This document shows, piece after piece, positions 1 to 64,000 of a stretch of DNA of 64,000 nt. Below the pieces are notes generated by a model. That model was not told the origin of the DNA, made no database searches, and was given only the letters and a program-made list of their open reading frames with translations. Both the position numbers and the translations under genes were made by a program. Origin of the DNA: Moniliophthora roreri (taxonomy: Eukaryota; Basidiomycota; Agaricomycetes; Agaricales; Marasmiaceae); assembly GCA_001466705.2 (NCBI GenBank), contig LATX02000184.1:186001-250000 (forward strand), written 5' to 3'. The number at the start of each line of letters is the position of its first letter. Within the stretch, counting starts at the first letter, position 1.

Positions 1-2357
1 CGCACCAAATCTCTCATAACCTGACTTGTAACATAGCCCCAACGAATGAGGACGCTCCGCGAGCTCATTGTACTCCTATCTTCCGCTCCGTGGCTACCTC
101 GAACACTTCCCATCAATCTATCGCAACACTTGTCCGCCCAACTCATTACTTCCCTCACTGGCTCCGTAGTTTTAGTGAGGCTGTCCATCATGGCGACAAA
201 TTCTACCTCTAGTAGCTGAACCAAGTCTTCATGGCGACAATTGCACACCAATGCGGACTGGTTCCGAACCGATTCAAAATCTACTTTCTGCCAGGACCGG
301 CGCATTTCTGCAAGTTGTTTCTGATTCGTCAAGACCGTGTTGAGTGCTTGAGTGACCTGGTAAATATCCAAGAATCGCACTATAGAGGGTATCAATGATA
401 GAGTATATAAAGTAGTCACGGATCATTTACTCACAAACGAGGTGTCCGAACCGAGCTCCCAGCTCAACTTTGGGCTCCACAAATGTATTTCCATAGTCAT
501 TCAACGCCACTAAGAGTATCTTTTCCATCTTGTTGGCGAATTGCCGGAGGTTGGTCAACGACTGAAGCGGTATTGGCGATAGCATCTGGGACCGGAGAAT
601 CTCCAAAATTTCCTGTGTGACCGCCATAGCTTTAGAATTACGGATTGCGATAAAGGAAATAATAAACACTCACATCATATACAATGGCATCTGCTTTTGC
701 CATTAGGCCGGCGATCGCGGGGGCATGTACTATCTCACGGTGAGTTCCTGCCAGTCCGGACCAAAAAGTCCTGAGATTGATCTCGAATTGATCAAATCGG
801 AAAGATCTGACATTATCCAGTAAAAGGTCCAAATGATCTTGGAACCAGTTCCAAACCTCTCGAGCAGCCATTCCATGTGGGGATGTTGAGTTTGCCCCGA
901 CAGCCTCTTCTATTGAGGGGAAATGGGGGAATTGGCGAACGGAGACGGGTTGCTGAGTGTTTGTTGAGAGATAGGAAGAAGGACTAGCAGATGTGCTAGC
1001 TTGGGCTGGCAGAGAAGGTTCCGCTTGTGGGTGACGTCTGATGGATGCCTGTGGTGGGAATGTTGATGAGGTAGGTCTCTGCTGGTGCGATAACAGAGCG
1101 GCTGTTGGAGTCTTGTCGCTCAAATCGGCAGAGAACGTTTGCTTCGCATCTAGTGTGAGAGAGTTTCGCTTCGAGTTTGTGCCCGACGCTGCGCTTTCTG
1201 AATCATCATCATCATCTTCATCTGAACGTTCCTCGCTCCTGTTGGCTGCTTCCGATTGCTCCTGTGCAAGCCGATTGGCGGCATTGACGGATGATTGGCC
1301 CGCGTGATTGTTGGTTTTCTGGATGTAGTCTTGAAGCCATTCTGCCTCTGCTGATGTTGCAGGCCGTATCCCGCAATCTGGAATCAGAAGTTTGATGTTG
1401 ATGAGCGGGTTGATGAATAAGAAGATACTGCCACGTACAGTGATATTTACTATTCCCTCTGACACCTAGCCTTCTAGTTTTGATAGTGGGGAAACACAAT
1501 CGAATAGCCTTGCCCAGAGTTGCTGTATTGATGTGAGGAATCCCATAGTGGTCGCACACTCGACGGTAGGAAAAGTAAAGCCCCTGTCGAGGAACGTTTC
1601 CGTCTGGGTAAGGAGCATAATTGGCAGTCAACCTGCAGCGAGGTTAGAAACAATTTTTATCTCGATTGAAGAGGTAATTTGCCAACGCACCAAGCTTGAA
1701 CAAAGATCTGCTTCGCCCTATCTGATGCACTAGTGGTTGTGGCGGCGCGGACATTTGCAGCCAGCTTTTCGAGGGCTTGGTCGCTGTTGAGGGTCATCCT
1801 GCCAAAGGCACCTGCAGCGTGTATAGCGTCCTGACTGGAAGTCATAGTGTGAGAATTGCCACCGTACATATTGTGCTGGTGGTATTCAGGGGCGGAGGAG
1901 CCGAGATACATGGAAATATCGTCCGTCTCGCTCGAAGAAGAGTGGACGCTATCTGTATCTCGGGGATAGGGGGAGGCTGCGGCTCTTGCGCGATAATGGC
2001 TGGGACGAAGATGATTTTTCAGAGCAGGATTTGTGATATTGTGATTTGGGGGGGACTTTTTTTTTGTGTGACCAAATTAGCAAGCTTATATACGAGATGA
2101 GTCAAGAGAGAGAAGAGACGTACTGGATCACCATGTAGAACAGGATTATGCTGGTAGGTCGCACGATAAATGTCTTCGGCGGACGGGGGGATTGGAGGTT
2201 GCATCCGAGACGACAAGCCACCTTGAGAAGATTGAGGGCGAGAGCTGGCTGAATGGGTGGAATTTGAGGAGACTGAATTGGAACGGGAATGGGAATGAAC
2301 AGGAAGGAAGTCGAGAGGCATGCTTGCGGACATGATTGGCATGTTGACTGCTGCCAT
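1..2357 (-). CDS. RFX-family winged-helix transcription factor, 3' end outside window
   Basis: Sequence-specific DNA-binding regulator of the RFX family (relatives: yeast Crt1/Rfx1, animal RFX), expected in the nucleus on X-box-like sites. Six exons join in phase: 2357-2124, 2055-1691, 1632-1439, 1377-674, 612-435, 379-1. Residues 1-190 are Ser/Pro-rich. The DNA-binding domain lies at about residues 193-270. It contains DGNVPRQGLYFSYR and NTATLGKAIRLCFP, then RRLGVRGNSKYH, the recognition signature, split by the intron at 1438-1378. A Ser/Asp-rich linker follows (residues about 300-370), then a helical RFX-type C-terminal region. The start is the ATG at 2357, after which the frame runs without stops. 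The C-terminus is missing because the gene runs off the left edge. The exon 2 acceptor follows a purine run rather than a pyrimidine tract, so that junction is the least certain. The family call rests on the near-invariant DNA-binding domain. Confidence 0.93.
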
Positions 2358-2742
2358 TGTGGACGGAGGAGAGAGTGAGAGAGAGGCAGAGAGCGGCGTT
2401 GAATTTTTTTGTTGTGTAGAAAAAAAAAAAAGAGAAACTAGTCCGGATGCCCGCCGGAGGATGAAGTGGAAGGAGAAATAAAGGAATAAAAGAAAAAAAA
2501 AAAAAGAAAAAAGAAAAAAAAAAAAGTTGAACTCTGCAGTGACTTTGCAGTTGACTCTGCAGCGGGACTATAGCGAACGAAATCTGGCACCGTACTGCAA
2601 TCTTTTGTTCAGTCCCAGAGTAGAACAGTATTCCAATCGTGTCCCTTACTACCTACGACTGCTCGATTTCCAAGGTAACAGGCGGCTGTGTTGACACAAC
2701 AAATCCAAACCAAACCATCAATACAATTACAATACTCCCTTC
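2358..2742. promoter_or_regulatory. RFX gene upstream region with A-runs and triple ACTYTGCAG motif
   Basis: Non-coding gap between the RFX start and the ppn1 stop. It holds long A-runs at about 2420-2526. Next to them are three copies of ACT(C/T)TGCAG at 2531-2539, 2542-2550 and 2554-2562, spaced 11-12 bp apart. This is probably the RFX promoter and 5' UTR. No known binding factor is assigned. Confidence 0.4.
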
Positions 2743-5400
2743 TCACACCCCTAAATACATGTACTTCCGAAACCGTTCATGCAACTCCCCCTCCTCCTTG
2801 CCAAGTCGGCTGGCAAGCTCAAACCACGATCCAATAGTCAGATCCTTCATTCCATACGGCGCATATTTACTCTCATCCATAGTCCCATTTCGAAGCGACT
2901 TGGGTAGCTGCTTCAGAGGTACCGGGCTTTCTCCCTCTGCTGTCAACACTTGCGCCGTGTAGGTCGTGTACTCGAGTTTGTAATGCGGGTGCTGTTTCGA
3001 GCTTGCATCATCCAAATCAGGGATGTAGTACTAGACATTAATGAAATCCTCATCAACCCTTTTTCTTTCTCTCCTTGATTCACGTACTACTCACCTGAGC
3101 ATATCCAGTCGGCGTCCACAACGTATTCATCCTTGACGGTGCCTCGGGATCTGAATACCAGCTGTCGTTGCTCAAATGGCATTTCCATGACATGCTATAT
3201 GGTTTCTCTTTGCAAAGCACTGTCTTGTCTCCGTGATCTCCTCGATGGTGTCCAGGCTTCCGTCCACCCTTTCTCTTTTGCTCTTGTGCCATCTCGTACC
3301 CAGACACGTTGTATGAAAATATCCTAAACGTTGGCAGGTAGGGGTTGGGCACCGCAGGTGGCGAAACGTTGATCACCCCAAACTCGTCTAAATTTACCTT
3401 TTTCGTCGAAGGCAATTTTCCAAAGTCCTCAATAAGCGCTTGGTATAAATCACTATTGGCAGTGACTTTGCTTCGCTGTGGACCAATCTCCAGTTCCAAG
3501 TCAATTCCCTCGACAAAGAAGAACTGAAACATCATATCAGTACCCTTGACGATCAAAGACACCAGGATAGCAACCTACATGATCGGCATTCATATGCTAG
3601 ATTTCCTCGCAATTTAGTCAACTCGGCTTGATCAAAAAAACACCGCACTCACGCCAAAGAGGTGACCGACAACTGGGATAAGATCAGATCAGTAAACGGG
3701 CGTTTGTGTCTTGACAACGCATACTGACTTGTATCTTGATATCTCAACGCGAGGTCTGTGTATCGTACATACTACATCAATATCAGTCAGCGCACACTCA
3801 CACACACGACACGAAAGCAAGATGGCACTCACACACTCGGGAAAATAATTTCCTCGTGACGGAGGTACATGGCCTACAAACACGGAATGAACCATTTTTC
3901 TCGCAAAAGAAAAAGTCATGCGCTCAACTCACCTGTAAGCCATACCTATCATGGAGTTGGCGGTGAGTAATGGCATTAGAGTGAGTACACTGTCAAACCC
4001 ACCTGCATCCGGCGTTCTCGAAATATCTTTAATTGCACCTCCAACCAATCCAATTGCAGATTTCCAGGGTCGTTGGGTTCAGTATAGGGACATCCGTCCA
4101 CAGCTGCGTCAGATGATGAGCCCAGAATAGTTAAAACGCGGAGAACTAACCCTTGTTTGAATCGTAAAAGTACATTGTGTTGAGCGCAACAACAGCCAGG
4201 TGGTCCGGTACCACTTCCACGCTGTAGTACGCTCCACGCTGAAAGACTTGTCGATATGGGAATGGAATGAATGATTTCCAAATTCTGTTACGCAGGCCCT
4301 CATCCTTGAGAAACACACTGTGGATATAGTCTGGGACAATACACACGATGAGAATGTTGAAGTTATCGAATTGGGTCCTGTAGTTTAGGTCAGGTCCTTC
4401 TCTCTCCACTCTAACTCCAGTATATCACAACTTACCTGGCAACAAGATATTCTTGTCACGGGCACAACTGTGAGTACGCGCAGCCGTTGCGGTAAAAACA
4501 TAAAACATACATGAGCTGGAAAAAAAAAAAAAAAAAAAAAAGAAGCAAGAAAAAGGAACTGAGTTGAATAGAACATCTAGACGAGTAAGAAGTTACTGAC
4601 GCCAAACATCGTTATTTCCTGATCGTTTCCAAAAGAATCAATCTCAAGAGCCGTAGCAGGGATGAGAAACTTACCGAGAGAAGGCACTACGGGTATACCC
4701 TTCCTTGCGAACGCGTCTTCCATCTTCTGTGCCACGGCCCGATTGAGTTCATAGATTTCATTAGTGGTACGTGGAAGCTTCCGGTCGTTATCATGCCTAT
4801 TCACATATGCTGTAAGTTTGTTTTGTGTCATGAATAACGCAATAGGAACACATACCTAGCATTATCGCCGGTCCCTGGTCATTCAAACAAGATAAGCCAG
4901 CGCTTGAGATTCATCATAAGGTGTGACCACTGACATATCACAAAATCGATATGGGGCGCCCAATTCTTCTCTAAAAAGTTCAACGTGTAACTGGTGAGCC
5001 TGAGGGGCGAATCACATTCGCTAAAAGAGAGACACATGCGCTATCATTCGATAATGAACGAGAACAAATGTTACGAACGAGTATGCCGTTCCATAATATC
5101 CTGCACGATTTTTCTTCTTCTTCGGTTTCTTCCGATGACAAGCTTTCGAGGCGGAGGTGTTTTCAATGTAGTATGGGTCAGGATGCATGTCAGTGATTTG
5201 AAGGAAACGGCCTTGGAGCTGACGGGGTTCTGAGTCCAATCCAAAAGCAGCATCGTTAATGTAACGTTCATTTCTGGATGACTGGGATTTTTTTACTCAC
5301 TGGCATCGGTCGTTGGAGATTGGAGTACTGCCTGCACCGGCCCACATAATGCTTCTGACACCACCAATGCTAAGACAATAAGAGATTTGGCGGGTAACAT
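2743..5400 (-). CDS. ppn1: Endopolyphosphatase (Ppn1 family), many very short exons
   Basis: Cleaves long inorganic polyphosphate chains internally, normally in the vacuole lumen. The N-terminus has a hydrophobic signal/anchor stretch (LIVLALVVSEALCG, residues 6-19). The calcineurin-like metallophosphoesterase motifs follow in order: QGRFLQITDMHPDPYY (metal-binding D and H), SECDSPLRLTSYTL, WTGDNARHDND, GNNDVWPHNILLPGPN, IWKSFIPFPYRQVFQRGAYY, then GHVPPSRGNYFPEC. The C-terminal signature KYAPYGMKDLTIGSWFEL ends near the stop at 2743. The start is the ATG at 5400, giving a signal peptide typical of the family. At least ten introns are needed. Three consecutive exons are only 18 nt (4618-4601), 5 nt (4515-4511) and 16 nt (4451-4436), and together they encode the conserved metal-site loop. 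Exon borders between 3.0 and 4.1 kb were not all resolved. Confidence 0.92.
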
Positions 5401-5798
5401 GCTGAGAGTAGGAATCAGAGCTATCTCAAGTGCACTGGGAGCGACAACGAACCTAAATGAATGGAGCTTGACCTCATCGACAGAGAACGCCCGGAAGGTA
5501 CTCTTACCCTTTAGGGACAGACAGGACTAGAAGTCTCACGAACGTTCGTGGGCAATCGGATGTTATTAATGACACAAGTCACTTAGCCGATAGGGGGTAT
5601 TATACTTTACAGAAACTCTTTCATATTGGTATAACAATTTAGGTACAACTTGGTACACTTGTTACAGGCAAAATTACTAGTATACGGCGGACATGTATGC
5701 GTGGGGTGGATGTACAACTTGTGGGGAATAAGAATATAAAAGAGGAAAATGAGAGCAAGAGAGTCTAACGAGTCATAGAAAAAGCGCGCGTGTATGAA
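5401..5798. other. Intergenic, ppn1 promoter side
   Basis: No open frame of note. It carries the ppn1 promoter and the 3' flank of the minus-strand small gene. I see no repeat or strong motif. Confidence 0.4.
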
Positions 5799-6413
5799 TC
5801 ACTTTGTAATGATAGAGGGTGGTGACGCAGACTGATTTCTGCCAGAAAAGCGTGAACTCGAGGGTGATGGGTGAAGAGCGAGAAGAATCGAGGTGTTATC
5901 TCCTGTGTTGAGTACATCACGTATCGACTTTTCAGCCGAGTGGCAGACCTGTGCATCAATCAATGAATGACATTATGCATATTGAACAGCACTAATCAAC
6001 TCACCCTGCTGTAGCCTCCAGGCTGTAGTGCTGACCGGCTGCGAGCTATTGTATTGTGGATAGCATCGTAGGCGTACCTTCTCCTGTGGGTGAGTCAGAA
6101 AACGAGTCAGAAAAAAAGAGGTTGGAAAAAAAAAAAAAATTCCGACGTGTACGCACAGGATGCTCTCGAGTTCGGCGCGTGTCCGAGGCAGTATGAAAAG
6201 GTCTACGCCACTGAGATAGCGGTCAAAGGCTTTGTAGGAGGCACAACCAGAGATAAGAGCTTCGTCGGTGTGGTCGTCAAGACCGTGCCACTGTTGCCTG
6301 AGAGAAAGGTTTCTGGTTAGGGAATTCGACAAGGGGAATGGGTAGTGCACGCACGACACTTGGAAATGGGCCACGGCCTCGGGCGTATGGGGAGCGTAGA
6401 ATTTATCCATCAT
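5799..6413 (-). CDS. Small uncharacterised protein, four exons
   Basis: Not recognised as any family. The model starts MMDKFYAPHTPEAVAHFQ at 6413. It splices at GTGTCG to an acceptor ending GGCAACAG, giving WHGLDDHTDEALISGC and then DLFILPRTRAELESIL. It continues into ILRRYAYDAIHNTIARSR and ends at TGA 5799-5801. All junctions keep frame, and the middle segment (about residues 19-85) looks like a compact helical fold. A short Ser/Pro-rich tail follows. There is no signal peptide or membrane segment. An alternative reading of the third exon (EKVRLRCYPQYNSS) breaks the frame at its acceptor and was not used. The gene is divergent from the acetoacetyl-CoA synthetase gene, with about 800 bp between the two starts. 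That it is a real gene is likely; its function is unknown. Confidence 0.6.
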
Positions 6414-7207
6414 GGTGCGGATAGTATAGGGAGAAGGAGGTGGTAGCGGGTGGTGGACTGTTGAAGACGTAGTGTGGGGAAATAAGCGATGGCAAAAGAG
6501 GAGATGGAAGGCGTTTTATAAGGACCGGAGGGGGTGAGGGTCAAATTGTAAAGAGACCTTTTTATGGCGTTGATTCCCGTTTTTAAAAAAGAGATTGTCC
6601 GATTGATGGCAAAAGGCTGTTTTGTTCATTGTTTGCACACGTGTGTTACTTAGCCGCCCAACCAAAAAAGGAGAAATTACAACGAAATTTCATACAAAAA
6701 AATTCCAACAAAGAATCCAATTTGCCCGTGATCCCGATTCTCCCTTTCGGCCGCGAGCGCTGACGACTCTTTCTAGTCAGACGACAATCAGGATTGGTGC
6801 ACTTGGTGATTGGCGCACTTGGTGATTGGTGCACTCGGTGATTGGTTGCACAGGTTGGCACGTTTCTTCAGCTGAAGCACCTTGGCTCATTTTGGTCGTT
6901 TCGACTTGGTTTCGACATGTTGTTTCCGCAGGGCATCAGTCAGCAGGGTATCGTAGCAGTGACTACGTTGATTCTCTCACGCACTTCCGATCCTTCTCTC
7001 TCGCAGTTGAGCGAGTGTGAATTTGTGACCGGTTGACCCCTTGGTGGCCCACAGATTGCAAGTCCAAGTGAGAATATTCGCTTGCCTGTCGGAATTACTT
7101 CTGCCAAGACCTTTATCTTGGATTCTTCTTGGACTCTCCGAAGATAATTCTGAATATTCGCCTCTTGCAATCCGCTTTCTCCCTTCTTGCCTCAGTAATC
7201 CAAACAA
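6414..7207. promoter_or_regulatory. Divergent promoter region upstream of acetoacetyl-CoA synthetase
   Basis: About 790 bp between divergent starts. It contains a TATA-like TTTATAAG near 6515 on the side of the small gene and the four-copy CCAAT array at 6792-6855. Pyrimidine-rich DNA lies just before the ATG at 7208. No convincing coding exon is present. Confidence 0.55.
6792..6855. repeat. Four tandem 16-bp repeats, each with an inverted CCAAT box
   Basis: The unit GATTGGTGCACTTGGT occurs four times head to tail with one to a few changes: 6792-6807, 6808-6823, 6824-6839, 6840-6855. Each copy begins GATTGG, which is CCAATC on the other strand, the core site of the HAP/NF-Y complex. The array lies about 350-415 bp upstream of the acetoacetyl-CoA synthetase ATG. 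The repeat is read directly from sequence; the regulatory role is inferred. Confidence 0.75.
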
Positions 7208-10179
7208 ATGGATACCTCTACTCATCTTTCCACGTCCCAGGCTGACATAGCTCCGCTGTATCAACCCCCAAACTCTAACACCGCAATCCATCGTTTCAGG
7301 AATCGTGTAAACTCCAAATACGATCTGTCACTATCTTCATACCATGACCTCTACAAATGGTCCGTGACTCTCATCGACGACTTCTGGTCAACCGTTTGGG
7401 AAGAGACCAATGTTATCGGTCATATGGGGGGTCATGTTGTCGACAAGGGTGCAAAACCTTCGGATAATCCAGCATGGTTCACCGACGCTCGAATCAATTG
7501 GGCACAAAATATGTTGCAATGCCGATCATCCACAAAGCTCGCATTGATACAACCTAGTGTGTACCACATCATTCATGTTCCCTGCCATTTCTTATCAAAC
7601 ACTCCCCCACAGCCGAACCCACCCTTGAACACCCTACCCCACCTCTACGCTCCTGTACTTATGGTGATCTTTATGAGCTCGTGTCGAGCCTGGTCTCCGC
7701 TTTCCTGGAGAATGGCCTCAAACCGGGTGATCGCGTTGCCTCTTATAGTTCGAATTGCATCGTACGAAGGCCAAGCCTTTTTTGCTTCATAGCCGAGACA
7801 TTGAATCACACTTCTTTTTTGATCAACAGGAAAATGTTGCTGCCTGTCTCGCCACTACTGCCCTCGGCGGAATATGGGTTAGTGCTGCAGCTGACTTTGG
7901 ACCTGAAGGGGTGTTAGAGCGGTTAAGCGATGTTCTTCCGAAAAACTTGATATTCCTTTCGTAGCTGACTTGGTTTCTTTATACAGGTTTGAGCAAGTCC
8001 AACCAGCGTTTATCTTTGCTGTTGATGCCGTTGTGTACGTAGCCTAAATCTCGGCTCGGAGATGAGCTGTAGTCTGCGCCAAGCATAGCTGATCATCTAG
8101 TATTCTATGTCGACAGCTACAATGCCAAGGTTCACGATCACCTAGGCAAAGTATCCAGTCTTCTTTCTGCTCTCGACAAAGTCACGGAGACCAAGCCTCG
8201 AATCGTCATCATTCATGCCATCCCTTATTCTCAGGAAGATCGTACCCTGTGGAAACAAGATTGGATAAGCTGGACAGATTTCGTGAACAGTGGGAAAAAA
8301 GCCGGTCTGGGACGTGACGAACATGATGAAATATTGTGGTATCAGGGATCTTTCAACGACCCATTATGGATTCTATTCAGCTCGGGGACCACTGGTGAGC
8401 TCAGCGGTACCATTTGACGGCCATCAGTATTGAAGCTGAATTACGGAAATTTAGGTCGTCCAAAGTATTATTCGCTATGCTGAAACACTGAAACTAGGAT
8501 GGCTAACATAGCGCCCGCAGACCCATCGTCCATAGGACGGGAGGGATGCTTTTGCAAGCCCGCAAAGAGTTCTCCATTTGCGCCGACGTCACATCTGACG
8601 ATGTATTTTTCTACTATACAACAACGTGCGTCTGTCGCCTCTTGGGTCGATTCGGATACATCTAATTCTTTCTAGGCAGTGGTTGGATGATGTGGAACTT
8701 CCTGGTTAGCGCTCTACCGATTGGCTGTACCTTGGTATTATATGGTGAAAAACCTCCGCTCCTCTCTACTCCTGGTCGAATCTAGACTCACCATTCGCCA
8801 GATGGAAGCCCCTTAAGAGATCCTGCTTACTTGTGGCGTTTGGTTGACGAATTAGGTATCAGTATTTTTGGAACATCTGCGAAATACATTGATACGCTAT
8901 CGGTACTCGCCTAAAGCTTGTCACCTGGTCATCATTTAACACTTCTTTAGAAAAATTACCGACCTCGAGAAAACCATTCACTTCAGTCTCTGCGTCACAT
9001 TTACTCCACAGGTTCCCCGCTCGCACCTCAACTGTACGATTATGTCTATCGATATATTCATCCTAACGTATTACTTGGATCTATCACAGGTGCTGTACAC
9101 GAACGTTTGACGAAACACGATTCACTAATATCAATTACACAGGTGGAACAGATATATGTTCGCTGTTCGCCGGGATGTGCAGTGCACTACCAGTTTATCG
9201 AGGCGAGCTCCAATGTCGGATGCTGGGCATGGCTGTTGAAGCATTTGATGCTACTGGAAAAGCCTGTCTTGCGGATAAATCCGGCGAATTAGTCTGTGTG
9301 AAGCCATTCCCCTGTATGCCTGCTGGGTTCTGGCCTTTACCTGGGTTCGGAACAGATGCAGCGGTCAAGTCTGCGGGTGAACGGTTCCGACAAGCCTATT
9401 TTGCAGAGTTCGACGGAGTGTGGTGTGCGTTGGCATTTACTCCGTTACGAGATGCAAGCTAATAGTCAGCAGATCACGGCGACCATATTACGATAACTCG
9501 ATCCAGACATGGCAACGGAGGAGGGGTTGTAATGTTAGGACGGTCCGATGGAGTACTGTGAGTTACCTTGAAAACACTACTGAACAAACAACTAACGTAT
9601 CGTGTTGCCCAGAAATCCCGGCGGTGTTCGTTTTGGCAGTGCCGAATTGTACGACGTTATCGAGCATAATTTTGCCGAGGAAGTCCAAGATTGTTTGGCT
9701 ATTGGGCAAAGCATCGAGAATGGGACAGACGAACGAGTTCTCCTGCTGGTAAAGTTGGCGGATGGCGTTTCGCTATCGGGATCGTTAGAGAACGATATCA
9801 AGGCCCAGATAAGATCAAGGAGAAGCCCGAGGCATGTTCCGGCCAAGGTGCGTACATGTACCTGATCAAACGCTATCCGCGAGGTTGATTTTGGCGGTTC
9901 GCGTGTTCGTGCCTTCCCCAGGTCATTCAAGTGAAAGACATTCCGTATACGTTGAATGGAAAACGTGTGGAAGTGCTGGTCAAGAAGGTGCGCTTGTTCA
10001 TATGATTTAGAAATCCACATTGTGTTAAGGAGTTGCAAACCCCACTTCAACACTCTTTTCAGATTATCAATGGAGCAACGCCATCAACCATTAATCCCGC
10101 TACCCTGTCCAACCCTGGCTGCCTCGAGTTCTATTTCAACCTCGGCGAAGTACTGCGCGAGGAAGTTGAGAAAAAGTAG
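7208..10179 (+). CDS. AACS: Acetoacetyl-CoA synthetase (acetoacetate-CoA ligase)
   Basis: Cytosolic ATP-dependent ligase that activates acetoacetate to acetoacetyl-CoA for sterol and lipid synthesis or ketone-body use. It is an ANL-superfamily enzyme. The N-terminus carries the ACS-type cap (FWSTVWEETNVIG, then WFTDARINWAQNML). The AMP-binding P-loop reads LFSSGTTGRPKPIVHRTGG. Further on come GTSAKYIDTL, GGTDICSLFAGM and ADKSGELVCVKPFPCMP. The motif near HGDHITIT precedes GRSDGVLNPGGVRFGSAELY, and the C-terminal domain ends with the catalytic Lys region IPYTLNGKRVEVLVKK. The stop is TAG 10177-10179. The gene has about twelve introns, including a 10-nt exon at 8455-8464 that supplies GRPK of the P-loop. 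The order and spacing fit acetoacetyl-CoA synthetase better than acetyl-CoA synthetase or an NRPS adenylation domain. No carrier domain follows. Confidence 0.93.
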
Positions 10180-10674
10180 GCGATGGTGGGAAATGCACAG
10201 TTTTTGGAACGTATTAGGACTAGTCAGGACGGATTCTGAATTGTTGTATACTATATGAACTATTATTACAATTGTAAGTATTTGTCGAGGCGGCAGCCCT
10301 ACGAGCTGCAGTCACCGGTGGCGACGGCCAAGGAAAAGCGCTGAGCCTACTGGCCGCAAAACTTTCTATATCAGGCTCACAATTGATGATATGTTGATCG
10401 GAGCTGATAAAATTCTGCAACGAGGCAAGTCTATATTTGAACATCGGCAGTTGGCTCCGACTAGAAGGAAAAATTTTTCTTCCTCTTCTCTGGTCAGCGA
10501 CCGTCTGGTTTCCCAGCTTTCAGCTCTCCAGAGACTTCCCATTCTCTTCTCTGTGCTCTTCATTTCAGGACTTGGACGACATCACGACATTTCAAACCTG
10601 TACACCCACATTGCCCGCACGACCCATCATCTCCAGTTCATGTTCACCTCGTGTTAATCGTCCAACAAGTTATC
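10180..10674. other. Intergenic between AACS and first MARVEL-like gene
   Basis: About 495 bp holding the AACS 3' flank and the promoter of the next gene. A pyrimidine-rich stretch lies at about 10,470-10,560 ahead of the ATG at 10,675. No supported gene or RNA. Confidence 0.4.
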
Positions 10675-11954
10675 ATGAGGTACACAGATATAAGACGCTC
10701 AGAGCCTGCTCGCCATGACTCTAGATCTTCCTCGCGTCCTTTGAACTCTTCCCGCAACAAGTCTAGGATGCCTTCATTGTTCAACATTATCCGGGGCGTG
10801 ATATTCGGTGAGTCTTTCAATCCCTAGCTTTGTACTTTCAAGCACTGATGAGAATGATCAGCTTCTGCAATACTGTTTAGTATTATATGCCTTGCAATGG
10901 CGGGACACTTCCAGAACGTTCTTGCGGCATCCGATCTCAGTAAGCAAGCATGACCACTCTGTTATCCGTCCCAAAGACTCAGCCACCTCCCAGCCCGTTT
11001 TGTTCCATTCGCCATCTTCGTTTGCTCAGCCAGTCTCTTTATTATTACAGTTCTGTGAGTCCTACTCTTGCCATGTAAACGACCCACACTGACTTGCCTC
11101 AAGGCTCAGCTGCAGTTTGGCATTAAAGGAGCGAAATCCTATTTCGACGCGAATAGAGATAGTATGTCTAGGTCTCGCTGGGATTCTCTGGCTCGGTACG
11201 TCTACTACAAATACTTCAAAGGACATCCCCAGACTCATGACGCTTGATAGTCCTCGGCGTCTATTTGACAACTTCAGAGTCTCAAGATGCGGATGTAGAG
11301 TGTTTTGCTTCAGAAACAGCAACACAACCATTAGACCCCTCTGCTGCAATGTGTGAGTTGGTCCCGCCTCTCTTAGCCATTTTTTGACTTACATTTTGTC
11401 AAGTCCACACGGACCAGTATCAGGCTATGTACCGGGTTCTCATGATTTTCGCTTTGCTTAACGCAATCCTGCGTGAGTGAATCACTGCTTTATTCTATGT
11501 CTGCGTTCTGACCCTTCAATTTGCAGTACTGGCTTCATTCACTGGATTACTCAGTCTTGCTTGGAGGAAACACAAGCAAGGGGACCAACATATGTGGTAT
11601 GGACCCGTCACTTCATGTGCTTGGTTCAATTCGTATAGCAAACCAACGAAACGAAGCGGACGAAGTCAACAATCCGGAGGCATTCTTCCAACCAATCATC
11701 GTTCACAGAGTCACCGCTATACGGAGGCTCCAGTCAGAAAACACTCCAGTAGGCGCCAACCTCCCGCGACGTCTCGAGTGCCGGAAACTCGAGAAAAAGA
11801 GAGCTACCCCCACGTTTACCAACACCAACGAACGAGACCCGAAAGACAAGGATCGGGTCGTCGTCCTCAAGCCTATTCTCCTCCAATAAGTCCCATGGCT
11901 GAAACGTTCGAGAACGGGGGCATGAGGAATCCCAACAGGAAGGGATCGAGGTAA
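10675..11954 (+). CDS. MARVEL-like tetraspan membrane protein, copy 1
   Basis: Predicted four-TM membrane protein, probably plasma membrane. The first exon encodes a basic Ser/Arg-rich cytoplasmic head (RRSEPARHDSRSSSRPLN). Spliced exons then give TM1 ASAILFSIICLAMAGHF, TM2 RFVPFAIFVCSASLFIITVL and TM3 IEIVCLGLAGILWLVLGVYL. An acidic Cys-containing loop with DADVECFAS follows, then TM4 VLMIFALLNAILLASFTGLL. The long C-terminal tail (about 125 residues) is Arg/Ser/Gln-rich. All introns are phase 1 with short lengths; stop at 11,952-11,954. The acceptor before RFVPF is the CCCAG that restores frame. The layout, with a loop Cys between TM3 and TM4, matches fungal MARVEL/Nce102-type proteins and the next gene. 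Assignment to MARVEL is by topology and loop pattern, not by a decisive motif. Confidence 0.72.
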
Positions 11955-12311
11955 TTTTCGTTTTTAGGGATCATGTATATCATCCGCAACGACTATCCCA
12001 TGTTTGTATTTACGAGTAGAATGAAATATCGTTATGTACAGCTTCTCTGGCGTCTGCCTCATGTACGCCATGCCCGTCGCTCACTGCCTCCACGACCCTC
12101 AATGGCAAAGCTTCCCAATTTAATCAATGCCGTAAAACAAAAAGGTTGGAGTCTGGACGCGAGTTATAGACTATTTACGTCGAGCGTTGAGGACATGCAC
12201 GTGCTCCCCTGTACAAAAGTTCAACTTCGTCACTTCCGATATGCTTGACTTCATCCCGAGATTCCTTCTTCCCAGCTTTACGACTTTTGAAAATTTAACT
12301 TCACGCTCAAG
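11955..12311. other. Intergenic between the two tetraspan genes
   Basis: About 357 bp between the tandem MARVEL-like genes. It carries the 3' flank of copy 1 and the promoter of copy 2. No repeat of either gene is visible here. Confidence 0.35.
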
Positions 12312-13420
12312 ATGACCGTAAGATTTGGGAATTATCGTTTAGGATTTTATGGCAAGTTTCCCTTCGAGGTCTCATTGTCGATCGTGTACTCATTTTCTCC
12401 GCAGTCGCGGTGTTTTTATTGTCAGGTATTTTCATTGCTGGGTCATTCGATTTTTTTTTTTTTTTACTAACACTGTGAGGACACAGCAACCGTGTTAGGC
12501 CTTGCTGCTCACTTTGCAGCCGTTTTCCTTCCCAGTCTACATCGTATGAATTCCCCAATCTTCGTACTTATCTCCCTACGACTCATGGCGCGTATTCAGA
12601 TGATTTCACGATTTTCGCCCTCATCGTTCCCTCTCTGACTATATTTGTGTTCTTGCTAACGTGAGTCAAGACTCGTTTCTTTGGACCCTTCTAATCGATT
12701 GCTCTGTAAAGTCTGCAATGGGCTCAACCCCGAATTGAAGCGCCGGTACTATTCATCCTTGGTGTTCTGTGGCTAGGTGAGGACCTTGCCCCATGATCTC
12801 ACTCGCATCCTTAACCCCCTCCCACAGCTACGGGTGCTTGGACAACGTATGTCTCGTAATAATCTGCTGGCTTGGTGTTCTTTATCGTCCTTTTAGAGAT
12901 GTTGTTGGGAACAGGCAATGCGATGCTACTGATCCTAGTGCGCGAGAGGGCAGAAGTACGTGTAATTCCAATAACAGTAATTCTATTCCTAACTATTTTT
13001 CCAGTATCCGCAAGGCAATACTGCTACGAAACCAAAGTTATTCAAGCTTTCTCTTGGATGCTATTCATTCTCTTCGTCATCGCATTCATCATCCTACTCT
13101 CATTGGTGTCACAGGCTCAAAGGTTCGGTCGTTGGAATATCTGGGCGGAGCCTATCCAAGGTGCGTTGATATATATCCGACGTGGGACCAAAATTCATAC
13201 ATCTGCAGAGCTGGGATGGTTCGGAGAATGGCCTGGATTCTACAACACGCACCAGCCTCAGCCTGGCATGATGCAGCACTCAGGTTATGTCCCGTATGGG
13301 TATCCACTGCAGGCAGGCCCTGGAATCGCTCAACAACCCGGGCAGACTATTATCGTTCAGCCTAGCGCAACCGGAGGCCCACCCACCGTCACTCAGATCC
13401 CCTTGGGATCTCACGCTTGA
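12312..13420 (+). CDS. MARVEL-like tetraspan membrane protein, copy 2
   Basis: Second tetraspan protein with the same plan as its upstream neighbour. It starts MTVRFGNYRLGFY. TM1 is AVFLLSATVLGLAAHFAAVF, TM2 FTIFALIVPSLTIFVFLL, and TM3 APVLFILGVLWLATGAW. A loop with Cys follows (VGNRQCDATDPSAREG), then TM4 AFSWMLFILFVIAFIILL. The C-terminal tail is Gln/Pro/Gly-rich (YVPYGYPLQAGPG). Intron 1 must use a GC donor (ATG|GCAAGT near 12,351), because the nearby GT donor would put TM1 out of frame. Introns fall at places equivalent to copy 1, such as after ILWL/VLWL, which supports tandem duplication. Stop at 13,418-13,420. Role unknown; family members organise plasma-membrane domains or trafficking. 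Confidence 0.74.
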
Positions 13421-13719
13421 TGGGGTCAGACTATGTGAAAAAAAGTAACGCGCGATCTATGAATGCTGGAGAAGATATTTATGATAATAGAGCTTCGGAC
13501 AGTACGTATTGGTACACACCCTGTGCCCCGCTTCTATCACGTTTCTATCACTTCTGCTTGCAATGATAATACGTGTCTTGGCGAACATGCCTTGAACCTG
13601 CCTCGTGTTCGTATCGTGTGTACCCTCACGGACATCGCGAGGCCGGCGGCCAGCAAGTACTAATGTACAGAGCTCTGATTATCCCACATTCCAGCCAATT
13701 GTTCGCCTTCTAAACTGAT

Positions 13720-14355
13720 ATGCCTCTTTTCCGCGAGAACCCCGTACGTTCAGTTGCTGCAGGCGAGTCTTCGAATAAGGGAATGTCGGAATGTCGCGAC
13801 TGACTGGACTCAGTTATCGGAGCGCTTGCCATTGGGTATCTGCTCACAAAGATTCTTTCGTCCTTCAGTACGTCGTCGACCAAGTTTGTAATGATTTTGT
13901 CACTGATCTCAATGTAGATGCGTTTCACTTGACGCAAACGGCGATAGCAATGCTGGCCATTGCAGCTCTCATGCTCTTGTTAGTTCCATTACAAAGAATC
14001 TGATAGAGGTGGACCAATCTTAGATTTTTCAGCGTTACCATGCATCATCGCAGAGAGGGACACCTGCTCACCCAAACCCAGGAGGAGATGGTGCTAATTG
14101 CGGGATTCGGATTGTTCTGGTTAGGTATGATCCTAGATCGTTCTGGCAAGAAAACGAACATTGACATGTATTGCTGGGAAAGCTATCCTTTTAGCTTGGC
14201 AAGGAACTGGTCAACGAGGAACAGCTGCAAGCCCAGAAACGGGAACAGGACGCCCAGAGTCAAGTGGGCAACTACGTGAAAGAAGTCGAGGATTACCATA
14301 TCCGTGTTCGAGAGGGGATTATTACTGTGTTGTAGAAGAGTATTCGTATTTCTGA
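13720..14355 (+). CDS. Small multi-TM protein, C-terminal frame uncertain
   Basis: Not assigned to a family. It begins MPLFRENPVRSVAA. A likely GC donor (GCAG|GCGAGT, near 13,761) joins it to TM1 VIGALAIGYLLTKILSSF. Later exons give TM2 LTQTAIAMLAIAALML, the polar segment MHHRREGHLLTQTQEEM and TM3 VLIAGFGLFWL. The last exon (from about 14,180) is open in two frames. One continues cleanly as AILLAWQGTGQRGTAAS and ends at 14,355. The other, KELVNEEQLQAQKREQDAQS, looks like a better coiled coil and ends at 14,335, but I could not find an acceptor that keeps phase. The end given is for the first option. Around 130-150 residues either way. Confidence 0.5.
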
Positions 14356-14626
14356 TAATCGATACACGCGTAGTACAGGTGTTTCGGTGTCCGTGAGTTG
14401 ATAGGTCCTGTAATGGGGAAGATTTCCCGGTATCTCTATTTATGGCCTGATTAGTGGCGGACATAATCATTTCAATTCCAACCCCCATCTACCCATCTAC
14501 CTCAGCCCATCCCAACGACACTCAACCACAATCCAGGACATTCCCTTGTCTCATTATGATGAGTATCATCTTCCTTTCTTCCTTGACGCCGAGACTGACA
14601 ATGGGCAATGTATATACGCCTCCCAG
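14356..14626. other. Upstream region of ubc8, first exon unresolved
   Basis: No clear gene. The missing first exon of the downstream E2 gene should be in or near here. Candidate ATGs at 14,412 (needing a roughly 200-nt intron) and about 14,555 do not both fit phase and consensus. Confidence 0.3.
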
Positions 14627-15445
14627 AGCAAACGCCGCATCGAGACCGACGTTATGAAGCTGTACGACTTCTCCCTCAACTCGGACAAGCTACAAGAGCT
14701 GACACTTCATTTCACTTAGTTTGATGTCCGACTATGAAGTGTCTCTCGTGAATGACAACATGCAGGAGTTCTACGTACTATTCCATGGTCCGGATGAAAG
14801 TGGGTTCATGACTCGTTGCTGTTACAACTATCTCAGTGACTCACTTGGACGCTGTTGTGTATGACAGCCCCATTTGCCAACGGAGTTTGGAAGATACATG
14901 TTGAGCTACCCGACCAATATCCTTATAAGTCGCCCAGTATTGGCTTCATGAACAAGATCTTTCACCCGAATATTGACGAACTGTGCGTTCATTGCTACAG
15001 CGTCATCTTCCGACAACTGACGTTTTGTTCTTTAAACTTTAGGAGCGGTTCTGTCTGCTTGGACGTGATAAATCAAACTTGGTCTCCGATGTTTGGTAAG
15101 GCGAAAACCACGACTCGTGTGCTGTAGTAGACACTAATACCGCGCCAGATATGATAAATATCTTTGAAGTCTTTCTTCCACAATTGTTGCGCTATCCAAA
15201 TCCCAACGATCCGTTGAATGGAGAGGCAGCTGCATTGCTCATGCGTCACCCAAAGGAGTACGATGCAAAGGTGAAAGGTGTGTATATTTCTCGATTTAGG
15301 AGGTATAATCTGATCTATGAGACGGCTAGACTACGTACAGCGATTTGCTACGAAGGAAGCTGCGAATGCCGCTGCCTCCGATGACAAGGACGAGGATGAA
15401 GACGAAGAGATGAGCGACATTGGCAGCATCAGCGACGGAGAATAA
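14627..15445 (+). CDS. ubc8: Ubiquitin-conjugating enzyme E2 (Ubc8/UBE2H type), start exon not resolved
   Basis: E2 enzyme that carries ubiquitin as a thioester to a ligase. In yeast Ubc8 works with the GID ligase on gluconeogenic enzymes, and UBE2H with CTLH in animals. Visible exons read [19 protein letters not shown], then [13 protein letters not shown], then [20 protein letters not shown]. They continue [40 protein letters not shown], with the catalytic Cys in SVCLDV. Next is [20 protein letters not shown], and an acidic tail ([20 protein letters not shown]) ends at TAA 15,443-15,445. The UBE2H-specific IDELSG and the acidic tail separate it from other E2s. Only the first few residues are missing from the model. 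The next gene converges on it. Confidence 0.93.
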
Positions 15446-15734
15446 ATGGCACGTCTTGTCCATCTCACCACCATCTATCTTATTGGGGACAGTGTATCAT
15501 TTATATCCATCTCATTCCTTCTGGTCATATCAACACCTGTATATTATACCTATTTCCATCCACCCATCATTATCATCCGTCCTTGTCATCATGTTGACTC
15601 TTTCCACGCCGATCCCAGATTTCACCGCGGCCTCCACTTCTTCGGAGGTTGACGTCCCATTACTACCTCTCGACGTGTAGAATAACCCATCATCATCATA
15701 CGTATTCCCAATTTAGATTTCTTCGGAGTACTGG

Positions 15735-16501
15735 TCAGGTAGTAGACATGGCGCTATCGGACGTCGGTAAGGGCTGCACAAGTTCGTCGACTTTCTTCTG
15801 TATTTCAGAAGCAGTCTAAAGGGAGGATGAGTAATGCATCATGGCGGCTAAGGCACAAACGAACGCCTCACTTTGACAAGGTTGTCTATCTGCAGTTTCA
15901 CACTTTCCAAGGTACTACTCTTCGTTTTACTCTCCTTTATTAGCTCCTCCTTGGCATGTAGAAGCTCTTTTCGTTTTTGGTCCAATCTAAGACGGTATGG
16001 CTAAGAACCGCGAACAATTTGAATTCACGACCATACCTCTGCCGTTCTGCAAGCTCGAAACTCAGTCGATTTAACATGAGCTGATGCTCGTCATTCATAA
16101 CATCAGGTGTTCGTGCTTCCTCCGGAGCCAGCTTCTGAAATTCTTCGAGTGGATATAAGGGCACATCCTGGTACACTGAGCTGCTGTCTCTCAATACTTG
16201 AACCACGGCGACAAGTTCAGGACACGCACGCAAATTGACGACATTTCTCTATTTCACGCTCCAGGTGTCTCTTTTCGTATAATAAATTTTGCAGGCCAAG
16301 ATAGGATTGGTCCATTTCTTGACGCGCGATGGTTGTAGCATCCTTCTGAGTCCGAGTCGCGAGGTTTGCTGCACGATTGAGAGCTTTCAGGCGGGAAATG
16401 AGTGCTGATGCGCGTATATGAATGGCATCTATATCGCTCTCTTTGACCTCTGGCGCTGCGAGATCCCTGAGGTGCTGAATAACTTGGTCTCCTTCAGTCA
16501 T
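15735..16501 (-). CDS. THO complex subunit 5 (THOC5/FMIP family)
   Basis: Subunit of the THO/TREX complex, which couples transcription to mRNA packaging and export in the nucleus. Almost entirely helical. The diagnostic stretch is LGLQNLLYEKRHLEREIEKC followed by PLYPLEEFQKLAPEEART. Next come HQLMLNRLSFELAERQRL and LDQKRKELLHAKEELIKESK, as in FMIP N-terminal regions. The final exon reads TASEIQKKVDELVQPLPT and stops at TGA 15,735-15,737. It is short (about 210 residues), typical of fungal versions that keep only the N-terminal half of animal THOC5. I chose ATG 16,501 (MTEGDQVIQHL); an in-frame ATG at 16,555 would add 18 residues. The gene is divergent from zwf1, with 202 bp between starts. 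Confidence 0.87.
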
Positions 16502-16703
16502 AGGCGGGGTGTCGACAAAAATGTGGATGGGATGACCAATCCCACACAAACCCACACAAAAACATCACGCCGAGGACAAGCCGGGTGGTGCGGCGCCTTC
16601 CCGGCCCGGACTTTATAACCCCATCGCATCGCAATCGACAACCGCGCGTCGACCTCAAATTTTCTCTCTCATCACCACATCCTCATTCTACTCATTTACT
16701 GCG
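16502..16703. promoter_or_regulatory. Shared divergent promoter, THOC5 / zwf1
   Basis: Only 202 bp separate the two ATGs, so promoter elements must be shared or interleaved. A TATA-like TTTATAA is at about 16,611-16,617, and a pyrimidine stretch leads to the zwf1 ATG. Confidence 0.5.
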
Positions 16704-18633
16704 ATGACCAGAGAACGCTCATTGTCTGGCACAATTCCCTCAATGGAGACCTCTCATGAGGAGCTCAAGGATAACACGATCGTTATCGGTCGGTATTTCA
16801 TCATCCTTACCAACAAAGCCGTATTGACGTCGCCATCCCCAGTGCTCGGTGCTTCGGGAGATCTCGCAAAGAAAAAGGTTGGTAGGCAACTTTGATGATG
16901 CGATGTCCGATAGAGCTGTTCTAAACACACCATAGACCCTCCCTGCGCTCTTTGGACTATATACCCAAGGGTTCCTACCTCGCGATGTCAAAATCGTCGG
17001 CTACGCTCGCACGAAGATGGACAAAGCCGAGTTCCACAAGAGGGCTACACAATATATCAAGAATCCTAACGATGACCAGGAAATCGCAAAGAAAATCGAG
17101 GAGTTCAAAGAGCTATGCACATATATAGCCGGGGATTACGAGGATGGCGCTGCCTTTGATAACCTCAACAACCACCTTGAAGAAATCGAGTCTAAATATC
17201 AATCCAAGGAATGCAACCGTCTCTTCTATCTCGCTCTCCCTCCCAGCGTCTTCATTCCTGTCTGCAGAAACCTCAAGGAGCATTGTTATGTTTCCAAGGG
17301 CGGCATCAACCGCATCATCATTGAGAAACCTTTTGGCAAGGATCTCGATTCATGTCGGGAGTTGCTTAGCTCTGTCAAACAATATTGGACAGAGGATGAG
17401 ACTTTCCGTATCGATCACTACCTGGGCAAGGAGATGGTGAAGAACATCCTCGTTCTCCGGTTTGCCAATGTTGCGATGAATGCAGCTTGGGACAAAAACT
17501 CCATCAGCAACGTTCAGATCACCTTCAAAGAGCCATTTGGTACGGAGGGACGCGGAGGGTACTTTGATGAGTTTGGCATCATCCGTGATATCTTACAAAA
17601 CCGTGAGTCATGATGGGAATTCAAGTGGCGTTTCTAGCGCTAAATATTTCTTTAGACTTGCTGCAGGTTCTGAGCATTATAGCTATGGAACGTCCCGTGT
17701 CGTTCTCCGCAGAGGATATCCGCGACGAAAAGGTGTGTATACCATTACATCATCTATTTTTATCAACCGTCCTTATATCCCATGTTCAGGTTAAGGTACT
17801 CCGTGCCATCCCATCGATTGAGCGTGGAGACACGCTTTTAGGCCAGTATGTTTCTGCTAATGGCAAGCCTGGATATCTCGACGACAACACGGTCCCTCGT
17901 CAATCCGTCTGCCCAACTTTTGCGGCCACCACTCTCTGGATTCACAATCCCAGGTGGGAAGGTGTTCCGTTTATCCTGAAAGCCGGAAAAGGTAACATCC
18001 TAGCTTCTCGTCGGAATGTCAATACTGATTAATCCTTGTATAGCTTTGAACGAAGCCAAAGTCGAAGTCCGTATTCAGTTTAAGGACGTTACCCAAGGAA
18101 TTTTCAAGGATATTGCCAGAAATGAGCTTGTCATCCGAATCCAGCCCTCAGAAGCCGTGTATCTCAAACTCAATGCCAAAACACCTGGTCTTTACACTCG
18201 TGCTATTCCCACCGAGATGGACCTGACGTATAAGAGGAGATTTACGGATGCAAAGATACCCGAGGCATACGAAGCTCTCATTCTCGATGCCTTGAAAGGA
18301 GACCATTCCAACTTCGTGCGACACGACGAGTTGGATGTGGCATGGAAGGTTTGTCGCTGTCAACTATGAGAAAAGATGCTGATTGGATCATTCTTCTCGT
18401 AGATCTTCACACCGATTTTGCACTGGATAGATGGTAAAGATGGACAGAGACCCCGCCCTGTTCCCTACCCGTATGGATCCCGTGGGCCCAAAGAGCTGGA
18501 TTCATTCGTCCAAAAGTACGGTTTTAGGCGGGCTAACGACGGATAGTGAGTACCCGTGAGCTGTGTTTCCGGCGCAGAACCTGATTCTTTTTCTCATAGC
18601 ATATGGCCAGTGGCAAGCTTGGCGTCTCTGTGA
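16704..18633 (+). CDS. zwf1: Glucose-6-phosphate 1-dehydrogenase
   Basis: First step of the oxidative pentose-phosphate pathway in the cytosol: glucose-6-phosphate plus NADP+ to 6-phosphogluconolactone plus NADPH. After a 24-residue lead, the dinucleotide fold reads [20 protein letters not shown] with the GASGDLA fingerprint. Downstream come [13 protein letters not shown] and [14 protein letters not shown]. The active site is [14 protein letters not shown] (catalytic His in DHYLGK). Then come [27 protein letters not shown] and [18 protein letters not shown]. The C-terminal region has [14 protein letters not shown] and [15 protein letters not shown]. Introns are short; the first splits the Rossmann motif at IVI|V. 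Stop TGA 18,631-18,633. Length and motif order match fungal enzymes and no key residue is missing. Confidence 0.97.
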
Positions 18634-18857
18634 TTAGAAGGGTTTCATTGCGTGTTTGTATAATCAAAGCTAACTTGTGCAGTGTAAGGAGGTTAAATCG
18701 CTGTATATCAATATCGTGACCAGTTGTAGAAAAGCAAAATAGTGTACGTTGATAGAATTACATCTATTTCATATTCTTTGATGAAAGGGTTGTATACACG
18801 TCTACGCCGAAGAAGACCATGATTGAAATGTGATCGAAAATGCTCCACCAAGACATA

Positions 18858-20169
18858 TTAAGTAGAATGCCGCCCCAACGATTTCCATCCTTTCCTTAAC
18901 CCCATCGACTCTATTTTCTTCACCGGCATGCAATAAACAGGATCAAGATCAACGAGGCCGGGGTAGCCCAGTATCGAGAGACCTGCCGAGGTAACCCGTA
19001 AACATTCAATACTTACATTACTCTTCCGTGAAAGTTGACCCACCGGCAACACCGAAGTGCGTATGAAAAACATCAGCAACATCCCCAGGCCGGTCAGCGA
19101 TCCCACCGTTATCTGGGTCCTGGGAGAAAATCACGAAGACGTGTTTCAGTGGGGGACTACTTCCTGAGAAATTTGTAGACATACCTGCGCAGACAAGATG
19201 AATTCTGTAAGCTTATCGGCGTCGATCCAGTGAACTTTGTTCAAAATTGCCAGGGAAGAGAGTACCCAGAAACTGTAGCAAACCTTGGTACTAGGTTAGC
19301 AACAACAACGTGGATTACAAACCAAGTGATTGGGCTCACGTCTTCAAGCTTTTCTGGTCGCCCATTCAAACCACCATTAGGCAATTGCCGCTCTGCGAGC
19401 CACCATGCTAACGTGGGGATATCAACAAGATCTAAACGATCGAGAATTGCTAAAGAGCCTAAGCACACATATACTGTCGAAAGCTCGCGTTAACGCGAAG
19501 AAGGGAGAGCCAGAACTTGACGCACCTTGCCCAGCATGGCTCTCAGCACCTTTTACTGCACCGAATCCACCATCGTAATTTCTGCATTGCTCGATGTAAT
19601 CGATGATTTTAGGAACATCAAGATCCGCAAGTCGGTTTAGCAGGGAGAGAGCATTGATTGCACAAAATGTGAATCTGGTGTCGACTTCACCCCATTTGTC
19701 GCCAGAGAATACACCTGATGGCTGCTGTAGGCTCAATATGACTAGATTATCGTATGTGACGGTTTCAATAATTCGGAATAGATTAGAACTCACACTTCAC
19801 CAGGCGCTCAATATCTGGAATCTTGTCAATGGCTTCAACCATCACTAGCACTTGCACTGCGCTTAGCGTACTCAGCAGGTGAGCATCATGGCCTGGATGC
19901 GCCCCAAACGCCCCTTCCTCATCATCCCAGCAGCTGAGTACGTATTCGATGGTTTCTCCTCGGTCGAGGGCTTCAGGATGACCCATAATGTGCAGAGCGG
20001 TTAGACCCCAGTAAATCCCATTCATGCGAAGATGCGTAGAGAAATGGTATTCAAGATCTTTATTCTACTTCATTATGAGCTTAATTCCAATGAAAAAGAT
20101 GATATAACATGCCTTTCCAAGGTTTTGAATGTAGGATACATGTTGTGGTACAAGAAGAGATTCAGTCAT
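18858..20169 (-). CDS. bet2: Rab geranylgeranyltransferase beta subunit
   Basis: Catalytic beta subunit of geranylgeranyltransferase II, which with the alpha subunit and escort protein attaches geranylgeranyl groups to Rab GTPases. Exon 1 is [19 protein letters not shown] (ATG 20,169). A GC-donor intron (AAG|GCATGT) joins it to [19 protein letters not shown]. Prenyltransferase repeats follow: [76 protein letters not shown], and [18 protein letters not shown]. The [13 protein letters not shown] and DVFHTHFG elements carry the zinc and lipid-pocket residues. The C-terminus ends [15 protein letters not shown] plus a short basic tail, stop at 18,858. Convergent with zwf1, and divergent from the F-box gene at 149 bp. 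Confidence 0.95.
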
Positions 20170-20318
20170 TGTATATTACATCAGTGGCAGCCGGCGCTGT
20201 ATGAGCTATATAGGTTCTCTCTTCTGACAGGACTTGTTATTTTTAACGGTGTCTGCGAAGGTGTGCAGACATTCTATTTCTCATTTGAAACTGAGCAGAA
20301 CTTTTTCCAGGTCACTGA
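20170..20318. promoter_or_regulatory. Compact divergent promoter, bet2 / F-box gene
   Basis: Only 149 bp lie between the two start codons. It is AT-rich with no obvious TATA pair. Both genes must initiate inside or very near this interval. Confidence 0.45.
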
Positions 20319-21604
20319 ATGATTCCGAAGAAAGGGACCAAAGAAACCCGTCGCTCCCTCGAGATTCTGCCTAATGAAATTCTGACACAAATCGCCGCCT
20401 CAGTACCTGGTCCGAGAGAACGAGCACGACTCTCAAGATGTAGCAAACGATTCCAGATGATCGTGAAAGCACACCTATATAATCAAATTACTCTTACGAC
20501 GCCATACCAAGCAGAAAACTTTTCGCGTTCTGTTTTAACAGGCGACCGTAATTTGGCTGGCCTCGTCAGGGAGTTTCATTTGGTCTTGATATCGGCCTTC
20601 CAGTACGTGATTCTCCGAGATTATAGGTCCAAATGTACTTCTTACGGCTTTCAAGGGGTAGCTACGAATGCAAGTCTCTTGTCACCTTACTGAACAACGT
20701 TCTTTTGCGGTTGGAAAAACTGCGAACGCTTCAAATTCTCATCGAATCAGACAATCCCGATCATCTCCATCTGTGCCTATCGCACTGCAAATTCCCCGAG
20801 CTCATCTCATTTTCTTTCGGCCACTCGTCAGACAGAAATGCTTTCGGAATTCTGGAATTCCTCAAGGAACATAAGCATCTACACCATGTTTTGGTTGAAA
20901 CTCGTAAAAATTTTCACGCAATCGTACCTCCCAGTGAGGGTGACGCAGTCAAGCTCCCAGATTTGAAGTCGTATTCAGGTCCTCTCAACTTTTTGGACCA
21001 CATCGCTGGTAATGCAACAGCTTTGGAGTCGATCGTCATCAAAATGACGCTTGACGGTAGCTCTGTACCTCAACCAAACATACCTGAGCAACAGCTGAGC
21101 TCCTTGGAGAAAGTACGCAACAGGGGAAAAGACCTATCCCTCGCTGTTGAGGCCAATGTCACTGCTCATTTCATACTTGAGCTTCTCTCTCGCACGCTAC
21201 CAGAATTGAGCAGCATTGCAATCTTCTGTAGGAATGGGGATCCAATGGCGAGTATCTGCTCAATCGTAGGCTTGACTACCATTAACTTGAATCGCTATGC
21301 AGGCTTTAACTTCCTCGGGATCTATTACTCAAGGGGATGTTGAACGCACCGCCCTTTACTTTGCTGGGCTTAAAGCACTCAAGAAGTTCACTTACCATGA
21401 TCCACCAAGCTATAAGCCGCCTCCGGCCTCACTCAACGTCGGCGAAGAAGTGAAGAAGCTAGGTATAATGTGTCCATCATTGAAAGAAGTTAGCCTGTGT
21501 ACGTCGGCTCTTATTGATTATCCCCTCATTCTGAAACAATGATACGTATAGATGGTTTTCAATATACGCGGAAGGAGATTGGAGGATGGACTTTGAAGGA
21601 ATAG
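20319..21604 (+). CDS. F-box protein, agaricomycete type
   Basis: Likely substrate receptor of an SCF ubiquitin ligase. The F-box is at residues about 14-55: LEILPNEILTQIAASVPGP followed by RARLSRCSKRFQMIVKAHLY. The rest is a diverged leucine-rich-repeat-like region with LRLEKLRTLQILIES, LCLSHCKFPELISFSFG and LELLSRTLPELSSIAIF, typical of the large agaricomycete F-box family. Introns lie at about 20,603-20,656 and 21,260-21,299 (38 nt, short). A last one begins GTACGTCGG after EVSL and ends CGTATAG. It leads to YGFQYTRKEIGGWTLKE and stop 21,602-21,604. Without that last splice the frame stops at 21,542, but the GWTLKE ending is the common one in this family. The substrate is unknown. Confidence 0.82.
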
Positions 21605-21808
21605 ATTCGTAGATGTCAGGAATTCGCTCCAACGCTAAAGGGTAGTTTGTGTTGCTTCAAGACTACACGCATAGATGTATACACTATCTTACTTCATCAA
21701 GCATTGATTAGTTTACCGCTTTCGTGATTACTTGACCGCTCAGCGCTCAGCGCTCGGCTGTTAAGAAACCAGTCAAGGTCGAGGCTTCCTATTTCGGAAA
21801 TCCTATTC

Positions 21809-24800
21809 ATGCTTTATCCTGCGTCAACAGGCATCCAGCTCAATGGTTTCCAGCTATACGCCGTTCAACCGTGGATTCTGCAACGTCGAAAGAGGCCATT
21901 TCTCGTCGTTCATACCGGCGATCCAAGCCATAGAATTTCCGTAGTCGCTGGCGATGACGATGACTCTGAAGACAACCACAATACTGCGGCTCGACCAAAG
22001 AATACTCCCTATGGCACACTCCTCGTCACTTCTCTCGCCCACTTTCGCTCGGACTACACCATTCTTCTCATTCCAGACGGAGACTTCGATAAAGTCAAGG
22101 ACCAGCTGTACACCAATGTCGTGTTACAGCGTTTGGGCCTCAGTGGAAGGAGTGCACTCACATTGGAAGAACCTAGCGATACGACCAAGGAGCGCTTTGT
22201 CAATGCGTACCATTTTGTGGACTCGACGAAAACAGAGACACTATTCACGCCTTCCGTGTTGGAGTTGATAAAACTGGTGCAGGCATCGCTTATCGTTTTT
22301 GGGTACTACAAAGGCCCAATAGATGGCTTGATGTGTGACGCATCCATCGAGGGAATATGCTTGTGGCTAGGAGACGTGGGGCACTTGGTTGGGGGACTCG
22401 ATACCACATCCCGGACAGCAGACCCATCTACTATCTCTGGTTTACTTAGCCTCATCCTCGCCGTCAGAAACCGACTGGTCGGTTTGTCATCCCATAACAA
22501 CCATTCCGTTACAAAAGACCCGTTCCTACACCCTCACTTATTCCTAGCATCTCTCCGAAACTACTTTTCCATCTCTCAATCTTCTCCCACACCCTCGCAC
22601 CAACATACTTATTCGATGCCTAATGTACCGACCATTCATTCACTTTCACTCTCACCTTCACTGAAGTCGCCGCAAACTCCTTCACCGAACTTTTCGCCAT
22701 CTACTGGTACTCCGGCTTTCCTTACAAGGGGCCTTGTGGAATCCATTTTTAACGCATATGACGCGAAAGTCTTGAAAGGATCCCGTGTCAGCATCTCGAA
22801 TCCTTACAAGGATCGGGATGATAACGAGAGCAAGACAAAGCTGCCATTGCCAATAAGCAATTTACACTTTCCACGTGCTTTACCACTTCCCACTGGAACA
22901 AACTCCACACCTAGTAATGCGGCCGCGTCAATGTTGGTTCCTACTGCAGACCTTCTCGAGCTGATTCACGCTGTTGTCGGCCGAAAGCGTCCGGAAAAGC
23001 GGGGGAAGGAACGGGAGAAGGAAAAAGAAAAGGAGAAAAAAGAAAAGGAGAAGGAACGTGAAGGCAAAAGGGATAGCATTGACAGTGAAGAGGGTTTATC
23101 ACCTAGCACCGCTATGAAGAAAGTGCGGTCTGCCAAACCGAAAATCAAGTCACCCTCAAAAGACATTGACAAGGAGTCCGGTGTTGGAGGTGTCGCGGGA
23201 TCTATGAGGGGGCTGTGGAGTGGCAATGTGCTTCTAGTTGCTCGGCTAAGAGAGAGGATCTCTGAGAGGGAAAGAGAACGCGAAAGGGAGCTTGAACGCG
23301 AAACGGAGGAGAAAGAGAAATCCGATGGCGGCGCTGGCTTGCTTTCAGATGATAAGGCGGATAGGAAAGGTGGCGTGATACACAGCGACGGTGATACAGA
23401 CTACAACGATAGGCCGGGATTACGTCGCAGTCACACTGTTCAACATGAGAAAACAGACGGGAGAAGTACGGAGGAGGAGGGCGGATCTGGTGGTGGAATT
23501 TGGGGCATAGGAACCAGTCGAGTGCGAGGAAAGATAGAATCATGGACTGGGTGAGTTTTACGAGGAATAGCCGTTTTTTTTCGTTAACCTAACTTCAACT
23601 CCCGCAAGCTTATCGAAAATAGATAATAAATTGGCGAAAGCTAAACGAACATCCAAGTCCTCTATGTCGAACTCGACACACCACATCAATGCAAACCTCG
23701 GGAACGTTGTTGATCTCTCATCCTCGACACCGGGCAATTCTCTTTCATCTCGCAAAGGAGGCAGACTACTTCTACATGCATTTGGTGAGAGTAGTAAGAA
23801 CGGCTCTGGCGTCTCGACACCTCTACCTCTCTCCGATGGTCAACGATCGCCTCTTCTGCTACCGCCTTTTGGGTATGTTAACCAAACTTCGTCTTATTGC
23901 TCCTGTTAGGTACTGAACTACAACCAGGGAAGGAGACGATGACGACCTTCTCTCCAGCGGCCAAGTTTCTCCTGTCTCTGATGATCTGAGAACCCCAAAG
24001 TCGTTTGGAATGTGGAATGCTAAGATATCTCCAACTGTAAGCCGGTCCGCTTCTGGAGCAATCCCTGTAATCAAGAAAGACAGCATTGGCGGCGTATCTT
24101 TGGCGTCGAGCTCTAAAAGCTCTAGATACGCAGGCTCTAGCTTGGGTGTGGTTGACAGCAAACTAGAAGAGTTCAGCAAGGTAATGGGTGATAATAATCG
24201 GTCATGGGGAAACAGGATGAAACCGTATACCGCCAACCGAATTACAAGTTGGAGTGATCCGGTCAGTGCACGAGTGAAACATGGAGAAGATACAGCGTCT
24301 GTGGATGACGAGGATGGCGTTAATTATATAGGAGAGGAAGGTTTAGGTAGCTCTGCGGCTGATGACAGCGACCTTGATGACGTTATGACTTCCGGTGGAC
24401 GAAGAAGAAGGAAGCAAGGTGGTGATTCTGAGCTGTCGTCACCGGTAAGGACAAGGGTGTTGAGTGAGAGTGGACACCTTGTCGAAGAGCCTGTGGACCA
24501 CGAACACCCGAGACAGGCGTCAGCGGGTAGCAGGAGTCCCAGCCGCGGAAGAAGAAGGGATGCTTCACCAAGTCTTGTGAGGCGAGTGTCGACACGATAT
24601 GATCAACGTGACGAGATGTTAATTTTTACCTACAGGCGAAGATCTTTCCACAGCTTATCAACCTACCGTCGTTATCGCGTGCTTCCTGTAAATAAAATGC
24701 GTATCGATGTTGAGCTGGCTGGATACCATCTCATTATGTGCCGAAGAGAAGAACACCTTAGAAATGTTCTGGCCACGCTCCAAGTGAGAACAAATTTTTC

Positions 24801-25507
24801 GTCGCACCTTAGTCTGTCTAATCACTTTGCTCTCCTAGGTGCTGACCTCACGTCTTGTCCTCACTTCTTCTCACCTGCGCACGCACTACGAAGAGCATCT
24901 GACTCAGTTATCTTCGCTTGAGACCCGCGGCTCTGTCACCGCTGAGATTGAGCAAGAACGTGCAGGCATAAGCCAGGCAACAAATACCCTGCGATACGAG
25001 GGACAACAATTTCGTGTTCCGGAGCTGTGGCATACTGCTTCGCTTCCTTATCAAAAGGTCCTTGAATACAGAGAACGGATATTTGGATCTCATGCTGGAG
25101 GCAAAGGGAAGCGGAAATTAGCTGAAGGTGTGCGAGGGGCGCATGGTCCATTCAACCGTCCTCAGTGGAGACTAGATGGTTCCGAAGCACTGGTTGATGC
25201 GTACGGCAGGACAGAGAGTGAGGCTGAGGAGGAGCGCAGGGTTGGAGAAGAATTCTTCAGAGTGGCAGAGCTTGAAGATGAAGATGGTGAAGAAGTGGTC
25301 GAACATCCAGCAATGAAGCCCATGTGGCTGCTGAGGTTCTTCACGCGGTGGGGTGCGAGGTGGGGTGCTGGTGCGGGAGCGGCAAAGACTGTTTCTGAGC
25401 CGGACAATAGTCATGCTGTGCAGGATGCGAATGCGGACTCGACTAGGAATTCCACATCCAAAGACACGGCCCCGCTACCCGTGCCAGAGAAGGCTAAGTC
25501 TCTTTGA
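21809..25507 (+). CDS. Stb6-like protein (fungal STB2/STB6-type N-terminal domain)
   Basis: The N-terminal domain GIQLNGFQLYAVQPWILQRR, then PFLVVHTGDPSHRISVVAG, resembles the domain of yeast Stb2/Stb6, proteins found through Sin3 binding. The resemblance is from memory of the family and is moderate. After about 190 ordered residues (IVFGYYKGPIDGLMCD is the core), the protein is Ser/Pro-rich. It then has long charged runs of alternating Glu/Arg/Lys at 22,990-23,070 and 23,255-23,310. Introns at about 23,552, 23,875 and 24,784 keep phase. The conserved C-terminal part begins YRRRSFHSLSTYRRYRVLP and MRIDVELAGYHLIMCRREEH. It continues into coiled-coil helices (LRTHYEEHLTQLSSLETRG) and ends acidic. 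Stop 25,505-25,507. Possibly a nuclear co-repressor partner. Confidence 0.6.
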
Positions 25508-25866
25508 TTACTGTTTAATGGCTTTGATTGAACGTTATTTGCGGGTCGTAAATTCATCATTGGAACCTCATAATTTGTAGTAATCTGTAAAATAGTGCGA
25601 AAACATTTCAGGTACCGCGAGCTCAGCTCACCTCTATGCACGATATGTGGGACCTATCGAAGACCTATTTCTCGGTGGTGTTTGCTATGAGCACCCGGAA
25701 GTACTAGATAATTAAGTAGCGCAAAACTAAGCACTGATCTCACTGCCATTCATCCAGGATTTGCAAATTTTTTTGCCAGAGCTATGGTCATTAGCCGGGC
25801 CGGAAGTGGATGAGTAGTGCAGGATTTGCCGAATAAGGACAAATCTCTTTCTCTTCCTCTTATGTG
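25508..25866. other. Intergenic between Stb6-like and LON-RING genes
   Basis: About 360 bp of 3' flank plus promoter. No motif or repeat stands out. Confidence 0.35.
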
Positions 25867-27427
25867 ATGCTCGCAGACCACCTCCATTGCCCTCTCTGTA
25901 AATCTACTCTTTCGACGCCTATAACTCTTCGTTGCGGTCATGCGATATGCTCCCACCATACACGCTGTACTCTTCACAACCCTCCTGTATCTGCCAGTAA
26001 CGTTCAAACCGATGTCAGCCTCTCCAAGATTCTGGGGCTGCTAACAAAGTACCCTGACGACAAGGACGAAGATGATTTGCTCAGCCACCTGAAGAAATAT
26101 TCTGAATGGGAGAAGGACATACCGCCAGATCAACCCGTGCTACCGCCGGATGGTACAGCAGATGGATTCGAGAAGGAGCTAGTAACCGAATTGACATGCG
26201 AGATTTGTTTTTCAATTTTGTATGAACCAACGACGACACCTTGCGGACATGTAAGTACAGGACCTCCGGTTTACCAAGAGGTAACTTTGACTCGTTTCAC
26301 AGACATTTTGTGCACGGTGTCTCCATCGCTCTTTGGACCATGGAACGTCATGTCCGTTGTGCAGGCAACAACTTCCTGGGTTTGCTTATTTCCAACATCA
26401 TCCTCCTAATAACACTATTCTTCGGATTCGTGAGTCACAAGTACTTAGTACTCTGCTTTTTCACTCATGCATACCAGTTCTCGATTTTTGCCCGACTGCA
26501 TACAACGAACGTGGAGCTGCTATTGAAGCCGAAGAGCGCGACGCACGTCTCGACACCCCCATATTTGTCTGCCAGCTATCATTCCCGGGTATGCCGACAC
26601 TTCTCCATTTTTTCGAACCTCGGTATCGCCTCATGCTTCGCCGATGCCTAGCCCTTCCCGTACCAGCCTTTGGGATGATAATGTCCTCGTCTTCATCCAA
26701 TACCTCTAACTCTTCATCAACCTTAAACCCACAAGGACAAGTGGAATATGGAACAATGCTGGAGATACGAAGCGTACAGATGCTTGCTGATGGTCGGAGC
26801 ATGGTTGAAACCTGGGGTGTCTGGAGATTCAGAATATTGGAAAGAGGACTGATGGATGGTTATATAGTCGGCCGGGTGGAACGAATCGATGATATCGATG
26901 ATGAACTCCTTGACGACGAAGATTTCGAAATACAAGAAGACGATTCAATGCCAGCATCAGCTTCGCCACCAGCCACACCTCCTTCCTCATCGAGCGCGAC
27001 AGATCCGCCTTCGCAGCCACCATCACGACCACGCTCCCACTCGCATCCGCCTATCCAGCCAGCACGTTCCTCTATCGTTCCTCTGACCGTGACTTCGTCT
27101 TCGCGAACTCCAAGGCCCCAGCGACCTCTTCCGCTTTCTACTTCGGCACTCGTTGCACATTGTACCACCTTTCTTTCGCAACTTCATACCAACACGACTC
27201 CATGGGTTGTTCAACGTCTCTCCTACACACACGGCCCACCTCCCAACCCCACCTCCGATCCAGGGAATTTCTCCTTCTATGTGGGAATGGTCCTCCCGAT
27301 AGATGAGTGGGAGAAGGCCAAGCTTCTACCAGTCCGAAGTGTCAGGATGAGACTGAAGATGTGTGTATGGTGGATAGAAGGTCTGAGGCGAAATTGGTGG
27401 TTTGAACGAGGTTGTGTTGTGCTATAG
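25867..27427 (+). CDS. LON-domain and RING-finger protein (LONRF type)
   Basis: Probable E3 ubiquitin ligase with two RING-like modules and a LON substrate-binding domain. The N-terminal zinc module is CPLCKSTLSTPITLRCGHAI. The second, complete RING reads CEICFSILYEPTTTPCGHTF then CARCLHRSLDHGTSCPLC, rebuilt across the intron at 26,251-26,301. The LON domain follows: PIFVCQLSFPGMPTLLHFFE, PRYRLMLRRCL, then YGTMLEIRSVQML and WRFRILERGLMDGYIVGRVE. A Ser/Pro insert of about 75 residues (26,945-27,130) interrupts it before FYVGMVLPIDEWEKAKLL. The C-terminal WIEGLRRNWWFERGCVVL is typical of LONRF. ATG 25,867 is used; stop 27,425-27,427. In animals such proteins take part in protein quality control. 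Confidence 0.92.
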
Positions 27428-28475
27428 CGCAAGCTTCGGGTATGATTTCTGTTTTCTCTTCACGTTTTCAAGTTTGACGCTGCTTTTTTTATATTCCTTG
27501 TTTTCGCACTGGCTTTTCTTTTTCTTTTCCTTTCTTCTTTGGTTGCGTTGCATTTTTGATTGTTTTCATACTACTACACACTGGTCCAGCTCTCATCATC
27601 ATTCACATCTCATCTTACTCATGCAATATACTGATACTATACAGCTTTGCTCTGCTCTGTGCTTCACTAATTTCGTTCCCTTCTCAAAATGTTGTATTAC
27701 TCGATTTTACAGCACGCCACACGTCCCTTTACTGTACCTTCCTGACGTCACTCACGATTTGCACTTCACCACCGCATCGCATCGCGTTCCTAACTTTCTC
27801 TTCTCTGCCCGGATCTTTTCTCTTGGTTCTAGATCTATGATGTTGACTACTGTACTGGCTGTACTCTTACTTTGGGTTATTAGGTATTTATTCTGACCAC
27901 ATTACTACACGTTGTATCGATATCAGCCTATGGTTCCGTCTATAATTCGTACTGTACTAAAAATCCCATTGCAGCTTATTACCGTGGGCACCCGGCATCT
28001 ACTGTCCTCCACCGTTACTCAGCGGCGAACTTTCGGGAGAGTCGTGACGAATCGTCGGAAGACGAATGGACGGAGGATGCGAAGGAGATACGTGACGTCA
28101 CAAGACTTCCATCGAGCACAAGACATCTCAGCCAGCTCAAGGTTTTTGTCTATCGGTCTCACCTCTCGATTGGCAACCATTTTGGTCGAAAATCTTGGTG
28201 CCGCTTTCCGGTGGTACGCGATTTCAGACTGACAATTCCCTCAATCTTCGATGCTTTGACGAATATGACGTTTCAGGGTATTGAGTCTAGACTCTAGATC
28301 CTCAATTGCAACTCTGTGCCCACGGCCGTCGGATGACTATCAAGCTTCAAGAAGGGTTATCATTTTTGGTGAGGCATACCACGCGATTTCATCGCATTTC
28401 AATATAAATCCATTCTATAGAATAGATCCAGCATGGCTACAGGTATTACTTACTCCCTACGAATACGCTGATACA
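27428..28475. other. 1-kb convergent gap, T-rich, with one weak coding candidate
   Basis: The gap lies between the LON-RING gene and the NDR kinase, which converge. 27,430-27,850 is pyrimidine-rich and gives only spurious hydrophobic frames. From an acceptor-like CATTGCAG at about 27,973, a plus-strand frame runs about 110 codons to TAG 28,295-28,297. It includes DESSEDEWTEDAKEIRDV, which looks protein-like. No upstream exon with matching phase was found, so it is not called as a gene. Confidence 0.3.
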
Positions 28476-30755
<2,280 letters not shown>

Positions 30756-30962
30756 CGGGGCAGTAGCGTCGCAGTGATGGCCTCGTGCAGAGCTTGGAAA
30801 CCAATTTAAAATAGCGATTGTCAAGGATATCTATCAATTGCAAAAGATATCAGATGTACAATTTTAAATTTACAGTGATGCATAGTAGAGAGTGTACAAG
30901 TATTATTATACGTCTATGTACAGTACTGGGGTCGATAGCTTTAGGTATGTACAAAGAACAGT

Positions 30963-33900
30963 TCATTGAGAATCCTCACTATCACTGCTCCATTCCTGAT
31001 CGTCAAATAAGTCTGTCTCTATCCCCCTACTGGTAGCCATAGATTCCCCTTCTCTCGGACGAAAGTTGGGGAAAGACTTTGTCCGTAGCCGCGTTAAAAA
31101 TGGCTGCGAGTTCCCGTTCACAACCTTCATAGGTTCAGCTCGACGTGAAGTATTCGAAATAGGGTTGAGGTTCTCCGTGGATCCCTTCCTGCTTCCTGAA
31201 GGCGTTGTGTTGCCAGACGATGCGTGTGCCCGTCGGATATGGAAAGAGCGGCGCGTGCCTGCAGCGAACGCCCTTTCCGTATCGCTGTCCACTGACAATA
31301 CTTGATCCAAGGCTGGGGGAGGTTGTAGCCGTAGTACACTTTTTCCTGGACCATTGTGGTTGTAGTTATGTGCTGCTGGGGCTTTCAGAGCGCTTCTGAC
31401 AAATTGGCGACCTTGATATATCTGCCTCTCGATTCGCATACGATTACCGATCATATGTAACTAAGGCCAGTGAGCAGATTGCAGTCCTGCAGCTGATGCC
31501 CGACAGACCTTTGGCCATGTTACTAGTGAGCCTACTTTCATCATTCTTTCCAGCTCAACAGGGTCCGGGTCAGTCAGTATGCGAAACCAGTCCTGAGAGT
31601 AAGTCAGAACTAGATCGGGACTAAAAGAAACCATACATACCCATAATCGCGTTCTCGGCCAGATGCTGTAGAATACATCAGCTCATGTCACAACCAGTCT
31701 TTGGGAAACTAACGTGACGGCACCATCGAATCGCTGCAAGAATACACTTGACCAGTCTTGTCCTAAAACCGTTGGAAGAAGCTCCAAGTCTCGGATGACC
31801 TAACCCAATACTCAGTAAATGTCATGGACGAGGGAACGAGACTTGTACCTTGAAGTTTTTCGTGAGTTCATGCTTCAGCCATTGCTCAACCGCCGACAAT
31901 AAGAAGTTTCCTAGTAGCCTTGTCAGCATACACCTGATATTTGAAGTAACCTAGCCTGCCTCTCCATCCTGTCTTGGTTCAGTTACAGGGCGAAATGAAG
32001 ATATCGTAATATCTCACCTTTACCCTTACTGTGAGCTACCGGTTTGCCTGCCGAACCTCGAGGGGCAAAGAAAAATAGGTGCACGTGCTGGGAGTGAAAA
32101 CCATTATAACCCAGCCAACAGGGTACTGCATGAGCCATACACACCGGGTTGACTTGCGATACGACAGGGAATGTCACTTGGAGAATGTGAGATCACGGCA
32201 TACACCCACGGCTGAGAACAACTCACCATTAAAGAACAAGTTCAGACTTTGAATAGGAATATCAACTCTCAAACTCCCATCCTTGAACTTGGACGAAAAC
32301 TCCCACGGAACTATAGTCCCATCCTTGAGCTTTTGCATGAGCACCACTGGATTCAGGATCCCCGGAACGGCTGCAGAGGCCAGCAGAGCAGACCAGATCA
32401 CACAGTCCGGTGCTGTCACGTAATTCAAAAGTCGAGTAGGAGAATTGCGATCTGCTGGGATGACAGATATGTTCAAAATACGTCCAGTTCGGGCGAAAGC
32501 TTCTGCAAAGGTAAGAGATCCCATAGTGAAGAATGTAGCTTTTCGAGCCCATCTGGCAGGGAAGTCAGTAAGTTCAATTTGTGAAGGAAGGCTGATGGGT
32601 CGTACAAGACACTGTCAAATCTCGCTCCGGTCTTCCAAAAGCGACGCCCCCATACAACGAACGGTTCTTCGCAGGCTGTTATCCTGTTGGCTAACTCCGG
32701 AACAAGCAAGGATTTCAATTCAACCTCCCTTCGTGTGCAAACAAGAGCAGCGATGAGGCCTCCGGCGCTCGTTCCTGTGATCACGCGAGGGAGAAGATCT
32801 GCTTCTACAAAAGCCTTGATAACGCCGACATGGTCTATTGCACTCTTTAGTCAAAGATCTTTCACAAGAGCCGGAACACTGACAGTAACCAAAGGAGGCA
32901 CCGCCCGATAAGCAGAGTGCTGAGATACCTAGTTATAGTGGGAAAATATGAAAAATGCACCTAGTATGAAATGGGACTGAACCAACCAAAGTTTGTGTTG
33001 GCGCTTTTGAAAAACTTCTTTTTCTCGTCAACAGTCAGTTGCGGAGATTCACGGATGAATTCGAGAGCTTTCTCTTCCTCATCATAATATGCTAGGCATA
33101 ATTGATGAGTTATGTCAGGGTAAAACGTTTGACGCGAAGCCTACATTCTATCAAGTTCTTTGTGCCGAGGAAGGTCTGAAATCGTGATTAGGTACGAAGA
33201 GACCACGCTCGTGAGGCGCGCATACCTCACTGTAGAGCCTAGAATGTGCGTATATGAGGCACTATTACTTGGAATTCAGACAAATAGAACTTACCTGGAC
33301 GATTCAATTCCAGCGAAGTTGGCTCTGATACAGGTCTCCAGAACACCCATGCAACCTCTGACGTCGTTCTTCTCTCTATGCAGTTTTAGCGAGCGCGTAA
33401 CCTTCCGTATGAGCTTCCAATCGTAAAAGCTGTCCTCGTCGATCTGCACAAAGTGACATTATTGTTGACCATGTAGCGAGTCAGTTGAAGCTGACACACA
33501 TTCTTCCACTCGTCAAACTTGAGATATTCATCCATGGCTCGTGCTGCCGCTTTCCACTCCTAGGCTCGGTCTGTAAGTATTCAGATCACAGGTGTCAACC
33601 GGATGCACGCGACTCGCCTCATAGTTCCGTGCAGCTCGCAGCCGCTTTCGCAAAAGGCCTTTCTTACCGCGCCCTACACGCGTGGTTATTGCCAATCGAA
33701 CTATGAGCAAGAACTACGTACAAGCAGAGATCCATTCCTTCCCGTTGACTACTTGGCGGATAAACACGTAGAGGCCGAACTCTGCGGCGATAAATATGAA
33801 GATGAATAGCTGGAGCGGATTCTTGAGAAGGGGGTATGGGTGCAAGAGCGAACATTTGCATACAAGGAGTGGCCATCGTAGGAGAAGATACATGCAATCA

Positions 33901-34265
33901 TGGCGCCTCTCGTGCGCCCGTTCCTTCTTCTTTTTCCTAAGGAAAAAAGGTTACCATTCGTTAAGATAATGAGTCGATTAAGACGCACCTTTTGACCCGT
34001 AGATTTACCGGCGCAAAATCACTCAATGCAGACACCTTTTTGACTCGAATGCTACTCGCAGGCGGAAGGGTTGGAGACTGAGGCACAGGCCCAGGAGAAT
34101 TTGCGAGATCTCCGGGAAAGTATTCGTCGGTATGAAGTGCTTCGCGAAAGGCCTGAATATGACTAAACAGAGGTGAGAAAGAGTGAAGAGATATATACAC
34201 AGAAAACCGCACGATTCATCGACAAAGTCTGCATGAAGGGAGGCAGCATCATCGATGCTGGACAT
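30963..34265 (-). CDS. Patatin-type triacylglycerol lipase (Tgl3/4/5-like, DUF3336 + patatin)
   Basis: Lipid-droplet lipase or lysophospholipid acyltransferase family that mobilises stored triacylglycerol. The N-terminal region has a hydrophobic anchor (LQLFIFIAAEFGLYVFIRQV, about 33,750-33,830), then the DUF3336 segment. The patatin domain starts near 32,900. The nucleophile elbow is ITGTSAGGLIAALVCTRREV (GxSxG Ser). Later come MGSLTFAEAFARTGRILNIS, WSALLASAAVPGILNPVVLM and SSKFKDGSLRVDIPIQSLNL, where DGS supplies the catalytic Asp. The C-terminal third is Ser/Arg-rich and ends DDQEWSSDSEDSQ at stop 30,963-30,965. Start ATG 34,265 (MSSIDDAASLHADF). Exon borders between 32.9 and 34.2 kb were not fully solved. 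Divergent from the next gene at 271 bp. Confidence 0.88.
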
Positions 34266-34536
34266 GGTTGTAAGTGACGTAGAATCGGAGCTAAGCGCTA
34301 AAAGCACAACCGCGGCCAGACCGCGGCTATAATCTGGTTATCGGGAGTTTTGCAGTCATTAGGCTGAGTGCGCTCCGCCAGGCCCTTTGCTCCAGCATTT
34401 ACCAGCAATTGTCGATATTGATCATCGGTGGACAGATGGGAATCCGGTCAGAACCCAGTAGTGACTCACTGGCCTCACCAGCAGTACCTCGTCCTCTGCA
34501 CGACCACGTGGTCCAACCCGCTTTCCTTCTGCCACC

Positions 34537-36459
34537 ATGTCCAAGTTCTTTGTCGCGTTAATCTTTGCAAGTTTTGCATTCGCCTCTCCAATCCCAGCAT
34601 CAAGCATTCAGTACTCTAGCGGTATACAATGTCTCGCCATTCTTTTAACCTTTGCCTCCTTTTTCTCTGTACTCCTTGTCGCAAAACACGTCTATATCGT
34701 TCATCGCCGACGCCATGCTACCTCTCTCCAGAACAATGTTTCTATCGGCTCCTCAATCGACTCTTCTAATCAATCAAAGTCGCCTTTTATCGAATTCCCT
34801 AAAGAAAAGAGCTCCAAAACCGGATTCTTTGTTGGTTTCTTTGGTTCTCCGACCTGGGAGACAAGTATATATATTCCATCCCACAGGTCTTTCCGAAACT
34901 CGCTTGTTTCTCAAATTCGTTCTAGCTGGAGCGCTCGTCGCTCTCGCTCCCCTTCCCATAAACCATCTCTTTACGAGTTTGGCGAGCGGCGTCCAGTGTC
35001 CAAAGCTCGAACAGACATCGGCAGCGCCTTGTCTAGCACGCTTTGTGCCACCTATCCGTCTTCCTCTATCCAGAGTCCGAGATACCCTTTACACGCTCAA
35101 GTATCCAGGAATCGCCGTCACTCTCTTCCTACGGTACGCCAGACTGAACACCACAGTCAAGGCCAGCCACGGTCCAGACATACGAGTCTCAGAAGCAATA
35201 GAAGCCCTCGCGATTTGCCTGGTGTCAGGGTGGTCCCCGACTTGACCTACCATGAAGCTCCTCTTCCACTTTCAGCTACCCCGTCCTCATTCTTCGACTT
35301 TTCATCCTCCAATTCCGTCATATCCTCGACTCCTCGAGTCAAGAGAACTCAATGCAAATCTGATCAAATTTCGGTTCCTCCTCTCCCGCCATTACCATCT
35401 TCTGCGCACTCTTCCCATTCCCCAGAAATCTCATCTCTGCCAACCACAAATACTCCCAATGACCTACCGAATCGTCAGTTTTCGCACCCGTACGCCCTTC
35501 GTTCTCTATGCACAAGCAGATTCGGGGACAAAAAGCAACTAAGTAGCTCGGTCACCGCTGCCGCTATCACCACCGCTCCACTCCATCAGCAGTCCATTCC
35601 AGCTCCAGCGGATGACAAACCTCGTACCACGCTTCAGTCTCCAAAGAATGCTAGCACATTACCCAGACTCAAAACAGCAACTCGAACACCCTCTTTTCGT
35701 AACAGGAAAAGCCCTGTACTCGGTCCTTCTCCTCTCAGGATTGTGACCTTACCCGAGCTTTCTATCTCAGAGTTTGGCGCATTATCGCCCGTGGTCAAGT
35801 CTAACTGTGAAACTACCGCAGCGGATGACGCACAGGAACTCTCAGTCTCCCACCGCCATCAGGGCGTCTATCCAAATATCGGAATGGGATATCCCTCTAC
35901 CTGGACCGGTACTGCCAGCCTTCCAGACGAAGGCGCTGCCGATTCTCCTGAAAGCGAACAGCGCAAGTCTTGCACCACCAGCGTCATCTCCTCTCGCTGT
36001 GGCTCGAGGATCAAACACGATGATTCAGAGGTGATGCTTGAGATTATCCGTGATCTAGTTGAGGAAACCAGCCAGTGGGATCAGAGTCTTCGCATGGAAG
36101 ATAACTTCAAAGCTCTCATTCGTAGTGCTGAGTTGACTCCGATAAATAGCAGGGAGGATATGCGCGATTCCTCGGATGCAATGTCTCCGAAGGGCAGTCC
36201 AGTGTTGGGTAGTCCGGTTGAAGTTAGTCTTGGTCTGCTTGACCTCGATGTTTACCGGATGCAGCGCATCTTGGATGCTCAACCCGATGCATACATGAAT
36301 GATTCACAACTCGCAACTTTGGAGGAGGAAGACGAAGAGGACGATGTTGCAATTGCAGGGTCTAACAGGTATGAAATTCCTTATCTAGGCTCTTGCTGCC
36401 ATACCTCCTTGACTGACGGTATAATTCACACTAGCACCCACGTCGGTTTAGCAGTTTGA
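34537..36459 (+). CDS. Ser-rich single-pass membrane protein, unknown
   Basis: No family recognised. It has a signal peptide (MSKFFVALIFASFAFASPIP) and a short outer segment. One TM helix follows at residues about 31-50 (CLAILLTFASFFSVLLVAKH), then a basic stop-transfer HRRRH. The remaining roughly 570 residues are a disordered Ser/Pro/Arg-rich cytoplasmic tail with basic patches (SSWSARRSRSPSHKPS) and a more acidic end. The better-ordered end includes EVMLEIIRDLVEETSQWDQS and LGLLDLDVYRMQRILDAQPD, which may be a binding helix. It is one open frame of about 620 codons. A possible intron at 36,369-36,434 (GTATGA...CTAG) leaves the same stop. The out-of-frame HPRRFSSLSLGRTIPPAS just downstream suggests the true 3' splice could differ. 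Confidence 0.68.
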   Translation: MSKFFVALIFASFAFASPIPASSIQYSSGIQCLAILLTFASFFSVLLVAKHVYIVHRRRHATSLQNNVSIGSSIDSSNQSKSPFIEFPKEKSSKTGFFVGFFGSPTWETSIYIPSHRSFRNSLVSQIRSSWSARRSRSPSHKPSLYEFGERRPVSKARTDIGSALSSTLCATYPSSSIQSPRYPLHAQVSRNRRHSLPTVRQTEHHSQGQPRSRHTSLRSNRSPRDLPGVRVVPDLTYHEAPLPLSATPSSFFDFSSSNSVISSTPRVKRTQCKSDQISVPPLPPLPSSAHSSHSPEISSLPTTNTPNDLPNRQFSHPYALRSLCTSRFGDKKQLSSSVTAAAITTAPLHQQSIPAPADDKPRTTLQSPKNASTLPRLKTATRTPSFRNRKSPVLGPSPLRIVTLPELSISEFGALSPVVKSNCETTAADDAQELSVSHRHQGVYPNIGMGYPSTWTGTASLPDEGAADSPESEQRKSCTTSVISSRCGSRIKHDDSEVMLEIIRDLVEETSQWDQSLRMEDNFKALIRSAELTPINSREDMRDSSDAMSPKGSPVLGSPVEVSLGLLDLDVYRMQRILDAQPDAYMNDSQLATLEEEDEEDDVAIAGSNRYEIPYLGSCCHTSLTDGIIHTSTHVGLAV

Positions 36460-36811
36460 GTCTCGGTCGAACTATACCTCCAGCTTCCCTGTTACCCAGT
36501 CTTTAGTTGGCATCCTTTCCGGCATTCGTATCACGCCTTCCGTCTGTAGGTGTTCTCTCTGTGGCCATACAACTGCAGGGACTTACCAATGTCGTCTAAA
36601 GTTCTGTTTTCTGTCATCATCAATGTGCAGCTCGTAGTTTAGACAGCATGAATTGATTCCATGTGAATACGTAGACATGTAGATCCTGTAGTTGCGCCTT
36701 TTGTACAATATGCTATCGAGTCCATGGTTGTAAATATCATTATAAGTAGAGAAAGAACGGGAAAAAGGGACGTAGAGAATATATCAATACTGAAGGGAAT
36801 ACAGAACAAGT
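36460..36811. other. Convergent 3' region
   Basis: About 350 bp shared by the 3' ends of the Ser-rich membrane protein gene and orc4. No coding potential or repeat seen. Confidence 0.35.
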
Positions 36812-38909
36812 TTAACCCTTGACTTTCTTCCACCAATTCCTCAAGGGAAGCTGACCATTCCTCTCTATAGCTTTGCCAATGTCAAATCGTTCGATGGCAC
36901 AGCGGTACTTGACGAATTCTTTGCTGGTATTGGCGGAGACAGCAGCACAGACGATGAATATCATAGTGGATATCATGTTCTGGAAGGCCTGAACATGGAA
37001 ATTGAGTGTATCGTTTACTGTAAAGGCGAATAGACTTACTGTTTCAAGCACGGGTCGGGTGACGCCCATCATTCCAATGCTCCTACCATGCAATGTCACG
37101 GGCGCAGCCTTTGAACCACGAATCTCATCGTGAACGAACTGATGGAGCATTTCGAAAGTGACTGCAGGATAGCCGAGCGTCTCCGCGCGTATGGAGGCAA
37201 CGAGGAGGCAGAGCGAAGGGTAGGAAAGGTCGTAAAGCTGCGGGAAAGGCGGACGAATGCGCTGCACTTCAGCTGCTTTCTCGAGGTGAGCGGGTGTTGG
37301 CCATGGTGAGGAAGGACTGAGCTTCATCACGGTCGACGTCTGACAGAATATCAGAACAGAGCATTGACAGTTAGTTAGGGATCACTCACCAGGAGTCGGC
37401 TGAGCAAACGAACATCTTTCGTCAAGGTAAATGTTTCATCAAAGATACGACGAGTGGTTTCATGGGACAAGAAATCGTCAACACGCTTCTCCCAGTCTTT
37501 CCGGAATGTGTCGTGGCCCTCAAGGGAAGGGTGGTGGTCGAGAGAGGGGAGTAGCATTCCCCGTGCGACGTGTAACCAATCTTTAGTACGCCTTGGTGCA
37601 GCTGTCCTGATCATACGGCCAGAGAAACGACTCTTCACTCGTTTCTCGAAGAGGTTGATTGTGTCCATGCGTGTGGTTATACCAACGACCGCCATACCCT
37701 TATACTCTACCCCAGCTCTACAGCTCTGAACAGTGTCCAAAAGAGAATAAAGAAGAGATTGGCGAGGGTGAAGGGCAAAGAGATCGAATCCTTCAAGGAT
37801 GAGAACCGTTGGGCGAGACAATGTTGGAATGCAAGTGATCAAGGCGTGAATGTGGGCAGCTGGCACGATCGAAAAGTCGGTGCCAATTTCCTCGTGTGGT
37901 GCTGCATCGATAAAGGGATTCTCGTCTTCTTCTGCGCTACGCTGTCCTTCGTCACCGACATGAAATTGAGTAGCGGCCTGCTCATTCAACTGGTGTGCGA
38001 TTTCGCGCATGGCCAGCCTGTCGTTGTGTTGGAGCCAACCCGACAGGCGAATGACTATGAGTTTCTCGTCGAGCTCGGCTATGCATCGCTCGACGATCTA
38101 TGGGAAAGGTTGAGTGACTCGTCGTTGTGAACAAAATGGCTGCTTACTCGGGATTTCCCACTTCCCCGTGGACCTAGTACCATACAACTGTTCCCTTCTC
38201 CACGGTGTACCGAGCCATCAAGTAGGTCCTTGATTTGACGAGCGGCTACTTCATTGGTGACCTCGTCTTCTTCTTCGCTATCGTTCTCGTCTACTGCATC
38301 GCAGGAAGTCACGACTGGATTTTGAATTGTGGATAGGATTGCGCGCTTATAGATAAGGAGGCTCGTTGGTGAGCCTTGGTATTGTGAAACCTCTGGGCTG
38401 CTCTTATTTGGAGCGGTTGTGGGAGAAAGGGTGTGAGTCTGAGGTTCTTCCGTGAAGCAGGGTGTTTGGTCGCTTTCGTCGTCTACGCCTGGTTCCGGTT
38501 CCGGTTCCGCCAGTCTGACCCTCTTCTTGCTGCCATATTGTCTTGTAGGCTTCTTAGCTACGGTTTTACGAGGCTTCTCCTCTTCTTCCTCCTCTGCTTC
38601 ATCATCTGCAACCTGCCTTCGGTTCCTGGTTCGCGTCGCGTTTCTCTGAGGAACTTCTACCACAACTTCCTGTGGTAGTTTCTTCTGCCTACCGCGTCTC
38701 TTAGGTCCTGGGGCAGGAGGAGTTGTAGGTTCGCGGTCAGGTATGACATCCAGTTCGTCGTCGCTGTCGGAGATGGTTTTTTGTTGTTTCGTACCAGATT
38801 TGCGTGCAGGAGCAGGTCTCGACAGCTGCTGCCGGGAAGTAGAGCGAGTAGCGCGTTTCGTTGCAGATTGGCCTTCGGGTTCTTCGACAGCTTTTCTTTT
38901 TGGAGGCAT
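36812..38909 (-). CDS. orc4: Origin recognition complex subunit 4
   Basis: AAA+ subunit of ORC, which marks replication origins and loads MCM. The N-terminal roughly 180 residues are disordered and charged (MPPKRKAVEEPEGQSATKR, KRRGRQKKLPQEVVVEVPQR), with AT-hook-like basic/Pro patches. The ATPase core has Walker A MVLGPRGSGKSR, split at its end by an intron, and Walker B region PTVLILEGFDLFALHPRQSL. The sensor segment is MAVVGITTRMDTINLFEKRV followed by KSRFSGR, the ORC4 signature. The winged-helix C-terminal region reads FPQLYDLSYPSLCLLVASIR and VTFEMLHQFVHDEIRGSKAA. It ends QLPLRNWWKKVKG at stop 36,812-36,814. Start ATG 38,909; a longer in-frame start at 38,927 is less likely. Divergent from med20. 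Confidence 0.95.
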
Positions 38910-39111
38910 GATGAAGATTGAGAGCAAGGGACAGATTACAAGGCGCTTATGGATGGAGAAACTTCAGCCGTGACGTTTTATACCACGATCAGTCACACAA
39001 ATTGTGTGACCGGAATCGCCGAACTTCCTTTTCCGGGAACAATATTCAATACGCCAGTGTGTCGACTCTGGTGCATTTCGAGGCCAATAACTCTGAATCT
39101 GGACGAAAGAT
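38910..39111. promoter_or_regulatory. Shared divergent promoter, orc4 / med20
   Basis: 202 bp between the two start codons. No clear TATA pair. A shared bidirectional promoter is inferred from spacing alone. Confidence 0.45.
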
Positions 39112-40127
39112 ATGGGATTCACTGGGTAGGATTTTCTTCATCTAATGCTTTCTGGTTTGCTGACGTAGGCCTAGGCTTGCTCGATGGTTGAACGCACCTG
39201 CGAGTGGGCTTCAGCTCATTACAGATAACATTATTCGTAACCACAATGTGCGTGGTATAACGGAAGTATACGACTCTCTGATCTGAAAACTTATTCTCAG
39301 GGCGTTTACCGAGGGAAATGGTATCTCACCGTCAAATCCTTTCGCTCTGCACTGGGTCAAATCCCAGGTTTCCAGATACCAGCAGAACGTGTTATGTGTG
39401 CTCTTACCATGAATGACAAGGTTTTTGTCTTGTTAGACGATCCATTGGCACCATCACGCAGAGATATAATCTCCGACTTCCAACCAACCCATTACCACCA
39501 TACATTCCTAACCCTCAGTCCTCCGGGCGCTCTTGAGCAACTTCTTTCCCAGTTAAAAGCTCGATGGATTCCAGTGAGACAGTCAAACCCAACGCAGCGA
39601 GGACAGACTTCTGGATCCAACCTTGTCATTGATGGACATGTTTTCAATATCGGCAATGATTGGATTGTACGTGTTGGGAACGTTATCCTGGCAGGAGGCG
39701 CTGTCAAAGGAATGATTCTAGAGGTTGGTCGCTTCATGAAAAACATTTGCGAGGTGTTAATCCTATTGCACAGGCTGAATATTTGCCACTACCGACTCTG
39801 AACTCTCCTACGCCCGACGGAACTTCAGAGCTCCTGTCTAATCTCCTCATTTCCGTGCTTCCAAATGTCAAGGACGCCAAAACCCTCGCCATTACGCTCA
39901 GTGATGCTCAATGGGAAGACTTTGAATCGGATCGCGACGAAGACGATAAATGGGTGGAGCAGAAGCCACAGAGTGACGGAAAAGAGAAGCCGTCGGATGG
40001 TATCCACTTCTACGGCGATGAAGAGGAGCCTTCAGCTCCGCGGGAAAACGATTGGACTGGAGTAGAGCGGGATCGACGTTCAGCGTATTTAATCATCGGT
40101 TTCTTAAGAACAGAGACTATTCTTTGA
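39112..40127 (+). CDS. med20: Mediator subunit 20
   Basis: Head-module subunit of Mediator, which bridges activators and RNA polymerase II; it pairs with Med18. Exon 1 is only ATGGGATTCACTGG (39,112-39,125). Spliced to LARWLNAPASGLQLITDNII it gives the family N-terminus MGFTGLARWL. Then GVYRGKWYLTVKSFRSALGQ follows, and FLTLSPPGALEQLLSQLKAR. The beta-strand core is IGNDWIVRVGNVILAGGAVK then GMILEAEYLPLPTLN, across the intron at about 39,724-39,770. An acidic region (SDAQWEDFESDRDEDDKW) precedes SAYLIIGFLRTETIL and stop 40,125-40,127. It is somewhat longer than yeast Srb2 because of the acidic insert. Confidence 0.9.
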
Positions 40128-40348
40128 ACCAGTTCTTTGACTCATGATGAGTATAAGAATATCCACGTAAAATATATTGTGCTATATTGTCATGGTTAAA
40201 TATTTGAACATTTGAGCGAGGTTTCGCCAAATGGCTAAGCCTGGGCGGAGCACGAGTCATTACTTCGGTGCTACCCTGAGCACAACCCCTATGCTTCTCG
40301 TCTTCATCCTCTCATAATAGCTGCTGGCGGGACTAAGCTCTTTCCACC

Positions 40349-42257
40349 ATGTCCCGCTTGCTCCAACAAAACGCACGTCTGCTGAGGCCAGCAATCCATT
40401 TTCCCGAGTCATTGTGGTGTCGTCATGGATCAACAGCGCTTCACTTTTATCAGAATAAGCAACTGGATCTGTATGCATCGAAGGAGGCCAAGAGACTGAC
40501 GCTGCGTCAGCTGGTGCGCTCGAATTCTTTCATAGATGAGAACCGTATTTCATATACATTTTTCTAGGTCTTTTTCGGTCGTTCGATGAACGAAGAACGC
40601 CTTGTGAAGGTTTGCTTCGTACGATCCCAAATCCACCCGCTTTCTCTCATGTCTGTCAAAGAGTGCCAACTACGTTCGCACGGAGCTTCCTGTAAGGCTA
40701 GCCCATCGTATCCGAGACCTTCAGAGTCTCCCCTATGCCGTCGTCACGCAGGAAGGGATGGCAAAGGTTTATGAAGTGCGTCGGAACGGTCGTGCTTGTT
40801 CTATTGTGACATTCATGTTCGTCCTAGTTGTACTGGTCCGCCTTCGAGAAGTGAGAGCATTCCCGCATCTCTGTTGTTATATCAGGATCCAATAGCTCGG
40901 GACAGATTTAGACGTTATCCTGTGGTAAAAGATTTCAAGGATAACCAGGAATTTTGTCAGTTTTTGTCAACCGTTTTGGATGAACAGTGCGTGCAACTCG
41001 TTTTACTCTGTTTCCGGCATGTCATGAACCTGTTACATCCTTTTAGTGCAATTGTCATTCCAAATCTCTCCTTAGGTCTATCCCTGTCATCCCCGTACCT
41101 CCCACCCGACGTCTTGGATTCATTCATGAGAAGAATGCTCGCATCACGTATCTCTCGACGTGTTCTTGCTGAACATCATATTGCTCTATCAGAAGCTTAC
41201 GTTGGTCAGTATGCACGCAGCGGTCGTCGCCATGAATCAGAAGCTCATGTCGGCATAATATTCACGGCCTTGGACGTCAAAAAGAGTATCGAACGCTGTG
41301 CTAGACTGTCGAAACAACAACCAATCGAAGAGGAATACGTCTCAACAACGCCCGAGGTCATCATTGATGGACATTTGGAAACCAAGTTTTCATATATACG
41401 AGAACATCTCGAGTTTGTCTCCCGTCTTGTTCGTGTTTGTCTCTGTTCTAATGCTGTTTTCAGGTATATCGTTTTTGAATTGTTGAAGAATGTGTGTTCT
41501 AGCAAAATTTATGAGAGAACAACACCAACATAACCCCTTTCAGTCGATGCGTGCAACTAGTTTGCAACACCAGGGTTCGTCGTCGGTGCCCCCAATAAGG
41601 GCGACGATATCCGCAGGAGCGAATGATGTGGGTATCAGAATATCAGATCAAGGTGAAAAACCACAATTCCACCGTCCCTTTGTCATGCCTCACATTTTAA
41701 GCTTCCACAGGCGGAGGCTTGCACTCTGTGCAAAGTCAATATCAGATCAAGTCACCGTCTGACCTTTTCTCCTTCTCACATATCCGAAACTCTGCGCGAA
41801 TGCAAGATGACCGAATTGGTGCACTCCGTTCAGTTAGCTCCAGTCCACACGGAGTTTGGGCAACCGTCAATGAACAAGTGAAGAACTGGCAGTCGAGAAA
41901 AGCCGAAAGCGCGGTGACTGATAAGCACAGTGAAGTCGGAGGACATCCTCGTATTGGCATCGGTCTGCCTATGAGCAACATCTTCGCGACGTGAGTGGTA
42001 TGAATTCTTTGCACCGCTCTATTCTCTTATATCGTTTCTACAGATACTTCGGGGGCTCTCTAGAACTCATCTCCGTTGATGGTTGGGGTATGCCTTTTCG
42101 GTCCAGTATCCCTGCCCGACCTCAGTTCTGACTGTTTGCAAAGGCACAGACGCTTATTTGCGTCTCCCGAAGCTGGTGAGCCTCAGTCCCAACGCATCTG
42201 ACTTGAGTACCGATTCACCATTCACAGGGAACAAACCTTGAAGGCATAGAAGTATAG
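40349..42257 (+). CDS. Mitochondrial alpha-ketoacid dehydrogenase kinase (PDK/BCKDK family)
   Basis: Phosphorylates and inactivates the E1 subunit of pyruvate or branched-chain ketoacid dehydrogenase in the mitochondrial matrix. The N-terminus (MSRLLQQNARLLRPAIHFPE) is basic and lacks acids, as expected for a targeting peptide. The helical regulatory domain reads LTLRQLVFFGRSMNEERLVK, RTELPVRLAHRIRDLQSLPY and FMRRMLASRISRRVLAEHHI. The GHKL ATPase domain has the N-box YIVFELLKNSMRAT, the G1 box VGIRISDQGGG and the G2 box GHPRIGIGLPMSNIFATYFG. It ends SLELISVDGWGTDAYLRLPK and stop 42,255-42,257. About eight introns. Whether the target is pyruvate or branched-chain dehydrogenase cannot be told from motifs alone. 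Confidence 0.92.
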
Positions 42258-42763
42258 ATGAACATCATCTTTCGTTTATGTATCGGCGCACGTTGCCTTT
42301 ATATGTCTTGTCCAGGAGAACCATTGTTCTCACCGGCTCCCTGAGGCCGTTGGCGCAGGGTCGTCAACAGGCAGGCGTTCCAGCGCTTTCTTTGACAGTT
42401 ATTAATACTTCAGTCCATGTCAAAATGCCCCATAAGCAAAACGCGGGAAGGCAAGGCAAGGCATGAAACAAGAAATACTAGCCTCAGGTCAGATGAAACC
42501 GACCTTCCCTGCTGTGTAGCCAGATAGGGCGTATCTATAAAGTGCAATAGACCTTGATGCTTGATGACCGCCTCCTTGGAGAGCAAAGTCGACCTGAGCT
42601 GTCATGTTTCTCCGGCAAACCTGTCGGCAGAACTGCCATTCCAGCGCCAAGTGTCGAACCGTCCCACAGCCTTGAATCGTACCCTTCAGGACAGCCGTTA
42701 AAGCCCGCTAGTGCGTCTGTCGCTCTCTTCCCTCCCCACCCTAACCAATTGCTATTCTCAGTC
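42258..42763. other. Intergenic with 70-codon open extension before next gene
   Basis: About 505 bp. From ATG 42,554 the frame is open into the next gene (MMLDDRLLGEQSRPELS...), but it has no conserved look and is more likely 5' UTR. Nothing else is evident. Confidence 0.35.
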
Positions 42764-44056
42764 ATGAACCCCGACGATAGCCAGGATATCGAGTCTTTGC
42801 CACCCCCGGCATACTCGGAACAGGAGTTCGACCAAAAAATTTCGAGCGCTTTGCAGGAATCCTTGACGCTTTCGGATGATCAGGAGTGGGAGGAATGGGA
42901 TGAGGCGAAATTTGAAGCAGCGGCAGCCGCCTATGCTCGGGCAGAGTCAAAGAAACCGAATGTCACCTACCCACCAGACAAAAAATCACCCTATTCTACT
43001 GGTCAATCCAGCTCTGCTGGTCCGTCGAGACACGTTACAAATGGTCTCCCAGATGGTGTCCAACCGCCCTCTTCTGCCAGTAGCAGCTCTTCTCGAGCTC
43101 ATTCTTCACCAAGTTATTCAGCTACTCCTGCCAGTTCATCATCACAGCATAACATCACTACACCGTACGAGGAAGAGGAGCACGGGTCGTCGACGCCGCC
43201 ACCTGCATTCACCGGTGTCGGTCCATCTCTAGATGGGCCTCCATATGAAGACGTCGTACGTTTGGAATACGCCGGCAATTACGATGAGGATGAAGTTGGT
43301 TCATCGTACTCATCCCACCGGTCGTCGTCATCCTATACACAAACCTACGAATACATTCCCCCTCCACGACCACCATCAGCTGCTACTACTGTAACATCTG
43401 ACTCGTCCTATGTTCAGGACCCTCGATCACTCCCCATACCCTCAAGAGCAGATGAACGAGGTCATTTTACTGCTCCCAGTCCAGTCGACTATGCTTCGTC
43501 GAGAGCGTCGCAGGTGCCCCGAATGAATTTTAATCCTTCGGTAGCGTATAAGCGCGAACTCGGGAGTGAGAGTGGCAATCCCACGAATCTGAATGCCTCA
43601 CAGAGACCGTCACAGGGTGTTATCGATGCTAGTGCATTCTATAAGTGCGTAGTACTCCAGTCTCATAGCCTATCGATAAACTCACTTTCCGCAGCTCCTC
43701 TGTTTCTGCCTATTTGAGTCCAGTGAAACCCGGCACGAACAATTTTGCGCCGCGCTCATCGTATGTACTCAAAACAGCTATCAAGGACTTTCTTATTGAT
43801 ATTTTCCTCCAGTACAAGATTTTCGACCATGGAGCCCATGCAGCACAACACTTCTGGAAGAGTGCAACGGAACTCGTGGATGCCGCCAACTGTTTCACCA
43901 AAGCCCACGTATCCTGCTTCTGGGATGCATCCCTCGTTAAATGCAACCCAGTTCCCACTTCATCCTTCCCATTCTTCTTACAGTTCGGGCACCGACTCAA
44001 GGTTCAGTGAGCCTCGCTGGGCTACCTCAGAGCAACAATTCTCCTACATGAGATAA
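42764..44056 (+). CDS. Disordered Ser/Pro-rich protein with PPPAY motif
   Basis: No family recognised. Starting at ATG 42,764 the protein reads MNPDDSQDIESLPPPAYSEQ, placing a PPxY-type motif (PPAY) near residue 15. That is the kind of ligand bound by WW domains of Rsp5/Nedd4 ligases. An acidic/Ala segment (SDDQEWEEWDEAKFEAAAAA) follows, then about 250 residues of Ser/Pro/Tyr low complexity (SSASSSSSRAHSSPSYSA, EYIPPPRPPSAATTV). Two introns near the 3' end (after SAFY, and after PRSS) lead to TRFSTMEPMQHNTSGRVQRN, then SWMPPTVSPKPTYPASGMHP. Stop is at 44,054-44,056 after WATSEQQFSYMR. A ubiquitin-ligase adaptor role is inference only. Confidence 0.65.
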
Positions 44057-44310
44057 TGAAAGGGAGCGACAACATTTCTGTACGATATTTACTTCGCTCG
44101 TTAACTTATACGATGGTCGGATGGATACTCTATGTACACCCTCTGTGATCCTATCTGTACAAAATCTCTTTACTGTATATCACCAAACAAGATTTTTTGC
44201 ATGGGTGGAACTTTGGAAGGTACCGCAGTGACTTGATCGATTGACTACGCGATGACTCGAGCTCGCGGGATTTGTCCCACGAACTCGTACTGCTCTTGAT
44301 CTCCACCTCG

Positions 44311-45360
44311 ATGGCCTCGCAATCAAACCCTAGTCAACCAACCGGTGGCGCAATAGAAGCCGCCGAACGACGCCGGCGAGAAGCAGCCCAGCAAACAACC
44401 CTTGCGCAGGACAGAGCTGAACATGAACGACGACAGTTGTTTCGAAGACTCATTGACCCTGGAATTATGCGCCCGAATTCCCAGCCACAGGCACTGGAAT
44501 CACTCCGAGTACACCCAATTTGCGTTGCTGCCCCAATATCCTCCCATTAATGCTCCACGTCATATAGACAATCAACAGGCTGTGTCAAAACATCCTCAAT
44601 GAGCCTGAGAACACAAAATTCCATCGCATAAAGACGACAAACACGAAAATCCAGAAGGATGTTGTTACACCCAAAGGGACTGTCGAACTCCTTCGTGAAG
44701 TAATTCACTCCTACCTCGCATGTTACATTTATATTGACGCTCTTTCAGCTTGGTTTCCGGCCCGAAGTAAGTGTTTCATTCAATTATATATAGAACATAT
44801 CGAATGCAATGAGTTAAGGTCGAAGACTTCCAACCATACTACATTTTCAATCTCTCGCGGTTGACAGATTTGCGCACTGGTTCCAAGATCATCAACGACG
44901 CATTACAGCTGCATACTGAGAAAGAGGAGCGTACTGCAGCAGCGAGACAGGCAGAGAAGGAAGCTAGAGAGCAAGCTGCCGAAAAGGTGGCATTGTTTTC
45001 ACTCCCAAAAGTAATTTCATTATTCATCGATTCGTCGTTACCCAGGTAAAACTTGCCTACATGGACGACCGCAGAGCGAAGTCGGAATTGGACGAAAGGG
45101 AGAGGCAAAGGCGCGAGGCTCTGGCAGCCCTTGCTGCCCGAAAAGCAGAGCAAGAGAGGCAGGAAGCAGAAAGACAGGAAGCAGAAAGGCAGGCAGCGGG
45201 AGCCCCGACAGTTGAAGTTGATTCTGCAGAAGAAGCAAGAGGCGACATCACCCCTTCTACCCGGACCTCTTCGCGTACCATGCCGGGAGGCCAGACCCTT
45301 TCTAGCCATACTCTAAGGCATAGAGGGAGTCCACCACCTTACGAAGAGGACGATGATTGA
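44311..45360 (+). CDS. PUB/PUG-domain protein with C-terminal coiled coil
   Basis: PUB domains bind the C-terminus of the p97/Cdc48 ATPase. After a basic helix (IEAAERRRREAAQQTTLAQD) the PUB domain is assembled from exons. It reads ALESLRTINRLCQNILNEPE, NTKFHRIKTTNTKIQKDVVT, PKGTVELLRELGFRPEVED and FQPYYIFNLSRLTDLRTGSK. The intron at 44,507-44,566 uses the CATATAG acceptor, which keeps phase; the later CAACAG does not. A long Glu/Arg/Ala coiled coil follows (EKEERTAAARQAEKEAREQA and RKAEQERQEAERQEAERQAA). The C-terminus is RHRGSPPPYEEDDD, ending with a PPPY motif and acids at stop 45,358-45,360. It has neither a UBX nor a peptide N-glycanase domain. Likely a Cdc48 cofactor, by domain only. 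Confidence 0.8.
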
Positions 45361-45450
45361 TTAATCACAGATTTCTGACATTATGATGTATATACAGCGT
45401 AATCCACATGAATAAATACAAATGAACGCGTTTCTATGCAACTGGGTACA

Positions 45451-48400
45451 CTATGACGGTCTAGTAGGAAGTGGCGGCAGTGGGGGACGTGGTGGCATAG
45501 GGAACTTCTTCGATAAAGATGATATAGAACTTGGATCTTCTTCGGAAGCTGTGAATGTCGGATCAGCCAAGCAGACGAGAGGCTTGAAAATCTACTCACT
45601 GGCATTGATAGCCCGTACTCGTTGGAGAACTAGGCTTTCGCGCTTTCGTGGGGTGTATCTCGATGGCGTGGCAGCGGAGGTTTCCGGGGCTTCCGGGGCT
45701 TCGTACCTGCTGATGGCAGGTCGCCTGGAAGGAACCGAGAGTGAGATTGAGCGGGAAAGGACCCCACCCGTTCCTTGTTCATCTACAGGTGCTAGATGCG
45801 TGGGGCTCGACCGTGTTGGCAACCGGGAAGAAAACGATGATGCGGATGAAATTGATCTTCGCAGTGGTTGGCTGATTGGACTTGCAGACGGTGAATTGTT
45901 ATGAGAAGATTCAACTTCAGGCTGTGGTCGAGGAGGAAGAGGTTGTGATGGTGCAGGCCCAATAGTTGATAATCGGTAGTTTGGTCTTGGTGGAAGACCC
46001 CTCGTCGGCGATACAGAACTCAATGGCCTACTTGATATAGAGCCTGATGTGATTCGCATTTGAGCTGAATCGTTGATACCCATGTCAAGCGTCCTCATGT
46101 CTTCCGTCTCAAAGCTAACCGACTTACGAAACGTCCCGCTGGGTGTATGTACCCTTGTGAATCCTGGAAATACCTCCTGGTGGAGCTGACGATGGGTTTT
46201 AGATGCTTTTTTGATCTTCACCTGGATTACTGGACGTCGAGACTCGAGAACTTCTCTGTGCAACTGAGCATGAGACTTCGTTGATCTTCTGGCCCGTTGT
46301 TGAGCACTTTGAGAAGTGACGGAGGCACGCGGTTGAACATGTGTCAACTTCTCCGACTTTGAAGTGCGACTGAAAGGCTGCATTTGTGGCTGAATGGTCG
46401 GCCACAAACAGAAATAGGGATACACCACAGGATCTACAAGAAGAAATAGAGTCAGATGGCGGGAAAACACGTATTCGCTATCACGTACACAGGTCGAAAG
46501 TGGGGTAACAAGCAGGATAGGTTAGTGACTTGGGGTCCTTGCTGTCCGCGACCTGTCCAGATACCGGAAGATAGAGCTCGAAATACGGATAGATAGCAGG
46601 ATCTAGGGCAAGAAGTAAGGACAATTCATTTCCAAAAAAAAGTTACTTACAAAGGTCAAAGAACGGGTAGTGAATTTTTGCCTCTATGACGATGTATTTG
46701 CAGTCAACCTCGCCTGAAACTGGTGGGTACAACTCGAGATGGGGGTATACAACAGGATCTAGCAAACAGGTGTGAAAAAGTTCATCACTGTCTAAGCGGT
46801 GCCACGTACAAAGATTGAACACCGGATAGCGGACTTGACCAATAGCCTTGCCCTTGCCCTTGTCTGCCAACTCTGATACGCTCGAGGCCAACAGATAGAG
46901 TTCAAAGTGTGGATACACAGCAGGATCTAAAGCAAATGAGAATCAGTTGGAATTCATGAGTAAGGCATCAAATTCTGACAGGGATTGAGCACCGGATATT
47001 GGGCGTTGATATCCAATACAATATGCTTATAGTCTAGTTGACCTGACACTGGTGAGTAGATGTTGAGGTAAGGATAAACAGCCGAATCTAAGTAATTGTG
47101 GTGAGATGGACATTGAGTATTGGAGCACAATGGCTTACAGAGATCAAAAACCGGATACCGGACAGAAACCTCAATCCTGACATCTTTGCTATCTACTTGG
47201 CCAGACACTGGCGGATAGATATCCATGTGTGGGTAAACTGGCTCATCTGTTGATTAAAAACCCAGATCTGAGTGGTCATGAATGTGGGGAAAAGAATGGA
47301 TACATACAAAGTGTGAACACTGGGTAAGGTGTTGAGGACTTCGTGACTCTTTGTGCTTCCTGGAGTGAGCTCTTCAAGGCAGTCTCACTGACAGCTGGAT
47401 AGATGTTGAAATATGGATAGCCACTTGATCGTCCAATTTGCTGCTTTTCCGGAGGCGAGCTCTTCAAGGCGATCTTATTGACGGCCGGGTAAATGTCGAG
47501 GTATGGATAGCCACTTGATTGGTCAATTTGCCAGGTATCCACTGGTAGTGCAGGATACACTTCAAGGAAGGGATATATATTTTGATCTACGGTAATTGAG
47601 ATAAGTTATTTTGGGGTGAAGTGCTTTGTTGAACACTTACATATGCAGATGACTGGATACCTGTTCAGCACACCACCATATGGAGCTTCTTCAATAGCTG
47701 CTTCGACTTCGTGAGATGGAACTATGGTCTCCTTTGTTGACGCAGGGTAAAGCACGAGGTTGGGGTAGCCAGACGACATATTGTTGCTCTTACTGCCAAC
47801 AAACTTCTCCCTTTGAACGATCGGGATCGCGGGATAGATTTCCAAGTGAGGATACACTGCAGGATCTGGCAGAAGGGGTCAATATAGATGGAAAGATATC
47901 AAAGCCTACTCACAGAGATTGAAGCATGGGTATGAACTTTCAGACTTCACACTGATGACTTGCTCACTCAGTGACACAGAGGGATAAATCTCAACCAAGT
48001 TCCATGGGTAGACAGGCGAGTCTGTCTCATTGTAAGTAGAGGTTCACTTTTGCTCAAGAGCACATACACAGTCTAAATGCTGGATATGAGGGCTCCACCT
48101 GAATGATTACTGTTTTCTTTGCATGGTCTTCCTCACTGACAGCAGGATCTAATGAAATGGGATGTGAGTATTTGAGTCTTGTCAGGCAGACATAAGACAT
48201 ACATAGATTGAAGGACGGATAAACAGGTGCTGGGCGATCATTGCGCTGTGAGAGCGAGCATGCTGGGTAGATGTTTTCGAGATTCAGGGGATAGACCGCC
48301 TCATCTGGAAAATGTCAATGGTTTTCTTCGGGTCTCATTTGAGCTGCCAAATACTTACAAAGCTCGAAAGTGGGATACGATGGTTGGAGTCTAATATCAA

Positions 48401-59237: not shown

Positions 59238-59885
59238 GGGTGAGCCAGCACCAAGCTACGAAGGAGAAAAGTAAAGAATGGCGAATGGGTAGGCGCTGTC
59301 CGAAGGGAAAGGGAATCCAGTGCCTCGGATAAATGATTGAATTCATACTCAAACCTTTAAGAGGGCTGAATGGCTACATGCAGGGAAAATGAGGGTAATC
59401 ATGACGAGCCGGAAGAAAGATAGCATTCTAACTCCGCCCCATTGATCGTTGTTACTGCTAAAGTCGTGTTGGACTCGCGCGCGTTTCAGAGTACCTTGCG
59501 AAGGCAGTGTGATGGGAGCGACCCAAAAGTTGGGGGTGGTCCATGGACTGCGAACATCCAGAACGCGATCATCATTGGATCAGCGTGGGGTTAGGGCTAT
59601 TACCGTAACCGCGGGCAGATATGGCACGTGCACAAACTCACTTTCTTTCGCGGCCGACCCATCTCGGTCAAGTGAAGTCTCCCTTCTTCCCTTTCCGCCC
59701 TTCCAATTCGCGTATTTTTCTGGGAATAGACTGCACAGGGAGCTAACTTGTGTTTAGTGGTATATTCTCAGGTATTTGGAAATGTTTGCGAAAATTGTCT
59801 GGTGCTCACTCTAGGAATTTATCGAATGCAGGAGCCTCGGTCTATTGCGTGTATTAATTGAGAAACAGGGCACCTTTTGCCCAGC
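59238..59885. promoter_or_regulatory. Divergent promoter, seven-TM gene / tra1, with CACGTG box
   Basis: 648 bp between divergent starts. A palindromic E-box CACGTG lies at 59,625-59,630, preceded by a GC-rich stretch with TTACCGTAACCGCGG. No coding exon is supported. Confidence 0.45.
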
Positions 59886-62800
59886 ATGACGACAAATCCC
59901 ATCGACCCGATGATACATGTGGCTGTAGCAGGGGACTTTGAGCCACGAACGGCGAAAATTGCAGATCCCGCAGTTGGTGCGTGCCTGTATGATCTCGTCT
60001 GGCTCATAGCTCATAAGGTAATCACCACAGATCTCAAAACCAAGCATGCATTTGCCTGCGAAATTCGAGAGATGCTAGACACAACTCGGGACTCTGAATC
60101 CACCCGCGTATTACATTTTTTGATTCCGACACTCTTGGAACTCCTCCGGAGTGGCGAACCTTCGTTTCGCAAGGATTCCCTGGAATACCAGTTCCGCCGT
60201 GTGCTCATCGAAATTCTACATCGACTTCCTACGTCCGAGGCCGCTCGCCCTCATGTAAACCCCATATTCGACTGTCTATTTCACCTATTGCGTCACGACA
60301 ATGAAGACAATGCTGCCCTGTGCAGTAAAGCACTTATTGACCATGTCCGTAATTACAGGTGCCTCACCGAGGAGAGGCTCACAGAATTCACTGCCATATT
60401 CCAAGAAGCGCTAAGCAAGATGCCTGGTCTCGTCACTGAGTTGCTTTCCGAAGACTCTACCGTCATGGATCCCAATGTATCCCTTCCAGCGCTACGAAGC
60501 TTCAAATCCCTCGCAGAAATGGGATTAGTTATGGTCATGTTCCAGCGTGCTACACGAACGATGGCCCCTGCAGTCAAGAACACGATGACACCCAGTCTTG
60601 AAGTGGTGGAGTTGGAGTCGTCGGCTCAGAAGAAGGAACGGGACGATTGCGAAACTATGGGTGGCATTTGGGCAGGAATGGCATCGACCATCAAGAACGC
60701 TGCTGCCTACACAGATTTTATCAGCGCTCAGATCAAAGTTTGTATAGGCCATTGACTATGTCTCCTCTCTCGCTAAACTTCCACTTACCAGCTCTTATCA
60801 TACCTACTTTACATCACGAAGCATACAAGCGATCAGCCAGAGTACGGCGAGCGTCTGACATTGGCTGCCTTGCGACTTCTACAAGATTGTCCTGCCACCT
60901 CTGTAAACCTTCGGAAGGTATGAAAAACTTGCTGTAAAAACATGTGCGAATTCTCACCATATCTCCTAGGATTTGATGGTTGTGTTTCGCCATCTTATTA
61001 GCACACCGCACCGCCGTATTCTTGCTGGCCAGATCGATAAACTGTTCGACGAAAGAATACTTCTTGGGACAGGTCTCGGGAAAAGGGAGATGTTGAGGTG
61101 CGTTTATTGCTTCCATATACATGGCTTATACATCATCTCCAATAAATATGTAGAACTGGCGTCTATACTGCTGTTGCAGACCTTTTCCATCATCTTCGCG
61201 GTGAGCTCACCTTTGCCCAACTCACCCGTCTCGTTCATATGCACCTCCGCCTCTTGCATAATCGGACAATCGGGACTCAGGTGCACATCCTGTGCGCCAA
61301 AATTCTTTTTGGCACGCCCGACACAATCGTCGTGAAAGAATCCTCGGAGAATGCTGCCCGCCTACTGGAAGTAATCGTGGATAGTTGTCTGGATCGACTA
61401 GATGCATTGATTTTTGTGCATGATGAACTCTTAGCTTCGACAGAGCGAAGAAAAGATAGAGAAGCCTCTGTCCAAGATGTTGTTTCTATCGAACAGGCTC
61501 GTCCAATAGGAGGTGCCTCGTTTGCTGTCGAGAAGACGGAGGAAGTCATAGCAGGTATGTGGCGAGCATCTCCTCAGAATGCCTTGGTCTGTTAATACTT
61601 GTCTTAGAATCTCGTGTACTGTTCAGGCTGTTCCTGCACGGCTTCCGGTTGGCTCTTGGTAACATGAAGAAGTGCAATGCTCCCCTAGCCGATGGCACCC
61701 TTATTTTCAGGATGTTCGAGGGCTGCATCAAGTGCATGTCATATCTTGAAACAGATTCTCGAGTGAACGAGAACAACGACACCGCGGACTGGTTCGCAAT
61801 GATCCTGCTAGAGATCAATCTGCACGTCTTCCAGGAAGTATGGACACACAAGATTGGATTCTTCTTTGAATGTGCGCAGAAGAAGGTGGTCTTGATGAAC
61901 ATCTGCCAAGTACTGTTCGCAAAGGAGTCCACTTCTCCCACATTACTCGCAATAGTCCTGAAGTTCTTGGTTGATCGCTTGCCTGAACTCGGAGAGTACG
62001 ATGATCTGAAGGCAGCGGCCACAATCCGTCTTTTCAAGATGGCATTCGGCGCAGTGGCAGCACATCCTGTCAGTAACGAGCCCATTCTGGCTTCCCACCT
62101 CGCTAGGCTCTTGATGGACTGTTTCCCACTCGCCACAAAAGCTTCCAAGCCAACGCATTATTTTCATCTACTTAGAGCGTTATTCCGAGCCATCGGAGGA
62201 GGCGGAGGAAGGTTCGAGTTACTATATAAAGAGGTTCTCCCACTGCTTCCCGAGATGCTGGACTGCCTCAATAGGCAACTTCAAGCTACTGAGGGACCGA
62301 CGAGGGATATGATTGTCGAGCTATGCTTGACTGTTCCTCTCCGGTTGACCCATTTGCTACCACATCTCTCGTATCTCATGCAGCCGCTTGCACTCGCGTT
62401 GCGAGGAACTCCAGAGTTGATATCGCAAGGTCTGCGAACTCTGGAATTGTGTATCGACAACTTGACACCAGACTTCCTCGACCCCACATTAAGCATTGTC
62501 TTGCGGGAGCTCATGGAAGCTTTGCACAGTCATTTAAAACCCCTTCCAGCCAATCATCAACTCGCTCATACCACCATCCGTATCCTAGGAAAGCTTGGTG
62601 GTCGGAATCGACGGCTGCTTTCCAAGGAGCCAGCACTTGAATATAGCCACCACTCCGATCCACCGAAGGTTACCGTGTCGTTTGGAGGAGTTATGCAAAA
62701 ATTGTCGCTTCGACCAGCGACCACCCTAGCGTGTCGTGTCATGAACTCTTCGACGAACAGTGCTGATGTCGTTTCCGCTTGCGAATATTTGGAGAAGTCT

Positions 62801-64000
62801 CTTAGTCTGCTTGCCAACGAGGTGAGTTACGAGTTACATGTGACCTTCAATTTGATGTCAACCTCACATTGTGTGCAGGGTGTCAAGGGCCGCAACTCTG
62901 AAGATCTCTTTACCGCTGCTGTGGAGGCCGTATATGACGGGCTGCACCTTGCGGACACCAGAGGACGAGCAGAAACTTTCTTGCGCAATCTCTCTCAAGT
63001 GGTTTTCGACTCGGAGCTCCGTCGAGGATCAGCTCGGGAGTCGACTTCTCGGAATTCGCTGTTAAACCCCCTCTTGGACGCGATTCCTTGCACATTGGCT
63101 CGCGAAAATACTGAACAAGCAAGAGAAGCCGAAGCAGTGGTGAACTCGATTATCCAGGACCTCGTAGCATTGGCAAAACAGAACAACCTCACTACTTCTG
63201 AAATCTTCCCCATCCTACACCAAATCGCAAACCGCTTTTCCGCCCTCTGTTTTGACCATTCTTGGTCTAAGAAAGCAGCAGGTTGCACTGGTATCAGAAT
63301 CATGACGACGACGCCGGAAGTTGGCGACAAATGGGTGCGCGATCGGGGTGGGGATCTGGTTCGTACCCTGCTCCACGTGTTGAAGGATCTACCCTCCGAT
63401 TTCCCCGACGTTGAGAGCATCGCGGACCTGCTCACCACAGTTCTAAAAATCACGAGTCCTGATTTTGATTTGCGTTCTGGAGAGCAACCACAGGCCAAAG
63501 CCAAGTTACTCAACCTGGCAGGGATTTTCTTCCCTGAGTTGTCTAGCATCAACCCAGTCGTTCGACAAGCGGTTCAGCGATGTATTGGACTCTTGATCGA
63601 ATTTGGTGGCCTTTCGGCGATGGACTTGCTTGCACCTCATCGGGAACGGATAGTGGTAGGGATTTATGCAAAACCACTGCGAGCTTTACCCTTTCCAATT
63701 CAAATAGGTATCATTGAGGCTGTTCGCTTCATGATCGGTCTGGAGCCTCCGCTGTTGGAGCTAAATGACGAACTCCTTCGTCTTCTGCATGAAACGTTAG
63801 CGTTGGCCGATGCTGACGACGCCTCCCTACTTGGCCGGAACAGCATTCGCCAAGGGACAATTGAGATGACAAAACTTCGAGTCGCCGCGATCAAGCTTCT
63901 GACTGCGTCTATGCCTCTCACCGACTTCTTTTCAAGGCAGCATCAGACCAGACAACGGTATGTATTGGATTTGTGATGAAAAGAATAGGCGCTCATTGAA
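59886..64000 (+). CDS. tra1: Tra1/TRRAP, N-terminal part (runs off right edge)
   Basis: Giant PIKK-like scaffold without kinase activity that recruits SAGA and NuA4 acetyltransferases to activators. Only the first third is in the window, all HEAT-type helices. Start ATG 59,886: MTTNPIDPMIHVAVAGDFEP. A first intron joins ADPAV to DLKTKHAFACEIREMLDTTR. Conserved stretches include ERGL-like LTLAALRLLQDCPATSVNLR, DLMVVFRHLISTPHRRILAG and IDKLFDERILLGTGL. The TRRAP signature GTPELISQGLRTLELCIDNL and TPDFLDPTLSIVLRELMEAL follows. Next come HTTIRILGKLGGRNRRLL and, after the intron at 62,821-62,879, GVKGRNSEDLFTAAVEAVYD. The last visible exon ends at a GTATGT donor near 63,959. The remaining HEAT, FAT and pseudokinase regions lie outside. 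Confidence 0.96.

What the first reader, a model, noticed from the sequence alone, without database searches (positions are those of the whole stretch)
46489..48595. Twelve tandem symmetric exons each encode a Tyr-Pro unit and splice to rebuild YP at the joints
Seen: twelve consecutive minus-strand exons, all phase 1 to phase 1 and all multiples of three, separated by 46-61 nt introns. Eleven of the twelve begin inside the Tyr codon (T|AT). Units read like YPHLEIYPA...YPVFDL, with a 108-nt exon recurring four times. The full coding sum is 4740 nt (1580 codons), so no frame breaks. Known: symmetric phase-1 exons duplicate without frame damage. Inferred: this protein grew by unequal exchange between exons. 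In such an array, exon skipping or population copy-number change would make proteins of many lengths while keeping frame. The regular aromatic-Pro spacing suggests a multivalent binding or assembling scaffold. I know of no named family with this layout.
Basis: partly seen in the sequence, partly recalled or inferred. Interest (0 to 1): 0.92.

Follow-up and report, generated by a model that had tools for sequence, protein, structure and literature searches.

The report
Mushroom protein of repeated Tyr-Pro exons
A large, unnamed protein found widely in mushroom-forming fungi carries about two dozen copies of a short Tyr-Pro motif, spread over a row of small exons that keep the reading frame, and probably works as a flexible multi-site docking string rather than as an enzyme.

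Summary
A 16-exon gene (minus strand, 50968-45451) has twelve in-frame phase-1 exons at 48595-46489. Its 1579-residue product equals a deposited Moniliophthora roreri protein named "salivary gland secretion 1". Of 13 array introns, 12 split a Tyr codon, and 11 of these lie directly behind a YPX3[L/I] motif; none of the 24 such motifs in the array is split. All named relatives listed are Agaricomycetes; no Pfam or NCBIfam model matches. Introns read through at the same joint appear in 10 of 183 predicted proteins, so the layout is shared and old. All 12 array segments match Paramarasmius palmivorus in order: slow unit exchange, not rapid growth. AlphaFold2 suggests an N-terminal ubiquitin-like domain and a disordered array. 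The motif (L/I at +5 in 84%, V in 2%) resembles YPX(n)L/I ligands of ALIX/PalA/Bro1 V domains; the genome has two V-domain loci. Best reading: a disordered multivalent motif scaffold (likely), read by a V-domain protein (plausible, untested). Exon skipping and copy-number polymorphism were not testable.

The parts
45451..50968 (-). whole gene, 16 exons, 1579 aa
   Evidence: identical to deposited P0001
50543..50968 (-). exon 1 (start ATG at 50968): conserved N-terminal tail and first part of the folded domain
50220..50686 (-). N-terminal domain, residues 95-231, predicted ubiquitin-like (beta-grasp), interrupted by intron 1 (50542-50487)
48644..50486 (-). exon 2: rest of the domain, linker, three TSWG blocks, eight PWxxxWPY repeats, first YP motif of the array
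48708..49139 (-). eight PWxxxWPY repeats (residues 592-735), no introns
46489..48595 (-). array of twelve symmetric phase-1 exons E3-E14 (the finding)
48518..48595 (-). exon 3, 78 nt
48359..48469 (-). exon 4, 111 nt (begins in a Gly codon)
48203..48304 (-). exon 5, 102 nt
48068..48148 (-). exon 6, 81 nt
47914..48021 (-). exon 7, 108 nt (T|AC)
47641..47865 (-). exon 8, 225 nt, one extra inner piece
47308..47586 (-). exon 9, 279 nt, two extra inner pieces
47367..47531 (-). 90-nt in-frame tandem repeat inside exon 9 (1.8 copies, 81% matches); the segment is 31 aa shorter in P. palmivorus
47139..47246 (-). exon 10, 108 nt
46980..47087 (-). exon 11, 108 nt
46810..46926 (-). exon 12, 117 nt
46651..46758 (-). 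exon 13, 108 nt
46489..46602 (-). exon 14, 114 nt
45600..46433 (-). exon 15: last array motif, two K[ST]HxxLHxEV motifs, Pro/Ser-rich tail
45451..45548 (-). exon 16: FPMPPxPP tail and stop

Best explanation
The gene encodes a mostly disordered scaffold found widely in Agaricomycetes. A small N-terminal domain, probably a ubiquitin-like beta-grasp, is followed by several arrays of short linear motifs, of which the exon-encoded YP array is the largest. Units carry complete YPx[F/L][D/N/E][L/I] motifs, and the introns cut directly behind a motif, in the next Tyr codon, so adding or losing a unit changes valency but neither frame nor motif. The array works by avidity: many weak copies of one docking motif on one flexible chain gather many copies of a partner. 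The most likely partner is the V domain of a Bro1-family protein (Rim20/PalA or Bro1), which would tie the protein to ESCRT-III or ambient-pH signalling. Shown: gene structure, motif, conservation, shared intron site. Predicted: disorder and fold.
For: Motif core: of 1439 YPxxxxY segments in 71 family members (this one included), +3 is F/L/V/I in 97%, +4 D/N/E in 70%, +5 L in 43%, I in 41%, P in 13%, V in 2%; a pocket for Leu/Ile explains this better than general hydrophobicity. In a model of the whole relative P0060 the array lies at block pLDDT 32-44, while most blocks of the N-terminal domain are at 83-92, its loops at 56-65. No YPX3[LI] motif is split by an intron (0 of 25 in the protein, 24 of them in the array), and 12 of 24 YPxxxxY joints carry the intron in the second Tyr codon. 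ALIX binds YPX3L motifs through its V domain (PMC4907476, passages); YPXL/I is recognised by Aspergillus PalA (seen only as a title in a reference list); yeast Rim101 has a YPXL/I motif and interacts with Rim20 (PMC5037681, passages). The genome has V-domain matches over the Pfam cut-off (PF13949) at two places, C89 and C110, both beside BRO1-domain matches over the cut-off.
Against: No binding, localisation or expression data. The F/L at +3, the acidic or Asn +4 and the Tyr at +6 are no part of the YPX(n)L definition in the passages I saw, so another receptor may be the true reader. Nothing I read shows that a fungal V domain accepts the X3 spacing. Two motifs ahead of introns depart from the core (YPVLNP, YPVICI), and 13% of segments have P at +5. 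The units share descent, so copy number is not independent support. The repeat region aligns badly, so low model confidence there is weak evidence of disorder; the P0060 model also shows a four-residue helix at 700-703, inside its array.
Confidence: 0.45

Rival explanations
1. Sticker scaffold: Tyr and Trp residues self-associate and the array drives condensation, for example of a septal-pore plug or cortical body, with no dedicated receptor.
For: 46 YP in 546 aa plus eight PWxxxWPY repeats in one chain; predicted disorder; YP number varies widely (25-67, median 42, in 71 family members with both ends).
Against: A sticker needs aromatics, not a fixed spacing or the choice of L/I over V at +5 (84% against 2%).
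Confidence: 0.25
2. Sorting-signal array: YPx[F/L/I/V] also fits the Tyr-based YXX-hydrophobic signal read by clathrin-adaptor mu subunits (motif recalled, not looked up), so the protein would be an endocytic or trafficking scaffold.
For: +3 is F/L/V/I in 97% of 1439 segments.
Against: It does not explain the Leu/Ile at +5, the Pro at +1, or the Tyr at +6.
Confidence: 0.12
3. Penta-EF-hand ligand: YPX4YP resembles the type 1 ALG-2 binding motif, so a fungal ALG-2-like protein reads it.
For: YPX4YP occurs 1132 times in 71 family members, 14 times in this protein; the type 1 motif is PPYP and YP separated by 4 residues, with weaker PYP and PXYP forms (PMC5037681, passages).
Against: In the same 71, PPYPX4YP occurs 0 times and PYPX4YP 8 times; the weaker PXYPX4YP 165 times, 2 of them here. 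The review reports no such motifs in yeast ALIX and Sec31 homologues. Whether this genome has an ALG-2 homologue was not searched.
Confidence: 0.08
4. Folded repeat: units of about 36 residues pack into a solenoid or beta structure that the prediction missed.
For: Some linkers hold strand-like stretches such as KYIVIEAKI in E13 (direct reading).
Against: Apart from one four-residue helix, no secondary structure is predicted over the array of P0060; the longer YP-to-YP spacings vary freely (15 to 33 all occur).
Confidence: 0.08

Closest known systems
YPX(n)L/I ligands of ALIX / PalA / Rim20 / Bro1 V domains (PacC, Rim101, retroviral late domains, PAR1, P2Y1)
   Same: YP followed by L/I after one or three residues; V-domain loci present in the genome.
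   Different: The ligands I know hold one or a few motifs (recalled); here 24 in one array, with extra preferred positions at +3, +4 and +6. Binding untested.
ALG-2 type 1 motif proteins
   Same: Two YP cores separated by four residues.
   Different: The full PPYP core is absent (0 in 71 family members).
Disordered fungal septal-pore (SPA-type) scaffolds (recalled)
   Same: Large, disordered, lineage-specific fungal proteins.
   Different: No localisation evidence; those known to me are ascomycete proteins without a described YP exon array.
Exon-per-repeat structural proteins such as the titin PEVK region (recalled)
   Same: Short symmetric exons, each coding about one repeat unit, so copy number can change in frame.
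   Different: Unrelated sequence; here with fungal introns of about 50 nt and the splice site fixed behind a motif.
Ubiquitin-like / PB1 / RA beta-grasp domains
   Different: No Pfam match in any of 29 members; best Foldseek E only 0.014; long loop and extra C-terminal helix.

Membership tests
YPX(n)L/I ligand of Bro1-family V domains | YP-X(1 or 3)-L/I motif | tested here: met
   24 YPX3[LI] and 11 YPX[LI] in the array; 1328 YPX3[LI] and 613 YPX[LI] among 3043 YP in 71 family members
YPX(n)L/I ligand of Bro1-family V domains | motif in accessible, flexible sequence | tested here: inconclusive
   array predicted disordered in P0060, but from a poor repeat alignment
YPX(n)L/I ligand of Bro1-family V domains | a V-domain protein in the same organism | tested here: met
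   PF13949 over cut-off at C89 and C110, BRO1 matches at both
YPX(n)L/I ligand of Bro1-family V domains | direct binding that needs the Tyr and Leu/Ile | not testable with these tools
   needs a binding assay
ALG-2 type 1 ligand | PPYP-X4-YP | tested here: not met
   0 in 71 family members; weaker PXYP form 2 times in this protein; definition from PMC5037681 passages
YXX-hydrophobic sorting signal | Tyr and a bulky hydrophobic at +3 (definition recalled) | tested here: met
   97% F/L/V/I at +3 of 1439 YPxxxxY segments; binding not testable here
PB1 / ubiquitin-like domain families | match to a family profile | tested here: not met
   0 Pfam families at E <= 1 for 29 members
PB1 / ubiquitin-like domain families | beta-grasp fold | tested here: inconclusive
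Salivary gland secretion 1 (the deposited name) | secreted: N-terminal signal peptide | tested here: inconclusive
   first 30 residues read by eye show no hydrophobic stretch; no predictor was run and no comparison with the insect protein made
Any Pfam or NCBIfam family | profile match to the whole protein | tested here: not met
   0 families (Pfam E <= 1; NCBIfam E <= 0.1)

The most novel reading that the evidence does not exclude
Mushroom-forming fungi own a dedicated polyvalent V-domain recruiter: a disordered chain with some two dozen late-domain-like YPX3[L/I] motifs that gathers Rim20/Bro1 and thereby nucleates ESCRT-III, perhaps at the dolipore septum or clamp, with valency set in evolution by adding or losing single symmetric exons whose splice sites lie right behind the motif.
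Probability: 0.2. Interest if true: 0.82.

Novelty: new variant of a known kind. Interest (0 to 1): 0.56.

Why it matters
A widespread, unnamed Agaricomycete protein of about 1500 residues with a strict docking-type motif is a candidate for a core piece of mushroom cell biology that ascomycete models would miss. The exon layout ties motif number to exon number, so valency can be followed through evolution and, with long reads, through splicing. If the V-domain reading is right, it would be the most multivalent ligand of that kind known to me.

Tried and rejected
Families: Pfam, NCBIfam and PDB sequence searches gave no family for the protein or its N-terminal domain. For the paralogue frame Pfam gave none and the PDB search one weak row (5z3g_X, E 0.035, outside the domain). 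The DUF5759 label on P0011 is below the Pfam cut-off, as are two other weak rows there. Viral contigs: 10 stretches matched a pattern for a 94-aa query, none encodes a relative. A search with the N-terminal region gave 11 short proteins, the one named from Pleurotus; it added no function.

Literature: no paper in the library holds 'salivary gland secretion 1' together with 'fung'; none holds YPAVYP, LYPAVYPH or HVWPYQ. The listings show no title evidently on this protein. The motif searches were seen as listings; passages or references were read in PMC2171039, PMC4907476, PMC5037681 and PMC2824755, and the abstract of PMC2397435.

ALG-2 motif considered and mostly rejected. Recent exon-plus-intron duplication rejected: mean intron-intron identity 0.51 against 0.49 for shuffled, highest 0.64 against 0.63; E6, E8 and E9 were left out of the exon comparison.

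Controls on the retained-intron reading: a loose pattern gave 31 hits among 649 Cys in 120 proteins; 6 sit at the joint, one is a second start of the P0031 site, and the other 24 are off the joint, mostly ordinary repeat sequence, but three of them (P0062, P0072, P0110) have no YP inside and restart with D-A-x-YP, so a D-A restart alone is weak. Of the 12 joint Cys found in 120 proteins, 6 read through and restart, P0045 and P0085 end close by, P0049, P0064 and P0067 do not restart clearly, and P0113 lies before the array. P0181 and P0182 restart with D-A and are the weaker two of the ten.

Segment comparison: my splitting rule merges some exons (E3+E4, E5+E6), and the scores are raw local scores, not length-normalised. 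Limits: only 120 of 253 hits are listed (7977 candidates scored) and all 52, so absence outside Agaricomycetes is not shown. I had no way to fetch relatives' genomic DNA, so their introns were inferred through read-through proteins only. Fold matches are not significant, so no subtype is claimed.

Full report
What is there. On the minus strand, 50968-45451, a gene of 16 exons reads without a break for 4740 nt. The 13 introns around exons E3-E14 start with GT, end with AG and are 46-61 nt long. E3-E14 (48595-46489) are the twelve exons of the finding, all phase 1 to phase 1. The product is identical to a deposited 1579-aa protein of Moniliophthora roreri MCA 2997 (P0001), whose longest contig has the length of the window's contig (713406 bases), so the window comes from that cacao fungus. 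The deposited name, salivary gland secretion 1, looks like a mistaken transfer (inference). In the own genome the repeat query hit only this locus (5 places of 5 candidates), and the N-terminal domain has one diverged relative elsewhere (C1, 42% over 50 and 45% over 31 residues), in a 637-aa open frame without the YP array.

The motif. Over the 120 listed proteins the commonest distance between successive YPs is 6 (1777 times), then 4 (832). In the 71 of 120 that pass my tests for both ends, this one included, 1439 segments YPxxxxY have F/L/V/I at +3 in 97%, D/N/E at +4 in 70%, and L or I at +5 in 84%, P in 13%, V in 2%. This reads as a short linear motif with a Leu/Ile-selective position, repeated along a flexible chain. 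The M. roreri protein has 25 YPX3[LI] motifs, 24 of them in the array; none is split by an intron, and 12 of 24 YPxxxxY joints have the intron in the second Tyr codon. Of the 12 Tyr-splitting introns, 11 lie directly behind YPX3[L/I] and one behind YPVLNP (read). So exons carry complete motifs.

Age and movement of the units. Each of the 12 array segments of M. roreri has its best score with the colinear segment of Paramarasmius palmivorus (P0002), ahead of every other segment of either protein (segments are cut by motif, so some hold two exons). P. palmivorus has one more 35-aa unit; the E9 segment is 31 aa longer in M. roreri, where a 90-nt tandem repeat is seen in the DNA. Exon DNA identity is 0.64 at most (9 of 12 exons compared) and introns are on average no more alike than shuffled ones. 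In 20 of 71 family members an exact repeat of 20 aa or more shows recent gain. Units thus come and go in frame, slowly here and faster in some lineages such as several Mycena.

The intron site is shared. If the intron at T|GT...AG|AT is not removed, the protein reads L-C...D instead of L-Y. Six of the 120 listed proteins show that with a D-P restart and 15 or 17 residues between, which means introns of 48 or 54 nt (P0031, P0032, P0038, P0060, P0100, P0111). Of 63 further proteins P0153, P0166 and P0181 show it by pattern and P0182 by eye (48, 51, 48 and 48 nt). That is 10 of 183, the two with a D-A restart (P0181, P0182) being weaker; the controls are told under Tried and rejected. The named ones belong to Agaricales, Russulales and Polyporales (orders recalled). 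Others end just behind the same Cys (for example P0045, P0085, P0123). Conversely, of the 13 listed proteins whose longest contig is under 8 kb, 8 are single open frames with the IARE motif before and the HxxLH motif behind the array, for example P0035 (1587 aa, 93% of 5115 bases) and P0072 (91% of 4818). The simplest reading is spliced transcripts, inferred from size alone; of the other five, P0052, P0064 and P0110 lack the first motif in that spelling, and P0057 and P0085 stop inside the array.

Range. The named hits listed are Agaricomycetes as far as I can place them, including Ceratobasidium and Tulasnella (placement recalled). Only 120 of 253 hits are listed, so this is the range seen, not a proven limit.

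How it may work. The motif fits YPX(n)L/I ligands of the V domain of ALIX, PalA/Rim20 and Bro1. What I saw in print: ALIX binds YPX3L motifs through its V domain (PMC4907476, passages); yeast Rim101, with a YPXL/I motif, interacts with Rim20 (PMC5037681, passages); the PalA paper only as a reference. The genome has two places with both V-domain and BRO1 matches. That makes a polyvalent V-domain scaffold the leading mechanism for me, at about one in three; that the array is a disordered multivalent string is likelier, about three in four. Adaptor mu subunits, an ALG-2-like protein and receptor-free self-association are rivals. The strict ALG-2 motif is absent (0 PPYPX4YP in 71).

Verdict. It belongs to a widespread Agaricomycete family for which I found no name or description in the searches above. 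The exon layout is old and not a sign of fast growth in this species. Its biochemical role is open but now has a specific test.

Noticed in passing
window 48643-46434, introns of the array: 9 of 13 array introns are multiples of three and 4 of 13 have no in-frame stop, so some could be retained without breaking the frame.
   Followed up: partly
window 50968-50879 (residues 1-30): The N-terminal tail with LSPPET (LTPPDT or LSPPDT in many relatives) is conserved and resembles a phospho-degron or proline-directed kinase site (recalled resemblance).
   Followed up: no
L004:130-2043 (-), genome C1 about 2578-2579 kb: A 637-aa open frame carries a relative of the N-terminal domain with an acidic tail and no YP array; no Pfam family.
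   Followed up: partly
window 49139-48708: Eight PWxxxWPY repeats, a second motif array in the same protein, without introns and of variable number in 71 family members (0-8, median 2).
   Followed up: partly
window 61559-63976 (+): Open frame matching the Tra1 HEAT repeat regions.
   Followed up: no
window 52069-52986 (+) and 54042-54908 (-): PCI-domain match and protein-kinase domain match within 4 kb upstream of the gene.
   Followed up: no
genome C97 about 102-103 kb (L022): A third BRO1-domain locus, below the Pfam cut-off and without a V-domain match, possibly the PalC/Rim23 type (identity recalled).
   Followed up: no
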